64,000 bases of DNA, from the NCBI RefSeq assembly GCF_000223985.1, contig NZ_AFWV01000001.1, forward strand, positions 372,001 to 436,000, written 5' to 3'. This document shows, in pieces, positions 1-64,000 of this stretch. Within the stretch, counting starts at the first letter, position 1, and each line of letters opens with the position of its first letter. Below the pieces are notes generated by a model. That model worked only from the letters and a program-made list of their open reading frames with translations, ran no database searches and had not been told where the DNA came from. The stretch is from Thiocapsa marina 5811. GTDB taxonomy: Bacteria; Pseudomonadota; Gammaproteobacteria; Chromatiales; Chromatiaceae. A program made the translations under genes and the position numbers.

Positions 1-132
1 TTCCGAGATGTCCGCTTCAACGCTCGCCGGGATGAAAGCCTCTATCGAGGATGCCGTCGCGCACATCGGGTCGGGAAGTGCCGCGCAGACGGCGACCCGA
101 GAACGGCGACGCCTCGGCAAGGTCTCGGGCGC

Positions 133-1710
133 TCACCAGCGCTCCGGCAGTTTGCGGTGAATGACGACGCGCTTGCCTTCGAGCGCGATGTAGCCGCCGG
201 CCTTCAGATCCTTGAGGATTCGGCTGATCATCTCGCGGGAGGCGCCGACCAGTGCGGCGAGATCGCGTTGGGTGAGCGAGTCGGTGATGAGGCGACCGTT
301 CTCCTCGACGGCGCGCCCCTGGAGCGTATCCGCAAGACGGCTGTAGACATCGCGTAGGGCGAGGCGCTCGACCTCCTCGGTCAGCTTTCTCACCCGTGCG
401 GCCAGCGCACCGATCAGATGCAGCGCAACGCCGGGGCGCGAGATCAGAAATGCCTGAAACGCCGCCTTCGGAATGACGAGGAAACGCGACGGCGTGACGG
501 TCATCACGGATGCCGAGCGCGTGGAATCCTCGATCAGGGCGAGCTCGCCGAGATAATCCCCTGGACCGAGCTCGTTGAGCACGATCTCCTTGCCGTTGTC
601 GTCGGCGGAGAAGACCTTCACCCGGCCCGAGAGCAAGACATAGAGGGCGCTGGCCTCGTCGCCCTTCTGCATCACCACCGTGTTGGCGCGATAGGTCCGC
701 ATTGCGGCCTGATCGATGAGGTCGCCGATACGATCGATCCCGAGCTCCGCAAATAGCGGGATCTGCAACAGAATGTCGCGTGTTTCTTGGTTCATCATCG
801 CTCTTTCCTGCATTCGGCCCGACAGTGCCTCGACAACGGATCGCCGCAGACGATTGAAATTCGGCTCGAAGAAGCCGGAGACCAAGAATCCCCCGGATTG
901 TTGATCCAGAAAGGCCAGCTTCTCCGCCGGACCGACATCACGCCCTCCATTCTCTCGGACCAGACGCTGTTGACACAACATGCCGTAATCGTCGGTCAAG
1001 GCGACCGAGGGCAGCAAATCGGCCTCCGCAAGCACCACCGCCTCCACGGCCAGATCCGGGTCGGTCGCGAGACGTCGCAGCAGACTCGCCTCGCCCGCCC
1101 CGTCCGGCGGAGCCTCGGGCGGCGGGCCCGCAAGATGTAGGAAACGAAAACAGGAACGCGCATAGGGCACACCCGCCCTCACCTCGGTGGCAAGGACGAT
1201 CGCGCCGATTCGCTCGATCTCCTCGGGCGCAACGCCGGCTCGCGCGAGAAAAGGCCCCGCCGCGGCAATCGCTAAACGCTCCAAGCGGAAGGACTCACCG
1301 TCATTGGTGGTGCCGTCGTGACGAAAATCATGCACGAGCGCGGCGACCACGACCCGCGCCAAACGCTCGCCCGAAAGACCTGCCTGCTGCCCGAGGAACA
1401 GACTGCAGAGAACGACCTCGCAGATGTGCTGGCTGTTGTGATACGCATTGTGCACTTGTCCCGCAACCCCGCGATCGATCTCGGCGGCGATGCAGGCACC
1501 GGCCGTGACCAATGGGTCACGCGGATCGAGCCCAAGCCTGGCTCCAACGGCCTCGAAGACCTCGGTAGTCGGCCGATCGAGCGCGTCGACCGCCCGAAAA
1601 CAGGCCACGATCTGATCCGCGACGACGCCGGGCGAGGCCGACGGCGGCAAGACGAAGGGCGCTTTCGAGACGTCGGGAAAGAGGGCCTTCGTCGCACCGG
1701 GCGCCGTCAC
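133..1710 (-). CDS. HD-type phosphodiesterase domain fused to a CRP/FNR transcription factor
   Basis: The product is 525 aa from a GTG start. Roughly residues 85-140 carry the metal-site pattern of class I cyclic-nucleotide phosphodiesterases: HNAYHNSQH followed about 30 residues later by VHDFRHDGTTN. From about residue 305 (MMNQETRDILLQ) the protein reads like a complete ordinary CRP/FNR regulator, with a cyclic-nucleotide-binding barrel (GPGDYLGELALIED) and a C-terminal winged helix-turn-helix (TQRDLAALVGASREMIS). One chain would thus combine ligand destruction or HD hydrolase activity with ligand-dependent DNA binding. The join has no stop or frameshift. The ligand is unknown, and the N-domain could hydrolyse something other than a cyclic nucleotide. 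It is transcribed divergently from the FadL porin gene. Confidence 0.85.
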   Translation of the reverse strand: MTAPGATKALFPDVSKAPFVLPPSASPGVVADQIVACFRAVDALDRPTTEVFEAVGARLGLDPRDPLVTAGACIAAEIDRGVAGQVHNAYHNSQHICEVVLCSLFLGQQAGLSGERLARVVVAALVHDFRHDGTTNDGESFRLERLAIAAAGPFLARAGVAPEEIERIGAIVLATEVRAGVPYARSCFRFLHLAGPPPEAPPDGAGEASLLRRLATDPDLAVEAVVLAEADLLPSVALTDDYGMLCQQRLVRENGGRDVGPAEKLAFLDQQSGGFLVSGFFEPNFNRLRRSVVEALSGRMQERAMMNQETRDILLQIPLFAELGIDRIGDLIDQAAMRTYRANTVVMQKGDEASALYVLLSGRVKVFSADDNGKEIVLNELGPGDYLGELALIEDSTRSASVMTVTPSRFLVIPKAAFQAFLISRPGVALHLIGALAARVRKLTEEVERLALRDVYSRLADTLQGRAVEENGRLITDSLTQRDLAALVGASREMISRILKDLKAGGYIALEGKRVVIHRKLPERW

Positions 1711-2101
1711 GCCCGAGGGCTCCGCGGCGAAACGCGATCGGACCGAGCCGCACCTCGGCGCGGCGCGATTCGATCGGACCGTATGGTGCGCCCGCAGGTC
1801 GAACCGATCGCCGGAGTCGTAAACACCAGACGTATCCTTAAGGGTCTCCGAACAAGCATCGTTGCCTCCGAACGAAGCGCAAACAGCGAAACAGCGATCA
1901 GATCAATCCGACCTCGCCGCATTCTAGCCACGACAGATCGCGACCGCGAGCCCGAATAACATTATTTAATCAATGGAATAAGGCGCCGAAGTGCATTCCG
2001 CGGCGCCCTTCATCGACAGTGCAAGTCGGCGATTTCGGCAGGCGACGAGCCCAGGCGAGAATCGCTATGATGGCGCCCGAGCCGTCCAACTCCATCGCCG
2101 G
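1711..2101. other. Divergent intergenic region between the HD-CRP gene and fadL
   Basis: I see no gene here. The 10-mer GATCGGACCG occurs twice, at 1736-1745 and 1772-1781, as a possible operator. An AT-rich patch around 1957-1980 is the most promoter-like stretch upstream of the porin gene. I could not pick convincing -35/-10 boxes. Confidence 0.4.
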
Positions 2102-3466
2102 ATGAACCCCATGCCCATCACCGATCCTTGTCGTCGAAAGCGGTTGCCCGCGTCCGTGCTCCTGCTGGTCGCAACAAACCTGATCGGCCTATCCTCGAGC
2201 GCTTTGGCCGGCGGGTTCTACGTCCCGATGAAGGGGGCCGCCGCGACCGGTTCGGCAAATGTCGGCCTCGCCTCGGCGGCACGCGACGGCAGCACGCTTT
2301 TTTACAACCCGGCCGGCATGACGCAGCTCGGCGGCCTCTTCGTCGACATCGGCGTGGATGCGATCAATGCCGACATCGCCGTCGATAACCGCGGCTCTCA
2401 GGCCCGCACGCTCGGCAGCGCAGGCCAAGACGCTCTCTATGCCGGAGCTCGAGGCCACGGCGAGGGTTGGATTCCGGTGCCCAATCTCTTTCTCGGGACG
2501 CCGATCATGGATGGGCGGATCTGGGTCGGACTCGCCGTCACCTCGCCGTTCGGGCTTGCATTGGATTACGGCCCGGACTGGTTCGGTCGATACGACTCCT
2601 ACGACAACAGCATCAAGACCCTCGACATCGCCCCGACGCTCGCCTATCGGATCAACGACGCTTGGTCCATCGGGGGCGGCATCGACGTTCAGTATGCGGA
2701 TGCGGAGCTGATCAGCGCCCTGCCCGACCCGCTTAACCCCGGCGGACCGACCCCCGGCTCGGACGGACGCTCCAAGCTGACCGGCGACGGATGGGATACC
2801 GGATTCAACATCGGCCTGCTCTATCAGCCGAGCGAGCAAACCCGCGTCGGGCTGCATTATCGATCCGGTATGCACCACACCCTGAAGGGCAGCGCCGAGG
2901 TCTCCGGCCTGCACGGGCCCTTGGCCGCGGCGAATGGACGCTTCAACACACGGACCGGGCTCGACCTGCCCGACATTTTGACCCTCAGCCTCACCCGGGC
3001 CGTGACCCCGCGCCTGACGCTGGCCGGCGAGGTGCAGTGGTTCGGCTGGGATGCGTTCGACGAGATCCGGGTCAGGTTCGCGAACGGCAGTCCCGATCTG
3101 GTCCGTCCCCAAGGCTTCGAGAACACCTACACGGTCGGCCTGGCCGCCGAGTACGCACTCCACGCGCGCTGGACGCTGCGCGGCGGCATCCAATACGACG
3201 AATCTCCGACCACCGATTTATTGCGCAACACCAGCATTCCGGACAGCGATCTGCTGTGGCTCGGTGTCGGTGCAAGCTACCGCGTCTCCGAGCAACTCCG
3301 CCTGGATGTCGGCTATGCGTACGGTCGCTTCGCGCGTGCGGACATCGATCTGACACTGCCCTTCTATGCCGGATCGCCGCTCGAGAGCAGCGTCGAGGTT
3401 CGCGGTGAAACGGACAGTCACGTGGATGTGCTGTCCCTTTCGGTGAGCTACCGCTTCGGGGGTTGA
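2102..3466 (+). CDS. fadL: FadL/TodX-family outer membrane transport protein
   Basis: The product is 454 aa, in the range of FadL long-chain fatty acid or hydrocarbon channels. I start at the ATG at 2102 because it is followed by a basic stretch and a hydrophobic signal peptide ending near SALAGG; the reading frame is open further upstream. The mature N-terminus (GGFYVPMKGAAATGSANVG, then FYNPAGMT) matches the FadL hatch signature, and the C-terminal half alternates like beta strands and ends SVSYRFGG, as outer-membrane barrels do. It would bring hydrophobic compounds across the outer membrane. The TGA stop at 3464-3466 lies in the left arm of an inverted-repeat element. The substrate cannot be told from the sequence. 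Confidence 0.88.
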   Translation: MNPMPITDPCRRKRLPASVLLLVATNLIGLSSSALAGGFYVPMKGAAATGSANVGLASAARDGSTLFYNPAGMTQLGGLFVDIGVDAINADIAVDNRGSQARTLGSAGQDALYAGARGHGEGWIPVPNLFLGTPIMDGRIWVGLAVTSPFGLALDYGPDWFGRYDSYDNSIKTLDIAPTLAYRINDAWSIGGGIDVQYADAELISALPDPLNPGGPTPGSDGRSKLTGDGWDTGFNIGLLYQPSEQTRVGLHYRSGMHHTLKGSAEVSGLHGPLAAANGRFNTRTGLDLPDILTLSLTRAVTPRLTLAGEVQWFGWDAFDEIRVRFANGSPDLVRPQGFENTYTVGLAAEYALHARWTLRGGIQYDESPTTDLLRNTSIPDSDLLWLGVGASYRVSEQLRLDVGYAYGRFARADIDLTLPFYAGSPLESSVEVRGETDSHVDVLSLSVSYRFGG

Positions 3467-3549
3467 ATCGCGTCCTGCCGGGCATTCGGTGGTCTCGGGT
3501 CGATCGGGCCTTGGCCCCGACTTCGAGCGCCGTGCCTGCCGCGATTCAA
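3463..3549. repeat. Short inverted-repeat element, TTGAATCGCG variant
   Basis: The left arm TTGAATCGCG (3463-3472) is the exact reverse complement of the right arm CGCGATTCAA (3540-3549). It is an 87-bp member of the dispersed family. Its tips differ from the common TAAACCGCG form but remain self-complementary. It lies between convergent genes and supplies the fadL stop. Confidence 0.85.
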
Positions 3550-3618
3550 CCCGGAGATCACCGAACCCCGCGCCTGCGGTAAACGTCCGCGGGGGCGTGG
3601 CGCCCCTAGCGGGGTCGC

Positions 3619-3930
3619 TCAGCTCGACGGCCCACTTCTCGTCCCGCGCCGGGTCCAGTCACCGGAGTCCGCGACCGGGACACCGCGCGTACTCTCCGGG
3701 CTGCCGCGCATACCCCGTCTCGGTCCCTCGTTGGATGTTCCGGCGGTCGCGGACTGCCGGGGCCCGCCGACCGGCCTCACGCCACGTCTGGTCCAACCCT
3801 CTGCCGAACCGACGGACGTCGTCGCGGCAGAGACCGGCTCGCGCGATCCGACCCCGGTATCGAAGACCGCGACGGTTGCTGCAATGCCCGTGGCGGCGGC
3901 GACGAGAACGGCGACAAGTGGCATGGACAT
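3619..3930 (-). CDS. Small exported or membrane-anchored protein of unknown function
   Basis: The product is 103 aa. The start at 3930 is chosen because GGAGG sits just upstream. Residues about 3-25 form a hydrophobic helix (PLVAVLVAAATGIAATVAVF), a signal peptide or single anchor. The remainder is rich in Gly, Arg, Ser and Thr with little predicted structure, and the dipeptide WTRRG occurs twice. I recognise no family. It converges with fadL and diverges from corA. A chance open frame in GC-rich DNA is possible, but the ribosome-binding site and N-terminal helix argue for a gene. Confidence 0.5.
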   Translation of the reverse strand: MSMPLVAVLVAAATGIAATVAVFDTGVGSREPVSAATTSVGSAEGWTRRGVRPVGGPRQSATAGTSNEGPRRGMRGSPESTRGVPVADSGDWTRRGTRSGPSS

Positions 3931-4169
3931 GATGGTAGCCTCCGGTGAATGCTTCTTCTGGTATCCCCGATAAGCCGGGGAGGTTCGAGGCACTTGGCCT
4001 CGGGAACCAGATTAGACGCCCGCCCCCGCCGGAACACGTGCGCAAGACAGACCGAAAGTGTGTGGAATTCACCGAGGCAAAAGGCCTGCCGCGCCTCGGA
4101 CGACGACGGGCTATACCGACGTCGACTCTCTATCCTATCCTCGGGCTCCAACCCACGAGGAATCGCCGT

Positions 4170-5246
4170 ATGGCCCGCAAGAAGCTGCTCAGAAAGCGTC
4201 CGCATCGCAAGATCGGGGCACCGCCAGGGACACTGGTGCATGTCGGAGAGCCGAGTCAGGAGCCCATTACCTTCGATGTCGTGGCTTACGATGCCGAGCA
4301 CTTCTCCGAGGTGACCTTCGGCATCGGGGAGGTCGAGCGCTGCTGCGGATTCGGCAAGACGCGGACCGTCTCCTGGATCAACATCAACGGGATCCATGAG
4401 GTCGCACACATCAAGACCATGGGTGACTGTTTCGGCCTTCACCCTTTGGTTCTCGAAGACATCCTCAACAGCGATCACAGGCCGAAGCTCGACGACTACG
4501 ACGACTACCTGTTTCTGGTGCTGAAGATTCCGTTTTACGAGAAGGAGGGAGGATTCCGGGTCGAGCAGGTAAGTCTGATCCTTGGACCCAATTTCGTCCT
4601 TTCATTCCAAGAAAAGAGCGGTGCGGTCTTCAAGGGAATACGCGATCGATTGAGAAGCGGAAAGGTTCGTGGGCGCGCGATGGGAGCGGATTATCTGGCT
4701 TATGCGCTGATCGATGTCGTGGTCGACCGCTACTTCACGGCGTTGGAGAACATCGGCGACGACATCGAGGAGCTCGAGCAGGCGCTATTCGCGTCCCCGG
4801 ACACCGACACATTGGAGTCGATCCATAACTTCAAGCATGAAATGATTCAGCTCCGCAAGTCCGTCTGGCCGCTACGCGAGCTGATCGGCAGTCTACAACG
4901 CGGGGATTCGAAGCTGGTCGGAGAGACCACACGGGTCTTCCTGCGGGATGTCTACGATCACACGATCCAAGTGGTCGAAACGGTGGAGACCTTTCGCGAC
5001 ATCATCTCCGGGATGCTCGATCTCTATCTATCGGGCATCAGCTATCGCACGAACGAAGTCATGAAGGTCTTGACCATCACGGCGACCATCTTCATCCCCT
5101 TGACTTTCTTGGCCGGCATCTACGGCATGAACTTCGAGTATATGCCGGAGCTCAAGTGGCACTGGGGCTATTTCGGCCTCTTGGGGCTGATGCTGATCCT
5201 GGCCGTGGGAATGCTGGTGTTCTTCCGCATCAAACGTTGGTTCTAA
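4170..5246 (+). CDS. corA: CorA-family Mg2+/Co2+ channel
   Basis: The product is 358 aa from the ATG at 4170, preceded by GAGG. The frame is open upstream, but the extra 75 residues are low complexity and lack a ribosome-binding site. The N-terminal two thirds is the cytoplasmic funnel domain (VSWININGIHE, DYDDYLFLVLKIPF). Two C-terminal membrane helices follow, the first ending in YGMNFEYMPEL, the CorA GMN signature, and the protein closes with the basic tail RIKRWF. It mediates passive divalent metal uptake through a pentamer. The TAA stop forms the first three bases of an inverted-repeat element. Confidence 0.93.
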   Translation: MARKKLLRKRPHRKIGAPPGTLVHVGEPSQEPITFDVVAYDAEHFSEVTFGIGEVERCCGFGKTRTVSWININGIHEVAHIKTMGDCFGLHPLVLEDILNSDHRPKLDDYDDYLFLVLKIPFYEKEGGFRVEQVSLILGPNFVLSFQEKSGAVFKGIRDRLRSGKVRGRAMGADYLAYALIDVVVDRYFTALENIGDDIEELEQALFASPDTDTLESIHNFKHEMIQLRKSVWPLRELIGSLQRGDSKLVGETTRVFLRDVYDHTIQVVETVETFRDIISGMLDLYLSGISYRTNEVMKVLTITATIFIPLTFLAGIYGMNFEYMPELKWHWGYFGLLGLMLILAVGMLVFFRIKRWF

Positions 5247-5360
5247 ACCGCGTCCGGAGCGAGATGCTCGCGTTCGGGTAAGCTCGAGGTTTGATGCATC
5301 CATCGCCCTTAGCGGGGACGCGGTTTAAGAGTTTTATACTTTCTAAATCTTAAACCACGG
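5244..5360. repeat. Inverted-repeat element plus AT-rich spacer and a degenerate second arm
   Basis: The complete element is 5244-5327 (84 bp, TAAACCGCGTC...GACGCGGTTTA). A 23-bp AT-rich spacer follows, and at 5351 a decayed arm TAAACCACG, as if the second element of the usual pair had been truncated. It sits between the convergent corA and soeC genes and includes the corA stop codon. Confidence 0.8.
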
Positions 5361-5384
5361 CTCGGCACCGCGGATCCAGAAGCG

Positions 5385-5411
5385 ATCGGGGCGACTTGAG
5401 TCGCCCCCGAT
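5385..5411 (-). terminator. GC-rich hairpin downstream of soeC
   Basis: ATCGGGGCGA at 5385-5394 pairs with TCGCCCCCGAT at 5401-5411 with one bulged base. It lies about 30 bp past the soeC stop. No U-tract follows, so it may act as an mRNA 3' end rather than as a classical intrinsic terminator. Confidence 0.5.
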
Positions 5412-5440
5412 TCAGCCCGGTTGCCGAGGCGAGTCTCCCG

Positions 5441-6418
5441 TCAGGAGATGCTCTGATAGTAGAGATTCTGCGGATGCTTGGCCTCGGCGAAGAAATACCA
5501 GCGCTCGGCGATGAGCCCGAGATACTGGACCACGAAGGCAAGGATCGGGAGGGTTGTCGATTCGATCGCGTAGGCGGCAACGATCAAGAGGATCGGAATC
5601 GGAAAGACCAGGACCAGGAAGGTATTGCGAATGAACCGCACGGTCGCCGGACTGCGTCCGTGAAAGAACTCGCGCGTATTGAAGCTGCCGCCCATCGCGC
5701 CTTGCGCCTTTTGGACGACAGCGGTGTGGCGCACGCCGATGGCGGTCTGCACGCTGCTCTTGTGCTTGAGCCGGGCGTTGCGCATGAGATGGGCGCCGCG
5801 AGAGACGAATGCAGCCAAGGTCAGTACGACCGCCCAAGTACCGAAGAAAGGCACCAGGGGATTGCCGATGTAGGCCGAGTAGGCAGCGGCCAGCATGAAC
5901 CCGGAAGCCAGGCCCAAGAGCGTGAAGTTGGCGACTGTAAAGGTCGAATGCCATTCCTCGAGGAATTTGACGCTTGCGTAGATCATTGCCGTGGAGACGA
6001 AGAGCGCGAAGGAGGCGATCGTCCCGAGCAGCCCCACGAGCAGGGTAGCGTCCACGCCGAGCGACTCGCCGATGCGGAACCAGGGCTGTGTCCAGTGCAT
6101 CAAGTGCGCAACACTGTAGGCGAATACCAGTGCCATCAGGATCGGCAGAATGATGACCTCGCGCGACAACCAAGAGGTTCTCCACATGGCGGCGGAGCGC
6201 CAAGCCCGTTCCGGACGGCCGAGGTGGAAGAAGGATGCACCGAGGCCGATCACCAGCAGAAGGAGTGCGACCAGGCTTCCGATCGCGTAGAACTGATCCT
6301 CTTGCGTCGGGAGAAATCGGGCGAGTGCATAGAGTTGACCGGTAAACATGGCCAGAAACAGACCCTGACCGGCGCCGAGCAGCGTGGTCAGAAAGATGAC
6401 GGAGAATGCGGGGTGCAT
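5441..6418 (-). CDS. soeC: SoeC, membrane anchor of the sulfite-oxidising enzyme
   Basis: The product is 325 aa from the ATG at 6418 (MHPAFSVIFLTT). The upstream in-frame extension is charged and unlikely to be translated. It is a DmsC/NrfD-type polytopic membrane protein with about eight hydrophobic helices and the family's HLGRPERAWR motif after the second helix. It anchors the SoeAB dimer to the inner face of the cytoplasmic membrane and passes electrons from sulfite to the quinone pool. Gene order soeA-soeB-soeC on one strand matches the purple sulfur bacterial arrangement. A DMSO or polysulfide reductase anchor would look similar; SoeA decides the call. Confidence 0.85.
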   Translation of the reverse strand: MHPAFSVIFLTTLLGAGQGLFLAMFTGQLYALARFLPTQEDQFYAIGSLVALLLLVIGLGASFFHLGRPERAWRSAAMWRTSWLSREVIILPILMALVFAYSVAHLMHWTQPWFRIGESLGVDATLLVGLLGTIASFALFVSTAMIYASVKFLEEWHSTFTVANFTLLGLASGFMLAAAYSAYIGNPLVPFFGTWAVVLTLAAFVSRGAHLMRNARLKHKSSVQTAIGVRHTAVVQKAQGAMGGSFNTREFFHGRSPATVRFIRNTFLVLVFPIPILLIVAAYAIESTTLPILAFVVQYLGLIAERWYFFAEAKHPQNLYYQSIS

Positions 6419-6559
6419 GGGTGGATGCCTTTGTCCTGTAACCAATGTCCTGTAACGAATGTCGCGTCGGCGAGTCGGATTCATCCGGATCGGCTCGAAG
6501 CGCGAAGACGGGTGTCGTTGTGCTCGATCCCTCTTGCGCGCTTGGATCCGCGGGCATCC

Positions 6560-7282
6560 CTACCAGGCCACGTCGTCCAAGGTCTCCTCACCCGTGTAGG
6601 TGGTGAGATCCTCTTTGCGTAATGGGTTGTCGACACGTGTCAGCTCTTCCGGACTGATGTACATCCGGTTCTTCTGACGCGGCAGGTAATGATTAGCCGG
6701 CTTGGTGCCCCATTCGGGCATCAACTGATAACCGCCGCGCTCGCGGATCGCCACCGAGACCTCCGAGTCCGGGTCGTGGACGTCGCCGTAGAGACGCGCA
6801 CTGGTCGGACAGGCCAGAACACAGGCCGGCTGACGATCCCGATCGGACAGGGTGGCATCGGTGATGCGGTCGATGCAGAGGGTGCATTTCTTCATCACCT
6901 TCTCTTGCTCGTCCAACTCGCGCGCACCGTAGGGACAGGCCCACGAGCAGTATTTGCAGCCGATGCACTTGTCGTAATCGACCAGCACGACGCCGTTGTC
7001 GGCCCGTTTGTGCGAGGCACCGGTGGGGCAGACCGGGACGCAGGGAGGCTCCTCGCAATGCAGGCAGCTTTTGGGGAAATGGACCGTTTCGGTATTCGGG
7101 AAGACACCGACCTCGAAGGTCTGCACCCGATTGAAGAAGGTGCCCGTCGGACTGCCGTCATAGGGGTTTTGGTCCACCATCGGGCCTGCCCAGCCGGAGG
7201 TGTTCCACTCCTTGCAGGACGTCACGCAGGCATGGCAACCGACGCACACATTCAGGTCGATGACCAGGGCGAGTTGAGTCAT
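6560..7282 (-). CDS. soeB: SoeB, four-cluster ferredoxin subunit of the sulfite-oxidising enzyme
   Basis: The product is 240 aa with four cysteine groups typical of DmsB/PsrB-type electron-transfer subunits: CVGCHACVTSC, CLHCEEPPCVPVC, CIGCKYCSWAC and CTLC...ACVLAC. These would bind four [4Fe-4S] clusters and carry electrons from the molybdenum subunit to SoeC. There is no twin-arginine signal, which fits a cytoplasmic enzyme. The ATG at 7282 follows GGAG. It is about 105 bp downstream of soeA and about 140 bp upstream of soeC, consistent with one operon. Confidence 0.88.
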   Translation of the reverse strand: MTQLALVIDLNVCVGCHACVTSCKEWNTSGWAGPMVDQNPYDGSPTGTFFNRVQTFEVGVFPNTETVHFPKSCLHCEEPPCVPVCPTGASHKRADNGVVLVDYDKCIGCKYCSWACPYGARELDEQEKVMKKCTLCIDRITDATLSDRDRQPACVLACPTSARLYGDVHDPDSEVSVAIRERGGYQLMPEWGTKPANHYLPRQKNRMYISPEELTRVDNPLRKEDLTTYTGEETLDDVAW

Positions 7283-7388
7283 GTGTAAATCTCTCCGTTG
7301 TCGGCCGTCAGCCGCGGGGTCGGATGTCGGCTTGCGAGCCGACGATGCATCTCATCGCCGGGCCCGAACCAACCGCTGAGGGCCGAAG

Positions 7389-10292
7389 CTACTTCTTCCC
7401 GAACACGCCAGCCATATAGGCCTGCCACTTGCCACGCTGCTTCTCCTGTCCGGGCAGTCGCGGCATGGCATCGAACTGGGGCGAAGTCACCCGCGGCTCG
7501 TCCGGACCGGCCTTGTAGACGCGGACCCGGACATCGAACCAAGCGGCCTGACCCGTCACCGGATCCGAGTTGGAGAGATGCTCGCCTGCCGGGCTCGGCG
7601 GAAGCTCCTCGGCGATCAGGTGGTTGAGCAGGAAGCCCTTGCGCGATTCGTCCGCGTTGCTCCCGAGCCCCCAAGCGCCGTTGGCCTTGCCGATCGCGTT
7701 CCAGGTCCAGACCGTGCCGGGCTCGACCGCCTCGGAGAAGCGACACATGCAGCGAACCTTGCTCAGCGTCGACTCGACCCAAATCCAGTCACCGTCGGCG
7801 AAGCCGTGCTTCTTGCCGACGAGCGGGTTGACGAAGAGATAGTTGTGGCTGTGGATCTGACGCAGCCAGGCGTTCTGGCTATCCCAGCTGTGGTACATGG
7901 CCATCGGACGCTGGGTGAGCGCGTTCAAGGGGTAGCGCAGGGTGTCGACCAGTTGGTCTTCCAGCGGGCGATGGAAGAACGGCAAGGGATCGAAGTAGGT
8001 CTCGACGCGCTCGCGCAAGCGATCCGGCGGCTGGCGTCCGGGCCACTTGCCCTGCGCGGCCAGTCGGAACTTCTGCAGGACCTCGGAATAGAGATGGATG
8101 GTGATGGGCTCGGCATACCGGACCATGCCGTGGGCGCGCGCCCAGTGCAGATAGCCCTTGTTCCAGTTGCGCATGTACTGGTAGCTGGGCGGCAGCTCGT
8201 GATGGAAGACGCAGCCGTTCTTGGCGTACATCTCCCACTGCTTCGGGTTGGGCTCGCCCTTGAGCACCTGATCGCCGTCCTTGCCGCGCCAGCCGGCCAG
8301 AAAGCCGATGCCGGAGCCCGGGGATGTCTCGTAGTTGACGATGAAGTCGGGATAGTCACGGAACTTGCGTTCCCCTTCCGCGGTGACGAAGGCCGGCAGC
8401 TTCAGGCGCGATCCCAGCTCGATGATGACGTCCTGGAAGGGCTTGCACTCGCCTTTCGGCGGCAGCACCGGGATGCGCACCGCATCGACCGGGCCGTCGA
8501 ACTCGGAGATCGGGCGGTCGAGCATTGAGAGCGCATCGTGGCGCTCCAGATAGCTGGTATCGGGCAGCACCAGGTCGGCGAAGGCGACGGTCTCGGAGGA
8601 GAAGGTGTCGCAGACGACGATGAAGGGGATCTTGTATTTCCCCTCGACATCCTTGTCCACCAGCATCTTGCGCGTCTCGCTGGTGTTCATCGAGGAGTTC
8701 CACGCCATGTTGGCCATGAAGAGGAACAGGGTATCGATCGGATAGGGATCGCCGCGCCAGGCGTTGGTGATGACGTTGTGCATCAGGCCGTGGACCGAGA
8801 GCGGATACTCCCAGGAGAAGGCCTTGTCGATGCGCACCGGTCCGCCTTCGGCGTCGACGAACAGATCCTCGGGCTTGGCGGGCCAGCCGAGCGGCATGCC
8901 GTCGAGCGGCGTGTTGGGCTGAACGGCCTCGGGTCCGTGCGGCGGCTTGGCACAGGGCGGGATCGGGCGCGGGAAAGGCGCCTTGTGGCGGAAACCGCCG
9001 GGCCGGTCGATGGTGCCGAGCAGGGTCATGAGCACGCCGAGCGCGCGGATGGTTTGAAACCCGTTGGAATGGGCCGCCATCCCGCGCATGGCATGGAAAG
9101 CGACCGGGTTGCCGGTCACCGAGGGGTGCTCGACGTCCCAGCAGTCGGTCCAGGGAATCGGCAGCTCGATCTTCTGATCGCGCGCGGTGACGCCCATCTC
9201 GTGCGCGAGACGCCGGATGGTGTCGGCCGGAATACCGGTGATCTCGGCGGCCCACTCGGGCGTACAAGGTTCCAGCCGCTCCTTGAGGAGCTGGAACGCC
9301 GGCTTGACCGGGATCCCGTCGTCCATGTCGAGCTTGTAGCTGCCCATCAGACGCGGATCGGCACCCGGGGTGTGGGTGCTGATGGGGCCGTCGATGTTGC
9401 GGTCCCACCAGAGTTTGTTCTCCGGATCGAAGCAGCCCTCCTCCACATGCATCTCGGCGCGATAGAAGAGGCCGTGATCGTCGCGCGACGGATCGTCGAT
9501 GACCAGCTCGGCGGAGTTCGTGTAGCGCACCAGGAAATCGCGATCGAAGAGACCCTGCTTGAGGATCTCGTGCGAGATGGCCATCAGCAAGGCACCGTCG
9601 GTGCCCGGCTTGATCGGCACCCACTCGTCGGCGATCGCCGAGTAGCCGGTACGGATCGGGTTGACCGAGATGAAGCGCCCGCCGCGTCGTTTGAACTCGG
9701 AGATGGCGATCTTCAGCGGGTTGGAATGGTGATCCTCGGCGGTGCCGATCATCACGAAGAGTTTGGCGCGATCCAGATCCGGTCCGCCGAACTCCCAGAA
9801 GGAGCCGCCGATGGTATAGATCATGCCCGCGGCCATGTTGACCGAGCAGAAGCCGCCGTGTGCGGCATAGTTCGGGGTGCCGAACTGTTTGGCGAAGAGA
9901 CCCGTGAGGGCCTGCATCTGATCTCGACCGGTGAAGAGTGCGAACTTTTTCGGATCCTCCGCACGCAGGCGCCCGAGGCGCTCCTCCAGCATCGCGAAGG
10001 CTTCATCCCAGGAGATCGTCTCGAACTCGGAGGCACCCCGCTCCGCTCCCGCCTTGCGGCGCAGCGGCTTGGTGATGCGCCCCGGCGAGTACTGCTTCAT
10101 GATCCCGGAGCTGCCCTTGGCGCAGATCACCCCTTTGTTCAGCGGATGATTCGGATTGCCGTCGATATAGCGGACCTCGCCGTCGCGCATGTGGACTCGG
10201 ATGCCGCAACGGCATGCACACATGTAGCAGGTGGTTTCCTTGACCTCGACTCGCCCGACCGTGCTGTCGGAGTGAGCAATGGGATCCTGCAT
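7389..10292 (-). CDS. soeA: SoeA, molybdopterin subunit of the cytoplasmic sulfite-oxidising enzyme
   Basis: The product is 967 aa, a member of the DMSO reductase family. The N-terminus lacks a Tat signal and carries a [4Fe-4S] motif (CYMCACRCG, then GVICAKGSSG). It continues through the molybdopterin-binding domains and ends in the dinucleotide-binding fold (MYHSWDSQNAWLRQIH, GDWIWVESTLSKVRC). In Allochromatium vinosum SoeABC oxidises sulfite to sulfate on the cytoplasmic side. The missing Tat signal, the subunit set and the gene order all match; the assignment rests on recall of that system rather than on an alignment. A polysulfide or thiosulfate reductase would normally be exported. Confidence 0.87.
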   Translation of the reverse strand: MQDPIAHSDSTVGRVEVKETTCYMCACRCGIRVHMRDGEVRYIDGNPNHPLNKGVICAKGSSGIMKQYSPGRITKPLRRKAGAERGASEFETISWDEAFAMLEERLGRLRAEDPKKFALFTGRDQMQALTGLFAKQFGTPNYAAHGGFCSVNMAAGMIYTIGGSFWEFGGPDLDRAKLFVMIGTAEDHHSNPLKIAISEFKRRGGRFISVNPIRTGYSAIADEWVPIKPGTDGALLMAISHEILKQGLFDRDFLVRYTNSAELVIDDPSRDDHGLFYRAEMHVEEGCFDPENKLWWDRNIDGPISTHTPGADPRLMGSYKLDMDDGIPVKPAFQLLKERLEPCTPEWAAEITGIPADTIRRLAHEMGVTARDQKIELPIPWTDCWDVEHPSVTGNPVAFHAMRGMAAHSNGFQTIRALGVLMTLLGTIDRPGGFRHKAPFPRPIPPCAKPPHGPEAVQPNTPLDGMPLGWPAKPEDLFVDAEGGPVRIDKAFSWEYPLSVHGLMHNVITNAWRGDPYPIDTLFLFMANMAWNSSMNTSETRKMLVDKDVEGKYKIPFIVVCDTFSSETVAFADLVLPDTSYLERHDALSMLDRPISEFDGPVDAVRIPVLPPKGECKPFQDVIIELGSRLKLPAFVTAEGERKFRDYPDFIVNYETSPGSGIGFLAGWRGKDGDQVLKGEPNPKQWEMYAKNGCVFHHELPPSYQYMRNWNKGYLHWARAHGMVRYAEPITIHLYSEVLQKFRLAAQGKWPGRQPPDRLRERVETYFDPLPFFHRPLEDQLVDTLRYPLNALTQRPMAMYHSWDSQNAWLRQIHSHNYLFVNPLVGKKHGFADGDWIWVESTLSKVRCMCRFSEAVEPGTVWTWNAIGKANGAWGLGSNADESRKGFLLNHLIAEELPPSPAGEHLSNSDPVTGQAAWFDVRVRVYKAGPDEPRVTSPQFDAMPRLPGQEKQRGKWQAYMAGVFGKK

Positions 10293-10590
10293 GTGAGCAC
10301 CTTTATGCGAGGTAATGAGCCAGACGATTACCGCATTCTAATATTGCGGATGTCTATGTTTCAAACTTGATGCCAGCCCGGGAAATGGGTGACCAAGGGG
10401 GACCGAGCGCACAAGCGCCCCGTGAGCGGACCGGCTGTCGACGTGATGAGGAGGCGATCGTGCGTAAAGGCGTGCGGCGGGAGAGACCCCGCTTCGTATC
10501 GGCCGAACGAACGGTCGCATCTCCGGCGCTTGCGCCCCGAAGATGCGGATCTTGACGAGCGCCGGAGCCCGACGCGTGCGGCGTCGCGGA
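10293..10590. other. Intergenic region upstream of soeA
   Basis: No gene is evident. The first 80 bases next to soeA (about 10293-10370) are AT-richer than the surroundings and are the likely promoter region. AAAGGTG just before the soeA ATG can serve as ribosome-binding site. I see no clear operator. Confidence 0.35.
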
Positions 10591-10866
10591 CTAGGCCGCT
10601 TCAGCCAGGGTCGCCGGGAGCCACGAGGCCAAACGCTCGCGCTCTTGGGCGACGTCGATCGCGAAGAAGTGATTCAGCACCTCCAGCGCCTCGTCGAGGT
10701 CCTCGCACGGCCACTCGTTGGTGATACTGCGGAAGGTCCAGTCCTCGACGTGGAAGCAGCAATGACCGCCGTTGGCCGCGCCCTCGGCGTCGTAACGGAG
10801 CTTGAATCCGGTGTAGGTCCTGGGATCCCATTTGTAGCGGATCGTGTTTTCGGTTTGCTCGAACAT
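10591..10866 (-). CDS. Small conserved-looking protein next to soeABC, unknown function
   Basis: The product is 91 aa from the ATG at 10866 (MFEQTENTIRYKWDP). The frame is open to 11019, but that extension is low quality. It is acidic, soluble and rich in aromatic residues (HCCFHVEDWTFRSI), without membrane segments or a known motif apart from a paired cysteine. It runs in the same direction as soeA and about 300 bp upstream of it, so it may be co-regulated. I recognise no family. Confidence 0.6.
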   Translation of the reverse strand: MFEQTENTIRYKWDPRTYTGFKLRYDAEGAANGGHCCFHVEDWTFRSITNEWPCEDLDEALEVLNHFFAIDVAQERERLASWLPATLAEAA

Positions 10867-11157
10867 GTTTTTCTCAGTGGAATCTGTTGCTTGGATGCCG
10901 ATCATCCCGTTGGGGAACGTCGGTTGAGCTGCCCGCTCGGCAACGAGAGGAAACATGTCGACAACATGCCGTTTCCTTTTCGTCACACACCGCATCTCAT
11001 GACTGAAGTTTAGTACCAAAATACAACAAACGACAACCTACCAAGCGCATTTTTTTCGCTAAACCGATCACATGCCGTCAAAAATCCGTCGCGCTGCTCG
11101 ACGCATTTTTCAAGGAACCGCGAAACAACTGTTGTCGCGATGCGACGCCGAGACAAT

Positions 11158-11233
11158 CAAATACCCCGCGATCGCGCCCCCGTTCGTGTGTCGGTGGCGC
11201 AAAACCATCGCATAGCGCGCCGGGCGCGGTTTA
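11158..11233. repeat. Degenerate inverted-repeat element at the metA 3' end
   Basis: The right arm GCGCGGTTTA (11224-11233) and the adjoining 25 bp match one core type of the family closely. The left part is diverged and its arm is barely recognisable. The metA stop codon (TTA on this strand, 11231-11233) is the tip of the arm. Confidence 0.6.
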
Positions 11234-12316
11234 ACCGCGGGATCGACGCCAACTCAGTGCAAGCGGGTCGTCGGGATCCACATGCGACATGAACGGAAGT
11301 CTGCGGTCGTTGTTGGTGATCTGATAGATGAGCCCCATCCAGTTGCCGAGCACGCCCTCGCCGCTGTCGTGCCAGGTATTGTCGAGCCTGTCGACGATGT
11401 GCTTCTCGGGGAAAGCCGGCAGGTCGCGCCCCTGATCGAGCGCGTCGAGGATGCGCTCGCGGTGCTCGTCCAAGATGGCGCGTGACTGGACGCCGAAATA
11501 GTTCTCGGGAAAAGGCGGGTACTGATCGCGCTCTCCGGCCGCGAAACGGTTGACCTCGCGCTTGTACTCCTTGAGCAGCGAGATGATGTCGTACTCGGGG
11601 TGGCCTTGAAAGAAGACCTGACGGAAGCCGTCCGGACTGACCGCGAGATGCACCCCGGCCTCCTCGCTCTCGGCCAGGATGTGTAGACCGGCCGCCTCGA
11701 ACTGGTCGCGACCGATCGCGTTGAACCGCGAATGCGGCACGTCGAATCGCGTATTCACACTGCTCACCAAGGGGTGGCTGCGGTCGATGACGCGATGCAC
11801 ATAGACACCCCAGCGCTTCTCGCCGAGCGGACGGCGCCGCTGGCCGTAACGAAACTCCAGCACTGCATGCGTCGCCAAGCACGAGCAGAGGGTCGAGCTG
11901 ACGTTGTGATGTGCCCAGTCGACCACCTCGATCAACGGCTCCCAGAAGGTCTGACTCGCCAGGTCCGGGCCCATGACGTTGGCCCCGGTGATCACCAGGG
12001 CATCCAGACCCTCGGCACGGATCTTCTCGAACGGCTCGTAGTAGCGCTCGACGTACTCGCGGGTGATGGGGCCACGGTCGAGCGCGTCGAGCGTGAAGGG
12101 GTGGACATAGAACTGCGCGATCTGATTGCTCTGACCGATCAGTCGGAAGAACTGCCGCTCGGTGGCGGCAAGCGCGGCATCCGGCATCATGTTCAGCAGG
12201 CCGATATGCAGCTCGCGGATGTCCTGCTGAATCGCATGATCGGGCTCGAGGATCTTGTGGCCCTCTTCGCGCAGACGCTGGAAGGTTGGCAGGTCATTGT
12301 GGGCGACGATCGGCAT
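11231..12316 (-). CDS. metA: Homoserine O-acyltransferase, MetA family
   Basis: The product is 361 aa from the ATG at 12316 preceded by AGGAC. The family core is clear: HIGLLNMMPDAALAATERQF near the N-terminus, a nucleophilic-cysteine region (TLCSCLATHAVLEF) and the catalytic QGHPEYD histidine/glutamate motif. It activates homoserine for methionine synthesis using succinyl- or acetyl-CoA; the sequence alone does not settle which. It differs from the enterobacterial enzyme at the loops around the TGA and cysteine motifs and belongs to a variant I associate with sulfur-oxidising gammaproteobacteria. The frame is open far upstream, but that part is the shadow of the next gene. Confidence 0.88.
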   Translation of the reverse strand: MPIVAHNDLPTFQRLREEGHKILEPDHAIQQDIRELHIGLLNMMPDAALAATERQFFRLIGQSNQIAQFYVHPFTLDALDRGPITREYVERYYEPFEKIRAEGLDALVITGANVMGPDLASQTFWEPLIEVVDWAHHNVSSTLCSCLATHAVLEFRYGQRRRPLGEKRWGVYVHRVIDRSHPLVSSVNTRFDVPHSRFNAIGRDQFEAAGLHILAESEEAGVHLAVSPDGFRQVFFQGHPEYDIISLLKEYKREVNRFAAGERDQYPPFPENYFGVQSRAILDEHRERILDALDQGRDLPAFPEKHIVDRLDNTWHDSGEGVLGNWMGLIYQITNNDRRLPFMSHVDPDDPLALSWRRSRG

Positions 12317-12354
12317 GGGGTCGGTCCTGTCGTTCGGGTTACTGCAACGGCGGG

Positions 12355-13227
12355 TTATTTCAACTGGGGATCGAAGACCGGCGTCTCGGCCTGTCCGATC
12401 GCCGATTCGATCAACTGCAGGAAATCCTGCTCGTCGCGCACGCGCGCGACATCCTCGGACGAGACCGTATAGCCGTATGGACGCGCGATCGCCTCGTAAC
12501 GGGGCACCCGCGAATGGAACAGACGCGGGAAGACCCAGCGCGTGAAGTCGTCCGGATCCACCTCCGCGACATAATCCAGACCATGAACCGACAGATAGTC
12601 CTTGAGTGCTGCACGCAGGAACTCGGGGCGATAGTAGAGCGGCTTCGGATCGGCCTGTGCGCGCTGGATGAGCTTGATCTCGTCCGCCTCCGGGACCCGG
12701 ATGTAGAGGATCAGGCTGTGCTTGGCGAGCAGATCGATGACCCGCGGCTCGTCGAGCTCGCAGAGGCTCCCCCCGACATCGTTGATGAGATGCGGATAGC
12801 TGTAGATCTCTTGGGCCTTCCGCACGAAATCGGGCACATCCATCATCGCCGCGATCTCCGCCTCGCGATAAAGGGCCTGCCGACGGTTGAACTCCCCGAG
12901 CGGAAGCCCTCCGCGCTCGGGATTCCCGAGCTTGCCGACGAAGCTGAGGACCGGCCCCAAATCCGTGACCTTGATGTTGTTGTGGATGGCGATCCAGTCC
13001 CGACGCAGCAGGTCGCGCAGGAAGGGATCGCGCATCGCGTGCGCCTTGATCAGGTCCAGGATGTGCTCGTTGAGATACCGCGTCCCGATCCGATAGTCCC
13101 CGGAGTAGTGGAACCAATCGTTGCGGCGCAACATCTCGGAGAGATAGGTCTTGCCCACCCCCGACATCCCGAGCAGCGTGATGCACTTGTGCTTCCAGCT
13201 GCGGAATTCATCGACCTTGAACTTCAT
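12355..13227 (-). CDS. P-loop ATPase/kinase-like protein, unknown role
   Basis: The product is 290 aa from the ATG at 13227 (MKFKVDEFRSWK). It has a Walker A motif, GMSGVGKTYLSEM, near residue 20, and the overall look of a small-molecule kinase-type P-loop domain; the C-terminal half contains a region rich in aromatic and charged residues (KPLYYRPEFLRAALKDYL). The substrate is unknown. It precedes metA by 38 bp on the same strand, so the two are probably co-transcribed. An inverted-repeat element ends only 4 bp upstream of the start codon, leaving no room for a conventional ribosome-binding site outside the repeat. Confidence 0.75.
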   Translation of the reverse strand: MKFKVDEFRSWKHKCITLLGMSGVGKTYLSEMLRRNDWFHYSGDYRIGTRYLNEHILDLIKAHAMRDPFLRDLLRRDWIAIHNNIKVTDLGPVLSFVGKLGNPERGGLPLGEFNRRQALYREAEIAAMMDVPDFVRKAQEIYSYPHLINDVGGSLCELDEPRVIDLLAKHSLILYIRVPEADEIKLIQRAQADPKPLYYRPEFLRAALKDYLSVHGLDYVAEVDPDDFTRWVFPRLFHSRVPRYEAIARPYGYTVSSEDVARVRDEQDFLQLIESAIGQAETPVFDPQLK

Positions 13228-13231
13228 TGGA

Positions 13232-13317
13232 TTGAACCGCGCTCTAAGTGACAACCGATGTTTGGTGGGAAACGACCGCTTGAGGAGACCGAGAAAAGCC
13301 TGCCCGACGCGGTTCAA
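13232..13317. repeat. Inverted-repeat element, TTGAACCGCG variant
   Basis: The arms TTGAACCGCG (13232-13241) and CGCGGTTCAA (13308-13317) are exact complements, extending by one A/T pair outward. It is 86 bp long. It abuts the start codon of the P-loop ATPase gene (13227). Confidence 0.85.
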
Positions 13318-13575
13318 TGATCAGATATCCAAAGCGTTGAACAGCGCATTTCGCAATGACGGTGGATTTGTGCGGAGCCGCGCCGACCGTGAAACACCCG
13401 TGTGATGAGGAACACGCGATCGAGCAAACCCGGACCGATCGATGATGGTAGTGCAGGACGCGGACGGCGACAAACGCGCCGTTCGGCGTTGGTCCGTAGG
13501 TCGGGCCGAGCGGGAGCGATTCCCGACACCCACCGGTCGGTCTGGCTGCGCATGCACGGCCTCGCGCCCGCCGGA

Positions 13576-15492
13576 TCAGCGCCGCGCCTCGAGCGCCTCC
13601 CAGCGCGCGTAGGTGGTCTCGAGCTCGGACTCCAATGCCTCCAGACGCGCCTTGACCGCCGCGACCTCGTCGCCTGCACTCTGATAGAGGGCCGGATCGG
13701 CCAGGCGTTCGTGCAGCTCGGCCTGCGCGGCCTCCAATGCCTCGATTCGCGCCGGCAGCTCGGCAAGCTCGCGGGTCTCTTTGAAGCTCAGCTTCTCGCC
13801 CTTGGGCGCAGTTTTGGACCGAGCCGAACCGCTTGCGGGAGGCGACACCGGCGTTTCGGTATCCGCCGGCTTTGCCTTGAACTCCCCGGATCGGCGCGGA
13901 TCACGTTGACGTACCCAGTCCTCGTATCCGCCGACATATTCGCGGACCCGGCCTTCGCCCTCGAAGACCAGTGTGCTGGTGGCAACGTTGTCGAGCAGTG
14001 CCCGATCGTGAGAGACCAGCAAGAGGGTGCCTTTGAACTCGACCAGCAGGTCCTCCAGCAACTCGAGGGTCTCGGTATCCAAGTCGTTGGTCGGCTCGTC
14101 GAGCACCAGCAAATTGGCCGGTCGGGTGAAGAGCTTGGCCAGCAGCAGGCGATTGCGTTCCCCGCCGGACAGCGCTTTGACCGGCTGGCGCGCGCGCTCG
14201 GGTGTAAAGAGAAAGTCCTTCAGATAGGACAGGACGTGACGGCTCTGGCCGTCGACCTCGATCTTGTCGCTGCCGCCCGCGACGTTGTCCTGGACGCTCC
14301 TGTCCAGTTCGAGCTGGGCGCGCAGTTGATCGAAATAGGCCACCTGCAGATTGGTCCCGCGCCGAATCGTCCCGCGTTGGGGCTCCAGATCGCCGAGCAG
14401 CAGCTTCAGCAACGTACTCTTGCCGGCGCCGTTCGGGCCGATGATGCCGATCTTGTCGCCGCGCAGGATCAGCGTGCTGAAATCGCGGATCACCGGGGTG
14501 TCGCCCCAAGCGAAGCCGATCTCCTCGGCCTCGACCACCAGCTTGCCGGAACGATCCGCCTCGCTCAGGCGCAGACGCGCCGTGCCTTGCAGCTCGCGCC
14601 GCTCGAGCCGTTCGCGACGCATGGATTCGAGCGCGCGCACACGGCCTTCGTTGCGGGTACGCCGCGCCTTGATGCCTTGGCGGATCCAGACCTCCTCCTC
14701 GGCGAGCTTGCGGTCGAACTGCGCCGCGGCTTGGGCCTCGGCATGCAGACGCTCCTCGCGGCGACGCAGGTAATTGGCGTAGTCGCCGGGCCAGTCGGTG
14801 ATCCGCCCGCGATCGAGCTCCAGGATCCGGGTCGCAACCCGCTGCAGGAAGCGCCGATCATGGGTGACGAAGAGCAAGGAGCCCGGAAAGTCGATCAGAA
14901 AGTCTTCGAGCCAATCGATCGCATCGATGTCCAGATGGTTGGTCGGCTCGTCGAGCAACAGCAGATCGGGCTCGGTCACCAAGGCGCGGGCAAGCAAGAC
15001 GCGACGTTGCAGACCGCCCGAGAGCGCTGCGAAACGGGCCTCGGCATCGAGCCCCAGCCGCGAGATGACGCGCTCGGTGCGCTGCTCGATCGCCCAGCCG
15101 CCGCCGTCCTCCAAGTGCTGCTGGACCCGTGCCAGACGGGTCAGATCCTCCTCGCTCGGGTCCGTACCCAAGCCATGGGAGAGCTTGAAGTAGTCGCTCA
15201 GAAGGACCCCGAGATCGCCCAGACCCGCGGAGACGACCTCGAAGACGCTCCCATCCTCCCCGCGCGGGATCTCCTGCGTCAGGCGCGCCACCTTGAGCCC
15301 GGCAGCGGCGCGGAGCTGACCCGAGTCGGCCTGGACCTCCCCGTCGATGATCCGCAGCAAGGTCGACTTGCCGGCGCCGTTGCGGCCGATCAGACAGATC
15401 CGCTCGCCTCGCTCGATGTTGAAGGAGACGTCCTCCAAGAGCGGCGGCAAGCCGTAGGAGAGGGCGACGGAGTCGAGGCTGAGCAGGGTCAT
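13576..15492 (-). CDS. uup: ABC-F family ATPase Uup
   Basis: The product is 638 aa from the ATG at 15492 (MTLLSLDSVALSYG). Two ABC cassettes are complete: the first with GRNGAGKST and LLLLDEPTNHLD, the second with GPNGAGKST and LLVLDEPTNDLD, each with an LSGG signature. There are no membrane helices. A charged C-terminal coiled coil (ELPARIEALEAAQAELHERL) is the DNA-binding extension typical of Uup. ABC-F proteins act on the ribosome, and Uup also affects transposon excision and branched DNA. It is divergent from the Crp/Fnr gene. Confidence 0.92.
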   Translation of the reverse strand: MTLLSLDSVALSYGLPPLLEDVSFNIERGERICLIGRNGAGKSTLLRIIDGEVQADSGQLRAAAGLKVARLTQEIPRGEDGSVFEVVSAGLGDLGVLLSDYFKLSHGLGTDPSEEDLTRLARVQQHLEDGGGWAIEQRTERVISRLGLDAEARFAALSGGLQRRVLLARALVTEPDLLLLDEPTNHLDIDAIDWLEDFLIDFPGSLLFVTHDRRFLQRVATRILELDRGRITDWPGDYANYLRRREERLHAEAQAAAQFDRKLAEEEVWIRQGIKARRTRNEGRVRALESMRRERLERRELQGTARLRLSEADRSGKLVVEAEEIGFAWGDTPVIRDFSTLILRGDKIGIIGPNGAGKSTLLKLLLGDLEPQRGTIRRGTNLQVAYFDQLRAQLELDRSVQDNVAGGSDKIEVDGQSRHVLSYLKDFLFTPERARQPVKALSGGERNRLLLAKLFTRPANLLVLDEPTNDLDTETLELLEDLLVEFKGTLLLVSHDRALLDNVATSTLVFEGEGRVREYVGGYEDWVRQRDPRRSGEFKAKPADTETPVSPPASGSARSKTAPKGEKLSFKETRELAELPARIEALEAAQAELHERLADPALYQSAGDEVAAVKARLEALESELETTYARWEALEARR

Positions 15493-15680
15493 CGGTCGTA
15501 CCGTGTGGAATGAGAGAGGAAGCAAATCCGAGCACGAACGTGCAACAGCACCTGTCTCGGGTCTCGAGTGTCGGGCCAATCAAGGTAGAGAGGGCGAGGA
15601 CAGGACGCAACCCCGCCCGGGAAATGATCTCCCCGAGCCGATCGGCTACACTGGGCCATCAGGCACCGCCGTGCCAGGAC

Positions 15681-16415
15681 ATGACGAGAGTCAGACGACC
15701 CCCAATGGTTAAAAGTGTCACGCTGCGAGATGCCTGGTCGGGCGAGGCCGATTGTCTCAACTGCTCGCTCCGCACCACCGTCCTGTTCGCAGGTCTAGCC
15801 GAGGCGGATTTCGAGCGGATCCACGATCCGATCGACCAATTCACCCTCAAGCCCGGTACCAGTCTCTACCGCACCGGTGATCCGGCGGACCACATGTTCA
15901 CCGTGCGCTCCGGCGTCCTGAAATTGGTTCAGTATCTCCCGGACGGCAGTCAGCGCATCGTGCGGATCGCCCGGACCACGGATGTCCTGGGTCTCGAGGC
16001 CATGCTCGAGGGCGGCACCTACCAGCACGACGCCGTCGCGCTGCAACCAACCGAGGTCTGCCGCTTCCCCGCCCGATTGGTCCGCGATCTGGGCTGCAAC
16101 AATCCGGACCTGCACCGCGAGCTGATCGCGCGTTGGCAACGTGCCTTGAACGAGGCCGACGCCTGGCTGACCGAGCTCTCCACTGGGTCCGCCCGGCAGC
16201 GCATCGCGCGGCTCTTGCTGCGCTTGGTCCGCGATCGCGAGAGCAGCGCCTGCCAATTGTTCAGCCGCGAGGACATGGGTGCGATGCTCGGCATCACCAC
16301 CGAGACCGCCAGCCGCACCATCGCCGAGTTCAAACGCCAGAGCCTTCTAGTCGAGACCAACCCCAACCGCTTTCTGCTCGACATCCCCAACCTCAAGCGC
16401 ATCGCGGAGGGTTGA
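15681..16415 (+). CDS. Crp/Fnr-family transcriptional regulator
   Basis: The product is 244 aa from the ATG at 15681, preceded by CCAGGAC; an internal ATG at 15705 is an alternative. It has an N-terminal effector barrel (TLKPGTSLYRTGDPADHMF) and a C-terminal helix-turn-helix (SREDMGAMLGITTETASRT). The N-terminus carries a CLNC pair, but the four-cysteine pattern needed for an FNR-type oxygen-sensing cluster is not evident. Given the cydABX genes 2 kb downstream, redox control is conceivable but is only inference. The TGA stop lies in the first arm of an inverted-repeat pair. Confidence 0.88.
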   Translation: MTRVRRPPMVKSVTLRDAWSGEADCLNCSLRTTVLFAGLAEADFERIHDPIDQFTLKPGTSLYRTGDPADHMFTVRSGVLKLVQYLPDGSQRIVRIARTTDVLGLEAMLEGGTYQHDAVALQPTEVCRFPARLVRDLGCNNPDLHRELIARWQRALNEADAWLTELSTGSARQRIARLLLRLVRDRESSACQLFSREDMGAMLGITTETASRTIAEFKRQSLLVETNPNRFLLDIPNLKRIAEG

Positions 16416-16606
16416 AACGCGTCCGGTGCGATATGCGCTGTTCTCTGTGATGATCGGCATCGCGCACACCCGAGAGCGCCGCGGAGACGCGTTTCAAGAA
16501 ACTAATTGATTTTATTATCCTGAACCGCGTCCCCACCGACACCTCCGACGCGCTCCACCGCCTTCATCCACGACCGAGATCCGCACACACCCCAGACGCG
16601 GTTCAG
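16412..16606. repeat. Pair of inverted-repeat elements with AT-rich spacer
   Basis: Element one is 16412-16497 (86 bp) with arms TTGAAACGCGTC/GACGCGTTTCAA. Element two is 16520-16606 (87 bp) with arms CTGAACCGCGTC/GACGCGGTTCAG. A 22-bp AT-rich spacer separates them. The two neighbours have different arm sequences, each self-complementary. The stop codon of the Crp/Fnr gene is in the first arm. Confidence 0.87.
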
Positions 16607-16707
16607 CGGGGTTGACCGATTTCAATGCCCCGAGCACCCCTCACACCCAATGATGCCGCATTCCGCGGTGCCGCGCCGCCGCTTGACCGAGGCCGGGAGG
16701 GCAGATC

Positions 16708-17115
16708 ATGAAACAGACCCTGTTGCAGGAGACCTTTCCGGTCTACGTACTGGAGATCGACCGCGAGGAAACCCCGTTCGACTCGGTCGATGCGGTCTGC
16801 GGCTATTTCAGGGCCTGCATCGAGGCCCATCCCTCGGCCGTCTTCATCGCCGAATTCGACCATTTTCGACACACCCGATCGCTTCCGGACGGGCGTATCG
16901 ACAAAGACATCCGCGCCGCCAAGAATCTGGTGTTTTGTTTCGGCATCACCCTGCCGAACCCGCAGGCACTCGCGATGCGACCCCGGTCGATCGGTATCGC
17001 CGAGACCGACGACGGCTTCGTGATCACCTTCATCGAACTGCCGATGCCGGTGGCCAACGCCGCGATGGAGGACTGGGCAATGCGCCTGCGTCAAAGAGAG
17101 CCGGCACCGGCGTGA
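16708..17115 (+). CDS. DUF6858-like conserved protein
   Basis: The product is 135 aa, with a strong ribosome-binding site (GGGAGGG) before the ATG at 16708. Features include FPVYVLEIDREETPF, AEFDHFRHTR, AKNLVFCFGITLPNP and RPRSIGIAETDDGFVI, a pattern I associate with DUF6858 proteins of sulfur and iron oxidisers. It is soluble and without signal peptide. No biochemical role is known to me. It is followed about 95 bp later by a NifX-like gene on the same strand. Confidence 0.75.
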   Translation: MKQTLLQETFPVYVLEIDREETPFDSVDAVCGYFRACIEAHPSAVFIAEFDHFRHTRSLPDGRIDKDIRAAKNLVFCFGITLPNPQALAMRPRSIGIAETDDGFVITFIELPMPVANAAMEDWAMRLRQREPAPA

Positions 17116-17210
17116 GTCCAGCCGCTGCGCACCCGATCACGCACGACTTACGAGATCCGAAATCCATGACCAATCGAAGCGTCTTCGCCGTCTTGAACAC
17201 GGGGAAATCC

Positions 17211-17594
17211 ATGCGTATCGCCGTCACCAGCCAGAACTTTCGAACCATCACCGGACACGCCGGCAAAAGCCGTCGCTTCATCGTCTACGAGGCGGACAGC
17301 GACGGCCGTCCGAAGGAGGTCGAGCGGCTCGATCTGCCGATGGAGTTGTCCCTGCATGAGTATCACGGCGAGGATCACCCGCTGTTCGAGCTCGCTCTGA
17401 ACGGGATCGTGACGCAGGGCGCCGGGAACGGGTTTCTGCAACGCATGGCCCGCCACGGGATTCAGGTCTACACCACCAGCGCGACCGACCCGTTACAGGC
17501 CGTGTCCGCCATCCTCGCAGGCCAACCGCTGCCCGCGGCAGCTCCACACACCCATGACCACGGGACCGACAAAGGCGAGCACCGCCACGGTTGA
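17211..17594 (+). CDS. NifX/NafY-like dinitrogenase cofactor-binding domain protein
   Basis: The product is 127 aa. The ATG at 17211 follows GGGGA and gives the usual family N-terminus (MRIAVTSQNFRTITGHAGK); an in-frame ATG at 17166 is less likely. The single domain is of the NifX/NifB-C-terminal/VnfX type that binds iron-molybdenum cofactor precursors or other metal clusters (GNGFLQRMARHGIQVYTTS). The C-terminus is His-rich (HTHDHGTDKGEHRHG), suggesting metal binding. No nif genes are nearby, so it is more likely a general metal-cofactor protein than a nitrogenase factor. Confidence 0.82.
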   Translation: MRIAVTSQNFRTITGHAGKSRRFIVYEADSDGRPKEVERLDLPMELSLHEYHGEDHPLFELALNGIVTQGAGNGFLQRMARHGIQVYTTSATDPLQAVSAILAGQPLPAAAPHTHDHGTDKGEHRHG

Positions 17595-17829
17595 CGCCGA
17601 TCATCCTTAGCGCCGAAGAATCGCACCCCTGAAGCAAGCATTGACGCTGCCCGATCACAGGTTGCGATTCGTCATTTCCGATATCGCCTTTGCGGCATAA
17701 CCTGATTCACCTTCCACCGGCGGGCTAGCCTGATCCGGACCGTCGGCGATCTCCGCGATCGCCGACACCCTGCCCGGCACCCGACAGCCCTCCTTACCGC
17801 CCCTGATCTCCAAACTCGGGAAGATCGCC

Positions 17830-19449
17830 ATGCTTGACAGCACCATGATCGAGCTCTCGCGGTGGCAATTCGCCATGACCGCGATGTACCACTTCCTCTT
17901 CGTACCCCTCACACTCGGCCTCGCCTGGATCCTGGTGATCATGGAGAGCGTCTATGTCATGACCGGACGCGAGATCTACCGGGACATGACCAAGTTCTGG
18001 GGCAAGCTCTTCGGCATCAACTTCGCGTTGGGCGTGACCACCGGGCTCACCATGGAGTTCCAATTCGGGACCAACTGGGCCTACTACAGTCACTATGTCG
18101 GCGACGTCTTCGGCGCGCCGCTCGCCATCGAGGGCCTGATGGCCTTCTTCCTGGAATCGACCTTCATCGGTCTGTTTTTCCTCGGCTGGGAGCGACTCTC
18201 CAAACGCCAGCATCTGACCGTCACCTTCCTGATGGCGCTGGCGTCGAACCTCTCGGCGCTCTGGATCCTGGTTGCCAACGGCTGGATGCAGAACCCGGTC
18301 GGTGCGGAGTTCAGTTACGAGACCATGCGCATGGAGATGACCAACTTCATGGATGTCATCGTCAATCCGGTCGCGCAGGTCAAGTTCGTGCACACGGTGG
18401 CCGCGGGCTACGTGACCGCATCCATGTTCGTCCTCGGCATCAGCTCCTGGTACATGCTCAAGGGACGGGATCTGGCCTTCGCCAAGCGTTCCTTCTCGGT
18501 CGCCATCGGATTCGGTTTGGCAGGGATCCTCTCGGTCATCCTGCTCGGCGACGAGTCCGGCTACGAGGTCGGCGACGTGCAGAAGGTGAAGCTCGCGGCG
18601 ATCGAGGCCGAGTGGCATTCCGAGCCCGCACCCGCAGGCTTTACGATCATCGGCTTCCCGAGCAACGAGGACGAGGAAACCCATGGGGCGGTCAAGATCC
18701 CCTGGCTCCTGGGCTTGATCGCCACGCGCTCGCTTGATACCGAGGTGAAGGGGCTGAAGGATCTGATGCGTGATCACGAGATCAGGATCCGCAGCGGCAT
18801 GATCGCCTACGACTATCTGCAACGCCTGCGCGGGGATCAGGACACGCCGGAGAACCGCGCGGTCTTCGATGATCACAAGGACGATCTCGGCTACGGGCTC
18901 CTGCTCAAGCGCTACACGGACGACCCGAGCCAGGCCACCGAGGAGCAGATCCGCATGGCGGTCAAGGACTCGATCCCCGAGGTCGCGCCGCTCTTCTGGA
19001 GCTTCCGCGTGATGGTCGCGGCCGGATTCTGGATGCTGGGCTTGATGATCCTTGGCTTCTACTTCAATACCAAGCGCGTCATTCAGGAGAAACGCTGGCT
19101 GCTGCGGCTGTTCCTGTGGAGCATCCCGGTGCCCTGGATCGCGGCGGAGACAGGCTGGTTCGTAGCCGAGTTCGGCCGTCAGCCATGGGCGATCGGCGAG
19201 GTTCTGCCCACCAGCATCGCCGCATCGAGCCTGGCGCCGAGCGACCTCATCATCAGCCTCTCGGCCTTTATCCTTTTCTACACGGTGCTCCTGATCATCG
19301 AGATGTATCTGATGTTCAAGTTCGGCCGACAGGGGCCGAGCTCGCTGCACACGGGCCGTTATCACCATGAGGAGGCGGCCACGGCATCCCGTTCAAACAT
19401 CGCGGGCGGCCCGGCACCCGTGCTCGCACCGCAGAAACGGCAAGACTAG
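17830..19449 (+). CDS. cydA: Cytochrome bd ubiquinol oxidase subunit I
   Basis: The product is 539 aa. It begins LSRWQFAMTAMYHFLFVPLTLGL, with the histidine that ligates heme b595, and has the conserved GWMQNPVG motif. The quinol-binding region between helices is of the long (E. coli-like) Q-loop type (about residues 255-335). It is the catalytic subunit of the high-affinity oxygen reductase in the cytoplasmic membrane, reducing O2 with ubiquinol. cydB follows after about 10 bp and cydX later, forming a cydABX operon. In a phototroph this enzyme would protect against oxygen under microoxic conditions. Confidence 0.96.
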   Translation: MLDSTMIELSRWQFAMTAMYHFLFVPLTLGLAWILVIMESVYVMTGREIYRDMTKFWGKLFGINFALGVTTGLTMEFQFGTNWAYYSHYVGDVFGAPLAIEGLMAFFLESTFIGLFFLGWERLSKRQHLTVTFLMALASNLSALWILVANGWMQNPVGAEFSYETMRMEMTNFMDVIVNPVAQVKFVHTVAAGYVTASMFVLGISSWYMLKGRDLAFAKRSFSVAIGFGLAGILSVILLGDESGYEVGDVQKVKLAAIEAEWHSEPAPAGFTIIGFPSNEDEETHGAVKIPWLLGLIATRSLDTEVKGLKDLMRDHEIRIRSGMIAYDYLQRLRGDQDTPENRAVFDDHKDDLGYGLLLKRYTDDPSQATEEQIRMAVKDSIPEVAPLFWSFRVMVAAGFWMLGLMILGFYFNTKRVIQEKRWLLRLFLWSIPVPWIAAETGWFVAEFGRQPWAIGEVLPTSIAASSLAPSDLIISLSAFILFYTVLLIIEMYLMFKFGRQGPSSLHTGRYHHEEAATASRSNIAGGPAPVLAPQKRQD

Positions 19450-19459
19450 GGGACCGATC

Positions 19460-20602
19460 ATGATCATCGACTACGAAGTCCTGAAATTCATCTGGTGGGT
19501 GCTGGTCGGCGTGCTCCTGATCGGCTTCGCCGTGACCGACGGTATGGACATGGGCGTCGGCGCGCTCTTGCCCTTTTTGGGCAAGACCGACGACGAACGA
19601 CGCGTCATCATCAACACCATCGGCCCGCACTGGGACGGCAACCAGGTCTGGCTGATCACGGCCGGCGGCGCCATCTTCGCCGCTTGGCCGATCGTCTATG
19701 CGACCGCCTTCTCGGGGTTTTACTTCGCGATGTTGCTTGCGCTCTTCGGGCTCTTCTTCCGGCCGGTCGGCTTCGACTACCGCAGCAAGATCGCCGATCC
19801 GCGCTGGCGCAATGCATGGGATTGGGGTCTCTTCATCGGCGGTGTGGTTCCGGCGTTGGTGTTCGGCGTCGCCTTCGGCAATCTGCTGCTGGGCGTTCCC
19901 TTCCATCTCGACGATATGCTGAGATCCTTCTACACGGGCAGCTTCTTCGGCCTCTTTCATCCGTTCGCGCTGTTGGCCGGCATCCTCAGCGTCACCATGC
20001 TGACCATGCACGGTGCGGTCTGGCTTCAGATTCGGGCGGCGGAGCCGATCGCGTCACGCGCAAAGGCAGCAGCCCGGATCTTCGCACTCATCAGCATCGC
20101 CGTGTTCGCGCTCGCCGGGGTCTGGCTGATCATCGGCGTGGACGGCTTCAAGGTGGTCTCCATGCCGGCGCTCGACGCCACGCCCAACCCGCTGACCAAA
20201 GAGGTCGTCGCGGACTCCTGGGCCTGGCTGGCCAACTACGCCAACCATCCCTGGACGTTGGTCTTCCCTGTGCTCGGCTTCGCGGGACTCTGGGCGACGA
20301 TGAAGCTCGCCGCCGCCGATCGTCCGGGTTGGGGTTTGGTGAGTGGCAGTCTGGCGATCACCGGCATCATCATGACCGCCGGGGTGAGTCTCTTCCCCTT
20401 CATCCTGCCGTCGCGGACCGATCCGAACAGCAGTCTGATCGTTTGGGACGCCGTCTCCAGCCATCTGACGCTGACGGTCATGTTCTGGGCGGCGGTCATC
20501 TTCATCCCGCTGATCCTGGCCTACACCACTTGGACCTATACCAAGATGTGGCGGCGGGTGACGGTGGAGGAGATCCGCGAGCAGGAGCATCTGGCGTACT
20601 GA
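19460..20602 (+). CDS. cydB: Cytochrome bd ubiquinol oxidase subunit II
   Basis: The product is 380 aa from the ATG at 19460 (MIIDYEVLKFIWWVLVGVLL). It is highly hydrophobic with about eight helices and has the family motifs DGMDMGVGALLPFLG and IGPHWDGNQVWLI. It pairs with CydA and supports heme insertion and oxidase assembly. The frame is open upstream into cydA, but GGGGACC before 19460 marks the start. Confidence 0.95.
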   Translation: MIIDYEVLKFIWWVLVGVLLIGFAVTDGMDMGVGALLPFLGKTDDERRVIINTIGPHWDGNQVWLITAGGAIFAAWPIVYATAFSGFYFAMLLALFGLFFRPVGFDYRSKIADPRWRNAWDWGLFIGGVVPALVFGVAFGNLLLGVPFHLDDMLRSFYTGSFFGLFHPFALLAGILSVTMLTMHGAVWLQIRAAEPIASRAKAAARIFALISIAVFALAGVWLIIGVDGFKVVSMPALDATPNPLTKEVVADSWAWLANYANHPWTLVFPVLGFAGLWATMKLAAADRPGWGLVSGSLAITGIIMTAGVSLFPFILPSRTDPNSSLIVWDAVSSHLTLTVMFWAAVIFIPLILAYTTWTYTKMWRRVTVEEIREQEHLAY

Positions 20603-20683
20603 GACACCAGGGACGCGGGTCGGCTTCACGCAGCCCGCGCCCCCCCTCGAGCAACGAGAGCGATCAACGAGAGGCTGACCTCA

Positions 20684-20806
20684 ATGTGGTATTTCGCCTG
20701 GATCCTGGGTGTGCTGTTGGCACTCGCCTTCGGCATCATCAACGTCATGTGGTACGAATCCGAGGAGTGTTTCAGACACACCGGAGATGCGCGACCCGAC
20801 AACTAA
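20684..20806 (+). CDS. cydX: CydX/YbgT small subunit of cytochrome bd
   Basis: This is a 40-aa ORF. It starts MWYFAWILGVLLALAFGIIN, the typical single-helix CydX signature, continues VMWYESEE and ends in a short polar tail. CydX stabilises the hemes of cytochrome bd. It lies 81 bp after cydB on the same strand, with GAGAG upstream as a modest ribosome-binding site. Confidence 0.93.
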   Translation: MWYFAWILGVLLALAFGIINVMWYESEECFRHTGDARPDN

Positions 20807-20828
20807 TGCAGCACCGCGGAAGGCTCGA

Positions 20829-20877
20829 CTCCGCCTCCCGGGCACGCCGACTTCAATCGGCACCCGGGGAGGCGGAG
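20829..20877 (+). terminator. Long GC-rich hairpin after cydX
   Basis: CTCCGCCTCCCGGG (20829-20842) pairs with CCGGGGAGGCGGAG ending at 20877, with extra pairing inside (GCCGA/TCGGC) and small bulges. It lies 22 bp after cydX and no T-run follows. It probably protects or ends the cydABX transcript. Confidence 0.55.
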
Positions 20878-20981
20878 CTCGGTCCGCCGTGGACTCGAGC
20901 GCGAAGTGCCTTTGACATCGCGCGGCGTTGCACCGGCCCTCGGCATGCCGGCCACGGCGGGCGACATGCCGTTGCAGCTGC

Positions 20982-21012
20982 GAGCACCGAACAGCACCGA
21001 ACAGCACCGAAT
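20982..21012. repeat. Three tandem copies of a 10-bp unit
   Basis: The unit ACAGCACCGA (first copy CGAGCACCGA) is repeated three times at 20981-21010. It lies between the converging 3' ends of cydX and the next gene. It is possibly a polymerase-slippage product. Confidence 0.7.
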
Positions 21013-21019
21013 GCGGGCC

Positions 21020-21541
21020 TTATCGGCTGATCGAACCGCGACCGAACCGCCCTTGGGCCGGCTGACTACGCCGCGCCCGATCCATCTGCATCTGAAGGCG
21101 CTGGCTCTGTTGTTGCGCCTCCAACTCCATCAACTGCCCCTGCATGCGGATCTGACCGGCCCGAAGGTCCGGCGCATCTAGCCCGCCACGCGGCACCCGC
21201 CGATCCTCGCGACGGGCCGAGTCGAGGACGCGATTTTGCTGCTGAAGAAGCTCGCGGTAACGGATAGCCTCGTTCCACTCGATCGACTGCTGCCGCGCCG
21301 CGTCGGGGGAAGACCGCGGGCCGAACTGCTGTCTCGCCGCTCGTTGATCCTGCTGTAATCGCAGCCAACCGGCCGCGGCCCGCTGCGACTGGATCCCCTG
21401 CGCGCGCATCGCTTCCGTCTCGGCAGCGACAGGCATGGCCACCCCGAGTGTTGCGATGACGACAAAGAGAAAGGCCGTTTGTCGCAGACATCGCACCGAT
21501 GCGGTGCGGAGGGGGCATTGAACCGTCTGAAACCTGTGCAT
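21020..21541 (-). CDS. Exported Gln/Arg-rich coiled-coil protein, unknown
   Basis: The product is 173 aa from the ATG at 21541 (MHRFQTVQCPLRT). Residues about 20-40 form a signal peptide (TAFLFVVIATLGVAMPVAAE). The mature part is almost entirely charged and polar helix, rich in Gln and Arg (LLQQQNRVLDSARREDRR, LMELEAQQQSQRLQMQMD), and probably forms a periplasmic coiled coil. I recognise no family. It converges on cydX and diverges from the candidate small RNA. Confidence 0.72.
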   Translation of the reverse strand: MHRFQTVQCPLRTASVRCLRQTAFLFVVIATLGVAMPVAAETEAMRAQGIQSQRAAAGWLRLQQDQRAARQQFGPRSSPDAARQQSIEWNEAIRYRELLQQQNRVLDSARREDRRVPRGGLDAPDLRAGQIRMQGQLMELEAQQQSQRLQMQMDRARRSQPAQGRFGRGSISR

Positions 21542-21639
21542 CGCTCGGCTCCCATCGTGGACGTCACCGACCCGCATGTTCGCAAACTATTGTTTTAATT
21601 AAAGAACAGCTCTTGGCGGAAAATTGGCATCGGTTCTGC

Positions 21640-21731
21640 ATTAAGTCGGTTAAGACGACGCTTCCGTTCTTCGGTTTCGTTCTCTGACCTCCTCAGTGGT
21701 GATTCGCCCCGCGTCAGCGGGGTTTTTTTTT
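21640..21731 (+). ncRNA. Candidate small RNA with a CCUCC hairpin loop
   Basis: No credible protein is encoded here, yet a strong intrinsic terminator ends the segment. About 25 nt upstream of the assumed 5' end is a sigma-54-like pattern, TGGC at 21614 and GGCA at 21626, giving GG-N10-GC. Within the transcript, CTGA (21684-21687) pairs with TCAG (21693-21696) and presents the loop CCTCC, complementary to Shine-Dalgarno sequences. That combination (anti-SD loop plus terminator) is typical of trans-acting small RNAs. The start site and promoter are guesses. Confidence 0.4.
21707..21731 (+). terminator. Rho-independent terminator
   Basis: Stem CCCCGC/GCGGGG (21707-21712 and 21717-21722) with loop GTCA, followed by nine Ts. 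It is the clearest intrinsic terminator in the chromosomal part and has no protein gene in front of it. Confidence 0.9.
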
Positions 21732-21734
21732 ATC

Positions 21735-21926
21735 TAAACCGCGCCGAGCGCGGTATGTGATGTTTTTGGATGGGATCGGCCTCGGCAGACTCGACGATTG
21801 TCGGAGCCGGCGCGGTTTAAAGTTCTAAAAAATCTAAGATTCTAAACCGCGTCTCCACGAGGTTCGGAAAAATCCCTAATCCCGACACAACGTGAAAATG
21901 ACGCATGTCGCTCTGGACGCGGTTTA
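21735..21926. repeat. Pair of inverted-repeat elements with AT-rich spacer
   Basis: Element one is 21735-21819 (85 bp, TAAACCGCGCC...GGCGCGGTTTA). Element two is 21843-21926 (84 bp, TAAACCGCGTC...GACGCGGTTTA). The 23-bp spacer is AT-rich. The first has the core with TTTTTGGATGGGATCGGCC; the second is of the other core type in reverse orientation. The pair starts 4 bp after the T-run of the preceding terminator. Confidence 0.9.
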
Positions 21927-21928
21927 GA

Positions 21929-22080
21929 CTATCCGGACGAAAAATCGCCTTTGGCTGCCGTTTTCGTTGTTTCCGGGGCATACCGGATTCGCCCCTTGGC
22001 AAACCCAACAGCCGGAGCCGAAATGACCCAGCACGAGCACTTGATGGACAGGCATCCCGGTCCTAGAGTTCAGTCAGGCT
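21929..22080 (+). pseudogene. Duplicated structured leader followed by a 19-codon gene remnant
   Basis: Bases 21929-22032 closely resemble 25468-25571, the leader and first codons of the 98-aa gene at 25561. After the ATG at 22023 only MTQHEHLMDRHPGPRVQSG can be read before a stop at 22078-22080, and similarity to the intact gene ends within a few codons. In this leader TTTGGCT (21950-21956) pairs with AGCCGAA (22016-22022), and GGGGC (21975-21979) with GCCCC (21991-21995). It is probably the stump left when an insertion displaced the original gene. Confidence 0.6.
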
Positions 22081-22309
22081 GAGGGCCTTGGAGTGGCATC
22101 CCGACATGGGCTGGCGGTGGTAAGGCGAGAGACCGGCGATTGTGTTGTTGCGGGCGTGACCGCCATTGACCCGTGGATCGCCAAGGCGCCGCAGCCGTCA
22201 CCCACTTTGCGGTCGCAACGCCAACACAAACGGCCAGTCCCGAGAGCATCGTCAGCGACTGCCACGGGTCGCGAACGGACCCGTCCGCCGCCTCTCAGGC
22301 TGTGTTGCA

Positions 22310-23278
22310 ATGCGACAAAAAGGAGCTCAGCAGTTGCTCTTGCAACCGAATCACCACCATAACCCATTCCCCTTTTTTTGTGTGGATTCCGCATTTTCCG
22401 AAGACCAGTGCGCTGTACTCGAAGGCCTATTTCTTCAAACCAATGATTGGCAGCATCGAGATGGTGAGTTTTACCGGTGCTCTCTTTGCGACACGACCAA
22501 GCATATTCCGGCATCGTTTCAAGCCAAAATACTCGCAAGAATGCGAGAGATTACCCGTTTGCCACTCGATAGTCGTATTGCAGTCACGGCTCAACGCATG
22601 CTGCCTGGACACGTTATCGGCATACATAGCGACCGACCACTCTTGGGCTACGAGGCTGTACGACTGGTCGTCCAAATTAATAAAAACTGGCAACCTGAGC
22701 ATGGCGGTGTTTTGGAATTATTCTCATCGCCGGACAGCAAAGCCGTCTTCAGAGTTAATCCTGAATACAACAAGGCTTTTGGCTTTCCACTTCACGCGGA
22801 TTCGTACCATGGAGTGACCGAGGTGAGCCAGCCGCGCCAAACAGTGGTCTTCAATTTCTGGCATATAGCGAACACACCCGAACTGGCTGCATACGTTCAA
22901 GCCTTGTTTGCCAACCTTCATTTCTCGGAGTTACCGGCGGCACTCAACCCGATTGCCTCGGCGGCAGAATCCACTCTTCCCGAAGATACGACATTTCGTG
23001 CAGGCACAGCGGCGATTGCACTCCATCGCTTGGGCTACGACGAGGCAACCATTGTGACCGGGTACCGGCACAGCGCCGGGCTTGCTTTCTGTGATACCGG
23101 CGACGCAGAAACCGATGCAGCCGTGCTCCTGGCGGACTGGATGGCTTACTTGCATCGAGATTCGTTTAATCTGGTACGCTGGAATATCTTGCGGAATAAG
23201 CTCCATGGAATAGAAACGGCGCCGCGCCTGCTGTCCGCATGGCAGCTTTGCCTGCCGAAATGGAGAGAGTCACAATAA
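22310..23278 (+). CDS. 2-oxoglutarate/Fe(II)-dependent oxygenase-like protein
   Basis: The product is 322 aa from the ATG at 22310; upstream in-frame sequence is Arg-rich and unlikely to be coding. The middle (about residues 110-190) shows a double-stranded beta-helix iron site: IGIHSDRP supplies His and Asp, YHGVTEVS supplies the distal His, and QPRQTVVFNFW the arginine-bearing strand. A helical C-terminal domain of about 120 aa follows. Such enzymes hydroxylate proteins or modified peptides, and related ones act in cyclophane RiPP pathways, but I see no precursor peptide or radical-SAM partner here. Base composition is clearly AT-richer than the flanks, suggesting transfer. It converges with dbpA. 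Confidence 0.65.
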   Translation: MRQKGAQQLLLQPNHHHNPFPFFCVDSAFSEDQCAVLEGLFLQTNDWQHRDGEFYRCSLCDTTKHIPASFQAKILARMREITRLPLDSRIAVTAQRMLPGHVIGIHSDRPLLGYEAVRLVVQINKNWQPEHGGVLELFSSPDSKAVFRVNPEYNKAFGFPLHADSYHGVTEVSQPRQTVVFNFWHIANTPELAAYVQALFANLHFSELPAALNPIASAAESTLPEDTTFRAGTAAIALHRLGYDEATIVTGYRHSAGLAFCDTGDAETDAAVLLADWMAYLHRDSFNLVRWNILRNKLHGIETAPRLLSAWQLCLPKWRESQ

Positions 23279-23421
23279 GCCGTATAGGAATCCGGCCTCT
23301 GCCCCCCTTACCGCTGCGCTCGATGATTACTCTGCGAGAGAGCTCCACGTCATTGGTGCTCTGCCGACCGCATGCTCTCCAACGACGATGGCCTACACCA
23401 GATCACCGATGGAGAGCGTGA

Positions 23422-24807
23422 CTATTTGATCAGCCTGACACGAAACGCGCGTCCCTTCAATTTGCCCACGGACAGTTTCTTCAATGCCGCCGCCACGCAC
23501 TCCCGGCTGACCGCCACATAGGCCCAATGGTCCGCGATCTGGATTCTTCCCACGTGCTCACCGCGAAGACCACCCGGCCCCGTCAAAGCGCCCAGGATAT
23601 CCCCGGGGCGAATCTTTTGCTTCTTTCCGGCATCGATCTGAACGGTCTCCATCGGCGGCACCATCGGACGCTGCTTTAGAATGTCGAGTGACGGCAATAA
23701 CTCACTGTCCACGATAGGATCCACGGGGGTATCCAATGAGGCGACGCGATGCGCCTCCCCTTCATCGTAGAGAGAAAAGGCGGCCCCCGTGCTGCCGGCA
23801 CGCCCGGTACGACCAACGCGATGGATATGCACCTCCGCATCCTGTGCAATCCGGTAGTTGATCACGGCATCGAGTGAATCGATGTCCAAGCCACGGGCCG
23901 CCACATCGGTGGCCACCAGCACCGAGACGCTCTTATTGGAGAACCGCACCAGAACCTCATCGCGATCCCTTTGCTCCAGGTCACCGTGCAGCGCCAGGAC
24001 GCTAAAACCACTGTCCCGTAACCCCTGAGCCACTTGTCGCGTGTCGACCTTGGTATTGCAAAACACCAGGGTCGACACCGGTTGGTGCTGCAACAGCAAA
24101 AGGCATAAGGCTCGCTGCCGCTGTTGCTCGTCGGTCACGCGATAGAAGTGCTGGGCGATACTGCGATTGTCGTGGGTAGACGCCACTTGGGCCATGACCG
24201 GTTCAGTCATGATACGCCGGGCGATGGCTTGGATCCGACTGGGGTAGGTGGCGCTAAACAGCAGTGTTTGGCGTCTCGTCGGTATCCGATCGATGATCGC
24301 ATCCAGCGCCTTCTCAAAGCCCATCTCAAGCATCCGATCCGCCTCGTCGAGCACCAGCATGGTCACATCATCCAACCGCAGTGTGCCGCGCTCCAGGTGA
24401 TCCGCGATACGGCCGGGGGTTCCCACAACGATATGGGCGCCGTGCTCCAGCGAGACGACCTGAGGGCCAACGGCGACCCCGCCGCAGAGTGTCAGCACCT
24501 TGATGTTGTGCCTTCGGCGCCCGAGGGCACGGATCTCCTTGGCCACCTGATCGGCGAGCTCACGGGTGGGACAGAGTACGAGAGACTGCACACGAAAGCA
24601 TCCGACATCGAGCCGCTCCAATAGACCGAGCCCGAACGCAGCGGTCTTCCCCGAACCGGTCTTGCCTTGTGCGATGACATCCCGCCCCGACAGGATATCC
24701 GGACAACTCAGTGCCTGGATGGGGGTCATGGTGTCATAGCCGAGCGAGGACAGATTCTCCAGCAGATCCGGGTTGAGGTTGAGAGAGGTGAATGACGTAT
24801 TGGTCAA
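23422..24807 (-). CDS. dbpA: ATP-dependent RNA helicase DbpA
   Basis: The product is 461 aa. I start at TTG 24807: it gives the family N-terminus (TNTSFTSLNL), has AGAGGG upstream, and overlaps the TGA of the preceding gene as TTGA. The helicase core shows AQGKTGSGKTAAF, PTRELADQ, LVLDEADRM, FSATYP and HRVGRTGRAG. The C-terminal 75 aa is the DbpA RNA-binding domain that targets hairpin 92 of 23S rRNA. The protein helps large-subunit ribosome assembly. Confidence 0.92.
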   Translation of the reverse strand: MTNTSFTSLNLNPDLLENLSSLGYDTMTPIQALSCPDILSGRDVIAQGKTGSGKTAAFGLGLLERLDVGCFRVQSLVLCPTRELADQVAKEIRALGRRRHNIKVLTLCGGVAVGPQVVSLEHGAHIVVGTPGRIADHLERGTLRLDDVTMLVLDEADRMLEMGFEKALDAIIDRIPTRRQTLLFSATYPSRIQAIARRIMTEPVMAQVASTHDNRSIAQHFYRVTDEQQRQRALCLLLLQHQPVSTLVFCNTKVDTRQVAQGLRDSGFSVLALHGDLEQRDRDEVLVRFSNKSVSVLVATDVAARGLDIDSLDAVINYRIAQDAEVHIHRVGRTGRAGSTGAAFSLYDEGEAHRVASLDTPVDPIVDSELLPSLDILKQRPMVPPMETVQIDAGKKQKIRPGDILGALTGPGGLRGEHVGRIQIADHWAYVAVSRECVAAALKKLSVGKLKGRAFRVRLIK

Positions 24808-25310
24808 GAGGGGTGTCCCTCTGTGGCGCTGGAGTCGTCCTGTTGAGTGCGACCATCGCGGTACTCCAACTGGACGCCGCCGAGAAAGTTTCGCAGAATT
24901 TGATCTTTGCATTGGCGGTAGTGCTGATGGTCCGGCTTGCGAAAGAATGCACTCAACTCATGCTTGCTGATGCGCAGATTGCTTGCGGCCAAGAGACGCA
25001 GGATATCGTCCGCCTTCAGATCCAAAGCGATCTTGAGTTTTCTAAAGATGATGTTGTTGTTTAATGATTGCTCCGGCTCGGGCTGTTCGCTGTCTTTCTT
25101 GCCCCGTCGATCATTGATCAAGCCGTTGAGGAAAATCGCCAATTGTTGATCGCTACATTCCTCGAACTCTGGATCGTCGTCTTTTTTCAACCAATTGCTG
25201 ACTTGCGAACGGGTCACCCGACTGTCCGCTGCGGAAAATATCGCTATCATCTTGAGATCATCGAAATCGAATGCGTATCGAAGACGGCGCAGGACGTCGT
25301 TGTTGGTCAT
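24804..25310 (-). CDS. DUF1456 (YehS-like) protein
   Basis: The product is 168 aa, built of two copies of the DUF1456 unit: NNDVLRRLRYAFDFDDLKM at the N-terminus and NNIIFRKLKIALDLKADDI from about residue 84. Each is followed by a helical segment with a conserved FLNGLI/FLGGVQ end. Function is unknown. It is cytoplasmic, with an acidic linker between the units. The stop overlaps the dbpA start, so the two are translationally coupled, which suggests an RNA-related role. Confidence 0.9.
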   Translation of the reverse strand: MTNNDVLRRLRYAFDFDDLKMIAIFSAADSRVTRSQVSNWLKKDDDPEFEECSDQQLAIFLNGLINDRRGKKDSEQPEPEQSLNNNIIFRKLKIALDLKADDILRLLAASNLRISKHELSAFFRKPDHQHYRQCKDQILRNFLGGVQLEYRDGRTQQDDSSATEGHPS

Positions 25311-25467
25311 ATAGGGACTCGATGGTTAAATGGTTAAATGGATAGAGGGCGGAGATGAACCAGGCCATACCATCATCCACAACTCGTTGCAGAGGACCGT
25401 GCTCACTCGGAGGCACGACGCAAGAACAGGAAAAGGTCTTTCGCCGAAAAACGCCGTTGAATAGGGC

Positions 25468-25571
25468 CTATCCGGATGAAAAATCGCTTTCGGCTCCCAT
25501 CTCATGCGCTTCGGGGCCTGCCGGAGTTACCCCTTGGCAAGCCCGACAGCCGGAGCCGACATGACACAGAC
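25468..25571 (+). promoter_or_regulatory. Structured 5' leader that sequesters the Shine-Dalgarno, second copy
   Basis: TCGGCTCC (25490-25497) pairs with GGAGCCGA (25552-25559). The GGAG in that stem is the ribosome-binding site, ending 5 nt before the ATG at 25561. An inner GGGG/CCCC helix (25513-25516 and 25530-25533) adds to the fold. The copy at 21929-22032 has different stem bases that still pair, which supports an RNA structure. It could be a cis-regulatory element of the riboswitch, thermometer or autoregulatory type; I recognise no described class. Confidence 0.5.
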
Positions 25572-25857
25572 CCACCCCATCGATACCGCCTTTCTGCAAC
25601 GGCTCAGAACCCTGCTCGGTCATCGTTGCGAGCAGGACGGGCAGGTCTGGCGCCTGATCGACATTCTCCCCGGCGAGGGGCTCGCGGTGCTCGAGTCGGA
25701 TCTCGCCCGCCCCCCGATCCAGATGGACCAATACGGCCGCGCCAGCCATCGCGCGAACGCGATCCTGCAGGTCCGAATCCTCGACCCGGAGTCGGGTGAG
25801 CTGAGCATCGAGATGCAAGACCTCCTGGAATGCCTTCGGTCGACGCTTCGGGCCTGA
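25561..25857 (+). CDS. Small conserved-looking protein of unknown function
   Basis: The product is 98 aa from the ATG at 25561 (MTQTHPIDTAFLQRLRTLLG), with GGAG 5 nt upstream inside a predicted leader stem. The protein is acidic and soluble, with no cysteine pattern beyond two scattered residues. It looks like a small alpha/beta domain (LIDILPGEGLAVLESDL, ANAILQVRILDPESGELS). I recognise no family. It converges on kdsB. A duplicate of its leader and first codons lies 3.5 kb upstream. Confidence 0.68.
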   Translation: MTQTHPIDTAFLQRLRTLLGHRCEQDGQVWRLIDILPGEGLAVLESDLARPPIQMDQYGRASHRANAILQVRILDPESGELSIEMQDLLECLRSTLRA

Positions 25858-25932
25858 GTCACGGCCAAAAAGCCCGGTCGAACCGCAAAGGCGCAAAGAT
25901 TGCCAAGAGCGTCGCATCGAGAATTTCACGTC

Positions 25933-26016
25933 TAAACCGCGTCGACGCCAACGCCGATCCGTGCGAAAAGGCACCGACTACAGCCACGCCAACCGCCGGG
26001 CAGAGGACGCGGTTTA
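25933..26016. repeat. Single inverted-repeat element at the kdsB 3' end
   Basis: It is 84 bp with arms TAAACCGCGTC (from 25933) and GACGCGGTTTA (to 26016). It lies between convergent genes. The kdsB stop codon (TTA on this strand, 26014-26016) is the outer end of the right arm. Confidence 0.88.
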
Positions 26017-26799
26017 GGCCAGATGCAACTCGGCCTTGGCCAGATCCGCGGCCGTATCCACGCCCGGCCCTGGCTCGGACGCGGCGACGGCGACATGGAT
26101 GCGCTCGCCGTGCCAGAGCACGCGCAGTTGCTCGAGCGACTCCGCCACCTCCAGTGGCGAAGGCGCCCAAGCCAGATAGCGTTTGAGGAAGCCGACGCGG
26201 TAGGCGTAGAGCCCGATGTGGCGGAGAAAGGCAACCGATGTCGGCAGCTCGGCGCGATCGGCGAGAAACTCGTCGCGGTGCCAGGGCATCGGGGCACGCG
26301 AGAAATAGAGCGCGTAGCCCTTTGCGTCCGTGACCACCTTCACGACGTGCGGATCGAAGAGGATCGCGCGATCCGAGATCGGCGCAGCCAACGTGGACAT
26401 GCCCAGATCGGCGATGCCCGCCAGGTCGCTCGCGACCTGATCCAACAAGGCCGCCGGCATCGCCGGCTCGTCGCCCTGCAGGTTGACCACCACCACGTCG
26501 TCGCCCCAGCCGCGCAGACCGATCACCTCGCTGATGCGCTCGGACCCGCTGCGGTGCTCGCTGCCTGTCATCACCACGTCGGCACCGAAGCCGTGACAGA
26601 CATCGGCGATTCGCCGATCGTCGGTCGCAACCAGGATCTCCGCGGCGCGACTCTCGCGCGCACGCTCCACAACGTGCTGAATCATCGGCTTGCCGGCGAT
26701 CGACAAGAGCGGCTTGCCGGGCAAGCGCGTAGAGCCGTAGCGCGCGGGAATGACGACCTTGAATCCGACGGAGTCCTCGGACATCTCTCGATCAGACAT
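26014..26799 (-). CDS. kdsB: CMP-KDO synthetase (3-deoxy-manno-octulosonate cytidylyltransferase)
   Basis: The product is 261 aa from the ATG at 26799, which has GGAGG 8 nt upstream and overlaps the end of lpxK by 8 bp. Motifs are PARYGSTRLPGKPL (CTP binding), VNLQGDEPAMP and SRAPMPWHRD. It activates KDO as CMP-KDO for attachment to lipid A. The operon order lpxK-kdsB fits the role. The stop codon is embedded in an inverted-repeat element. Confidence 0.95.
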   Translation of the reverse strand: MSDREMSEDSVGFKVVIPARYGSTRLPGKPLLSIAGKPMIQHVVERARESRAAEILVATDDRRIADVCHGFGADVVMTGSEHRSGSERISEVIGLRGWGDDVVVVNLQGDEPAMPAALLDQVASDLAGIADLGMSTLAAPISDRAILFDPHVVKVVTDAKGYALYFSRAPMPWHRDEFLADRAELPTSVAFLRHIGLYAYRVGFLKRYLAWAPSPLEVAESLEQLRVLWHGERIHVAVAASEPGPGVDTAADLAKAELHLA

Positions 26800-27796
26800 G
26801 GGTCTGTGCCTCCAGCTTACGAAAGAATGCCTCGACGAAGGCCTTGTCCAGCTCGGCCTCCACGGGCAGAAACCAGTGATCCTCGCCCGCAAAGGACTTG
26901 CACTTCACGGCGTCCTTCTCGGTCATGAGCACCGCGCAGGGCGGCCAAGCCGCGAGATCGGACGGTGCAAAGGGATAGTGATCCGGGTAGGCGCGGCCCT
27001 CGACCTCGAGACCCAGACCGCGCAGCATGGCGAAGAAGCGCTCGGGGTTGCCGATCGCGGCGACCGCAAAGACCGGCCGCCCGAGGAAGTCCGCGATCGG
27101 TGCGGAGATGCTTGGATTACGGAGATTGACCGCCTCGCCCGGAACCAGACGCATCCGGTACCCGCCGTCCTTGTCGATACCCGAGCCGTCGCCGTTGGTC
27201 AGCACGAGATCAACCGTATCCAGTCGCCCGCGCGGCTCGCGCAACGGCCCGGCGGGCAGACAACGGCCGTTGCCCAAACCGCGCGCGCCGTCGACGAGAG
27301 CGATCTCGATGTCTCGCGCCAACCGATAGTGTTGGAGCCCGTCGTCGGCGAGCAGGATGTCTACGTCGCCCCGAGCCAGTGCGAGCGCGCCTGCCGCGAC
27401 GCGATCCGGTCCGGCGACGACAGGACAGCCGCTGCGCCGGGCCAGCAGCACCGGCTCGTCCCCGAAATCGGCGGGCTCGCCGTCCGGAGGTACCCGGCGC
27501 GGCGCAGCGGATCCGCGCCCGCCGCGCCGTGAACCATAGCCCCTCGTGATGATCGCGGGACGCCGACCGCGCGCCCGCAGGAGCCCCGCGAGTGCCAGAA
27601 CTGCCGGGGTCTTGCCGGTCCCGCCGACGGTGAGATTGCCGACCACCACCACGGGCACCGGCAGGCGCCGGCTCGCGAGCCAGCCCTTGCGATAACCCAG
27701 GCGGCGCAGCTGGATCACCAGGCAATAGAGCCAGGAGAGCGGTGCGAGGACGAGGCCGAGCGGGTGACGGCCGTACCAGATCGCATTCGGGTCCAC
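26792..27796 (-). CDS. lpxK: Tetraacyldisaccharide 4'-kinase
   Basis: The product is 334 aa from a GTG at 27796, giving a normal LpxK N-terminus (WYGRHPLGLVLAPLSWLY) with a membrane-proximal helix; a GGGGG tract precedes it. The P-loop is VGNLTVGGTGKTPAV and other landmarks are ITRGYGSR and LLADDGLQHYRLARD. It phosphorylates the lipid A disaccharide at the 4' position on the inner membrane. It continues the exbB-exbD-msbA operon, but a 192-bp pair of inverted-repeat elements now separates it from msbA. Confidence 0.94.
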   Translation of the reverse strand: MDPNAIWYGRHPLGLVLAPLSWLYCLVIQLRRLGYRKGWLASRRLPVPVVVVGNLTVGGTGKTPAVLALAGLLRARGRRPAIITRGYGSRRGGRGSAAPRRVPPDGEPADFGDEPVLLARRSGCPVVAGPDRVAAGALALARGDVDILLADDGLQHYRLARDIEIALVDGARGLGNGRCLPAGPLREPRGRLDTVDLVLTNGDGSGIDKDGGYRMRLVPGEAVNLRNPSISAPIADFLGRPVFAVAAIGNPERFFAMLRGLGLEVEGRAYPDHYPFAPSDLAAWPPCAVLMTEKDAVKCKSFAGEDHWFLPVEAELDKAFVEAFFRKLEAQTHV

Positions 27797-27888
27797 TACT
27801 TGCGCCCCCAACCCCTCACGGGTGTGCCGCGGCGCGCGAGGCTCGACGCAGCGCCGAGCGAGTCGTGCGGCCCGACGTCGGCACAACC

Positions 27889-28080
27889 GAAACCGCGTCC
27901 GGAGCGGCATGCGTCGTCTTCGTTTTGCATTTGGCTTTGGAGATGTCCTCGATCGCGTTGAGACGCGGTTTAAAATTTACTATTTTTTAGGATCTTAAAC
28001 CGCGCCGACTCAAACGCTCGTCACGTCTGCAGAGGCCGATCCCATCCAAAAACATCGCATACCGAGCCGGGCGCGGTTTA
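27889..28080. repeat. Pair of inverted-repeat elements between lpxK and msbA
   Basis: Element one is 27889-27972 (84 bp; the left tip is GAAACCGCG, one base off). Element two is 27996-28080 (85 bp, TAAACCGCGCC...GGGCGCGGTTTA). The spacer is AT-rich, 23 bp. The arrangement is the mirror image of the pairs at 21735 and 35700. The msbA stop (28078-28080) is the tip of the right arm. Confidence 0.9.
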
Positions 28081-29859
28081 AGACGCGGCCGGGGACTCGC
28101 CGGCATCGTGGAATTGGAGACGATGCAGCCGGGCGTAATAGCCGTCATGCGCCAGCAACTCAAGGTGGGTGCCCTGCTCGACGACGCGTCCGTTGTCCAT
28201 CACCAGGATGCGGTCGGCGTTCTCGATGGTGGAGAGACGATGGGCGATCATCAGGGTCGTTCGGTTCGCCATCAACTCCTGCAGGGCGGCCTGGATATGG
28301 CGCTCGGACTCGGTGTCGAGCGCCGAGGTCGCCTCGTCCAGGATCAGGATCGGGGCGTCTTTGAGCATGGCACGGGCGATCGCGAGACGCTGGCGCTGCC
28401 CGCCCGAGAGCATGACCCCGCGATCGCCGATCCGCGTCTCGAAGCCCTCGGGCATCGCCTGGATAAAGTCGAGCGCGTGCGCATTCACGGCAATCCGCTC
28501 GAGCGTCTCCCGGGTCGGCGCAACGGCCTGACCATAGGCGATGTTGTTGGCGATGGTGTCGTTGAAGAGCACCACGTCTTGACTCACCAGCGAGATCTGG
28601 GCACGCAGACTCGCCAAGGTCAGCTCGTAAATCGGAATGCCGTCGATCAGGATCTCGCCAGCGGTCGCGTCGTAGAAGCGCGGCAGCAGGCTCGCGACCG
28701 TGCTCTTGCCGCTGCCCGAGCGCCCGACCAGCGCGATCCGCTCGCCCGGCGCGATCAGCAGATCGAGATCCCGGATTGCCGGCGGCTTGTCGGGCGAGTA
28801 GACATGGGTCACGCCGCGGTACTCGACGCGCCCCTCGGCACGCTCCAGGGCCTGCCGTCCCCGATCCCGCTCCTCCTCCGCATCCAGCAGCTCGAACAGG
28901 CTCTGGGCGGCGATGATGCCGCGCTGCAGATGGGCATTCACCGAGGTCAGACGCTTCACCGGCGGCAGGAGCAGGCCCATGGCGACCACGAAGGACATGA
29001 AGGTGCCGACCGAGATGTCTTCCTTGAGCCCCTGCATGGTCGAGAGATAGACGATCACGGCGATCGCCACGGCCGAGATCAACTGAACCAGCGGCACGCT
29101 CGCCGCCTCGGTCGCGATCATCTTCATCTGCAGCGAGCGGGTCTTCTCGTTGATGGCGCTGAAGCGTCGCGCCTCGAGCGGTTGGCCGCCGAACGCCTTG
29201 ACCACCCGATGGGCCTCGATCGCCTCCTGCGCGACCTGGGTCAGCGCACCGACGCGGTCCTGGATGCGGCGGCTGTGGCGGCGAAAACGTTTGGTCGCGT
29301 ACTTGACCGCGCCGGCCATGAGCGGGCCGATCACCAAGAAGATCGCCGACAAGGCCGCGTTCAGGTAGAGCATGTAGGCCATCAGACCGATGACGGTGAA
29401 GCCGTCGCGCACCAGTGTCGTAATCGCAGAGGTGGCGGCGGTGGCCACGTTCTCCACGTTGTAGGTCAGCTTCGCGAGGATGTGTCCCGAGCCCTGGTTG
29501 TCGTAATAGCGCGTCGGGGCGCGCAGCAGGTGCTCGAACATCTTTTGACGCAGATCGGCCACCACGCGTCGCCCGACCCAGCTCAGACAATAGTTGTTGA
29601 CGAAGCCGGCGATCCCGCGAAAGACGAAGAGCACCACCAGCACGAACGGCATAAGGCGCACGATCTCCTCGTTGCGGTCCACGAAGCTACCGTCGATCAG
29701 CGGCTGCATCATGGCCGCGAAGAGCGGCTCGGTCGCCGCGAAGGCGATCATGGCGACGATCGAGACGCTGAACATGCGCCAGTAGGGTTTGACGTAGCCG
29801 AGCAGCCGTCGGTAGATCGGACCGGCCTCGACCTCGGAGCGGGACGCGTCATCGGTCAT
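28078..29859 (-). CDS. msbA: Lipid A export ATP-binding/permease MsbA
   Basis: The product is 593 aa. The N-terminal half is a six-helix ABC exporter domain and the C-terminal half a nucleotide-binding domain with GRSGSGKST, LSGGQRQRLAIARA and ILILDEATSALD. It flips lipid A-core across the inner membrane. The start ATG overlaps the exbD stop as ATGA. Genomic position beside lpxK and kdsB supports MsbA over other ABC exporters. Confidence 0.95.
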   Translation of the reverse strand: MTDDASRSEVEAGPIYRRLLGYVKPYWRMFSVSIVAMIAFAATEPLFAAMMQPLIDGSFVDRNEEIVRLMPFVLVVLFVFRGIAGFVNNYCLSWVGRRVVADLRQKMFEHLLRAPTRYYDNQGSGHILAKLTYNVENVATAATSAITTLVRDGFTVIGLMAYMLYLNAALSAIFLVIGPLMAGAVKYATKRFRRHSRRIQDRVGALTQVAQEAIEAHRVVKAFGGQPLEARRFSAINEKTRSLQMKMIATEAASVPLVQLISAVAIAVIVYLSTMQGLKEDISVGTFMSFVVAMGLLLPPVKRLTSVNAHLQRGIIAAQSLFELLDAEEERDRGRQALERAEGRVEYRGVTHVYSPDKPPAIRDLDLLIAPGERIALVGRSGSGKSTVASLLPRFYDATAGEILIDGIPIYELTLASLRAQISLVSQDVVLFNDTIANNIAYGQAVAPTRETLERIAVNAHALDFIQAMPEGFETRIGDRGVMLSGGQRQRLAIARAMLKDAPILILDEATSALDTESERHIQAALQELMANRTTLMIAHRLSTIENADRILVMDNGRVVEQGTHLELLAHDGYYARLHRLQFHDAGESPAAS

Positions 29860-30368
29860 TCGGCGATCTCCCCTGCGGATGGCTGCACGGGCTGCGGGAA
29901 GGACGGCGGGGCGGATTGCCCGAACGCGGTTCGCGCCGGTTCGGCATCGTCGTCTCGGACGCGGGTCGCCGCGAAGGCGATCTGCACCAAACCCGCCTGA
30001 CTGGCCGCGTCGAGCGCCGTCATCACCGCCTGATGCGGCGTCTGTGCATCGGCCTGGATCAGCACGGGTAAAGGCTCGTCCTCCCCGAGGCGTTCCTTCA
30101 AGGCATCGACCAAGGTCTCGGTCGTGCCATCGAGCACGGCCCGATCGTCGACATTGAAGGACCCGGTCCGATCGATCACGAGCCGGATCATCTCGGGCTC
30201 TTCGGCCGGAATCTCCTCGCCTTGCGCCTCGGGCAGCTGCACGCGCAGCCGCGCCTCGTCCTTGAAGGTGGTGGAGACCATAAAGAAGATCAGCAGCAGA
30301 AAGACCACATCGATCAGCGGGGTGAGGTTGATGTCGGCCGGTTCGCGACGGTGCGGACGCAGATTCAC
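29856..30368 (-). CDS. exbD: ExbD/TolR-family proton-channel subunit
   Basis: The product is 170 aa from a GTG at 30368 that overlaps the exbB stop as GTGA. It has an N-terminal membrane helix with the functional aspartate (INLTPLIDVVFLLLIFFMV) and a periplasmic domain (VIDRTGSFNVDDRA). With ExbB it forms a proton-driven motor energising outer-membrane processes. In this operon context it may serve LPS or envelope transport, which is inference. The frame is open beyond the start, but that is the shadow of exbB. Confidence 0.9.
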   Translation of the reverse strand: MNLRPHRREPADINLTPLIDVVFLLLIFFMVSTTFKDEARLRVQLPEAQGEEIPAEEPEMIRLVIDRTGSFNVDDRAVLDGTTETLVDALKERLGEDEPLPVLIQADAQTPHQAVMTALDAASQAGLVQIAFAATRVRDDDAEPARTAFGQSAPPSFPQPVQPSAGEIAE

Positions 30369-30991
30369 GCGGAGACCTCGCCGGCCTCGCGCTCGCCCTT
30401 CATCACCTCCACGAGCCGCAGCGAATGCTCCTCCATGTCGAGTGCGAGCCGTGCAACCTTGTTGTCGAAGAAACGATGAAACATCAGCGCCGGGATGGCG
30501 ACCGACAGTCCGGCCGCGGTCGTGATCAGCGCTGTGGAGATCCCGCCGGCGAGCACGGCGGCATTGCCGACACCGGCGTCCATGATGACGCCGAAGACGT
30601 CGATCATGCCGAGAACCGTTCCCAGCAGACCCAAGAGAGGGGCCACCGAGGCGATCGTCCCCAGACTGTTGAGAAAGCGCTCCAGCTCGGCCACCACCTG
30701 CCGGCCGGTGTCCTCGATCGCCTCCTTCATGATCTCGCGCGAGTGGTTGCGGTTGATGAGTCCGGCCGCGAGCAAGCGCCCGAGCGGTGAACCGGTGCGG
30801 ATCTCCTCGATCCGCGCGTCGGTCAGCTCGCCCCGACGGTGCCACTCCCAGATCCGGGTGACCAGATTCGCCGGCATGATCCTCGAGCGGCGCAGCGTCC
30901 AGCCACGCTCGATGACGACCGCGGTGGCGATGATCGAGCAGGCGACGATCGGCACCATCAACCAACCGCCGGCATACATCACGTCAAGCAA
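30365..30991 (-). CDS. exbB: MotA/TolQ/ExbB proton-channel family protein
   Basis: The product is 208 aa from a TTG at 30991, supported by AAGGAG 8 nt upstream. It has three membrane helices: an N-terminal one (VPIVACSIIATAVVIERGW) and two after residue 100 (VAPLLGLLGTVLGMI, ALITTAAGLSVAIPALMF). It is the first gene of exbB-exbD-msbA-lpxK-kdsB, an order found in many gammaproteobacteria. It diverges from lemA. Confidence 0.9.
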   Translation of the reverse strand: MLDVMYAGGWLMVPIVACSIIATAVVIERGWTLRRSRIMPANLVTRIWEWHRRGELTDARIEEIRTGSPLGRLLAAGLINRNHSREIMKEAIEDTGRQVVAELERFLNSLGTIASVAPLLGLLGTVLGMIDVFGVIMDAGVGNAAVLAGGISTALITTAAGLSVAIPALMFHRFFDNKVARLALDMEEHSLRLVEVMKGEREAGEVSA

Positions 30992-31272
30992 GAGGGAAGC
31001 TCCTTATTTAAACCGGCCGCATCGCGGCACGCACGGCGTTGCACGGACGCAATGGTACTCCCTCGACCCGCATCGGCAACCTGCCGCGGTGCAGCGAGGC
31101 CGGTCCGCCTTGCCCGAGCGGTCGCGCCATCCCTGCCCTCGGCCCTGTTTACCCCGCGTGAGTATGGTAGCCTTCCGCCGCATTGCCGAGGTGCGCACGC
31201 CGGCCTCGGCCGTACACCGGACCCGGCGACTGACGGGCTCGGGGGAATAGTCATCATCGAGGGGGAACACCG

Positions 31273-31854
31273 ATGGGATGGACACTGCTTGGCCTGATCC
31301 TGCTGGCCGCGATTCTTGTCGTCGTCATCTACAACCGCCTGATTGCCGGACGCAATCGCTACAAGAACGCCTTCGCTCAGATCGACGTGCAGCTCACGCG
31401 CCGCTATGACCTCATCCCGAACCTGGTGAAGGTCGCCGAGCGCTACATGACCCATGAGCGCGACACCCTCGAGGCCGTCATCCAGGCCCGCAACCAAGCC
31501 GTCGGCAGCCTCAAGCAGGTCGCGGCCGATCCGGGCGACACTGCCGCGGTGGCAATGCTGGCGCAAGCCGAGATGGGCGTGGCCGGCGCGCTGGGCAAGC
31601 TGTTCGCGCTCGCCGAGGCCTACCCGGACCTCAAAGCCAATCAAAACATGATGCAGCTCTCCGAGGAGCTGGTCAGCACCGAGAACCGGGTCGCCTTTGC
31701 ACGCCAGGCCTTCAACGACGCCGTCATGGGCTACAACAACCTGCGCGAGGTCTTCCCGAACAACCTGATCGCAGGCCAATTCGGATTCACGCCCGCACAG
31801 CTGCTGGAGATCGATGCGCCGGAGAAACGCGAGGCCGTCCCAGTCGCCTTCTAA
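31273..31854 (+). CDS. lemA: LemA family protein
   Basis: The product is 193 aa with GAGGGGGAA upstream of the ATG. An N-terminal membrane helix (LLGLILLAAILVVVIYNRL) is followed by the LemA helical bundle (AFAQIDVQLTRRYDLIPNLV, YNNLREVFPNNLIA). Function is unclear; the family commonly pairs with M48 peptidases, as here. The TAA stop forms the tip of an inverted-repeat element. Confidence 0.94.
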   Translation: MGWTLLGLILLAAILVVVIYNRLIAGRNRYKNAFAQIDVQLTRRYDLIPNLVKVAERYMTHERDTLEAVIQARNQAVGSLKQVAADPGDTAAVAMLAQAEMGVAGALGKLFALAEAYPDLKANQNMMQLSEELVSTENRVAFARQAFNDAVMGYNNLREVFPNNLIAGQFGFTPAQLLEIDAPEKREAVPVAF

Positions 31855-32047
31855 ACCGCGCTCGAGCGTGTATGGAAGGGTTGCGGTCGGGAACGACCTC
31901 GCCGCGACCCATGACCACGGCAGAGCGCGGTTTAGAATATTTTATTATTTTTTATATACTTAAACTGCGTCCGCTCCAACGCCGGCAGATGTCATCCAAG
32001 ACCACACCCAAGCGAAAACCCCACATGAACACTAGGGACGCAGTTTA
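31852..32047. repeat. Pair of inverted-repeat elements filling the lemA-M48 gap
   Basis: Element one is 31852-31934 (83 bp, TAAACCGCGCTC...GAGCGCGGTTTA). Element two is 31961-32047 (87 bp, TAAACTGCGTC...GACGCAGTTTA, with the C-to-T change mirrored in the right arm). The AT-rich spacer is 26 bp. The pair begins with the lemA stop codon and ends one base before the TTG start of the M48 gene. Confidence 0.92.
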
Positions 32048-32048
32048 A

Positions 32049-33965
32049 TTGGACTTCTTCGCGCATCAGGACCGGGCCCGGCGGCGCACGCATCTCCTCG
32101 TCGTCCTGTTCGCCCTCGCCGTGATCAGCATCGTTGCGGTCGTCGACCTGGTCGCGCTTGCGTTCCTGGGACTCGGCTCGGATCCGCAGGGGGTCATGCT
32201 CACCCCGGTGCTCTCCGGGGCCGCCGTGCGCGAAAGCCTCCCGCTGCTCATCTGGGTCTCCGTGCTGACCGCGGGTGCGATCGGGCTCGCCAGCCTGTTC
32301 CGCATCCTCACGCTGCGCAACGGCGGCGGTGCGGTCGCGCGCGGGGTCGGCGGGGTCATGGTCAACGCGGATACGACGGATCCGCAGCTACAGCGCTTGC
32401 GCAACGTGGTCGAGGAGATGGCCATCGCCGCCGGCGTGCCGGTGCCTCAGATCTACGTGCTCGAGCAGGAGGACGGCATCAACGCCTTCGCTGCGGGTTA
32501 TTCGCCGGCCGATGCAGCGATCGCGGTCACCCGGGGTGCACTGCGGACACTGAGCCGATCCGAGTTGCAGGGCGTCGTCGCGCATGAGTTCTCGCACATC
32601 CTCAACGGCGACATGCGGCTCAATATCCGGCTGATCGGGATCCTGTTCGGGATCCTCGTGCTCGCCATCATCGGCCGACTCATGCTCTCGGTGCGACATG
32701 GCCGGGCCAGCAAGCAGACGGGCGCGATCCTCATGATCGGGCTCGCTCTGGTCGCGACCGGCTATATCGGACTCTTCTTCGGCCGGCTGATCCGGGCTGC
32801 CGTGTCGCGCCAGCGCGAGTTTCTGGCCGATGCGTCGGCCGTTCAGTTCACCCGCGAGCCGGAGGGGATCGCGGGCGCACTGAAGAAGATCGGCTCCGCG
32901 CCGGCCGGATCGGCGCTCGCATCCGACAGCGAGGAGATCGGGCATATGCTCTTCGCCGCGGGTCTGACGCGCCGGCTTCTAGCCACTCATCCGCCGATCG
33001 CCGATCGCATTCGTGCGATCGAGCCCGGCTTCGACCCCGCGGAGCTCGAGACGATGCACGTCATGCAGTCCGCGGCTGCGCCGAGCGAGGTCGGCGTCGT
33101 CGCCTCGATGGCCGAGCCCCGCCCGGCCGTCGAAGCTCGGCCGAGCGCCTCGAGCCTCGATGCCGATCGTATCGTGGAAGCGATCGGTCGGCCCGATACG
33201 GCACGGATCCAGGTGGCGGCTCGACTGACCCGGGCGATCCCGGAGCCACTCGCACGCGCCGCCCGCTCGACCGAGTGGGTGATGACGGTCGTCTGTTATC
33301 TTCTGATCGACCCGGACCCCGAGATCCGCGAGCGCCAGCTCTTGATGGTCGCCGAGACGCTCGGCAGCGAAGGCGAGCGCCAGGCGAGCACCCTCCTCTC
33401 CGCGGTACCGAGCCTCGCCGCGGATCTGCGCATCCCGCTGCTCGAGATCGCCTTCCCGTCCCTGCGCCGTCGTCCGCAGGCCGAGCTGACGCGACTGACG
33501 GCGCTGCTCGAGCGGTTGATCCATGCCGACGGACGCATCGATGTCTTCGAGTATGTGCTTGCACGCCTGCTCGCGCAGCAGATCCAGGACACCATCACCC
33601 CCGCCGATGCGCGCAGCGCCGGCACTGCCCGACTCTCCGACTGCGAGAACGAGGTCCGCGATCTGTTGGTCATCCTGGCGGTGCACGGCAACCCGGACCA
33701 ACGCGCCGCGCGGACCGCATTCGCCGCAGGTCTGGCATCGCTCGGGATGCGTCCGCGCGAATTGGCCCGGATCGGACCGGACGACTGGCCGGATCGCCTC
33801 GACCATGCGCTCGCCCGGCTCGATCGACTGCGCATGGACGACAAGCAGCGTCTGCTCCGTGCGTTGATCGCAACGCTGAAACACGCCGGGATCAGCCGGA
33901 CGGAGATCGAGCTGTTGCGCGCCGTCGTCGCGGCGCTGCATGTCCCTCTGCCGGTGTTGGACTGA
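32049..33965 (+). CDS. M48 family membrane metallopeptidase with long C-terminal extension
   Basis: The product is 638 aa. The family N-terminus (DFFAHQDRARRRTHLLVVLF) starts at a TTG only 1 bp after an inverted-repeat arm, so the normal ATG and ribosome-binding site may have been lost or altered by the insertion. Membrane helices flank a zinc protease domain with HEFSHILNGD and the downstream glutamate in EFLADASAVQ. The last 300 aa is a helical extension with a TerB-like stretch (LIHADGRIDVFEYVLARLL). The role is likely membrane protein quality control with LemA. The stop overlaps the recJ start. Confidence 0.88.
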   Translation: MDFFAHQDRARRRTHLLVVLFALAVISIVAVVDLVALAFLGLGSDPQGVMLTPVLSGAAVRESLPLLIWVSVLTAGAIGLASLFRILTLRNGGGAVARGVGGVMVNADTTDPQLQRLRNVVEEMAIAAGVPVPQIYVLEQEDGINAFAAGYSPADAAIAVTRGALRTLSRSELQGVVAHEFSHILNGDMRLNIRLIGILFGILVLAIIGRLMLSVRHGRASKQTGAILMIGLALVATGYIGLFFGRLIRAAVSRQREFLADASAVQFTREPEGIAGALKKIGSAPAGSALASDSEEIGHMLFAAGLTRRLLATHPPIADRIRAIEPGFDPAELETMHVMQSAAAPSEVGVVASMAEPRPAVEARPSASSLDADRIVEAIGRPDTARIQVAARLTRAIPEPLARAARSTEWVMTVVCYLLIDPDPEIRERQLLMVAETLGSEGERQASTLLSAVPSLAADLRIPLLEIAFPSLRRRPQAELTRLTALLERLIHADGRIDVFEYVLARLLAQQIQDTITPADARSAGTARLSDCENEVRDLLVILAVHGNPDQRAARTAFAAGLASLGMRPRELARIGPDDWPDRLDHALARLDRLRMDDKQRLLRALIATLKHAGISRTEIELLRAVVAALHVPLPVLD

Positions 33966-35692
33966 TGACGCGCCCCGAGATTCGGCGTGTGCCGAGCGCG
34001 GCGGCGCTCGCCGCCGCCCGCACACCCACCGAGCTGCTCGCCGGACTCTACTCGAATCGTGGCCTGAAGAGCGCGGAAGAGGCCGCACCCGGACTCTCTG
34101 CGCTCCACCCGGCAAGCGCGCTGCGCGGGATCGATCGAGCGGTCGATCTGCTGGTGCACACCATCCGCGGCGGCGGCCATCTGCTGATCGTCTCGGACTA
34201 CGACGCCGACGGTGCGACCGGCGGCGCCTTGGCGGTCCGGGGCCTGCGTAGCCTGGGTGCTGCGCAGGTCTCCTACCTGATCCCGAGCCGGTTCGCGTTC
34301 GGCTACGGCCTGAGTCCGGCAGTGGTGGACGCCGCCGCTCCGCGCCGGCCGGATCTGCTGATCACGGTCGACAACGGCATCGCCAGTCTCGCCGGGGTCG
34401 CGCGCGCGGCGGAGCTGGGCATCCCGGTCCTGGTGACGGATCACCATTTGCCCGGCGAGCGGCTTCCGGATGCCGCGGCGATCCTCAACCCCAATCAGCC
34501 GGGCTGCAACTTCCCGAGCAAGCACCTGGCCGGCGTCGGTGTCGTCTTCTATCTCCTGGTCGCCGCGCGTACCCGTCTGCGCGCGCAGGGCTGGTTCGGT
34601 GCCGGACGACCCGAGCCCAACCTGGCCGATCTGCTGGATCTGGTCGCACTCGGCACGGTCGCGGACGTGGTGACCCTGGACCGCAACAACCGGATCCTGG
34701 TCGAGCAGGGACTCAGACGCATCCGCGCCGGGCGATGCAGCCCTGGCGTGCGCGCATTGCTGACGATCGGCGGCCGGGATCCGAGCCGTGCGACCGCGAC
34801 CGATCTGGCCTTCTGCGCCGCGCCCCGACTCAACGCCGCCGGTCGGATCGAGGACATGTCGGTGGGCGTCGACTGTCTGCTGACCGATGACCCGCAGGTC
34901 GCCGCGGACCTTGCTGCGCGTCTCGATGCCCTGAACCGCCGACGCCGCGAGATCGAAGCCGAGATGAAGGACGCCGCCGAGTCCTCGCTTGCGGGGCTCT
35001 GTCTGGACGGTGCCGCACTGCCGCCCGGACTCTGTCTGTTCGGCGAGGATTGGCACCAGGGCGTTTCGGGGATCGTCGCGGCACGGATCCGCGAGCGGTA
35101 TCATCGCCCCGTGATCGCCTTTGCGAACGGCGGAGACGGATTTCTGCGGGGCTCGGCGCGATCGGTCGAAGGGGTCCATGTCCGAGACCTGATCGCGCTG
35201 GTGGATCGGCAGGATCCGGGCTTGATCGAGCGCTTCGGCGGACATGCAATGGCGGCCGGTCTGAGCATCCGACCGGAGTCTTTACCCCGGTTTCGCGAGG
35301 CCTTTGCGGAGGCCGTGCGCACCGTCGTCGGCGACCGACCGCCGCAGCCACAGATCGCATCCGACGGTGCGCTGCCGCAGCGTCTCATGACCTTGGAGAC
35401 GGCAGAGACCCTGCGCGTGGCCGGCCCCTGGGGGAAGGGCTTCCCGGAGCCCTGTTTCGACGGGACCTTCGATGTCTTGAGCGCACGTCTGGTGGGAGAG
35501 CGCCATCTCAAGCTCCGTCTTGCCGGACCCGCGGCCGAGGGCGCGCCGATCGAGGCCATCGGCTTCAACCTCGGCGAGCAGATCTCGGAGGCCGGCGGCA
35601 CCGTGAGGCTCGCGTACCGATTGGACGTCAACGACTACCGAGGCAACCGCTCGGCACAATTGATCCTCGAGCATCTGGAGCCGACCGCATGA
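33965..35692 (+). CDS. recJ: Single-stranded-DNA exonuclease RecJ
   Basis: The product is 575 aa from the ATG at 33965, which shares one base with the upstream stop. DHH-family motifs are in order: VSDYDADGATGGALA, TVDNGIAS, VTDHHLPGE, then the DHHA1 part (FGGHAMAAGLSI) and a C-terminal OB fold. It degrades single-stranded DNA 5' to 3' in recombination and mismatch repair. Eight bases after the stop a pair of inverted-repeat elements begins. Confidence 0.94.
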   Translation: MTRPEIRRVPSAAALAAARTPTELLAGLYSNRGLKSAEEAAPGLSALHPASALRGIDRAVDLLVHTIRGGGHLLIVSDYDADGATGGALAVRGLRSLGAAQVSYLIPSRFAFGYGLSPAVVDAAAPRRPDLLITVDNGIASLAGVARAAELGIPVLVTDHHLPGERLPDAAAILNPNQPGCNFPSKHLAGVGVVFYLLVAARTRLRAQGWFGAGRPEPNLADLLDLVALGTVADVVTLDRNNRILVEQGLRRIRAGRCSPGVRALLTIGGRDPSRATATDLAFCAAPRLNAAGRIEDMSVGVDCLLTDDPQVAADLAARLDALNRRRREIEAEMKDAAESSLAGLCLDGAALPPGLCLFGEDWHQGVSGIVAARIRERYHRPVIAFANGGDGFLRGSARSVEGVHVRDLIALVDRQDPGLIERFGGHAMAAGLSIRPESLPRFREAFAEAVRTVVGDRPPQPQIASDGALPQRLMTLETAETLRVAGPWGKGFPEPCFDGTFDVLSARLVGERHLKLRLAGPAAEGAPIEAIGFNLGEQISEAGGTVRLAYRLDVNDYRGNRSAQLILEHLEPTA

Positions 35693-35699
35693 AGGATCT

Positions 35700-35891
35700 T
35701 AAACCGCGCCCCGTGTGGTATGCGATGTTTTCGGACGGGATCAGCCCCGGTCGTTTTGACGACCGCTGGAGCCGGCGCGGTTTAAGAGATTAAAAAATAG
35801 ATTATTTTAAACCGCGTTCACGTTGAGGGTCGTGGATGCAACAAACGTCGCGCTCACTCGAAAGTGCGCATCTCGCTCTGGACGCGGTTTA
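35700..35891. repeat. Pair of inverted-repeat elements after recJ
   Basis: Element one is 35700-35784 (85 bp, TAAACCGCGCC...GGCGCGGTTTA). Element two is 35808-35891 (84 bp, TAAACCGCGTTC...GGACGCGGTTTA). The spacer is 23 bp and AT-rich. Order and orientation match the pair at 21735. A short motif, CGCAAAGGCGCAAA, follows at 35896 and also occurs at 25887 near another element. Confidence 0.9.
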
Positions 35892-36003
35892 AATCGCAAA
35901 GGCGCAAACAGCGCACAGGTTTTGTTTGACGTGATCACGCCGGCCGCCCGGTCGGGGTCCGACGCTCTTCTGTGGCACGACGCGAACCACATCGCGGCGT
36001 GCC

Positions 36004-36030
36004 GGTGCGGTTCGCAGGCTCACCGCACCC
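36004..36030. repeat. REP-like hairpin, GGTGCGG type
   Basis: GGTGCGGTTCGC is followed by CTCACCGCACC, forming a stem-loop of 6-7 bp in the 5' flank of darP. The pattern resembles REP sequences common in gammaproteobacteria. It differs from the AAACCGCG family. Confidence 0.5.
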
Positions 36031-36056
36031 TACGCGGCTTATTTTTGGATTTCGCG

Positions 36057-36587
36057 ATGAACGCTACGATCGACGACGAAGACGGGTACGAGGACGAAGA
36101 GCGCGGCCCGAGCAAGAGCCAGCTCAAGCGCGAGAAGCTGGCCCTGCAGGCATTGGCCGAGCGTATGGCCGGGATGCCTCGGGCCGAGCTGGAGCGCCTG
36201 AACCTCAGCGCAGCAACCTGGGCGGCCTTGGACGAGACGCCTCGGATCAAGGATATCCGCGCCCGCGGTCGCCACTGGAAACGCATCGCCAACCTGCTGG
36301 AGCGCGAGGACATGGCCGCCGTGCACGCCTTGGTCGACCAGGCCGAGGACCGCGAGCGCAAGGCGGCGGCGCATCTGCATGCGTTGGAGCGCTGGCGCGA
36401 GCGCCTCATCGCCGACGACGAGGGCGCGCTGAGCGAGTTCATCGACGCATGCCCGGAGGTCGACCGCCAGCAGCTGCGCACCCTGATCCGCGCCGCGCAG
36501 CGCGACCAGGAGCGCGGCCGGCCCGATGCACCGCGCAAGCTGTTCCGCTTCCTGCGCGATAGCCTGGAGTCCAGCACGGAAATGTAG
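36057..36587 (+). CDS. darP: DUF615 ribosome-maturation protein DarP (YjgA)
   Basis: The product is 176 aa from the ATG at 36057. The acidic start is followed by the family signature PSKSQLKREKLALQALAERM and the helical core (ARGRHWKRIANLLERED, CPEVDRQQLRTLIRAAQRD), ending APRKLFRFLRDSL. The protein associates with late 50S ribosomal precursors. The TAG stop lies inside a second kind of repeat (GTAGGATGGGT). Confidence 0.92.
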   Translation: MNATIDDEDGYEDEERGPSKSQLKREKLALQALAERMAGMPRAELERLNLSAATWAALDETPRIKDIRARGRHWKRIANLLEREDMAAVHALVDQAEDRERKAAAHLHALERWRERLIADDEGALSEFIDACPEVDRQQLRTLIRAAQRDQERGRPDAPRKLFRFLRDSLESSTEM

Positions 36588-36672
36588 GATGGGTTTCGCT
36601 GCGCTCGACCTGGACCGGAACCGAGATGTCGGAGCGGAGAGGATGGGTTTCGCTGCGCTCTACCCATCCTAC
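36584..36672. repeat. Repeat with GTAGGATGGGTTTCGCTGCG units and terminal hairpin
   Basis: The 21-bp unit starting AGGATGGGTTTCGCTG occurs at 36586 and again at 36640; the second copy runs into TACCCATCCTAC, making a strong stem-loop. It belongs to the REP-like sequences of this group and holds the darP stop codon. Confidence 0.75.
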
Positions 36673-36727
36673 GCATTGCTTGGTTTTTTGGCTCCGAATT
36701 TGCTGCCTGTGATCATTTGGAACTCAC

Positions 36728-37774
36728 ATGAATACCGCGATTGAACCGGCACCTGTGGCGGCGAGCTCGACCGGACAGCCGAGGGTAGACCATCCCTCGC
36801 TCTCCGTGGTCATCCCCATGTATCAGGAGATCGACAACGTCGAGCCCATGCTGAAACGCGTCCACGAAGGACTTGCGCAGTATCGCGGCGCTTGGGAGCT
36901 GATCTGTGTCGACGACGGCAGCCGCGACGGCACGGGGGAGCGTCTGCGCACGGTCGGCGAGCGTTACGGCGCGCATGTACGGGTGATCCGACTCAGGCGC
37001 AACTTCGGCCAGACCGCGGCCATGCAGGCCGGATTCGACGCCGCCCGCGGCGAGCTGATCGCGACCCTCGACGGCGATCTGCAGAACGACCCGGCCGACA
37101 TCCCGCGCATGGTCGAGGAGCTGCTCGCACGCAACCTGGATCTCCTGCAGGGCTGGCGTCGTCAACGCCAGGACGCGTTCGTCATGCGCAAGCTGCCCTC
37201 GAAGATCGCCAATGCACTGATCGGCAAGGTGACCGGCGTTGCCTTGCACGACTACGGCTGTAGTCTCAAGGTCTATCGCGCCGAGGTGATCAAGGAGGTC
37301 ACCCTGCTCGGGGAGATGCACCGCTTCATCCCGGTCTGGGTGGCCGGCGTCACCGCGCCGGAGCGTATCGGCGAGACCGAGGTCGCCCATCAGGCGCGCC
37401 GGTTCGGGACATCCAAATACGGGATCTCGCGCACCTTCCGGGTGCTGCTCGACCTCTTGTCGGCCTTCTTCTTTCTGCGGTTCGGATCGCGGCCGGGACA
37501 CTTCTTCGGCTCGATCGGGATCCTCTTCGGCGTGGTCGGGAGCATCCTGATGGCCGAGATGCTCTGGGTGAAGTTCGGGCTCGGACAGCACATCGGGACA
37601 CGGCCGATGCTCTTCGTGGCCATCCTCTTCCTGGTCGTCTCGATCCAGTTTCTGACCACCGGGGTGCTCGCCGAGCTGATGATGCGCACCTTCTACGCCT
37701 CCGGCGAGCACACACACCATCGGATTCGCTGGCAGTCCGATCCGGCGCACGCAGACTGGAGACACTCGACATGA
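36728..37774 (+). CDS. Polyprenyl-phosphate glycosyltransferase, ArnC/GtrB type
   Basis: The product is 348 aa. The GT2 domain starts LSVVIPMYQEIDNVEPML and has VDDGSRDGT and ATLDGDLQNDP, with the acidic metal-binding residues. Two C-terminal membrane helices follow (FFGSIGILFGVVGSILM, MLFVAILFLVVSIQFLTTG). It would load a sugar, for example Ara4N-formyl or glucose, onto undecaprenyl phosphate. The next gene encodes an ArnT-type transferase and overlaps its stop, so the two act in sequence on lipid A or another envelope glycan. No other arn genes are present, so the sugar is unknown. Confidence 0.88.
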   Translation: MNTAIEPAPVAASSTGQPRVDHPSLSVVIPMYQEIDNVEPMLKRVHEGLAQYRGAWELICVDDGSRDGTGERLRTVGERYGAHVRVIRLRRNFGQTAAMQAGFDAARGELIATLDGDLQNDPADIPRMVEELLARNLDLLQGWRRQRQDAFVMRKLPSKIANALIGKVTGVALHDYGCSLKVYRAEVIKEVTLLGEMHRFIPVWVAGVTAPERIGETEVAHQARRFGTSKYGISRTFRVLLDLLSAFFFLRFGSRPGHFFGSIGILFGVVGSILMAEMLWVKFGLGQHIGTRPMLFVAILFLVVSIQFLTTGVLAELMMRTFYASGEHTHHRIRWQSDPAHADWRHST

Positions 37775-39378
37775 CCCCGACACTCGCCGATCGCAGCCAA
37801 CGCGCAGTGCTCGGGCGCATCCTGACCTCGCCTTGGCTGCTCGTCGCGATCGTGCTCCTGAGCTTCTACTGGCAGTTAGGCGCGGTACCGCTCTACGATC
37901 TGGACGAGGGCGCCTTTACCGAGGCCACCCGAGAGATGCTGGCGAGCGGCAACTTCATCACCCCCCACAAGGACGGGGAGCCCCGCTACGACAAACCGGT
38001 GCTCATCTACTGGTTGCAGGCGGCCTCGACGCAGGCATTCGGATTCAACGAGCTGGCGTTGCGTCTACCCTCGGCGATCGCCGCAACCCTCTGGGTGCTC
38101 GCGGTCTGGGGCTTCGTGCGCGAGCGCCTGGACCGCGAGAGCGCGGTCGTCGCCGGACTGGTGATGGCCTTGAGCCTCCAGGTCTCGATCATCGCCAAGG
38201 GGGCGGTCGCCGATGCGGTGCTCAACCTCTTCATCGCGCTCGCCTTCTTCGAGATCTATCGCTATTACCTCGACCCGGACCCCGCAACCAACCGCCGCTT
38301 CGTGCTGCGCGCCTTCCTCTGGATGGGACTCGGCTTCCTGACCAAAGGCCCGGTGGCGGTCTTCTTTCCGGTGGTGGTCAGTCTTCTGTTCTTCGGGTCG
38401 CAACGCGCGCTGGGGCGCTGGGCGCAGGCAGCCTTCTCGTCCAAGGGTTGGCTGGTCTTCGTTGCGGTCGCCCTGCCCTGGTATCTCGCGGTCTATCTCG
38501 ACGACGGGCCCGGATTCTTCCGCAGCTTCTTCCTGGAGCACAACGCCGGGCGCTTCGGCGATGCCATGCACGGCCACGCCGGGTTTCCGGGCTACTACCT
38601 GGTGATGCTGCCGATCATCCTGCTGCCCTTTACCGGCTGGTTTCTGCGGCTCTTGCCGGGGCTGCGCGCCGCCTGGTCGGATCCGCTCGAGCGCTTCCTC
38701 TGGATCTGGTTCGGCACGGTGTTCGTCTTCTTCTCCTTCTCCGGGACCAAGCTGCCGCACTACCTGCTCTACGGGGCTACGCCGGTCTTTATCCTGATGG
38801 CCAAGCATCGCGATCTACTGAAAGGCCGCTGGCTCGCCTTCGCGGCACCGCTGGTCTTCCTCGGCCTCCTGGTTGCGCTGCCCGGGGTTGTCGGCCTGGC
38901 CGAATCCCAAGCGGACCGGGCACATGAGGTCGCCATGTTCCAAGAGGCCCGCGGGCTCCTGGGGTTCGACTATCGGCTCGCCATGCTCGCCGGGCTGGCC
39001 GCGATGATCGGTCTGCTCCTGTGGTCGCGCCCGCCCCTTTGGCAACGGCTGGTCCTGGCCGGAGTGATCCAAACGCTGGTGGTCTACGGCGTCCTGGTCC
39101 CGCGGGTCTTCGAGGTGATGCAGGCACCGGTCAAGGAGGCGGGTCTGCTGGCGCGCGAGCTGGACCTCCCGACCGTGGCCTATCGCACCTCCATGCCGAG
39201 CTTCAGTGTCTATCGCGATGCCGTCACACCGAATCGGCCTCCGCTGCCCGGCGAGCTGGTCTTCCTGCGTGTCGACAAGCTCGACGCCCTGGCTGCTGAT
39301 GTCCCGGGCCTGCAGCAAGACCTCGTCTATCGGCGAGGTCCGGTCGCGCTGGTGCGCATGGGTCGGGTTCAACCCTGA
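37771..39378 (+). CDS. ArnT-like membrane glycosyltransferase (GT-C fold)
   Basis: The product is 535 aa with about 11-12 membrane helices. The first periplasmic loop has DLDEGAFTEATREMLASG, the acidic motif of PMT/ArnT enzymes. It transfers a sugar from undecaprenyl phosphate to a lipid or protein acceptor in the periplasm. The start ATG overlaps the preceding stop (ATGA). The C-terminal soluble part carries no recognised catalytic motif. Confidence 0.88.
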   Translation: MTPTLADRSQRAVLGRILTSPWLLVAIVLLSFYWQLGAVPLYDLDEGAFTEATREMLASGNFITPHKDGEPRYDKPVLIYWLQAASTQAFGFNELALRLPSAIAATLWVLAVWGFVRERLDRESAVVAGLVMALSLQVSIIAKGAVADAVLNLFIALAFFEIYRYYLDPDPATNRRFVLRAFLWMGLGFLTKGPVAVFFPVVVSLLFFGSQRALGRWAQAAFSSKGWLVFVAVALPWYLAVYLDDGPGFFRSFFLEHNAGRFGDAMHGHAGFPGYYLVMLPIILLPFTGWFLRLLPGLRAAWSDPLERFLWIWFGTVFVFFSFSGTKLPHYLLYGATPVFILMAKHRDLLKGRWLAFAAPLVFLGLLVALPGVVGLAESQADRAHEVAMFQEARGLLGFDYRLAMLAGLAAMIGLLLWSRPPLWQRLVLAGVIQTLVVYGVLVPRVFEVMQAPVKEAGLLARELDLPTVAYRTSMPSFSVYRDAVTPNRPPLPGELVFLRVDKLDALAADVPGLQQDLVYRRGPVALVRMGRVQP

Positions 39379-39386
39379 CGACGTCG

Positions 39387-40259
39387 ATGCATACCGATTT
39401 CATCGCATTCTGGAAACAGTCCATGCGCGAGGGTTTGGATGCGGGGGCCGCTCGAACCCCGCTCACCTCGCCGAGCGGTGCGGCCTGGTTGTCGGGGTGG
39501 GCCAGGGTCTGCCTGATCGTCGGCCTGACGCTCTATCTCGGCGTCGGATACGACGCCGGCTTCATCCGGATCAACGCCGCGGCATCGGCCTATCCGGACT
39601 GGGTCTGGCAGTGTCTGACGGTCTTGGGCGACGAGCGTGTGGCCTTCGCCTTGGCGCTCCTCTTCGCGCTGCGCTACCCGAGGATCCTCTGGGCGCTGAT
39701 ACTCGCCGCTTTGATCGCGGCCGCCTATAGCCGAGGATTCAAGGCGTTGTTCGACGCGACGCGTCCGCCGGGCGTGCTTTCGGCCGATGCCTTCAACCTC
39801 ATCGGGCCGAGCCACACCCGCGCAAGCTTTCCGTCCGGTCACAGCGTGACGGCTGCGGTCTTTTTCGGGGTCTTGGTGTACTACGCACGCTGGACGGCAT
39901 TGCGGGCGCTGTTCCTGGCGCTGGCCGTGCTGGCCGGGTTGAGCCGGGTCGCAGTGGGCGTGCACTGGCCGGTCGATGTGGCTGCCGGTTTGTTCGGCGG
40001 AGCACTCGCGGCCTGGCTCGGTGCGGTGCTTGCAGCCCGGTGGCCGGGACCGGCAACAAATCTATGGGTTCATGTCGCCGTCGTGAGCTTGGCGGTGATC
40101 CTGGCGGTCACGCTGCTTTTCGACGATGCGGGTTACCGCGCGGCGGCAACGCCCTTGGTCGTGCTCGGCGCTGTGGCGTTGGGGGTTGCGGGGATGCAGT
40201 ATCTACTTCGACCCTGGCTCGGATATCGACAAGGCCCACGAAGCCCCGCGCAGCGCTGA
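39387..40259 (+). CDS. PAP2-family membrane phosphatase
   Basis: The product is 290 aa with about six membrane helices. The PAP2 motifs are all present: KALFDATRPPG, PSGHS and SRVAVGVHWPVD. Likely substrates are undecaprenyl pyrophosphate or another lipid phosphate, which would recycle the carrier used by the two preceding glycosyltransferases. It starts 8 bp after the ArnT-like gene, implying a three-gene operon. Confidence 0.9.
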   Translation: MHTDFIAFWKQSMREGLDAGAARTPLTSPSGAAWLSGWARVCLIVGLTLYLGVGYDAGFIRINAAASAYPDWVWQCLTVLGDERVAFALALLFALRYPRILWALILAALIAAAYSRGFKALFDATRPPGVLSADAFNLIGPSHTRASFPSGHSVTAAVFFGVLVYYARWTALRALFLALAVLAGLSRVAVGVHWPVDVAAGLFGGALAAWLGAVLAARWPGPATNLWVHVAVVSLAVILAVTLLFDDAGYRAAATPLVVLGAVALGVAGMQYLLRPWLGYRQGPRSPAQR

Positions 40260-40267
40260 TCTGAGTG

Positions 40268-40334
40268 GTAGGGCGGACAAGCCCGTGGCGTCGGCGCGGG
40301 GTATGGTGGACTGCGCTGCGCTTGTCCACCCTAC
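40268..40334. repeat. REP-like hairpin, GTAGGGCGGACAAG type
   Basis: GTAGGGCGGACAAG (40268-40281) pairs with CTTGTCCACCCTAC (40321-40334) with one mismatch. It sits between the converging PAP2 and DUF302 genes. Confidence 0.8.
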
Positions 40335-40408
40335 ATCCGCGTCCACCCTGCAGGCTTGGCCAACCTACCGGCCGAACCCGAAGAAAGGCCGACCCGACAA
40401 ACGAAGGA

Positions 40409-40915
40409 TCAAAATTCGCCGGTCGCGCCGGCGGTAATGATGTCGAGCATCTGGCCGTTGATCCCGAGTGCCAGTGCCTGGAGCTCGGGCGGCAAATCAT
40501 AGGCGCTGATCAGCATATCCAGGTTGAGCATCTGCAACCAGATCCGGCCGTCGTTGTCCTCGACCAGCGCGATACTGCACGGCATGTAGGCCGCGAAGAT
40601 GGTGTTGAATCGCGCCATCTTGACCGCGTCTTCCGGATTGCAGAACTGGAAGATCTCCAGACGCATCGACTCGATGCCGCGATTTCCGACCTCTTGACCG
40701 ACGTTCAGATGCGCAACCAAGCGCATATTGAGCTCGACCGCCTTCGAGAGCATGGCCTCGCCCGCCGCGTCGGCCGAGACACCGGGCGCAAGCCCGATCT
40801 TGAGCACCGTGTGCTCGACATCCGAGACGCGGATCTCGGGGGCAGCATTCTCGGCGGCCATCAGCGGCAAAGACGTCAGGAGGGCGAGTGCAACGACAAG
40901 GCTCAGGTGTTTCAT
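40409..40915 (-). CDS. Exported DUF302 protein
   Basis: The product is 168 aa with a signal peptide (HLSLVVALALLTSLPLMAAE). The mature part is a DUF302 domain with the conserved FCNPEDAVKMARFNTIFAAYMPCSIALVE region split around one cysteine pair. The domain is widespread in sulfur and metal-using bacteria and of unknown role, perhaps in metal or sulfur handling. It follows the diheme cytochrome gene on the same strand by about 45 bp, suggesting joint expression. Confidence 0.88.
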   Translation of the reverse strand: MKHLSLVVALALLTSLPLMAAENAAPEIRVSDVEHTVLKIGLAPGVSADAAGEAMLSKAVELNMRLVAHLNVGQEVGNRGIESMRLEIFQFCNPEDAVKMARFNTIFAAYMPCSIALVEDNDGRIWLQMLNLDMLISAYDLPPELQALALGINGQMLDIITAGATGEF

Positions 40916-40959
40916 TCTTGTATCCTCGAGATTTTCTTATGGGGTATCCGACGCGGGAC

Positions 40960-41625
40960 TCAGTTCTTGTCGTCGCTCTTGTCATCGATGGTCGTCACGA
41001 AGCCGATGATATCGAGGATGTCCTGGTCGTTGTAGTCCACGAAGGTCTCGTCCTCCGGGTCGTTGGCATGCATCCGCTTGCCGGCCTTGAACTTTTCGAT
41101 CTGCCGGAAGAGATAGCCATCGTATTGGCCGGCGAGCTTGGGACTCTCCTTGCGCTTGTTCCCTTCCGCCGAGCGTCCGTGGCAGGTCTTGCAGTCGCTC
41201 TTGTAGATATCCTCGCCGTTCTCGACATCCGCACCTTCCGGCGTCGGGACATCGAGCGGATGGACGGCGTCAAGGTCGATGCTCGCGATATAGGCGGATA
41301 GGCTGGCAAGATCATTGTCCGACAAGGTGCGCAGACCGCCGACCACGGTCATGGCCGCATGCTCGCGCGTGCCGTCGCGGTAGTCGGTCAGACTCTTCAT
41401 CAGATAATAGTCGGGAAGACCCGCCAAGCGCGGGTACTTGCCGCCCAAGATGCCCTGCGAGTATTGGCCGTGGCAGAGCGCGCACTGGCGATGCAGGCGC
41501 TGCCCGTGATCCAAATCCGGCTCGAGATCGGTATCGGACGTGCTGGCGAAGACCGAAGGGGTGACGGCCAAGGTGCCCGAGAACGCGAGTGAGAACGCCA
41601 GCGCACGCAGAAAGGGAGAGCTCAT
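40960..41625 (-). CDS. Diheme cytochrome c, c4-like
   Basis: The product is 221 aa from the ATG at 41625 (MSSPFLRALAFSLAF), with TGGAG upstream. After the signal peptide come two class I cytochrome c domains with CALCH and CKTCH heme sites and distal methionines expected after MKSLTDYRDGTR and FKAGKRMH. It is a periplasmic electron carrier. The frame is open further upstream without a start signal. It precedes the DUF302 gene. Confidence 0.9.
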   Translation of the reverse strand: MSSPFLRALAFSLAFSGTLAVTPSVFASTSDTDLEPDLDHGQRLHRQCALCHGQYSQGILGGKYPRLAGLPDYYLMKSLTDYRDGTREHAAMTVVGGLRTLSDNDLASLSAYIASIDLDAVHPLDVPTPEGADVENGEDIYKSDCKTCHGRSAEGNKRKESPKLAGQYDGYLFRQIEKFKAGKRMHANDPEDETFVDYNDQDILDIIGFVTTIDDKSDDKN

Positions 41626-41797
41626 ACTCCAAACTCCAGGTGGATGATTGTTATCGTGAGCGGCTACGATAGGAGATCGGCCGCATAGGTGCAACCCATT
41701 CAGGATCTTGGGTTTTCTTGCCGATAGAACCCCTTCTTTCGGTAGGGTCGGAACCGGTCCGGCAGCGCCCGACGCGAGCGCCGGCGCGCTCCACGGC

Positions 41798-43120
41798 TCA
41801 GGAATCGGCCGAGGGTAGACTCCTGGTCCGCGGATCGGCATCCGGCTGCCCGATGCCGTCTCCCGCACGACTGCCGAGCAGGCTGGTTGCGATCTCTTCC
41901 GCCGCACGGCGCCCGGAATGCAATGCCCAGTGGATCGAGGGTGCCGATCGATACTCGCCGCAGGTCCAGAGCCAATCGGATTGGCGCAGCCGCACCGCAC
42001 CCGGATAGACGACAGGCGGCGCCTGAACAGGCAAGGCACGCGGAATCCGATAGACCGCCAAGCGTGTCCAGGCCAGGGCCTGATCGCCGAACCAGCCGAT
42101 CAGCTCCCGACGCAAATCGGTCTCGAGCGCATCCGGATTGTGCTCCGCACCGTGCACGTTGACCGCGATGAGGCTCTCGCCGCGCGGGGCATAATGATCC
42201 GAAAGATTGCTCGGACAAAGCAGGCTGTTGATCCGACCTCGCCCCTCGCCGTTGACCACGAGATACGGCCCCTCGATCGGCGGCGCGCTCGCCGCGAAAT
42301 ACGCGCAGGTGGTTCCCCGGCCAGCCATCGCGGCGCTGTGCGATCGACCCAGGAGACGCGCCGTTTCGCTGCCTTCGGTCGCCAGCACGATGGAGCCGGC
42401 GCGCAGCCGCTCGCCCGTGTCGAGCACGACCTGCTGATCCAAGATGCGCTCGACACGTGCGCCGGTTCGAATGGAGTCACGCGGCAGCTGCTGCGCAAGC
42501 TGTGCCGGAAGCTCGCCCATACCGCGCGCCGGCAACGCCGTGTCGCCCAGCGCGAAGGCGCGAAACACGAATTCGAAGGCGCGCGAGGAGACGCCCAGTC
42601 CAGGCTCGAAGAAGACGCCGCTGAAGAACGGCTTGAAGAAGCGCTCGATCATGCGGGCCGAGAAACCCAGCTCGCGCAGCAAGGTCAACGCCTCGCACTC
42701 CGGACGCGCATAGAGCGCTTGGAGATCGCCCGCCAGGGCGCGGCGACGCAGCATGAGGAGTCTTAGCTTATCGCCGAGGCTTCCGACCGGCGAGACCAGC
42801 ATTTCGGGCAGACGTGTCGGCCGGCGCCAGATATCGCTGACGCGATGCAGCTGCCCCTGCGTGCGCACGAGCGCCCCCGGATAGAAGGGACGCAGCTCCA
42901 GACGCGCGTAGTCGAAGAAGCGCTGCGCCTCCGGATACCAGGTCTGCAAGACCTGAAAACCCCGATCCAGGAGGAAGCCGTCGCGTCGATCGGTGCGTAC
43001 ACGCCCGCCGGGGGCATCGGACGCCTCGAGCAGCAAGGGCTCGAATCCCTGCTCGCGAAGGGTGACGGCACAGGCCAGTCCGGAGAGACCGGCACCGATG
43101 ATGATCACGTCTTTGCTCAT
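41798..43120 (-). CDS. FAD-dependent oxidoreductase, amine-oxidase/protoporphyrinogen-oxidase-like
   Basis: The product is 440 aa. The Rossmann motif is at the very N-terminus (VIIIGAGLSGLACAVTL), followed by EASDAPGGRVRTD, and the C-terminal FAD motif is WTCGEYRSAPSIHWALHSG. The family is common near photolyases in phototrophs, but its substrate is unknown. The start ATG is only 2 bp from the arm of an inverted-repeat element, so no ordinary ribosome-binding site exists outside the repeat. Confidence 0.85.
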   Translation of the reverse strand: MSKDVIIIGAGLSGLACAVTLREQGFEPLLLEASDAPGGRVRTDRRDGFLLDRGFQVLQTWYPEAQRFFDYARLELRPFYPGALVRTQGQLHRVSDIWRRPTRLPEMLVSPVGSLGDKLRLLMLRRRALAGDLQALYARPECEALTLLRELGFSARMIERFFKPFFSGVFFEPGLGVSSRAFEFVFRAFALGDTALPARGMGELPAQLAQQLPRDSIRTGARVERILDQQVVLDTGERLRAGSIVLATEGSETARLLGRSHSAAMAGRGTTCAYFAASAPPIEGPYLVVNGEGRGRINSLLCPSNLSDHYAPRGESLIAVNVHGAEHNPDALETDLRRELIGWFGDQALAWTRLAVYRIPRALPVQAPPVVYPGAVRLRQSDWLWTCGEYRSAPSIHWALHSGRRAAEEIATSLLGSRAGDGIGQPDADPRTRSLPSADS

Positions 43121-43122
43121 GG

Positions 43123-43208
43123 TTGAACCGCGTTCGGAGTGCTGTGGATCCTGTTCATTTTAGCGTCGCCTTTGCCCGACCCGCATCGACGGCGGGAACG
43201 CGGTTCAA
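43123..43208. repeat. Inverted-repeat element, TTGAACCGCG variant
   Basis: It is 86 bp, TTGAACCGCGTTC...GAACGCGGTTCAA. It touches the start codon of the FAD oxidoreductase gene and separates it from the photolyase gene. Confidence 0.88.
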
Positions 43209-43296
43209 CACGATTTCCGAAAGATTTCACCCAGGGAGTCAGTGCTCACGAGAGGAAGCACGACTTCCGCCGGCGGCTCCCCTCTGTCGGCTGCGC

Positions 43297-44871
43297 TCAC
43301 CCGCGAGCGCTCTCTCCCGTCGCCAACCCGTCACGAAGCGCCGCCGCCTGCCGGCGAATCGCGCCGAGACGCTCGGAATCCATCCGCGCGAGATTCCGCC
43401 ATTGCAACGCGGTGCGCGGGTGATTGGCGAACCGGTCCCGGTGCCGATCGAGAAAATCCCAATAAAGCGTCGTGAACGGACAGGCCGTCTCGCCGACGGA
43501 CTCCTTCGGATCATAACGGCAGTGCCGACAATAGTTGCTCATCCGATTGATGTATTGGCCGGTCGCGACATAGGGCTTGGAGGCCAACAGACCGCCGTCG
43601 GCGAACTGGCTCATCCCGATCACGTTGGGCGCCTCGACCCATTCGACTGCATCGACGAACATCGCCAGGTACCAGGCATGGACCTCGCGCGGCTCCACCC
43701 CGATCAGCAGCGCGAAGAGTCCGGTCACCATGAGGCGCTGAATGTGGTGGCCGTAACCCTGCTCGAGCACCTGCGCGATCGACGCCCCGAGACAAGCGTA
43801 GTCGGTCTTTCCGGTCCAGTAGAACGACGGCAGCGGGCGGTGAGCCTCCAGGACGTTCAAGTCCAGGTAGGCCGGCCCTTCGCGCCAATAGATCCCGCGC
43901 ACGTACTCACGCCATCCGAGGATCTGTCGAACGAAACCTTCGACCGACGCGAGCGGCGCTTGGTTCGCCTCCAAGGCCGCGTTCGCGGCATCGATCGCCG
44001 CGCGCGGGTCAAGCAGCTTGAGATTCAGGGCAGCGGAGATTCGCGCGTGATAGAGATAGGGCTCGCCGGTCCACATGGCGTCTTGCCAAGGTCCAAACGC
44101 GGCAAGCCGGTTGCGGATGAATTCGTCGAGCGCCTCCCGGGCTTGGACCGCAGTCACCGGCCAGTCGAAGCGCTCCAAGCTGCCCGGAGCATTCGCGAAG
44201 CGCCGCTCGACCAGCGGGATCAGGCCCCGCGTCACGGCGTCCGGCGGAAAGCCGATCGGCTCGGGTACCATGCCCGGGCCCTGCCGACCGAACGACTTGC
44301 GGTTCTCTTGATCCAGGTTCCACTGCCCGCCGACGGGCTGCGCGGCTCCCTCCGGGCCCTCCATCAGGATGCCTTCTCGCTTACGAAGGTGACGGTAGAA
44401 GTGCTCCAAGCGGAGCCCTTTGCGGCCGGCTGCCCAGCGATCGAAGTCCGCACGGGAGCAGATGAAGTGGTCATCCGGGCGAATCTCGAGCGGCACTGCG
44501 CCTGCCTCGGCGACACCCTGCAGGGCCGCGAGGACACGATGCTCCCCCGGCTCGGTCAGGATCAAGCGTTCCGGGCGCAGGATCCGAATCGCCTCGGCCA
44601 GACCCACTGCGAGCGACGGATCGGCCTCTGCATCCAGCGCCCGGTAGTGGACGCGGATCCCCTCGGCCTCCAAGGCATCGCGGAAGTGCCGCATCGCGGA
44701 AAGAAACAACAGGATACGCGCCTTGTGCGAGGGCACATGGGTCGACTCATCCACCGCCTCGCACATCCAGACGCGATCGCGTGCCGGATCCAGGTCACGC
44801 AACGCCGCAGCTCCGGCATCGAGCTGATCACCGAGAACGAGCACCAGATGTCGACAGGTTGGATGATTCAT
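43297..44871 (-). CDS. Iron-sulfur bacterial cryptochrome/photolyase (FeS-BCP, PhrB type)
   Basis: The product is 524 aa from the ATG at 44871 (MNHPTCRHLVLVLGDQL). The N-terminal alpha/beta domain is of the DPRP type (VLVLGDQLDAGAAAL). The C-terminal FAD domain has four cysteines in the FeS-BCP arrangement: DYACLGAS, NYCRHC and ETACPF. Such proteins bind FAD, a lumazine antenna and a [4Fe-4S] cluster and repair (6-4) photoproducts or act as light sensors. It lies 3' of the ligase gene on the same strand, a plausible DNA-repair grouping. Confidence 0.92.
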   Translation of the reverse strand: MNHPTCRHLVLVLGDQLDAGAAALRDLDPARDRVWMCEAVDESTHVPSHKARILLFLSAMRHFRDALEAEGIRVHYRALDAEADPSLAVGLAEAIRILRPERLILTEPGEHRVLAALQGVAEAGAVPLEIRPDDHFICSRADFDRWAAGRKGLRLEHFYRHLRKREGILMEGPEGAAQPVGGQWNLDQENRKSFGRQGPGMVPEPIGFPPDAVTRGLIPLVERRFANAPGSLERFDWPVTAVQAREALDEFIRNRLAAFGPWQDAMWTGEPYLYHARISAALNLKLLDPRAAIDAANAALEANQAPLASVEGFVRQILGWREYVRGIYWREGPAYLDLNVLEAHRPLPSFYWTGKTDYACLGASIAQVLEQGYGHHIQRLMVTGLFALLIGVEPREVHAWYLAMFVDAVEWVEAPNVIGMSQFADGGLLASKPYVATGQYINRMSNYCRHCRYDPKESVGETACPFTTLYWDFLDRHRDRFANHPRTALQWRNLARMDSERLGAIRRQAAALRDGLATGESARG

Positions 44872-44903
44872 CGTTCCTCGGGGATTTCCCGGCCTGAGCA
44901 CCT

Positions 44904-46451
44904 TCAAGACGAATCGGCGATCTGCCGCCGAAAGAGCGCCCGGACCGTGGCGATGTCGTCGGCCTGATCCGCGTTCTTGTCCGGACGATGGCGCCTCACC
45001 CGCGCGAAGCGCAAGGCCAGCCCGCCCGGATAGCGAGGGCTCGACTGAAGCTCGTTGAAGGCGATCTCGACGACCAGCTCGGGCCGCACATGCACCACCT
45101 GACCCTCCCGCGCCACCGCGAGCGCGCTCAGGTGCTCGGTCTGCCAGTTCAGCATCGCATCGGTCAGACCCTTGAAGGTCTTGCCCAGCATCATGAAACC
45201 GCCCGCCGGGTCGCGTGCGCCCAGATGCAGATTGCTCAGCCAACGGCTGCGACGCCCGCTGCCCCATTCCGCGGCCAGAACCACCAGATCGAGCGTGTGG
45301 GTCGGCTTGATCTTGAGCCACTGCCGACCGCGCGCACCGGCCGCATAGGGCGCGTCGGGATCCTTGGCCATGATGCCCTCGTGACCCGCGGCCAGTGCGC
45401 GCTCCAAAAAGACGCGGGCCTCGGCGGCATCGCTCGGCCGCAGCCGCGGGATCAGTGCGCGCTCCGGAAGGACTTCGGCGAGTGCACCGAAACGCTCCCG
45501 CGCCGGCGCGTCGATCAAGAGGGTGCCGTCGCATTGGATGCAATCGAAGAAGAAGGCGCTCAGCGGCAGCTCGGCACGCAGACGCGCGATGTCGAGCCGC
45601 CGACCGAAGCGGCGCATGCTGGTCTGAAACGGATGCGGCCGCCCGTCAGCACGCAACGCCAGCACCTCGCCGTCGAGCACCAGGTCGGCGACGGGAAGCG
45701 GCGCGATGAGCTCGGGGATCTCGGGCACGGCCGCAGTCACCTCATGGCCCTGCCGGCTGTAGACCCTGACCTCCTCGCCACGCTTGTGGACCTGAACACG
45801 GGCACCGTCGAGCTTGAACTCAAGGTCGGGCGCGGGGAGACAGGCCAGCGCGTCGTCGAGATCCTCCGCGGGTTGCGCGAGCATCGGCAAGATCGGTCGA
45901 AAGAGCTCCAGACCGATCGCCCGCAAACCCGCCGCCCCGGTGTCGAACGCGGTGCGGGTGACGCGCGCCGGATCGCCGCTCAGCATCAGGGCACGCCGCA
46001 CCAGCTCGGGATCCAGCCCGGCGGCCCGGGCGACCGCTTCCATCACCAGACCCTCGACCGCCCCTTGCCGCAGCTCGCCGAGCATCAGACGGCCAAGAAA
46101 TCCCTGTTCGTCGCGGGTCGCCTGCTCGAACAGCCCGTGCAGTAGCACCCGACGCTGTGTCTGCGCGCCGACACCCTTGACGGCGAGCAGTGCTGCGAAC
46201 GTCCGATCCAGGTCGTCGAGGGTCAAGCGGCCCTGCTCGACCGGAACCAGACCGCGAAGCGCATCCACCTGCGCCGGACCCACCCCGACGCGGCCTTGCG
46301 GAATCGCTCCGGCGAGATAGCTCGCGGCAAGCTCGGTCTCGTGGCCGTCCAGCCGACCGAGCAGATCCGCAATCAGCCCGATCTTGTCGCGACGCGACGA
46401 GCGGGCAGCCACCTCGCCCGAGAGTCGGACCAGCGTTTCGAGCGTGCTCAT
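44904..46451 (-). CDS. ATP-dependent DNA ligase
   Basis: The product is 515 aa from the ATG at 46451 (MSTLETLVRLSGEVAARS); an ATG 12 bp upstream is possible. The adenylation lysine is in EFKLDGARVQVHK, and the later motifs FFDCIQCDG, GIMAKDPDAPY and WLKIKPTHTLD follow, with an N-terminal helical domain as in archaeal-type ligase I. It seals nicks using ATP and probably serves in repair. The usual ligase-associated helicase and exonuclease genes are not adjacent; the photolyase gene is, 33 bp downstream. Confidence 0.9.
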   Translation of the reverse strand: MSTLETLVRLSGEVAARSSRRDKIGLIADLLGRLDGHETELAASYLAGAIPQGRVGVGPAQVDALRGLVPVEQGRLTLDDLDRTFAALLAVKGVGAQTQRRVLLHGLFEQATRDEQGFLGRLMLGELRQGAVEGLVMEAVARAAGLDPELVRRALMLSGDPARVTRTAFDTGAAGLRAIGLELFRPILPMLAQPAEDLDDALACLPAPDLEFKLDGARVQVHKRGEEVRVYSRQGHEVTAAVPEIPELIAPLPVADLVLDGEVLALRADGRPHPFQTSMRRFGRRLDIARLRAELPLSAFFFDCIQCDGTLLIDAPARERFGALAEVLPERALIPRLRPSDAAEARVFLERALAAGHEGIMAKDPDAPYAAGARGRQWLKIKPTHTLDLVVLAAEWGSGRRSRWLSNLHLGARDPAGGFMMLGKTFKGLTDAMLNWQTEHLSALAVAREGQVVHVRPELVVEIAFNELQSSPRYPGGLALRFARVRRHRPDKNADQADDIATVRALFRRQIADSS

Positions 46452-46521
46452 AGAGGTATCCATCGGCATCCGGCTCGTCGATGCAATGGGTTCCGATCCC
46501 CGAATTCCGGATCGCCCGAGG

Positions 46522-46905
46522 CTGAACCGCGCCCCGAGCGAGAGGCTCAATTTCGAGTGAGCTCGGCGTTTGGTACATCCACGACGCTTCGCAGGGACGC
46601 AGTTTGAACCGATTGATCTCCTAAACCGCGCCGAGCGCGGTATGCAATGTTTCCGGATGGGATCGGCCCGGCGGATTTGACGGCCGCTGGAGACGCCGCG
46701 GTTTAAGGCATTAAATGTATTCTATTATTTTAAACCGCGTCCCCGCTGAGGATCGTGGATGCACCAAGCGTCGAGCTCACTCGAAATTGAGCCTCTCGCT
46801 CTGGACGCGGTTTAACATCCTAAACTGCGCAGACTCAAACGCTCGTCAAGTCCGCGAGGGCCGATCCCATCCAGAAACATCGCGGACCGCACCGGGCGCA
46901 GTTTA
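46522..46905. repeat. Cluster of four inverted-repeat elements
   Basis: The elements are 46522-46606 (arms imperfect), 46622-46704 (right arm with one inserted base), 46731-46814 and 46821-46905 (TAAACTGCGC...GCGCAGTTTA). Spacers are 15, 26 and 6 bp, the middle one AT-rich. Core types alternate: first and third share one core in opposite orientation, second and fourth share the other, also opposed. The final arm ends with the fpr stop codon (TTA on this strand, 46903-46905). This fills almost the whole gap between the ligase and fpr genes. Confidence 0.9.
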
Positions 46906-47646
46906 ATGGTACTGCTCCGTCGTGTACTGACCGGGCGCGTGCCGCTTGTGACGAGCCAGACCGCGCTCTTCGAGGATGACCTTCACGTCCTTGATCATGG
47001 CCGAGTTCCCGCAGAGCATCACATGGCTGCTCCGAGGGTCGATGGTCGCTCCGACGTGCGCCTCCAAGCTGCCTGCCGTCAAGAGGTCGGTGATCCGCCC
47101 GGAGAGCGCACCCGGGACCGACTCGCGACTGACCGCCGGCACGAACCTGAACCGATCGCCATGTCGCTGGGCGATCGCGGCGAGGGTCTCCCCGTAGCTC
47201 AGATCCGTCGCCTGCCGTACCCCGTGGACCAGTACGACGCGCCGAAACAGATCCCAAGGCTCCGGCGAGCGCAGGATCGAGAGATAGACACCGAGCGCGG
47301 TACCGGTTGCGAGCAGCCAGAGCGTCTCCGCGGACTCGACCGTCTCGAGCGTAAAGATCCCCCCCGGTTTCTCCGACAGCCAGACCTCGTCGCCGGGATT
47401 CAGATCGGACAGACGCGGCGTCAGCGGGCCTTCCGGAACCTCGTTGAAATAGATCTCCACAGGACGCTCCTGCGGCGGATTGACCAGCGAATAGGGCCGC
47501 CCCACACGATCGCCCTCGATATCCAAGGCGACCTTGATGTACTGCCCTGCCTTGAAGTCGGCGACCGGACCTTCGAACTGCATGCTGTAGAGTCCGTCCG
47601 TCCAGGCATGCTTGCCCGTCACCTTCGCTTTCACCCAGTCGCTCAT
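46903..47646 (-). CDS. fpr: Ferredoxin--NADP+ reductase
   Basis: The product is 247 aa. FAD-binding (GRPYSLVNPPQERPVEIYFN) and NADP-binding (WLLATGTALGVYLSIL, VMLCGNSAMIKDV) motifs match the short bacterial Fpr type. It exchanges electrons between NADPH and ferredoxin or flavodoxin. The stop codon is the outer end of an inverted-repeat arm. The start is shared region with the divergent glutathione peroxidase gene. Confidence 0.93.
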   Translation of the reverse strand: MSDWVKAKVTGKHAWTDGLYSMQFEGPVADFKAGQYIKVALDIEGDRVGRPYSLVNPPQERPVEIYFNEVPEGPLTPRLSDLNPGDEVWLSEKPGGIFTLETVESAETLWLLATGTALGVYLSILRSPEPWDLFRRVVLVHGVRQATDLSYGETLAAIAQRHGDRFRFVPAVSRESVPGALSGRITDLLTAGSLEAHVGATIDPRSSHVMLCGNSAMIKDVKVILEERGLARHKRHAPGQYTTEQYH

Positions 47647-47922
47647 AACCGATCCTGCTCCTCGTTAGATCCCAAAAAATCCCGACGTCGTGATCGTGCG
47701 GGCGGTGTCGCCGTTGCCTGACCGGCCTTCGCCACGACATCCCGCGATAATGCTTGCAGTTTGGTGCCCACCACCCGTTTTCAAATCATCGTCATCGGAC
47801 ATCTCCCGTCGTTGGCGCAGGGCAACGCGTCGCCTCCCCGCCAAAGACGGGATTGTATTCGGCATTTTGCGCATTACCTCGCGGAGGACGACGCATGGCC
47901 GAGACCGCAGAGACTTGTCCCC

Positions 47923-48471
47923 ATGATGAAAACCACACTATTTGCTTTAGGAATTGCCGTCATGAGCACCACAGCAAACGCCGCCGCTCCACCCTGCTCG
48001 CCCTTGCTCGATATCGAGGTCCGCCGACTCGCAGGCGACGAGGTCGTCAACCTCTGTGAGGCCTATCGGGGCAAGGTACTTCTTATCGTCAATACCGCAA
48101 GCAAATGCGGCTTCACCTCCCAGTACGAGGGGCTCGAAGCCCTCTACGACAGGTACAAGGATCGGGGGCTCGTGGTCCTCGGCTTCCCCTCCAACGACTT
48201 CGCGAACCAGGAGCCGGGAAACGAGGACGAGATCGCGACTTTCTGCCGCCTGACCTACGCGGTCGAATTCCCGATGTTCGAGAAGGTCGGCGTCAAGAAA
48301 GGGGCAGCATCCCCGCTCTTCGAGCGATTGGCCGGCGCCGGTGCGCCCTACCCGAAGTGGAACTTCTACAAGTACCTGATCGATCGCGACGGCAAGCTCG
48401 TTGACCACTATGTCAGCTTCACCAAGCCGGATGACCGCAAGGTCGTCAAGGCGATCGAAAAGCTGCTCTGA
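47923..48471 (+). CDS. Exported glutathione-peroxidase-family protein
   Basis: The product is 182 aa from the ATG at 47923 (a second ATG follows at once). A signal peptide (TTLFALGIAVMSTTANAAA) precedes the thioredoxin-like GPx fold. The peroxidatic cysteine is in NTASKCGFTSQY, the Gln in FANQEPGNEDE, the Trp in PKWNFYKYLI, and a possible resolving cysteine in TFCRLTYAVEF. It would reduce peroxides in the periplasm, probably with thioredoxin-like donors. The ribosome-binding site is weak. Confidence 0.88.
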   Translation: MMKTTLFALGIAVMSTTANAAAPPCSPLLDIEVRRLAGDEVVNLCEAYRGKVLLIVNTASKCGFTSQYEGLEALYDRYKDRGLVVLGFPSNDFANQEPGNEDEIATFCRLTYAVEFPMFEKVGVKKGAASPLFERLAGAGAPYPKWNFYKYLIDRDGKLVDHYVSFTKPDDRKVVKAIEKLL

Positions 48472-48815
48472 CCGACCCGCGGCGCAAACCGGGGACCGCC
48501 GCTTGCCGGCCTGGCCGCGAACGGTTCGTCTCGACGATGATTCCGATACGCCCTATCGATTGGTACGCCGACACTGGCCCGTCTACAGTTAGATCGAGAC
48601 ACTCGGGTTCTCCGAAAAGCAGCGAAGATCCCGTGCGTGCCGGGCACGAAGGATCGTCGAGCGCGAAGAAGGATGCAGTTGTCGACCGGATCGGTTTGTC
48701 GAACCCGCCGGGCTCGTCCCGCGCTAGAGACGCGACCGGTGCAGCACCCGAGGGGGGCGAGGCGGCCTCGACGCGCTCGCACTACGGATACCACCGATTC
48801 AGGGGAGGTTAACGC
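48472..48815. other. Intergenic region before the HdrD-like gene
   Basis: I see no gene, repeat or terminator of note in these 344 bases. AGGGGAGG at 48800-48808 is the ribosome-binding site of the next gene. A rubrerythrin gene, which often precedes this gene type, is absent. Confidence 0.4.
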
Positions 48816-50156
48816 ATGGCGACGTCAATCAGCCGGGAGGGGAGTCTCGAAGCCCCGACCCGTCACCCGCTCGACTGGCAAAGCGCTGATTTCTATGATC
48901 AGGCTTCGCTCGACAAGGAGCTGGAGCGCGTCTTCGACATCTGTCACGGCTGCCGCCGCTGCGTCAGTCTTTGCCAATCCTTCCCGACGCTGTTCGATTT
49001 GGTGGACGAGTCCGAGTCGATGGAGGTCGACGGCGTCGCCAAGGACGACTACTGGAAGGTGGTCGACCACTGTTATCTCTGCGATCTGTGCTACATGACC
49101 AAGTGTCCCTACGTGCCGCCGCACGAGTGGAACCTGGATTTTCCGCACCTAATGCTCCGAGCGAAGGCCGTGAAGTATCGGCAAGGCAACGTGAAGAGGC
49201 GCGATCGCATCTTGACCAGCACGGACACCGTCGGCTCGCTCGCCGGGATTCCGGTCGTCAACGGCTTGGTCAACGCGGTCAACGCGAGCTCGCTCGGACG
49301 TCAGGCACTCCAGGCCGTGCTCGGTGTCCACAAGGACGCACGCGTGCCGCCCTATGTGAGCGATACGCTGCGCAAGACCGAGAAGGCACGCATCGGACGC
49401 TCCGCCACGGGCGAGGCGGCCGGTCCGACCACCGGCAAGGTCGCGCTCTTCACGACCTGTTACGGCAACTACAACGAGCCCGGCGTGAACGCCGACTTGA
49501 TCGCGGTCTTCGAGCACTCGGGCATCCCGGTCACGCTCCCCGAGAAGGAGCAATGCTGCGGCATGCCCAAACTCGAGCTCGGCGACCTGGAGGCCGTCAA
49601 GGCCGCGAAAGACGCCAATATCCCGATGCTCAAGCGTCTCGTCGACGACGGCTGGGACATCGTCGCCATGATCCCGTCGTGCGTGCTCATGTTCAAACAG
49701 GAGCTACCGCTGATGTTCCCGGAGGACGCGGACGTGCAGTCTGTCAAGGCTCACATCTTCGATCCGTTCGAATATCTGATGCTCCGCCACAAACACGGCA
49801 AGCTCAACACGGACTTCAAGAAACCGCTGGGCAACGTCATCTATCAAGCGTCCTGCCATCAGCGTGTGCAGAACATCGGGCAGAAGACCCGTGAGGTCCT
49901 GGCACTCGTGCCGGACACGACAGTGGAGATCATCGAGCGTTGCTCGGGCCACGACGGCACCTACGCGGTCAAGGAGGAGTATTACGCCTCCGCGATGAAG
50001 ATCGTGCGCCCGGTCGCGGGCCGCGTGGAGAAGGCGGCACCGGATCACTTCGGCAGCGACTGTCCGATGGCCGGCGCCCACATCGCGCATGCACTGGGCA
50101 AGGACGGCGAGCAACAGCATCCGCTGAGCCTGTTGCGGCTGGCCTACGGGCTCTGA
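48816..50156 (+). CDS. HdrD/GlpC-like heterodisulfide-reductase-related Fe-S protein
   Basis: The product is 446 aa. The N-terminal part has two [4Fe-4S] motifs (CHGCRRCVSLC and CYLCDLCYMTKC), and the C-terminal part two CCG-type domains, with CCGMPKLELGD and a variant CSGHDGTY. It is soluble and probably passes electrons between a redox partner and disulfide or peroxide-related substrates. In many bacteria this gene sits between rubrerythrin and DUF3501 genes; here DUF3501 follows but rubrerythrin does not precede. The TGA stop is in a duplicated inverted-repeat arm. Confidence 0.87.
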   Translation: MATSISREGSLEAPTRHPLDWQSADFYDQASLDKELERVFDICHGCRRCVSLCQSFPTLFDLVDESESMEVDGVAKDDYWKVVDHCYLCDLCYMTKCPYVPPHEWNLDFPHLMLRAKAVKYRQGNVKRRDRILTSTDTVGSLAGIPVVNGLVNAVNASSLGRQALQAVLGVHKDARVPPYVSDTLRKTEKARIGRSATGEAAGPTTGKVALFTTCYGNYNEPGVNADLIAVFEHSGIPVTLPEKEQCCGMPKLELGDLEAVKAAKDANIPMLKRLVDDGWDIVAMIPSCVLMFKQELPLMFPEDADVQSVKAHIFDPFEYLMLRHKHGKLNTDFKKPLGNVIYQASCHQRVQNIGQKTREVLALVPDTTVEIIERCSGHDGTYAVKEEYYASAMKIVRPVAGRVEKAAPDHFGSDCPMAGAHIAHALGKDGEQQHPLSLLRLAYGL

Positions 50157-50249
50157 ACCGCGCTGAACCGCGTTCGGCGAGACCATGAAGCCCGGCGATT
50201 CGACTCGGTCTTCGTGGGCCAGGCATGCATCGGTGGCGACGCGGTTCAG
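50154..50249. repeat. Inverted-repeat element with tandemly doubled left arm
   Basis: The element is 50164-50248 (85 bp, TGAACCGCGTTC...GACGCGGTTCA). A second TGAACCGCG stands directly before it at 50154-50162 and includes the stop of the Fe-S protein gene. This is the last family member toward the conjugative region. Confidence 0.87.
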
Positions 50250-50558
50250 AATGGGAAAGGGCTCTTGTTCATTCGGGCGGCCGAAGGCGACACCGGAGAT
50301 CGTCGCGAAGCGGCGACACCCCGGGATCGACGACTTGCAGTCGTCCTCTTCGGCTGGCCTGACGGCCAGCGGGGTCGAGCGCAACTCGACCACCCCGGCA
50401 TCCGCCCTGAACGCGGGTTGGGCGGGCGCATGAAGGAGGCGGAAAAGGCGTCGGATGGCAGGTACTCGCGACCTGCGGCGCTTTGTGGCTCGAGCGTTCG
50501 GACTCGGGTTCGCCGCAAAAGCGGCGGCATCGACATCTCAATCGGTTTGGAGACGACT
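50250..50558. other. Intergenic region before the DUF3501 gene
   Basis: No gene is convincing here. The open frame running into the DUF3501 gene lacks a start signal and has shadow-like composition. The ribosome-binding site GGAG at 50549-50552 belongs to the next gene. Confidence 0.4.
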
Positions 50559-51140
50559 ATGCATCTGACACGAGACGACCTTTACAGCCTCGAGAAGTAC
50601 GCCGAGGTTCGCAGTGATTTCCGGGCCCGCGTGATGGCCCACAAGAAGCATCGTCAGGTCGCGATCGGCGCGCATGCCACGCTCTACTTCGAAGATCGCC
50701 TGACCATGCAGTACCAGATCCAAGAAATGCTGCGAGCCGAGCGCATCTTCGAGTCCGCGGGGATTCAAGACGAGCTCGACGCCTACAACCCGCTGATCCC
50801 GGACGGCAGCAATTGGAAGGCGACCTTCATGATCGAGTACGAGGACGTCGACGAACGGCGCGATGCCCTGACACGGCTGCGCGGTATCGAGGATCGGGTG
50901 TGGGTCCAGGTCGCCGATTTCGATCGCGTCTATGCGATCGCCGACGAGGACATGGAGCGCGAGGACGCGACCAAGACGTCGTCCGTGCACTTCCTGCGCT
51001 TCGAGCTGTCGGCGCCGATGGCCGCGGCGATGAAACAGGGCGCAAAGCTCGCGCTCGGCACCGATCACCCGGAGTACGGCTATCAGGTCGAGGCAGCACC
51101 GGAGATCCGTGACTCGCTCGCCCGCGACCTCGCCGACTGA
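50559..51140 (+). CDS. DUF3501 protein
   Basis: The product is 193 aa from the ATG at 50559, with GGAG 6 nt upstream. It begins LTRDDLYSLEKYAEVRSDFR and has the conserved MQYQIQEMLRAERIFE helix and a central YNPLIPDGSNWKATFMIEY stretch. It is cytoplasmic and of unknown biochemistry. Co-occurrence with the HdrD-like Fe-S protein suggests a shared redox function, perhaps in peroxide defence. Confidence 0.88.
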   Translation: MHLTRDDLYSLEKYAEVRSDFRARVMAHKKHRQVAIGAHATLYFEDRLTMQYQIQEMLRAERIFESAGIQDELDAYNPLIPDGSNWKATFMIEYEDVDERRDALTRLRGIEDRVWVQVADFDRVYAIADEDMEREDATKTSSVHFLRFELSAPMAAAMKQGAKLALGTDHPEYGYQVEAAPEIRDSLARDLAD

Positions 51141-51956
51141 ATGAAACGCCCCCCGCCCCGCGCCCTGCTGCTCGACATGGATGGTCTCCTATTCCACGGA
51201 GACCGGCCCCTGCCGGGCGCGCGGCGGCTGCTTGACCGGCTGCATTCGACACCGCATGCGTTCGTCACCAACAACCCGATTCGCACACCCGAGCAGGTGG
51301 CCGACGCCTTCGCCGCGATGGGTCTCCCGCGACCGAAGCCGCAGCGGATCATCACCTCCGCCTTGGCCACCGCACGCTGGCTGAGCCATGTTCGGCCAGG
51401 CTTCCGTTATTTCGCTGTCGGTGCCGGCGGGTTGGACGCGGCCCTTCGCTCGGTCGGAACGCCGGACGCCGAGTGTGCCGACGTGGTCGTCGTGGGCGAG
51501 GGCCCGGGGCTGGATTTCGAGCAGCTCACCGTCGGCATCAATCTCATCCTGAGCCGTGGGGCCCGCCTAGTCGCCACGAATCCGGACACCGCCGTCGACG
51601 GCATGCGCGACGGTCGTCATGTCGTGCTCCCGGGCGGCGGCGCCCTGGTCGCACCCTTTGCGGCGGCAACCGGGGTGACGCCCACCGTCGTGGGCAAACC
51701 CGAGCCCCTGCTCTACGAGATGTCGCTCGAAATCCTCGGCTGCACGCCGGCCGCTTGCATGATGGTCGGCGATCGTCCGGATACAGACATCGCAGGTGCC
51801 GAGCGGATCGGCATGTGGACCGCACTCGTACGCACCGGTCGGTTTGCACCGGGTCGTCCCTGGATGGAAGGCATGCCGCCGCCGGATTACGATTTGAACA
51901 GCCTGGACGCCCTGATCGACGCCTTGGACCGAGATGTCCCGGGGCTGCTCGCCTGA
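51141..51956 (+). CDS. NagD-like HAD-IIA phosphatase
   Basis: The product is 271 aa and starts directly after the DUF3501 stop. HAD motifs are LLLDMDGLLFHGD (nucleophile Asp), TNNPIRTPEQ, a lysine in VVGKPEP and MMVGDRPDTDI. The cap is of the C2 type, as in NagD and phosphoglycolate phosphatases. The substrate is probably a sugar phosphate or nucleotide monophosphate. Confidence 0.9.
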   Translation: MKRPPPRALLLDMDGLLFHGDRPLPGARRLLDRLHSTPHAFVTNNPIRTPEQVADAFAAMGLPRPKPQRIITSALATARWLSHVRPGFRYFAVGAGGLDAALRSVGTPDAECADVVVVGEGPGLDFEQLTVGINLILSRGARLVATNPDTAVDGMRDGRHVVLPGGGALVAPFAAATGVTPTVVGKPEPLLYEMSLEILGCTPAACMMVGDRPDTDIAGAERIGMWTALVRTGRFAPGRPWMEGMPPPDYDLNSLDALIDALDRDVPGLLA

Positions 51957-51993
51957 TCCGACCCCTAAACCCGACGCGGACGAGCCCGGATGT

Positions 51994-52305
51994 CTAAGGC
52001 GCCGTCAACCGCGCGTCGCCGATGATGTCGGCATGTCGCTGCTGCGCTCCCGTGAGGGTGTTGCGAATCGTCACGTCACCCTTACCCATGCCCCGGGTAC
52101 AGACATGTGCCCTGACACTCGACTCCGCGGCCAGCGTCGCCGACACCACGACCTCTCGGCAGATGTTGTCGACGACCTCGATCATGCGTTCATCGAAGCC
52201 GGGGTTTACGATTTCGACCGTGATCGGCTGGCCCAATCCATCCGCATTCGACATCGGAGCGACCGCCAGGAAGACCAGACCCATCAGGGCAGTGCGAGGG
52301 TGCAT
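51994..52305 (-). CDS. Small exported protein, unknown
   Basis: The product is 103 aa with a short signal peptide (TALMGLVFLAVAPMSNADG). The mature part (VEIVNPGFDERMIEVVDNIC, VSATLAAESSVRAHVC) contains two cysteines that could form a disulfide. I recognise no family. It lies downstream of the broken yceI gene. Confidence 0.6.
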   Translation of the reverse strand: MHPRTALMGLVFLAVAPMSNADGLGQPITVEIVNPGFDERMIEVVDNICREVVVSATLAAESSVRAHVCTRGMGKGDVTIRNTLTGAQQRHADIIGDARLTAP

Positions 52306-52369
52306 GGCGCGTCTCGTCGTTGTTTCGAGTCATGAAATCATAACGCCTTCACCCTATTGCCGAACGCCT

Positions 52370-52558
52370 TCAATCGTTGAAACGTCCGTACAGCCAACTG
52401 TAGGCGAGATGCTTCACGCGAAACTGTACGAAGGCATGCCCGCCCTCGGTGTCGATCACATAGCGCTCGACCGCCGCGGTCGCGACGGACGGGATCGTCG
52501 CGGCAACGGCGAGACACCAGATCGCGATCGGCAACATTTTGATATTGATTGCTTTCAT
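52370..52558 (-). pseudogene. Truncated YceI-family gene
   Basis: From the ATG at 52558 a signal peptide ([20 protein letters not shown]) and the first YceI strands ([31 protein letters not shown]) are clear, then a TGA stop follows at once. A normal YceI has about 190 residues; only 62 codons remain, and no continuation is visible downstream in any frame before the next gene. The remainder seems deleted. Confidence 0.78.
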
Positions 52559-52696
52559 CCACATTCCCTCGAATCGGCCATGGGCCCTGATAGACGCGGG
52601 TTGCCGCGCCCGAGCATCCGCAGCAGCGAGCGGTTGCGATCGATCAGACGATGCTTGAACCCGGCAAGCGAGAGAGCTCCGGCCGAAACGATCAAC

Positions 52697-52722
52697 GAGC
52701 GCCCGGCTCACGCCGGGCGCTC
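52697..52722 (-). terminator. Perfect GC hairpin downstream of htpX
   Basis: GAGCGCCCGGC (52697-52707) and GCCGGGCGCTC (52712-52722) pair perfectly around a 4-base loop. It lies about 70 bp past the htpX stop. There is no U-run. Confidence 0.6.
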
Positions 52723-52790
52723 GATCCGGGCCGAATACGATACCGATGTCGGCAAAGACGCGCTCGATTCGGCGCGTCGACGCCCCGCAA

Positions 52791-53678
52791 TCAGTCGCGC
52801 GCCTGCTCGAGGGCCGCGATTCGCTTCTCGAGCGGCGGATGACTTGAGAACAGTGCCTTCAGACCTTCACCGATATTCCCCGAGATGCCGAAGGCCGCAA
52901 ATTCACCCGCCGGCAGATCGTGCGGCTGATGGACGCGCTGCAAGGCCCGCAGCGCATTGGCCATCTGGGTGCGGCTGCTCAGACGCGCGCCGCCTTCGTC
53001 GGCCCGGAACTCGCGATAACGCGAGAACCACATCACGATCATGCTGGCCAGGAAGGAAAGCAGGATCTCGGCAACGATCGAGACGACGAAGTAGGCGATG
53101 CCGTGGCCTTCCTCGTTCTTGAAGACGACCCGGTCGACCGTGTGGCCGATGATCCGCGCCAGGAACACCACGAAGGTGTTGACCACACCCTGGATCAACG
53201 CCAGCGTCACCATGTCGCCGTTCGCGACGTGACTGATCTCGTGACCCACGACCGCCTCGACCTCGTCCTTGGTCATGTGCTGCAAGAGCCCCGTGCTGAC
53301 GGCCACCAAGGCATCGTTGCGATTCCAGCCCGTGGCAAAGGCGTTGGGCTCGGGTGAGTCGAAGATGCCGACCTCCGGCATCTTGATGCCCGCCGCTTGA
53401 GACTGACGCGCCACCGTCTCCATCAACCAGCGCTCGAACGGGGTGGAGGGCTGCTCGATAATCTGCACGCCCATCCCGCGCTTGGCCATCATCTTCGAGA
53501 GGAACAGCGAGATCAGCGATCCGCTGAAGCCGATGATGGCCGACATGATCAAGAGCGCGTTCATGTCGAGCCCGCCGCTCTCGAGCAGCAGCCCGTCGAT
53601 CCCCAGCAACCGGAAGACCACGCTGATGACGACGAGAATCGCCGCGTTGGTCGCGAGAAACAATAAGATCCGCATCAT
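52791..53678 (-). CDS. htpX: Membrane protease HtpX
   Basis: The product is 295 aa from the ATG at 53678, with AAGGAG upstream. Two N-terminal helices ([20 protein letters not shown] and a second) are followed by the zinc motif [12 protein letters not shown] and the downstream [11 protein letters not shown]. It degrades misfolded membrane proteins together with FtsH under heat or envelope stress. It differs from the larger M48 enzyme beside lemA. The frame is open upstream to 54011, but that covers the tRNA genes. Confidence 0.95.
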
Positions 53679-53870
53679 AGATTTAGGCTCCTTGAGGATG
53701 GATTTCGAAAGCGGGCATACGATGCACCGGCGGCGCGCCCCGCACAAGCGCCGATGCGGGCTCATGCCGAGTTGCTCAGCATATTGGGTCGCGCCGTCCG
53801 CAACAAAGCATGAAAACCGGTCTGGACAAACGAAAAGTCCGCCGGTAATATTCCGCGTCTCGACGACATC

Positions 53871-53946
53871 GGGGCCATAGCTCAGCTGGGAGAGCGCAAC
53901 ACTGGCAGTGTTGAGGTCGGCGGTTCGATCCCGCCTGGCTCCACCA
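53871..53946 (+). tRNA. tRNA-Ala (anticodon GGC)
   Basis: 76 nt, complete cloverleaf: acceptor GGGGCCA/TGGCTCC, anticodon loop CTGGCAG, T-loop TTCGATC, and CCA encoded. Confidence 0.96.
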
Positions 53947-54003
53947 ATCAATCGATAAGGATCCGACACCGTGATTTCCGTCGGATTTTTGAGAACGGTC
54001 ACC

Positions 54004-54079
54004 GTCCCCATCGTCTAGTGGCCTAGGACACCGCCCTTTCACGGCGGTAACCGGGGTTCGAACCCCCGTGGGGACGCCA
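54004..54079 (+). tRNA. tRNA-Glu (anticodon TTC)
   Basis: 76 nt: acceptor GTCCCCA/TGGGGAC, anticodon loop CTTTCAC, T-arm GGGGTTCGAACCCCC, and CCA discriminator end GCCA. It is the last chromosomal housekeeping gene before the conjugative region and thus a candidate integration site. Confidence 0.96.
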
Positions 54080-54089
54080 ATAAAAACAA

Positions 54090-54116
54090 AGGGTTAGCTC
54101 AGGCTAACCCTTTTTC
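54090..54116 (+). terminator. Rho-independent terminator after the tRNA genes
   Basis: Stem GGGTTAGC/GCTAACCC around TCAG, followed by five Ts. It ends the tRNA-Ala/tRNA-Glu transcript. Confidence 0.9.
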
Positions 54117-54588
54117 TTTGTCTGCCGGGTAACAGACGGGTAAATCGAGTTTCGCGAACTGGATTCGCTACTTGGCATCCAGAATATCGAAGAGTCCAAC
54201 CGAGTCCTTCCTCCCTCCATCAGCCGCAGGTGTTGTGACATCCCGCCGACTGCAGCATTGACGTAAGCGTCATGCTGGGCCATGAGCAGCTCGAAGGTCC
54301 GCTGATGAATGCCCTCGCTCCCAAGCCGGGGCCGTTCAGAATACCGGGCTCCCATCCCAAGCGTTGCCGAATGGTATCCGCCCGTTGCGCCGTACGATCA
54401 TCTTGACTTTCGCGCTGACAGTCGCAGCCAAGACGCCAGCAATGCCGACAGGAGAAGATACCGACGCGACTGATGTAGAGATTCGCCATCCGGCGTCCGC
54501 AACCCTCGAACAACGAGCAGAATCGACGGCTGATCGCACCGGGCGATAGCGCGTGCGGCACGCCGACGATGCGGCCCTCGCCGACCAC
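54104..54588 (-). pseudogene. Frameshifted zinc-ribbon protein gene
   Basis: Two overlapping reverse frames together make one recognisable protein. The first (from about 54500) reads GCGRRMANLYISRVGIFSCR, HCWRLGCDCQRESQDDR and GWEPGILNGPGLG, a zinc-ribbon family common on mobile elements. The continuation (SEGIHQRTFELLMAQHDAYV) is in another frame after about 54325, so an indel lies near there. The N-terminal part is also missing or scrambled. The stop lies in the stem of the tRNA terminator. Gene decay next to a tRNA fits an island boundary. Confidence 0.65.
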
Positions 54589-55007
54589 CCGATGGCGGAT
54601 CCGATCTTTGACCGCCTACCGCGGCGAGCCCTCCGCCCCCCCGAGCATCCCCGTTCGACGCAGTGGATTGCGCTTTCGGCGCGGCATAGCGTTCGGGGAC
54701 GCCGACCGCCTCCGGATCGCGTTTCAGCAGGCCGCTCGCTTCGGCCTCTGCATCGGGGAGATTTGCGGCGGGCTCGGTTACGGATAGCCGTTTCGACACC
54801 ACGTCGCCGAGCGACACCACTTTCCGGAGTCGCACTTCAATTACAAAACGGCTGGCCGGCATGCGTGAGATTCCGTGCCCTCGCGACTCGTGGCCCTCCC
54901 GTGCAACATCGAAGCGTTCGTCGGGCGGGATGTCTTTGGCGCGGGTGGAGGGCCACGTATGCCAGGCGCCGTTCCATTTGCACCGGTGTCGGATCCCCGA
55001 ACCGGTG
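54589..55007. other. Gene-poor stretch inside the island boundary
   Basis: Open frames exist on both strands but have the composition of chance frames in GC-rich DNA; none has a ribosome-binding site and family-like sequence. A reverse frame starting near 54862 (SRFVIEVRLRKVVSLGDVV) may be the remains of a gene. I cannot assign a function. Confidence 0.4.
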
Positions 55008-55180
55008 GCATCACGCCTCCGGAGGTAGACGCGTTACGCACCCCGGCCAGGGGTCTCACGTCCCCGGAGGTAGAGGCGTCATACCCCCGGAGGTAAGGGC
55101 GTCATACCTCCGGACCAGGGGCGTCATGCCCACGGACTAGAGGCGTCACGCCCCCGGAAGTAGGGGCGTCATGCCCCCCG
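55008..55180. repeat. Iteron array, about seven direct repeats of 21-23 bp
   Basis: A unit of the form CCCCGGAGGTAGGGGCGTCA recurs. The CCCCGG boxes lie at 55041, 55062, 55085, 55108, 55130 and 55152, and the GCGTCATAC-like boxes start one unit earlier near 55008. The period is not a multiple of three, so it is not coding. Such iterons bind plasmid replication, partition or relaxosome proteins. Confidence 0.8.
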
Positions 55181-55219
55181 AACCGTCATATGAACCGTCA
55201 TTCAACCGTCAGTGAACCG
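55180..55219. repeat. Short direct repeats GAACCGTCA
   Basis: GAACCGTCAT occurs at 55180 and 55192, CAACCGTCAG at 55203 and GAACCG at 55214, spaced 11-12 bp, about one helical turn. They follow directly on the larger iterons and could be a second protein-binding array. Confidence 0.7.
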
Positions 55220-55622
55220 ACGTCGTCGGCGCGCGCCCCCCCGCTTGTCGAATGACAACTCGAAACGCAGACTCGATCCGGTGCGCCGGATTCCGCCCGA
55301 CCGGGGACCCGGCGTACGGGTCCTCACCCGGACCGCCACGCAGGGCACCGCTCGCGGCCGGGTCGACGCACGGGTCGACGAGCTGGTCGCCTCCCGGTCC
55401 GAAAACGAGGCACACCGCACGCGTCGGGACGCCACCGTCATCCAGCGCCTGCAGACGCTGCGGCACGCGGCAAAGACCCCGACTCGGCCGGTCGGCACCC
55501 GCCACCTGCACAACGAACGCACCACCCTCCCCGGATCCACCGCGCACGGGATCGTCGGGGCAGTCCGGACCCGGGCATTCCGCGACCGGCCGGCATTCCG
55601 CCCTGCCCTGTCGGGCGCTTAA
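55212..55622 (+). CDS. Possible small basic protein, doubtful
   Basis: A GTG-initiated frame of 136 codons begins with an Arg-rich stretch and contains a potential helix (ARVDELVASRSENEAHRT). It is highly basic, as DNA-binding accessory proteins of conjugation systems are, but no family is recognisable, there is no good ribosome-binding site, and other frames here are equally open. I list it only as a candidate. Confidence 0.2.
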   Translation: MNRRRRRAPPRLSNDNSKRRLDPVRRIPPDRGPGVRVLTRTATQGTARGRVDARVDELVASRSENEAHRTRRDATVIQRLQTLRHAAKTPTRPVGTRHLHNERTTLPGSTAHGIVGAVRTRAFRDRPAFRPALSGA

Positions 55623-55638
55623 TCCCCTCGAGCACAGG

Positions 55639-55673
55639 TTATCCACACGACCGACCACAGGGATTGTGCACAA
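55639..55673. promoter_or_regulatory. DnaA box and near-match in inverted orientation
   Basis: TTATCCACA at 55639-55647 is a perfect DnaA box on the plus strand. TTGTGCACA (one mismatch) lies on the minus strand at 55665-55673. With the iterons 460 bp upstream this resembles an iteron-type replication origin. The rest of 55220-55828 carries no other feature I can name. Confidence 0.5.
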
Positions 55674-55828
55674 AAACCCCGTCGGCGCCTTGACGACCTC
55701 TTCGCTGTGCCGTCTGCGCAGCGGCCGACACACCTGCGAGTAAAGCCGCGTTTTCGAGCGCTTAGCGCCGTCGCCGTCACGCCCGTCGGCCGGCACTCTG
55801 TCCGCACCTTCACGGACAGGGCAGCGGC

Positions 55829-56596
55829 ATGCGACAGAAGCTCGATTCACCCTTCGACGAGACGCCCGGGCGTATTGCCCGACACCTCGGTGCCTCGCTG
55901 GCCGCCCTCGGGTTGGCGGCGGCGTCGCTGGCGAACCCCGGGATGGCCGAACCGTTGCCGAGCACGTCGATCGCGCGCATGGCGCAGCTGCCGTCCGGCG
56001 GCCTGCAGGCGGTGGAGACCACCGACGGGGAGCTGCTGTTCTTCTCCGAGAACGGACGCTACGTGCTGCGCGGCAGTGCCGTGGATCTCTGGCACGGGGC
56101 CAAGCTCACGGCGTTCGATCAGACCCAACACCTCGCCGGGCGGATCGATCTCGCACGACTGAAGCTCGACGTGGCCGATCTGGGGGCGATCGACGTCGGC
56201 GAAGGCCCCGAGGTGGTGGTCTTCGTCGATCCCTTCTGCCCCCATTGCACCGCGCTCTACGCCGATCTGGCGCCGTTGCGCGCGACCTATCGCTTCCGGC
56301 TGGTCCCGATTCCGGTCCTGGGCGAGTCCTCGCAGCGCGCCGTGCTCGCGCTGGCGTGCCTGTCCGGATCCGCTCCCGAGCAGGCGCGCGACGCGCTGCT
56401 CGGCGGGCAGACCGCAGACCTCCCGGAGCCCGCGGCGGGATGCGGCGAAGCCGTTGCCCAACGCACCCTGATCGCGGCCCAAATCCTCGGGATTCGCGGC
56501 ACGCCCTTCCTGATCGCGCCGGACGGGCGCCTGCATCAAGGTCGCCCCGCCGACCTGGCAGCCTGGCTCGCCGCGGTCGAGGAGCGCGGCGAATGA
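55829..56596 (+). CDS. DsbC-like thiol-disulfide protein of the conjugation operon
   Basis: The product is 255 aa with a signal peptide (SLAALGLAAASLANPGMAEP). The N-terminal domain resembles the DsbC dimerisation region (GELLFFSENGRYVLRG), and the thioredoxin domain has the active site DPFCPHCTALY and the cis-proline in GIRGTPFLIAPDG. It would help disulfide formation in the many cysteine-rich transfer proteins such as TraU. DsbC genes are standard in F-type systems of SXT-like elements. It is the first gene of the operon here; its stop overlaps the next start. Confidence 0.85.
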   Translation: MRQKLDSPFDETPGRIARHLGASLAALGLAAASLANPGMAEPLPSTSIARMAQLPSGGLQAVETTDGELLFFSENGRYVLRGSAVDLWHGAKLTAFDQTQHLAGRIDLARLKLDVADLGAIDVGEGPEVVVFVDPFCPHCTALYADLAPLRATYRFRLVPIPVLGESSQRAVLALACLSGSAPEQARDALLGGQTADLPEPAAGCGEAVAQRTLIAAQILGIRGTPFLIAPDGRLHQGRPADLAAWLAAVEERGE

Positions 56597-56838
56597 TCCA
56601 TGCCACACCCCTGCTGCTGTGCGCAGCCCTGCTCGGGGGTTGCGCCTCGGGCAACCCCGAATACGCCTGTCCCGGCTATCCGGGCAAACCGCTCTGTCTG
56701 CCGCCGAGTGCCGTCTACAGCCTCAGCGACGGGGCCGGGCCACCGCCCGCGTCGGTCGCACGCGCCCTGCCGATCGAAACCGAAAGCGGGTTTGCAGCCG
56801 GGTCCGGTTGGGCGTGGACCACACGCCTGCGCGATTAG
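56593..56838 (+). CDS. traV: TraV-like lipoprotein, N-terminal type
   Basis: The product is 81 aa from the ATG at 56593, overlapping the dsbC-like stop (ATGA). It has a lipoprotein signal with the lipobox LLGGC, then YACPGYPGKPLCLPPSAVYS, which matches the cysteine-containing N-terminal region of TraV proteins. TraV forms the outer-membrane core of the F-type channel with TraK and TraB. At 81 aa it is about half the usual length; the missing C-terminal part appears in the next gene. Confidence 0.65.
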   Translation: MIHATPLLLCAALLGGCASGNPEYACPGYPGKPLCLPPSAVYSLSDGAGPPPASVARALPIETESGFAAGSGWAWTTRLRD

Positions 56839-56847
56839 GAGACCGCC

Positions 56848-57252
56848 ATGACCTCACGCCTCACGCTGCCGCTCATGCTCTCGGCGCTCGCCGCCCTGAA
56901 CGGCTGCGCCACCCGAGCACCCGTCCCGGAATCGGTGGCGGCTCAAGACCAACGCCCCGCCGAGTATCAACCCAAACGCGCCGCCGCCTCGGCGATGCAG
57001 GCCTGGATCGCCCCTTGGGAGGATGCGACCGGCGATCTGTATCCGCCCTCCACGGTGTACATCGAGGTGCTGCGCGAGCACTGGCACTACGACGGCGAAC
57101 CGCACGGGGGTTTGACCGTACTGCGACCCTTGCAGGTGCAGCCGCGATCGGCCGCGCCGGGCGGTCAGCCGGTCCTGCCCCCGGATGCGGTTCCGACGGA
57201 TCCGGCACACGCACCCGCGCACCTGCCGCGGGCGGACAAGCGCGGCGCCTGA
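56848..57252 (+). CDS. Lipoprotein with the TraV C-terminal motif
   Basis: The product is 134 aa with AGGAG before the ATG. It has its own lipobox (ALNGC). The middle contains MQAWIAPWEDATGDLYPPST and then VYIEVLREHWHYDG, the pattern that ends TraV proteins of F and SXT-like systems (WIAP...D...P..V). It starts 9 bp after the preceding TraV-like gene. TraV function therefore seems divided between two lipoproteins. The C-terminal tail is proline-rich. Confidence 0.65.
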   Translation: MTSRLTLPLMLSALAALNGCATRAPVPESVAAQDQRPAEYQPKRAAASAMQAWIAPWEDATGDLYPPSTVYIEVLREHWHYDGEPHGGLTVLRPLQVQPRSAAPGGQPVLPPDAVPTDPAHAPAHLPRADKRGA

Positions 57253-57336
57253 ACACCGTGGTCCGGTGCAGACCGGACGATCGGCCCACCCGAACCCGCG
57301 CGGCGCGGGTTCCTCAACCCTTCGGAGAAGCGTTTC

Positions 57337-57669
57337 ATGTTGTCCCCGCCCCCGTTGTCCGGTCGCGACCGCCGGACCCTGCTGTTCGCGGGCCTCGCCG
57401 CGACCCTGGTTGTTTTGGCGATCTCCGCCACCGCCTCGGCCGGTACCACCGGCACCGAGTTCTCGGCCCTCTACACCCTGCTCACCGGTTGGATGACCGG
57501 CTTTCTGGGCCGCGTGGTGGCCGTGATCTTCATCATCATCGGCGTCATCGCCGGTGCCGCACGCCAGTCGATCATGGGCTTCGTCCTGGGCATCGCCGCC
57601 GGCGTGGGCATGTTCCTGGCCCCGGCGATCGTCGACGGCGTCGTCACCGCCACCCTGCCCGTCCTCTGA
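57337..57669 (+). CDS. traA: TraA/VirB2-like pilin precursor
   Basis: The product is 110 aa with GGAG before the ATG. A long basic and hydrophobic leader (DRRTLLFAGLAATLVVLAIS) ends at SASA, followed by a mature pilin of about 75 aa with two hydrophobic helices (VVAVIFIIIGVIAGAA, IMGFVLGIAAGVGMFLAPAI). It is the pilus subunit. Its position after traV and before traC matches SXT-like operons. Confidence 0.8.
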   Translation: MLSPPPLSGRDRRTLLFAGLAATLVVLAISATASAGTTGTEFSALYTLLTGWMTGFLGRVVAVIFIIIGVIAGAARQSIMGFVLGIAAGVGMFLAPAIVDGVVTATLPVL

Positions 57670-57755
57670 TCGGATCGTTCCGATCGCCCGGACCCCGACC
57701 ATCGGGTCCATTGCCGGGTCCCGACCACGGGACCCATTTTCCACGCGAGGTCTTC

Positions 57756-58673
57756 ATGGTCGGATTCCACTGGCGCGCCATCGCCGGCGTGGCCCTCGTC
57801 ATGGCAATTGCGGTCGCGCATGCCGACGCTGCCCCGCGGCTTCCCGAATCCCTGATCGGCGTGTTGCCCGGTGTCGGCGATCTCGTCGTCTATCCGCGTT
57901 CGGGCGAGGTCCACGTCTGCCGGCGCATGCCCTTACTCGCCTCGGCGGGCTGCACGAGCGCGCTGCAGGTCATCGACGGCGCGCTCGCCCATCGCGACGC
58001 CTGGCTCGCGGGCACCGCCGATCTTCTTTATCCAACGGATCCGGACATCGCGGTGCTCGATCGTGCGATCGCCCTCGCCTCGGACGGCGCGGACGGTCTC
58101 TTCGTGGTCGCCTACCGGATGGCACGGCACCACGCCGACGGCGTTGCGTCCCGGTCACAGGAGCTGGTGATCACGCGCTGCGGCGTAGCCCCCGGTTCCC
58201 ACGCCGAGGCGACCCCCGGCGCCTCGGCGCTCTGCAGCGAGGCGGAATATTCCGTTGAACCGACCGGCGAAGCGCAGACGACAGGCGCGCATGCACACAA
58301 CAGTGCCGGTCGCCTCGCCGTCGCCACGACCGCCCATGGCCTGGCCGTCCTGCTCCCCGACGGTGGCGCGCTCTTCACGGCCGACGCGGTCGACCCGCTC
58401 GCCTGGAGCGCGGCGCACATCCGACGTCACCCGCAGCCGATGTTCGCGTCGGCCTCGGACACCGAAGCGGGTCTGGACGCGCGCGGAGCCGTCTTCCGGC
58501 TTCATCCGTCCGCCATCGCCGATGCGCTAATCGTCACGCGCGAAGTCGCCGCCGTCGACGGCGCGACCCTGGTGTCGCTCGGCTCCCTGCCTGCCGACCC
58601 GAGCAACCGCACTCCGATGGTCCGACTCGCGGAGACCCGCCTGTTCGACAGTGCTCACGGGGCACGGCCATGA
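57756..58673 (+). CDS. Exported protein of the transfer operon, unknown
   Basis: The product is 305 aa from the ATG at 57756, with GCGAGG upstream. It has a signal peptide (IAGVALVMAIAVAHADAAPR) and a soluble periplasmic body with a few cysteines (VHVCRRMPLLASAGCTS, ITRCG). I recognise no Tra family. Its place between traA and traC suggests a structural or accessory role in pilus or channel assembly. Its stop overlaps the next start as ATGA. Confidence 0.7.
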   Translation: MVGFHWRAIAGVALVMAIAVAHADAAPRLPESLIGVLPGVGDLVVYPRSGEVHVCRRMPLLASAGCTSALQVIDGALAHRDAWLAGTADLLYPTDPDIAVLDRAIALASDGADGLFVVAYRMARHHADGVASRSQELVITRCGVAPGSHAEATPGASALCSEAEYSVEPTGEAQTTGAHAHNSAGRLAVATTAHGLAVLLPDGGALFTADAVDPLAWSAAHIRRHPQPMFASASDTEAGLDARGAVFRLHPSAIADALIVTREVAAVDGATLVSLGSLPADPSNRTPMVRLAETRLFDSAHGARP

Positions 58674-58831
58674 GCCGCTCCCGCAGCGCCTCGGTCCAGG
58701 TGCGCTCGCCCTCCGGCAAACCCCTGAGCGACTGTGCCCGCCGCCGCGCCCGGGAGATGGTCCGCCGCGGCCGCGCGACCTGGATCTCGACCTCACCCCC
58801 GATCATCCGCCTGACCGAGCAGCCCTCATGA
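58670..58831 (+). CDS. 53-aa PLMP/RRXRR-domain-like protein
   Basis: The ORF is coupled at both ends: its ATG overlaps the previous stop and its TGA overlaps the traC ATG. The sequence contains VQVRSPSGKPLSDC, RRRAREMVRRGRATW and PPIIRL. Spacing and residues match the PLMP (RRXRR) domain found at the N-terminus of IscB and related OMEGA proteins (V.V...GKPL..C...RAR.L...GRA.......P..IRL). Here the domain stands alone, without nuclease. It is strongly basic and may bind RNA or DNA. The homology is by eye. Confidence 0.65.
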   Translation: MSRSRSASVQVRSPSGKPLSDCARRRAREMVRRGRATWISTSPPIIRLTEQPS

Positions 58832-61242
58832 CGACACCGCGCCGTTTTACCGGCTCGCGCGCCAACGCGCTCTTCCCGACCCTGGCCTACGACCCGGACA
58901 GCCATCTGTTTCTGCTCGACGATCAGTCGCTCGCCTTCGGCTATCTGTGCGAGCCCCTCTCCGCCGCCGATCAGTCCAACGCCGACCGGCTGCTGGTGCT
59001 CGGCAATCTCGACTGGCCGCCCGAGACGCTGCTGCAGGTCGCGCTCTGGACCTCGCCGGATATCGAGGAGACGGTCGCGCGCATGGAAGGGCTGCGCATC
59101 GAGACCGCCACCGCGCTGTTGCGCGAATCCACGCGCCGCACCGCCGCCTATCTGCGCGCCGGCAGCAGCGCTCCGGTCTCGCCGTCGAGCGATCTGCGTC
59201 TGCGCGAGCTGCAGGTGTTGGTCACGGCCAAGCTGCCGCTGGCCGCCCCGCAGCCGAGCGCGCACGAGCTGCGCGATGCCCGCGAGCTGCAGGCGACCGC
59301 CCTGCAGGTGCTGGTCACCGCCGGGATGCGCCCGACGAGCCTCACCGCCGACCGCCACGTGCGGATCATGACGACCCTGCTCAACTGGGGGCCGCAGGCG
59401 GGGTGGCGCGACCGCATCACGCCCGAGTGCGATGCCCGGCGTCCGGTCCGCGATCAGTATCTGGACTACGACGTCGGCATCGACGTCGACGCCAAGGGCA
59501 TCACGCTCGGGGAGCAACGCATCCAGACCTTCTCGGTCAAACGCTTTCCCGACCGGGCCGGCTTCGGGCTGGCCGCGCGCTTCCTCGGAGATCCCTTCTC
59601 GGGCTCGCGCGGGGTGCGCCACACTGCGCTGATCACCCTGAACCTGCATTTCCCGGATGCCGAGGCGACGCGGGTGAATCTCACCTCGCGCGCCCAATGG
59701 GCGGCCCATCAGGTGAGCGGCAATCTGTCGCACTACATGCCGCGTCTGGCCCATAACAAGCGCGATTTCGACGCCTTGTTCGCCCGTCTGGATCATGGCG
59801 ACCGCCCGCTCCAGGCCTATCTGGGGATCGTGCTCTTCACCGCCCCGGAGGAGGCTGCCGGGGCGGCCTCGAACCTGCGCACCTATTGGCGCGAGCTCGG
59901 CTTTCAGGTCTTGACCGACCGCTTCTTCGTGCTGCCGCTGTTTCTCAACTGTCTGCCGTTCGGGGCCGATCGCGGGGCGATCCGCACCAGCTTTCGCTAC
60001 CGCACCCTCTCCGCCGCCCACGCCGTCGCGCTCATGCCGGTCTTCGGCGACTGGAAGGGCACCGGCACCCCGGTGCTGAACCTGATCGGGCGCACCGGTC
60101 AGCTCGTGGATCTGAGCCTCTTCGACTCGGCGACCAACTACAACGCCGTGATCGCCGCCTCCTCGGGCTCGGGCAAGTCGTTCCTCGCCAACGAGCTGCT
60201 CTCGACCAACCTGAGTGTCGGCGGGCGCTGCTGGGTGATCGACGTCGGGCGCAGCTACGCCAACCTCTGCGCGTCCCTCGGCGGGCAGTTCGTCGCCTTC
60301 ACCGCCGATTCGGACATCGTGCTGAATCCCTTCGAGCTGCTTCGCACCTGGGAGGAGGACGCCGACGTGATCGCCGCCATGGTCACGGCGATGGCCGCCC
60401 CGACCGAGCCGCTCGGCGACTACCGCACCGCCGGGCTCAAACGCGCCCTGCGCGAGCTGTGGGACACCCACGGCACGACGATGACCGTGGATCTGATCGC
60501 CGCGGCCATGCTCGCCTGCGCCGACGAGCGCCTGCAGGACGTCGGCGTGCAGTTGCATCCCTTCACCTCGCGCGGGGAATACGGACGCTGGTTCCACGGG
60601 CGCAACACCATGGACTTCAGCGCGGATCTGGTGGTGCTCGAGCTCGAAGAGCTCAAAGGACGTAAACACCTCCAGCAGGTCATCCTGCTGCAGCTGATCT
60701 TCCAGATCCAGCAGGCGATGTACCTGGGCGAGCGCGCACGCCAGAAGCTGGTGCTGATCGACGAGGCCTGGGATCTGCTCACCCAGGGGGATGTCGCGAC
60801 CTTCATCGAGCACGGCTACCGGCGCTTTCGCAAGTACAACGGGGCCGCGATCACCGTCACCCAGTCCCTCGCCGACCTCTACGCCAACCCCACCGGGCGG
60901 GCGATCGCCGACAACAGCGCCCACACCCTCCTGCTCGCCCAGCCCGGTCACGCCATCGATCGTCTCAAGGCCGATCACCGTCTGCCGATGACCGCCGCGG
61001 GGGCGGAGATGCTCAAGACCGTGCATACGGTCCCCGGTGCCTACTCCGAGATCATGACCCTCACCGACAGCGGCGCGGGGATCGGCCGGCTGATGGTCGA
61101 CCCCTTCCGGCAACTCCTCTACTCCACCAAGCCCGCGGACGTGGCGGCGATCCGGCGTCTGCGCGAGCGCGGGATGAGCGTCGAGCAGGCGATCAACCGG
61201 TTGCTGGCGGGGGCCGAGACGGAGGCGTCCGATGCTGCCTGA
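58828..61242 (+). CDS. traC: TraC, type IV secretion ATPase
   Basis: The product is 804 aa, normal for TraC/VirB4 of F-type systems. It shows Walker A ASSGSGKSFLANELL at about residue 450, Walker B KLVLIDEAWDLL and the later motif ITVTQSLADLY. It powers pilus assembly and DNA transfer at the cytoplasmic membrane. The start overlaps the stop of the tiny PLMP-like gene, and its end overlaps trbI. Confidence 0.93.
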   Translation: MTTPRRFTGSRANALFPTLAYDPDSHLFLLDDQSLAFGYLCEPLSAADQSNADRLLVLGNLDWPPETLLQVALWTSPDIEETVARMEGLRIETATALLRESTRRTAAYLRAGSSAPVSPSSDLRLRELQVLVTAKLPLAAPQPSAHELRDARELQATALQVLVTAGMRPTSLTADRHVRIMTTLLNWGPQAGWRDRITPECDARRPVRDQYLDYDVGIDVDAKGITLGEQRIQTFSVKRFPDRAGFGLAARFLGDPFSGSRGVRHTALITLNLHFPDAEATRVNLTSRAQWAAHQVSGNLSHYMPRLAHNKRDFDALFARLDHGDRPLQAYLGIVLFTAPEEAAGAASNLRTYWRELGFQVLTDRFFVLPLFLNCLPFGADRGAIRTSFRYRTLSAAHAVALMPVFGDWKGTGTPVLNLIGRTGQLVDLSLFDSATNYNAVIAASSGSGKSFLANELLSTNLSVGGRCWVIDVGRSYANLCASLGGQFVAFTADSDIVLNPFELLRTWEEDADVIAAMVTAMAAPTEPLGDYRTAGLKRALRELWDTHGTTMTVDLIAAAMLACADERLQDVGVQLHPFTSRGEYGRWFHGRNTMDFSADLVVLELEELKGRKHLQQVILLQLIFQIQQAMYLGERARQKLVLIDEAWDLLTQGDVATFIEHGYRRFRKYNGAAITVTQSLADLYANPTGRAIADNSAHTLLLAQPGHAIDRLKADHRLPMTAAGAEMLKTVHTVPGAYSEIMTLTDSGAGIGRLMVDPFRQLLYSTKPADVAAIRRLRERGMSVEQAINRLLAGAETEASDAA

Positions 61243-61609
61243 GACCACCGTCCCCGAGATTCGGCACCCGGAAACCCGGGTTCCCGCGGATCGCCGTGCA
61301 GGTTCCATCCTGTTGTTCGCGGCGATCCTGCCGGCGGCACTCGCCGGCGGTTACCTCGGTGCCGAGATCACGGCCCGGCCGCTGCGCGAGGCCATCGCCA
61401 CCCGCCCGCCGGTGCTGATCATCGATGTCGCGGCCGCCCTTGACGGGATCGCGCCGGAGGACGTCGGCGAGGCGATCGCGGACCTCAGGACAACCGCCGT
61501 GCGTCTCGCCGACGGTGGCGTTCTGGTGTTGGACGCCCAGGCCGTGCTCGCCGCGCCGGAGGATGTCTATGTCCGGCCGCGGGATGTGCCGTCGAGGGGG
61601 CAGCCGTGA
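61232..61609 (+). CDS. trbI: TrbI-like conjugation protein
   Basis: The product is 125 aa with GGAGG before the ATG. It has one membrane helix (SILLFAAILPAALAGGYLG) and a periplasmic domain beginning VLIIDVAAALDG, a strand typical of F-type TrbI, which influences pilus retraction. It overlaps traC by 11 bp and the next gene by 4 bp. Confidence 0.65.
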   Translation: MLPETTVPEIRHPETRVPADRRAGSILLFAAILPAALAGGYLGAEITARPLREAIATRPPVLIIDVAAALDGIAPEDVGEAIADLRTTAVRLADGGVLVLDAQAVLAAPEDVYVRPRDVPSRGQP

Positions 61610-62136
61610 GCGCAGACACCCACATCGCCGCCTCGCCCGCAGCCCGCCTGGCGCGCACCATCCGGCACGGTCTGCCGGCGCTGCTCGTCGTCCTGGCCTC
61701 GATGCTGTATTTCGGGACGCGCTTTCGCATCGCGATCGACGATCAGGTCGACAAGTGCTTGCCGCCCTACACCGTTTTTCTGGTGGATCGCCACGACAGC
61801 GCGATCGCGCGCGACGGCCTCTACGCCTTCCCCGCCGGCGAGCGCATGGCGCCGTTCTTCCCGATGCAGATGCAGGTCATCAAGCGGGTCGTCGGATTGC
61901 CCGGAGAAACGGTCTCGGTCACTGAACAGACCACGCGGGTGGACGGGCGAACGGTCGGCGAAGGACTGGATCTGGCCGGCACGCTCGGCACGCCCGCAGC
62001 GACGTTCGTCCGCGAGGTCGTGGTCCCCGCCGATGCGCTCTGGATCATGGGTGCCACCCGCGACAGCTTCGACTCGCGCTACTGGGGGCCGCTGCCCCGT
62101 CATCAGATTATCGGGCGGGCCTATGCGGTGTTCTGA
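61606..62136 (+). CDS. traF: S26-family conjugation signal peptidase (TraF/TrhF type)
   Basis: The product is 176 aa from a GTG overlapping the previous stop. An N-terminal helix (LPALLVVLASMLYFG) anchors it. The S26 fold has VIKRVVGLPGETV with the general-base lysine, and IMGATRDSFDSRYWGPL near the end. At the position where the nucleophilic serine is expected the sequence reads KCLPPYTVFLV, so a cysteine may replace it. It would process the pilin or other transfer proteins. Confidence 0.82.
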   Translation: MSADTHIAASPAARLARTIRHGLPALLVVLASMLYFGTRFRIAIDDQVDKCLPPYTVFLVDRHDSAIARDGLYAFPAGERMAPFFPMQMQVIKRVVGLPGETVSVTEQTTRVDGRTVGEGLDLAGTLGTPAATFVREVVVPADALWIMGATRDSFDSRYWGPLPRHQIIGRAYAVF

Positions 62137-63307
62137 CCTTCGCTACCCTGCTCTGCTTGGCGCGTTGCTCCAGATCGCAACGGCGGCCTCCGTCCAGGCG
62201 AGCGAGCGCGCCGACCTGCGGGCACTGCGCGATCAGGCCGGTGCCATCCAAGAGGCGGTCTCCGGCACGCCACTCCCGGACTGGCTCCGGCCGGGCTCCG
62301 AGACCTCGGCGCGCGCGGGCGAGGTGCTCGGCGTGGCCGAACGCGAACGAATGCAGCGACTGACCACCGCGCAAAAGCCCGCCGTCCCAGGTCCGGACGC
62401 AACCCCAACGCAGACGATCACGCTCCTGGTCTCGCGCGCCTTGGGCGCGGCTGCCCTGCGCGACATCTTCGCCACGGCCGCCCGACCCGACGTGCGAGTG
62501 GTCTTTCGGGGTGTGGCCGAAGGCGAACCGCTGATGGATTTCATGCGCGCGATCCATGCCGAGCTTGAGGGCCTCGATCCGCTGCCCACGGTTGAACTCG
62601 ACCCGACACCCTTTCGCGAGGCCTGCGCCGAGGCCGTCCCGCTGATGATCCTGTCCGGACCCGACGGGGAGATCGCGCGGGTCGCCGGCCTGTCGGATCC
62701 GGCCTGGCTGCAGGCGCAGGTGGCGGCCGGCCGGACCGGGGATCTGGGCGTGCGCGGACCGGTCGAGACGATCTCCGAACCGGACATGCTCGAGGAGATC
62801 GCGCGTCGGATCGCCGCGCTGGATCTCACGGCACTGCGCGAGCATGCGCTCGCGCGCTATTGGACACGCGCGGCCTTCGAACATCTGCCGGCCGCGCGGG
62901 AGGCTCGCACGCGGGTGATCGATCCCGTGATCGAGGCCAAGGCCGATATCGCCCTGCCGGACGGCACCGTCCTGGTGCGGGCCGGCGAGCGGCTCAACCC
63001 GCTCGATCGCCTGGCCTTCGGGCTGCGTCTGGTGGTGTTCGATCCGACCGAAGCAGCCCAGGTCCGCACGGCCCATCGTCTGGGCGAGAGCGCCGGGACG
63101 TTGCGGACGGTCTATCTGGCGACCCGTTTGGATCGCGAGGCCGGCTGGGAGGGCTTTCGCGCGATCGAGGATGCCCTGGAGGAGACGGTCTATCTGCTCA
63201 CCCCCGACGTGCGCGAACGCTTCGCCCTGGAGCGCGTGCCGGCGAGCGTCGAGGCCGCCGGTCGTGTCTTCCTGGTGCGCGAGCATCCCCCGGAGGAACC
63301 CCGATGA
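62123..63307 (+). CDS. traW: TrbC-TraW fusion, F-type pilus assembly
   Basis: The product is 394 aa from the ATG at 62123, overlapping traF by 14 bp. After a signal peptide, about residues 80-210 form a TrbC-like domain (ITLLVSRALGAAALRDIF, VVFRGVAEGEPLMDFM). From about residue 260 a TraW domain follows (IDPVIEAKADIALPDG, LVRAGERLNPLDRL). The two are separate genes in F and fused in several other elements. Both act in pilin assembly in the periplasm. Its stop overlaps the traU start. Confidence 0.85.
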   Translation: MRCSDLRYPALLGALLQIATAASVQASERADLRALRDQAGAIQEAVSGTPLPDWLRPGSETSARAGEVLGVAERERMQRLTTAQKPAVPGPDATPTQTITLLVSRALGAAALRDIFATAARPDVRVVFRGVAEGEPLMDFMRAIHAELEGLDPLPTVELDPTPFREACAEAVPLMILSGPDGEIARVAGLSDPAWLQAQVAAGRTGDLGVRGPVETISEPDMLEEIARRIAALDLTALREHALARYWTRAAFEHLPAAREARTRVIDPVIEAKADIALPDGTVLVRAGERLNPLDRLAFGLRLVVFDPTEAAQVRTAHRLGESAGTLRTVYLATRLDREAGWEGFRAIEDALEETVYLLTPDVRERFALERVPASVEAAGRVFLVREHPPEEPR

Positions 63308-64000
63308 AGGCACCCACCCTGCCCCGCCTCGTCGGCCCTGCTCTGCTCCTCGCGGCCCTTCTGACGGCACCCCTCGGCGTGGCCGATGCCGCCGATCCCG
63401 CCTGCCCGGACGCCGAGTTGTTCTCGGGCAAACTGATCACCGACATCTGCTGGGCCTGTCTGTTTCCGATCCGCATCGCCGGCATGCCCCTGTTCGGAGG
63501 AACCGCACCGGCGGGTGCGGCCTCGGCTCCGTTCTGCGCCTGCAACGACGGCCTCGGCGTGCCGCATCCGGGCTTCACCGTCGGGATGTGGGAGCCCGCA
63601 CGGCTGATCGAGCTGGTCCATGCGCCGCGCTGCGCGCCGGCCTTGGGCGGGATCCGCCTGCCGCTCGGCAGTCGCCGGCTGCTCGGCACCGCGGGACAAG
63701 CGGAATACGACGCAAGCGATACGTCCTTCTACAACTTCCACTGGTACGCCTTCCCGCTCCTCATCCTGCTGGATCTGTTCTGGGACGACCGCTGCAACCC
63801 GGACGGCTACGTCGATCTGGACCTGCTCTATCTCTCCGAGCTGGATCCGACCTGGAACCACGACGAGCTGGCCTTCTTCACCAATCCGGAGGCCGCCTGG
63901 CTCGCCAATCCGGTCGCCCTGGCCGCCTGTTTGGCCGATGCCGCGGCAGCCACCGCGGGCACCCCGATCGACGCGCTCTTCTGGTGTGCCGGGACCTGGG
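63304..64000 (+). CDS. traU: TraU, conjugation protein (cut by the window edge)
   Basis: The first 232 aa are present. A signal peptide (LVGPALLLAALLTAPLGVAD) is followed by the cysteine-rich TraU core: CPDAELFSGKLITDICWACL, FCACNDG, GFTVGMWEPARLIEL and FYNFHWYAFPLLILLDLF. TraU is needed for DNA transfer and relies on disulfide formation, which fits the DsbC-like gene in the same operon. Confidence 0.93.
   Translation, partial: MKAPTLPRLVGPALLLAALLTAPLGVADAADPACPDAELFSGKLITDICWACLFPIRIAGMPLFGGTAPAGAASAPFCACNDGLGVPHPGFTVGMWEPARLIELVHAPRCAPALGGIRLPLGSRRLLGTAGQAEYDASDTSFYNFHWYAFPLLILLDLFWDDRCNPDGYVDLDLLYLSELDPTWNHDELAFFTNPEAAWLANPVALAACLADAAAATAGTPIDALFWCAGTW

Follow-up and report, generated by a model that had tools for sequence, protein, structure and literature searches.

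A PLMP-encoding gene precedes traC in Thiocapsa marina

The window analyzed here – a 64,000-nucleotide stretch of the Thiocapsa marina 5811 genome – contains a run of conjugation genes (Table 1). TraV, pilin (below the Pfam cut-off), TraC, and S26 peptidase genes follow the order of an F-type type IV secretion system (T4SS), and the pilin gene occupies the position of the annotated traA in Methylomonas plasmids. The TraC encoded in the window is 98% identical to the nearest Thiocapsa TraC. No TraB (PF03743) gene was found near the tra cluster (window positions 55829-63999), and the genome's three PF03743 matches sit on other contigs, which could mean a split set of transfer genes or a broken assembly. 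The 305-codon gene stands between pilin and PLMP in Thiocapsa loci and does not do so in the other genera for which upstream sequence was inspected.

Table 1. Genes and predicted RNA hairpins of the conjugation cluster (window positions).
Feature	Position	Strand	Basis
DsbC-like disulfide isomerase gene	55829..56596	+	Pfam DsbC_N, 29.3 bits
traV lipoprotein gene	56848..57252	+	Pfam TraV, 37.1 bits
Pilin gene, TrbC/VirB2-like, traA position	57337..57669	+	Pfam TrbC, 23.9 bits (under the cut-off of 27.9)
First tandem hairpin after pilin (GGACCC / GGGTCC)	57690..57709	+	Folds in 9/9 Thiocapsa copies
Second tandem hairpin (GGGTCCCG ACCA CGGGACCC)	57716..57735	+	Folding of Thiocapsa copies
305-codon gene between pilin and PLMP	57756..58673	+	No Pfam family at E <= 0.01
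Stand-alone PLMP mini-protein gene, 53 aa	58670..58831	+	ATG to TGA; Pfam RRXRR, 26.6 bits
traC (T4SS ATPase)	58828..61242	+	Pfam TraC_F_IV, 240.9 bits; ATGA-coupled to PLMP gene
S26 peptidase gene	61606..62136	+	Pfam Peptidase_S26, 70.7 bits

A first-pass annotation had singled out the 53-codon open reading frame between the 305-codon gene and traC, describing it as coupled to both neighbors and as a PLMP domain without the rest of IscB. The coupling is present as claimed: the ATG overlaps the TGA of the preceding gene as ATGA, and the TGA (58829-58831) overlaps the traC ATG in the same manner. Profile searches bear out the domain assignment. The protein matches Pfam RRXRR (PF14239) above the curated cut-off of 25 bits (E 6.5e-6), with residues 9-52 aligning only to positions 1-44 of the 174-position model, which represent the PLMP domain. 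RuvC, bridge helix, and HNH are absent from the frame, which has its own stop and is flanked by tra genes.

A PDB search with the single window sequence gave a weak IscB match (E 0.94). A profile of 14 relatives (A3) retrieved 10 PDB sequences at E <= 1, nine of which are IscB or IsrB, the best being TbaIscB (8.2e-10). All 14 of these relatives match RRXRR at E <= 1, and tblastn with a Methylomonas relative also reached annotated IscB proteins (best E 2e-3). The protein is basic (12 K+R and 3 D+E among 53 residues). We refer to it and its free-standing relatives as mini-PLMPs. The T. marina genome (5.59 Mb) contains two mini-PLMP loci; searching it with PF14239 returned no full RRXRR match, the L003 and L004 rows being weak and on other parts of the model.

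The predicted mini-PLMP fold resembles the IscB PLMP domain

An AlphaFold2 model of the window protein (pLDDT 83, pTM 0.62) has a strand-helix-strand-strand arrangement. Its eight best Foldseek matches are IscB chains (probability 1.00 and TMq 0.71-0.78; E values range from 2e-3 to 8e-3, and none reaches 0.001), with IF3 and IsrB next. VIA gave Z scores of 8.2 for HfmIscB (45 residues, rmsd 1.3) and 6.2 for IsrB, where values under 8 may reflect merely a common arrangement. The IF3 N-terminal domain is the next fold after IscB in both searches – bar one unrelated chain that ties with it in VIA – and its match is weak (Foldseek E 0.05-0.5, Z about 4). A resemblance of the IsrB PLMP to IF3 is already remarked on in sections of PMC9581776.

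Mini-PLMPs accompany traC in two bacterial families

The first-pass annotation had suggested looking for the same small frame beside traC in related elements, and we found it in other genera and in another family. Neither of the outcomes that it had named as refuting its reading, a missing RRXRR profile match and absence of the frame from related elements, thus occurred. TraC is encoded in 31 of 194 Chromatiaceae genomes searched. We read upstream of 43 TraC loci that retain the traC 5′ end (34 loci, L059-L092, plus nine Thiocapsa copies; TraC fragments lacking this end were excluded). In 32 of the 43, a mini-PLMP immediately precedes traC, as scored with a mini-PLMP HMM whose nine training rows are among the scored loci. 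In five of the 11 that lack a clear PLMP, TraC is distant (27-37%), so that 32 of 38 loci with a close TraC carry a mini-PLMP. Among the other six, the core is broken in L060 and L087, none is seen in L063, L064, and L065, and L077 is degenerate (25.6 bits with a broader HMM); two of these six TraC frames contain a stop and one ends at a contig end. The two Thiodictyon loci of this group (L063, L064) each contain a pair of closely similar pilin genes side by side.

A scan of named genomes yielded 38 TraC loci, 27 with a PLMP match (one being the degenerate L117). The matches come from Thiocapsa, Lamprocystis, Thiorhodococcus, Allochromatium, Thiocystis, Thiohalocapsa, Lamprobacter, Halochromatium, Methylomonas, and a Methylococcaceae MAG, and the 11 PLMP-less loci from Thiodictyon (4), a Chromatiaceae MAG (1), TraC matches without the 5′ part (3), and Vibrio (3; TraC 44%). 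In an SXT-type element, the place immediately before traC is taken by DsbC and not by a mini-PLMP. Four Methylomonas plasmids carry a mini-PLMP before traC; sequence and annotation were inspected for three of them, and the PLSDB gene table, itself incomplete, has no separate gene there.

Searched with A3 at E <= 1e-6, 29 of 201 genomes of the methanotroph family gave a match, a count that includes IscB. We fetched 30 loci, of which 23 are mini-PLMPs, all with a pilin before and traC after; the remaining seven are IscB or other, including L247, which has a short distant TraC-like match. These loci were chosen through their PLMP and thus yield no rate of absence.

Profile A1 matched in 21 of 369 genomes of the class, and no fetched locus from another genome had traC. 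Across 398 genomes of the phylum, A3 found only the T. marina genome and one other, the latter with a 510-aa frame. Viral contigs gave no mini-PLMP relative, plasmid tblastn with the window protein and with two other mini-PLMPs gave no match, and neither H36 nor H37, both plasmid matches, has annotated tra genes next to it (the H36 record has no annotation).

Two further features emerged from these loci. Many mini-PLMPs share a conserved N-terminal extension, RHYLSVPKALF..L...ARD....AL (L059, L061, L062, L066-L072, L080). Separately, a PLMP domain is fused in frame to QueH epoxyqueuosine reductase (L220:1733-2530, G392:C212; also L034), scoring 25.9 bits for RRXRR (cut-off 25) and 192 bits for QueH. 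This fusion, present in one of three genomes searched of its family, places a PLMP outside nucleases and on a tRNA-modifying enzyme.

Mini-PLMPs are under purifying selection and form a group apart from IscB

Across nine Thiocapsa copies (eight distinct), the mini-PLMP has a pooled pN/pS of 0.22, versus 1.6 and 3.0 for the shifted frames; the Thiocapsa pilin gives 0.16. A value of 0.34 for a 1200-nt stretch of traC was set aside because row L016 has a stretch of Ns and a disrupted frame. The mini-PLMP is under purifying selection. A chance open reading frame was rejected on this contrast with the shifted frames, on the second genomic copy, and on relatives that precede traC across genera and families.

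We compared residues in 23 mini-PLMP and 38 IscB rows, a few of the latter being poor or cut HMM picks that were counted. Largely common to both are V9, V11, L19, P21, C22, R26-A27-R28, L30, P43, and L48 – of which the window protein deviates at P21 and L30 – and the C..ARAR core is retained in mini-PLMPs. The two sets differ at F10, R40, and the PFTI stretch. The PLMP methionine is found in 0/23 mini-PLMPs versus 28/38 IscB rows, and the window protein reads PLSD at the motif; it is therefore a PLMP-fold relative without the literal P-L-M-P. In a tree of 58 rows, from which three IscB rows had been removed beforehand, one branch parts the 23 mini-PLMPs from 35 IscB sequences (support 99/94, 99% of bootstraps); the tree rests on 43 columns, is unrooted, and carries a long-branch warning.

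A two-hairpin RNA element adjoins mini-PLMP genes outside Thiocapsa

Outside Thiocapsa, mini-PLMP loci contain an uncatalogued two-hairpin RNA element with compensatory changes. Located between pilin and PLMP, it consists of CCGG, a variable loop, CCGAG, a short linker, and a 5-6 bp hairpin that mostly has a GNRA loop; the GAG linker is invariant. It is preceded by ACC in Chromatiaceae and by GCC in most methanotroph copies upstream of the pilin. Rfam gave no match to it at the loci submitted.

In an alignment of 19 rows (A5; 16 Chromatiaceae and three Methylococcales, the latter from before the pilin), 98.3% of cells are paired and 24 cells are changed on both sides. Covariation is 0.398 versus 0.156 in shuffled alignments, and 0/500 shuffles – which ignore relatedness – reach the observed pairing or covariation. 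When the partners are shifted by 1-3 columns, no more than 45% remain paired.

A model trained on 16 Chromatiaceae and three methanotroph rows (R1) matches all 23 non-Thiocapsa Chromatiaceae traC loci with a mini-PLMP (21 directly, and L088 and L089 via the same loci L113 and L132), which given its training set is partly by construction. It matches 0/11 traC loci that lack a clear PLMP and, at E <= 1, 0/19 IscB loci. Over the 194 family genomes, R1 matched 25 times, in 16 genomes; 24 matches fall at PLMP/traC loci, and the remaining one, which is weak, lies inside a long reading frame at a locus without PLMP or traC. In 293 genomes of the class, it returned five weak rows, with no PLMP, traC, or pilin match in their loci.

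Methanotroph loci, mostly independent of the training set, gave R1 matches at 23/23 mini-PLMP loci (best match E <= 0.01 each) and at 0/7 of the IscB or other loci. At E <= 1 there are three matches in 17 loci, two in five, and one in L246. Where there are three, two copies precede the pilin and one lies between pilin and PLMP; this last copy is weaker (15.5-29 bits over all loci). R1 scores only 19.5-21.7 bits at koyamae-type Methylomonas loci (E 0.05-0.16 in one search and 0.0095 in another); L246, of this type, has 21.7 bits. The 62 methanotroph matches, in an alignment fitted to the model, are 96.6% paired, with covariation of 0.294 and 60 doubly changed cells. When 20 pilin-upstream copies were aligned separately with MAFFT, RNAalifold recovered the same two hairpins, with compensatory change in 6/10 pairs, several of which are owed to the divergent row L242.

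The spacing of the element is variable. Its end lies 7-63 nt, and once 107 nt, before the chosen PLMP start in 17 Chromatiaceae loci. At LW13-type methanotroph loci one copy overlaps the first PLMP codons and another ends about 25 nt before the pilin.

Nothing in the window scores above 13.5 bits with R1, and the genus Thiocapsa is likewise without a match. All nine Thiocapsa copies instead have the tandem hairpins of Table 1 in the place of the R1 element, with a different sequence and separated from the PLMP gene by the 305-codon gene; the nine differ by too few changes for a pairing test.

The element is not matched by the omegaRNA models searched

The mini-PLMP resembles the PLMP domain of IscB and IsrB in sequence profile, predicted fold, and C..ARAR core, and differs in lacking RuvC, bridge helix, HNH, WED, and TI, in lacking the PLMP methionine (23/23), and in sitting in a conjugation operon. 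In IscB/IsrB, the RNA whose terminal hairpins the PLMP contacts is encoded immediately upstream of the IscB/IsrB gene itself. Sections of two published studies describe this recognition as mainly without sequence specificity in IscB (PMC9640706) and, in IsrB, as contact with tandem hairpins near the omegaRNA 3′ end, the terminal one holding the isrB Shine-Dalgarno (PMC9581776).

The element shares with omegaRNA/HEARO (RF02033) its place upstream of a PLMP-encoding frame and a helix followed by GAG – the Rfam HEARO alignment has the last helix strand followed by CGAGG, and many IscB loci of these bacteria have a GNRA-loop hairpin just before the iscB ATG – and differs in being about 40 nt rather than about 200. 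Of 37 IscB loci, 15 passed a script that admitted only the layout ACCA, helix, GAG or GAAG, GNRA-type hairpin; this layout is thus one of several in IscB loci and was selected rather than found blind. We regard this resemblance in layout as a lead.

An omegaRNA-like transcript, which the first-pass annotation had proposed seeking nearby, was not found by either approach taken. At gathering thresholds over 14 loci, Rfam placed HEARO at 2/4 IscB loci and 0/10 PLMP loci, and relaxed searches (E <= 10 on six loci, E <= 1 on six loci) gave unrelated rows only. A second model, R2, was built from 11 omegaRNAs (mostly of one class) with the interior cut out, and has no positive control because real omegaRNAs contain that interior; over 27 loci it found no mini-element, its rows falling elsewhere (best 17.6 bits, at the PLMP-less locus L106). 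On these results the element was not identified as HEARO/omegaRNA, and its descent from omegaRNA is not supported.

Possible functions of mini-PLMPs

We consider the best explanation to be that the mini-PLMP is a free-standing RNA-binding protein that tunes expression around the pilin-traC junction (probability roughly 0.5). By analogy with the IscB/IsrB grip on terminal omegaRNA hairpins, the protein would grip the two-hairpin element, and binding in cis may adjust how well the message around the pilin and the PLMP-traC junction is translated or how stable it is. Such control would be autogenous, would extend to the pilin in methanotrophs, and could keep pilin plentiful and TraC scarce, by repression or by stabilization. 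For Thiocapsa, the tandem hairpins that follow the pilin, with their different sequence, would serve as the RNA partner.

The first-pass annotation had proposed that a lone PLMP might bind RNA of the transfer machinery; the covarying element that adjoins the gene outside Thiocapsa makes this plausible, while the binding itself is something we infer and Thiocapsa lacks the element. That lack is the weakest point of the RNA-binding explanation for the window itself. Also counting against it are the weak R1 scores at koyamae-type Methylomonas loci, the varying position of the element relative to the start codon, and the loss of the methionine in 23/23 mini-PLMPs, its motif touching RuvC and omegaRNA in IscB. 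The PLMP gene and the element adjoin, so one deletion removes both, and their co-occurrence is not independent proof of a joint function.

The hairpins might instead act alone, as a processing or stability element of the pilin mRNA, with the PLMP protein doing something unrelated. We judge this possible at well under even odds: hairpins could protect the 3′ end of a pilin message within a polycistron, and Thiocapsa has the PLMP without the R1 element, but none of the 11 PLMP-less traC loci has the element, its invariant GAG linker and mostly GNRA loop are more specific than a stabilizing stem, and methanotroph copies also precede the pilin. A role for the protein in docking, as an accessory to TraC or to the inner-membrane complex of the T4SS, through the face by which IscB contacts RuvC and TI, seems rather improbable. 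Coupling to and co-conservation with traC would fit it, as would the packing of PLMP on RuvC and TI in IsrB (described in sections of PMC9581776), yet it is the RuvC-touching motif that has lost its methionine and the C..ARAR core that is kept; the six close-TraC loci without a clear PLMP weigh weakly against a need of TraC for it, given the defects in three of their TraC frames.

Homology to the IscB PLMP, and iscB genes in the same families, would also fit a protein acting in trans on OMEGA systems, for example an omegaRNA-binding inhibitor protecting the element that carries it; we think this quite unlikely, as the T. marina genome has no full RRXRR match and mini-PLMPs track the traC locus, not IscB. 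The frame is short, and IscB PLMP fragments without traC do exist in relatives, so we also considered a cast-off IscB fragment, an origin floated in the first-pass annotation, or a chance frame. Selection at the level given above, a position conserved over two families, and separation from IscB as one group at 99/94 make either very improbable, and we rejected the cast-off origin. An ancestral origin, the other one floated there, is neither supported nor opposed by our results.

Going beyond the RNA-binding explanation, one could picture the mini-PLMP and its two-hairpin RNA as a minimal, non-cleaving ribonucleoprotein related to the IscB PLMP/omegaRNA core of helix, GAG, and GNRA hairpin plus PLMP, and controlling pilus expression – either a domesticated remnant or a self-leader-binding module ancestral to omegaRNA recognition. 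We offer this as a speculative and on balance unlikely scenario. Sections of the literature searched (including PMC9581776, PMC9640706, PMC9674854, and PMC3985635) describe PLMP only as a part of IscB/IsrB, and neither a stand-alone PLMP nor such an RNA.

A free-standing, selected PLMP family beside a structured RNA offers a 53-residue system for measuring PLMP binding. The F plasmid provides precedents both for control of transfer genes at the RNA level, in FinO/FinP, and for a small gene before traC, in TraR; to our knowledge, these protein families are unrelated to PLMP. Our findings suggest that conjugation is subject to RNA-level control in two bacterial families.
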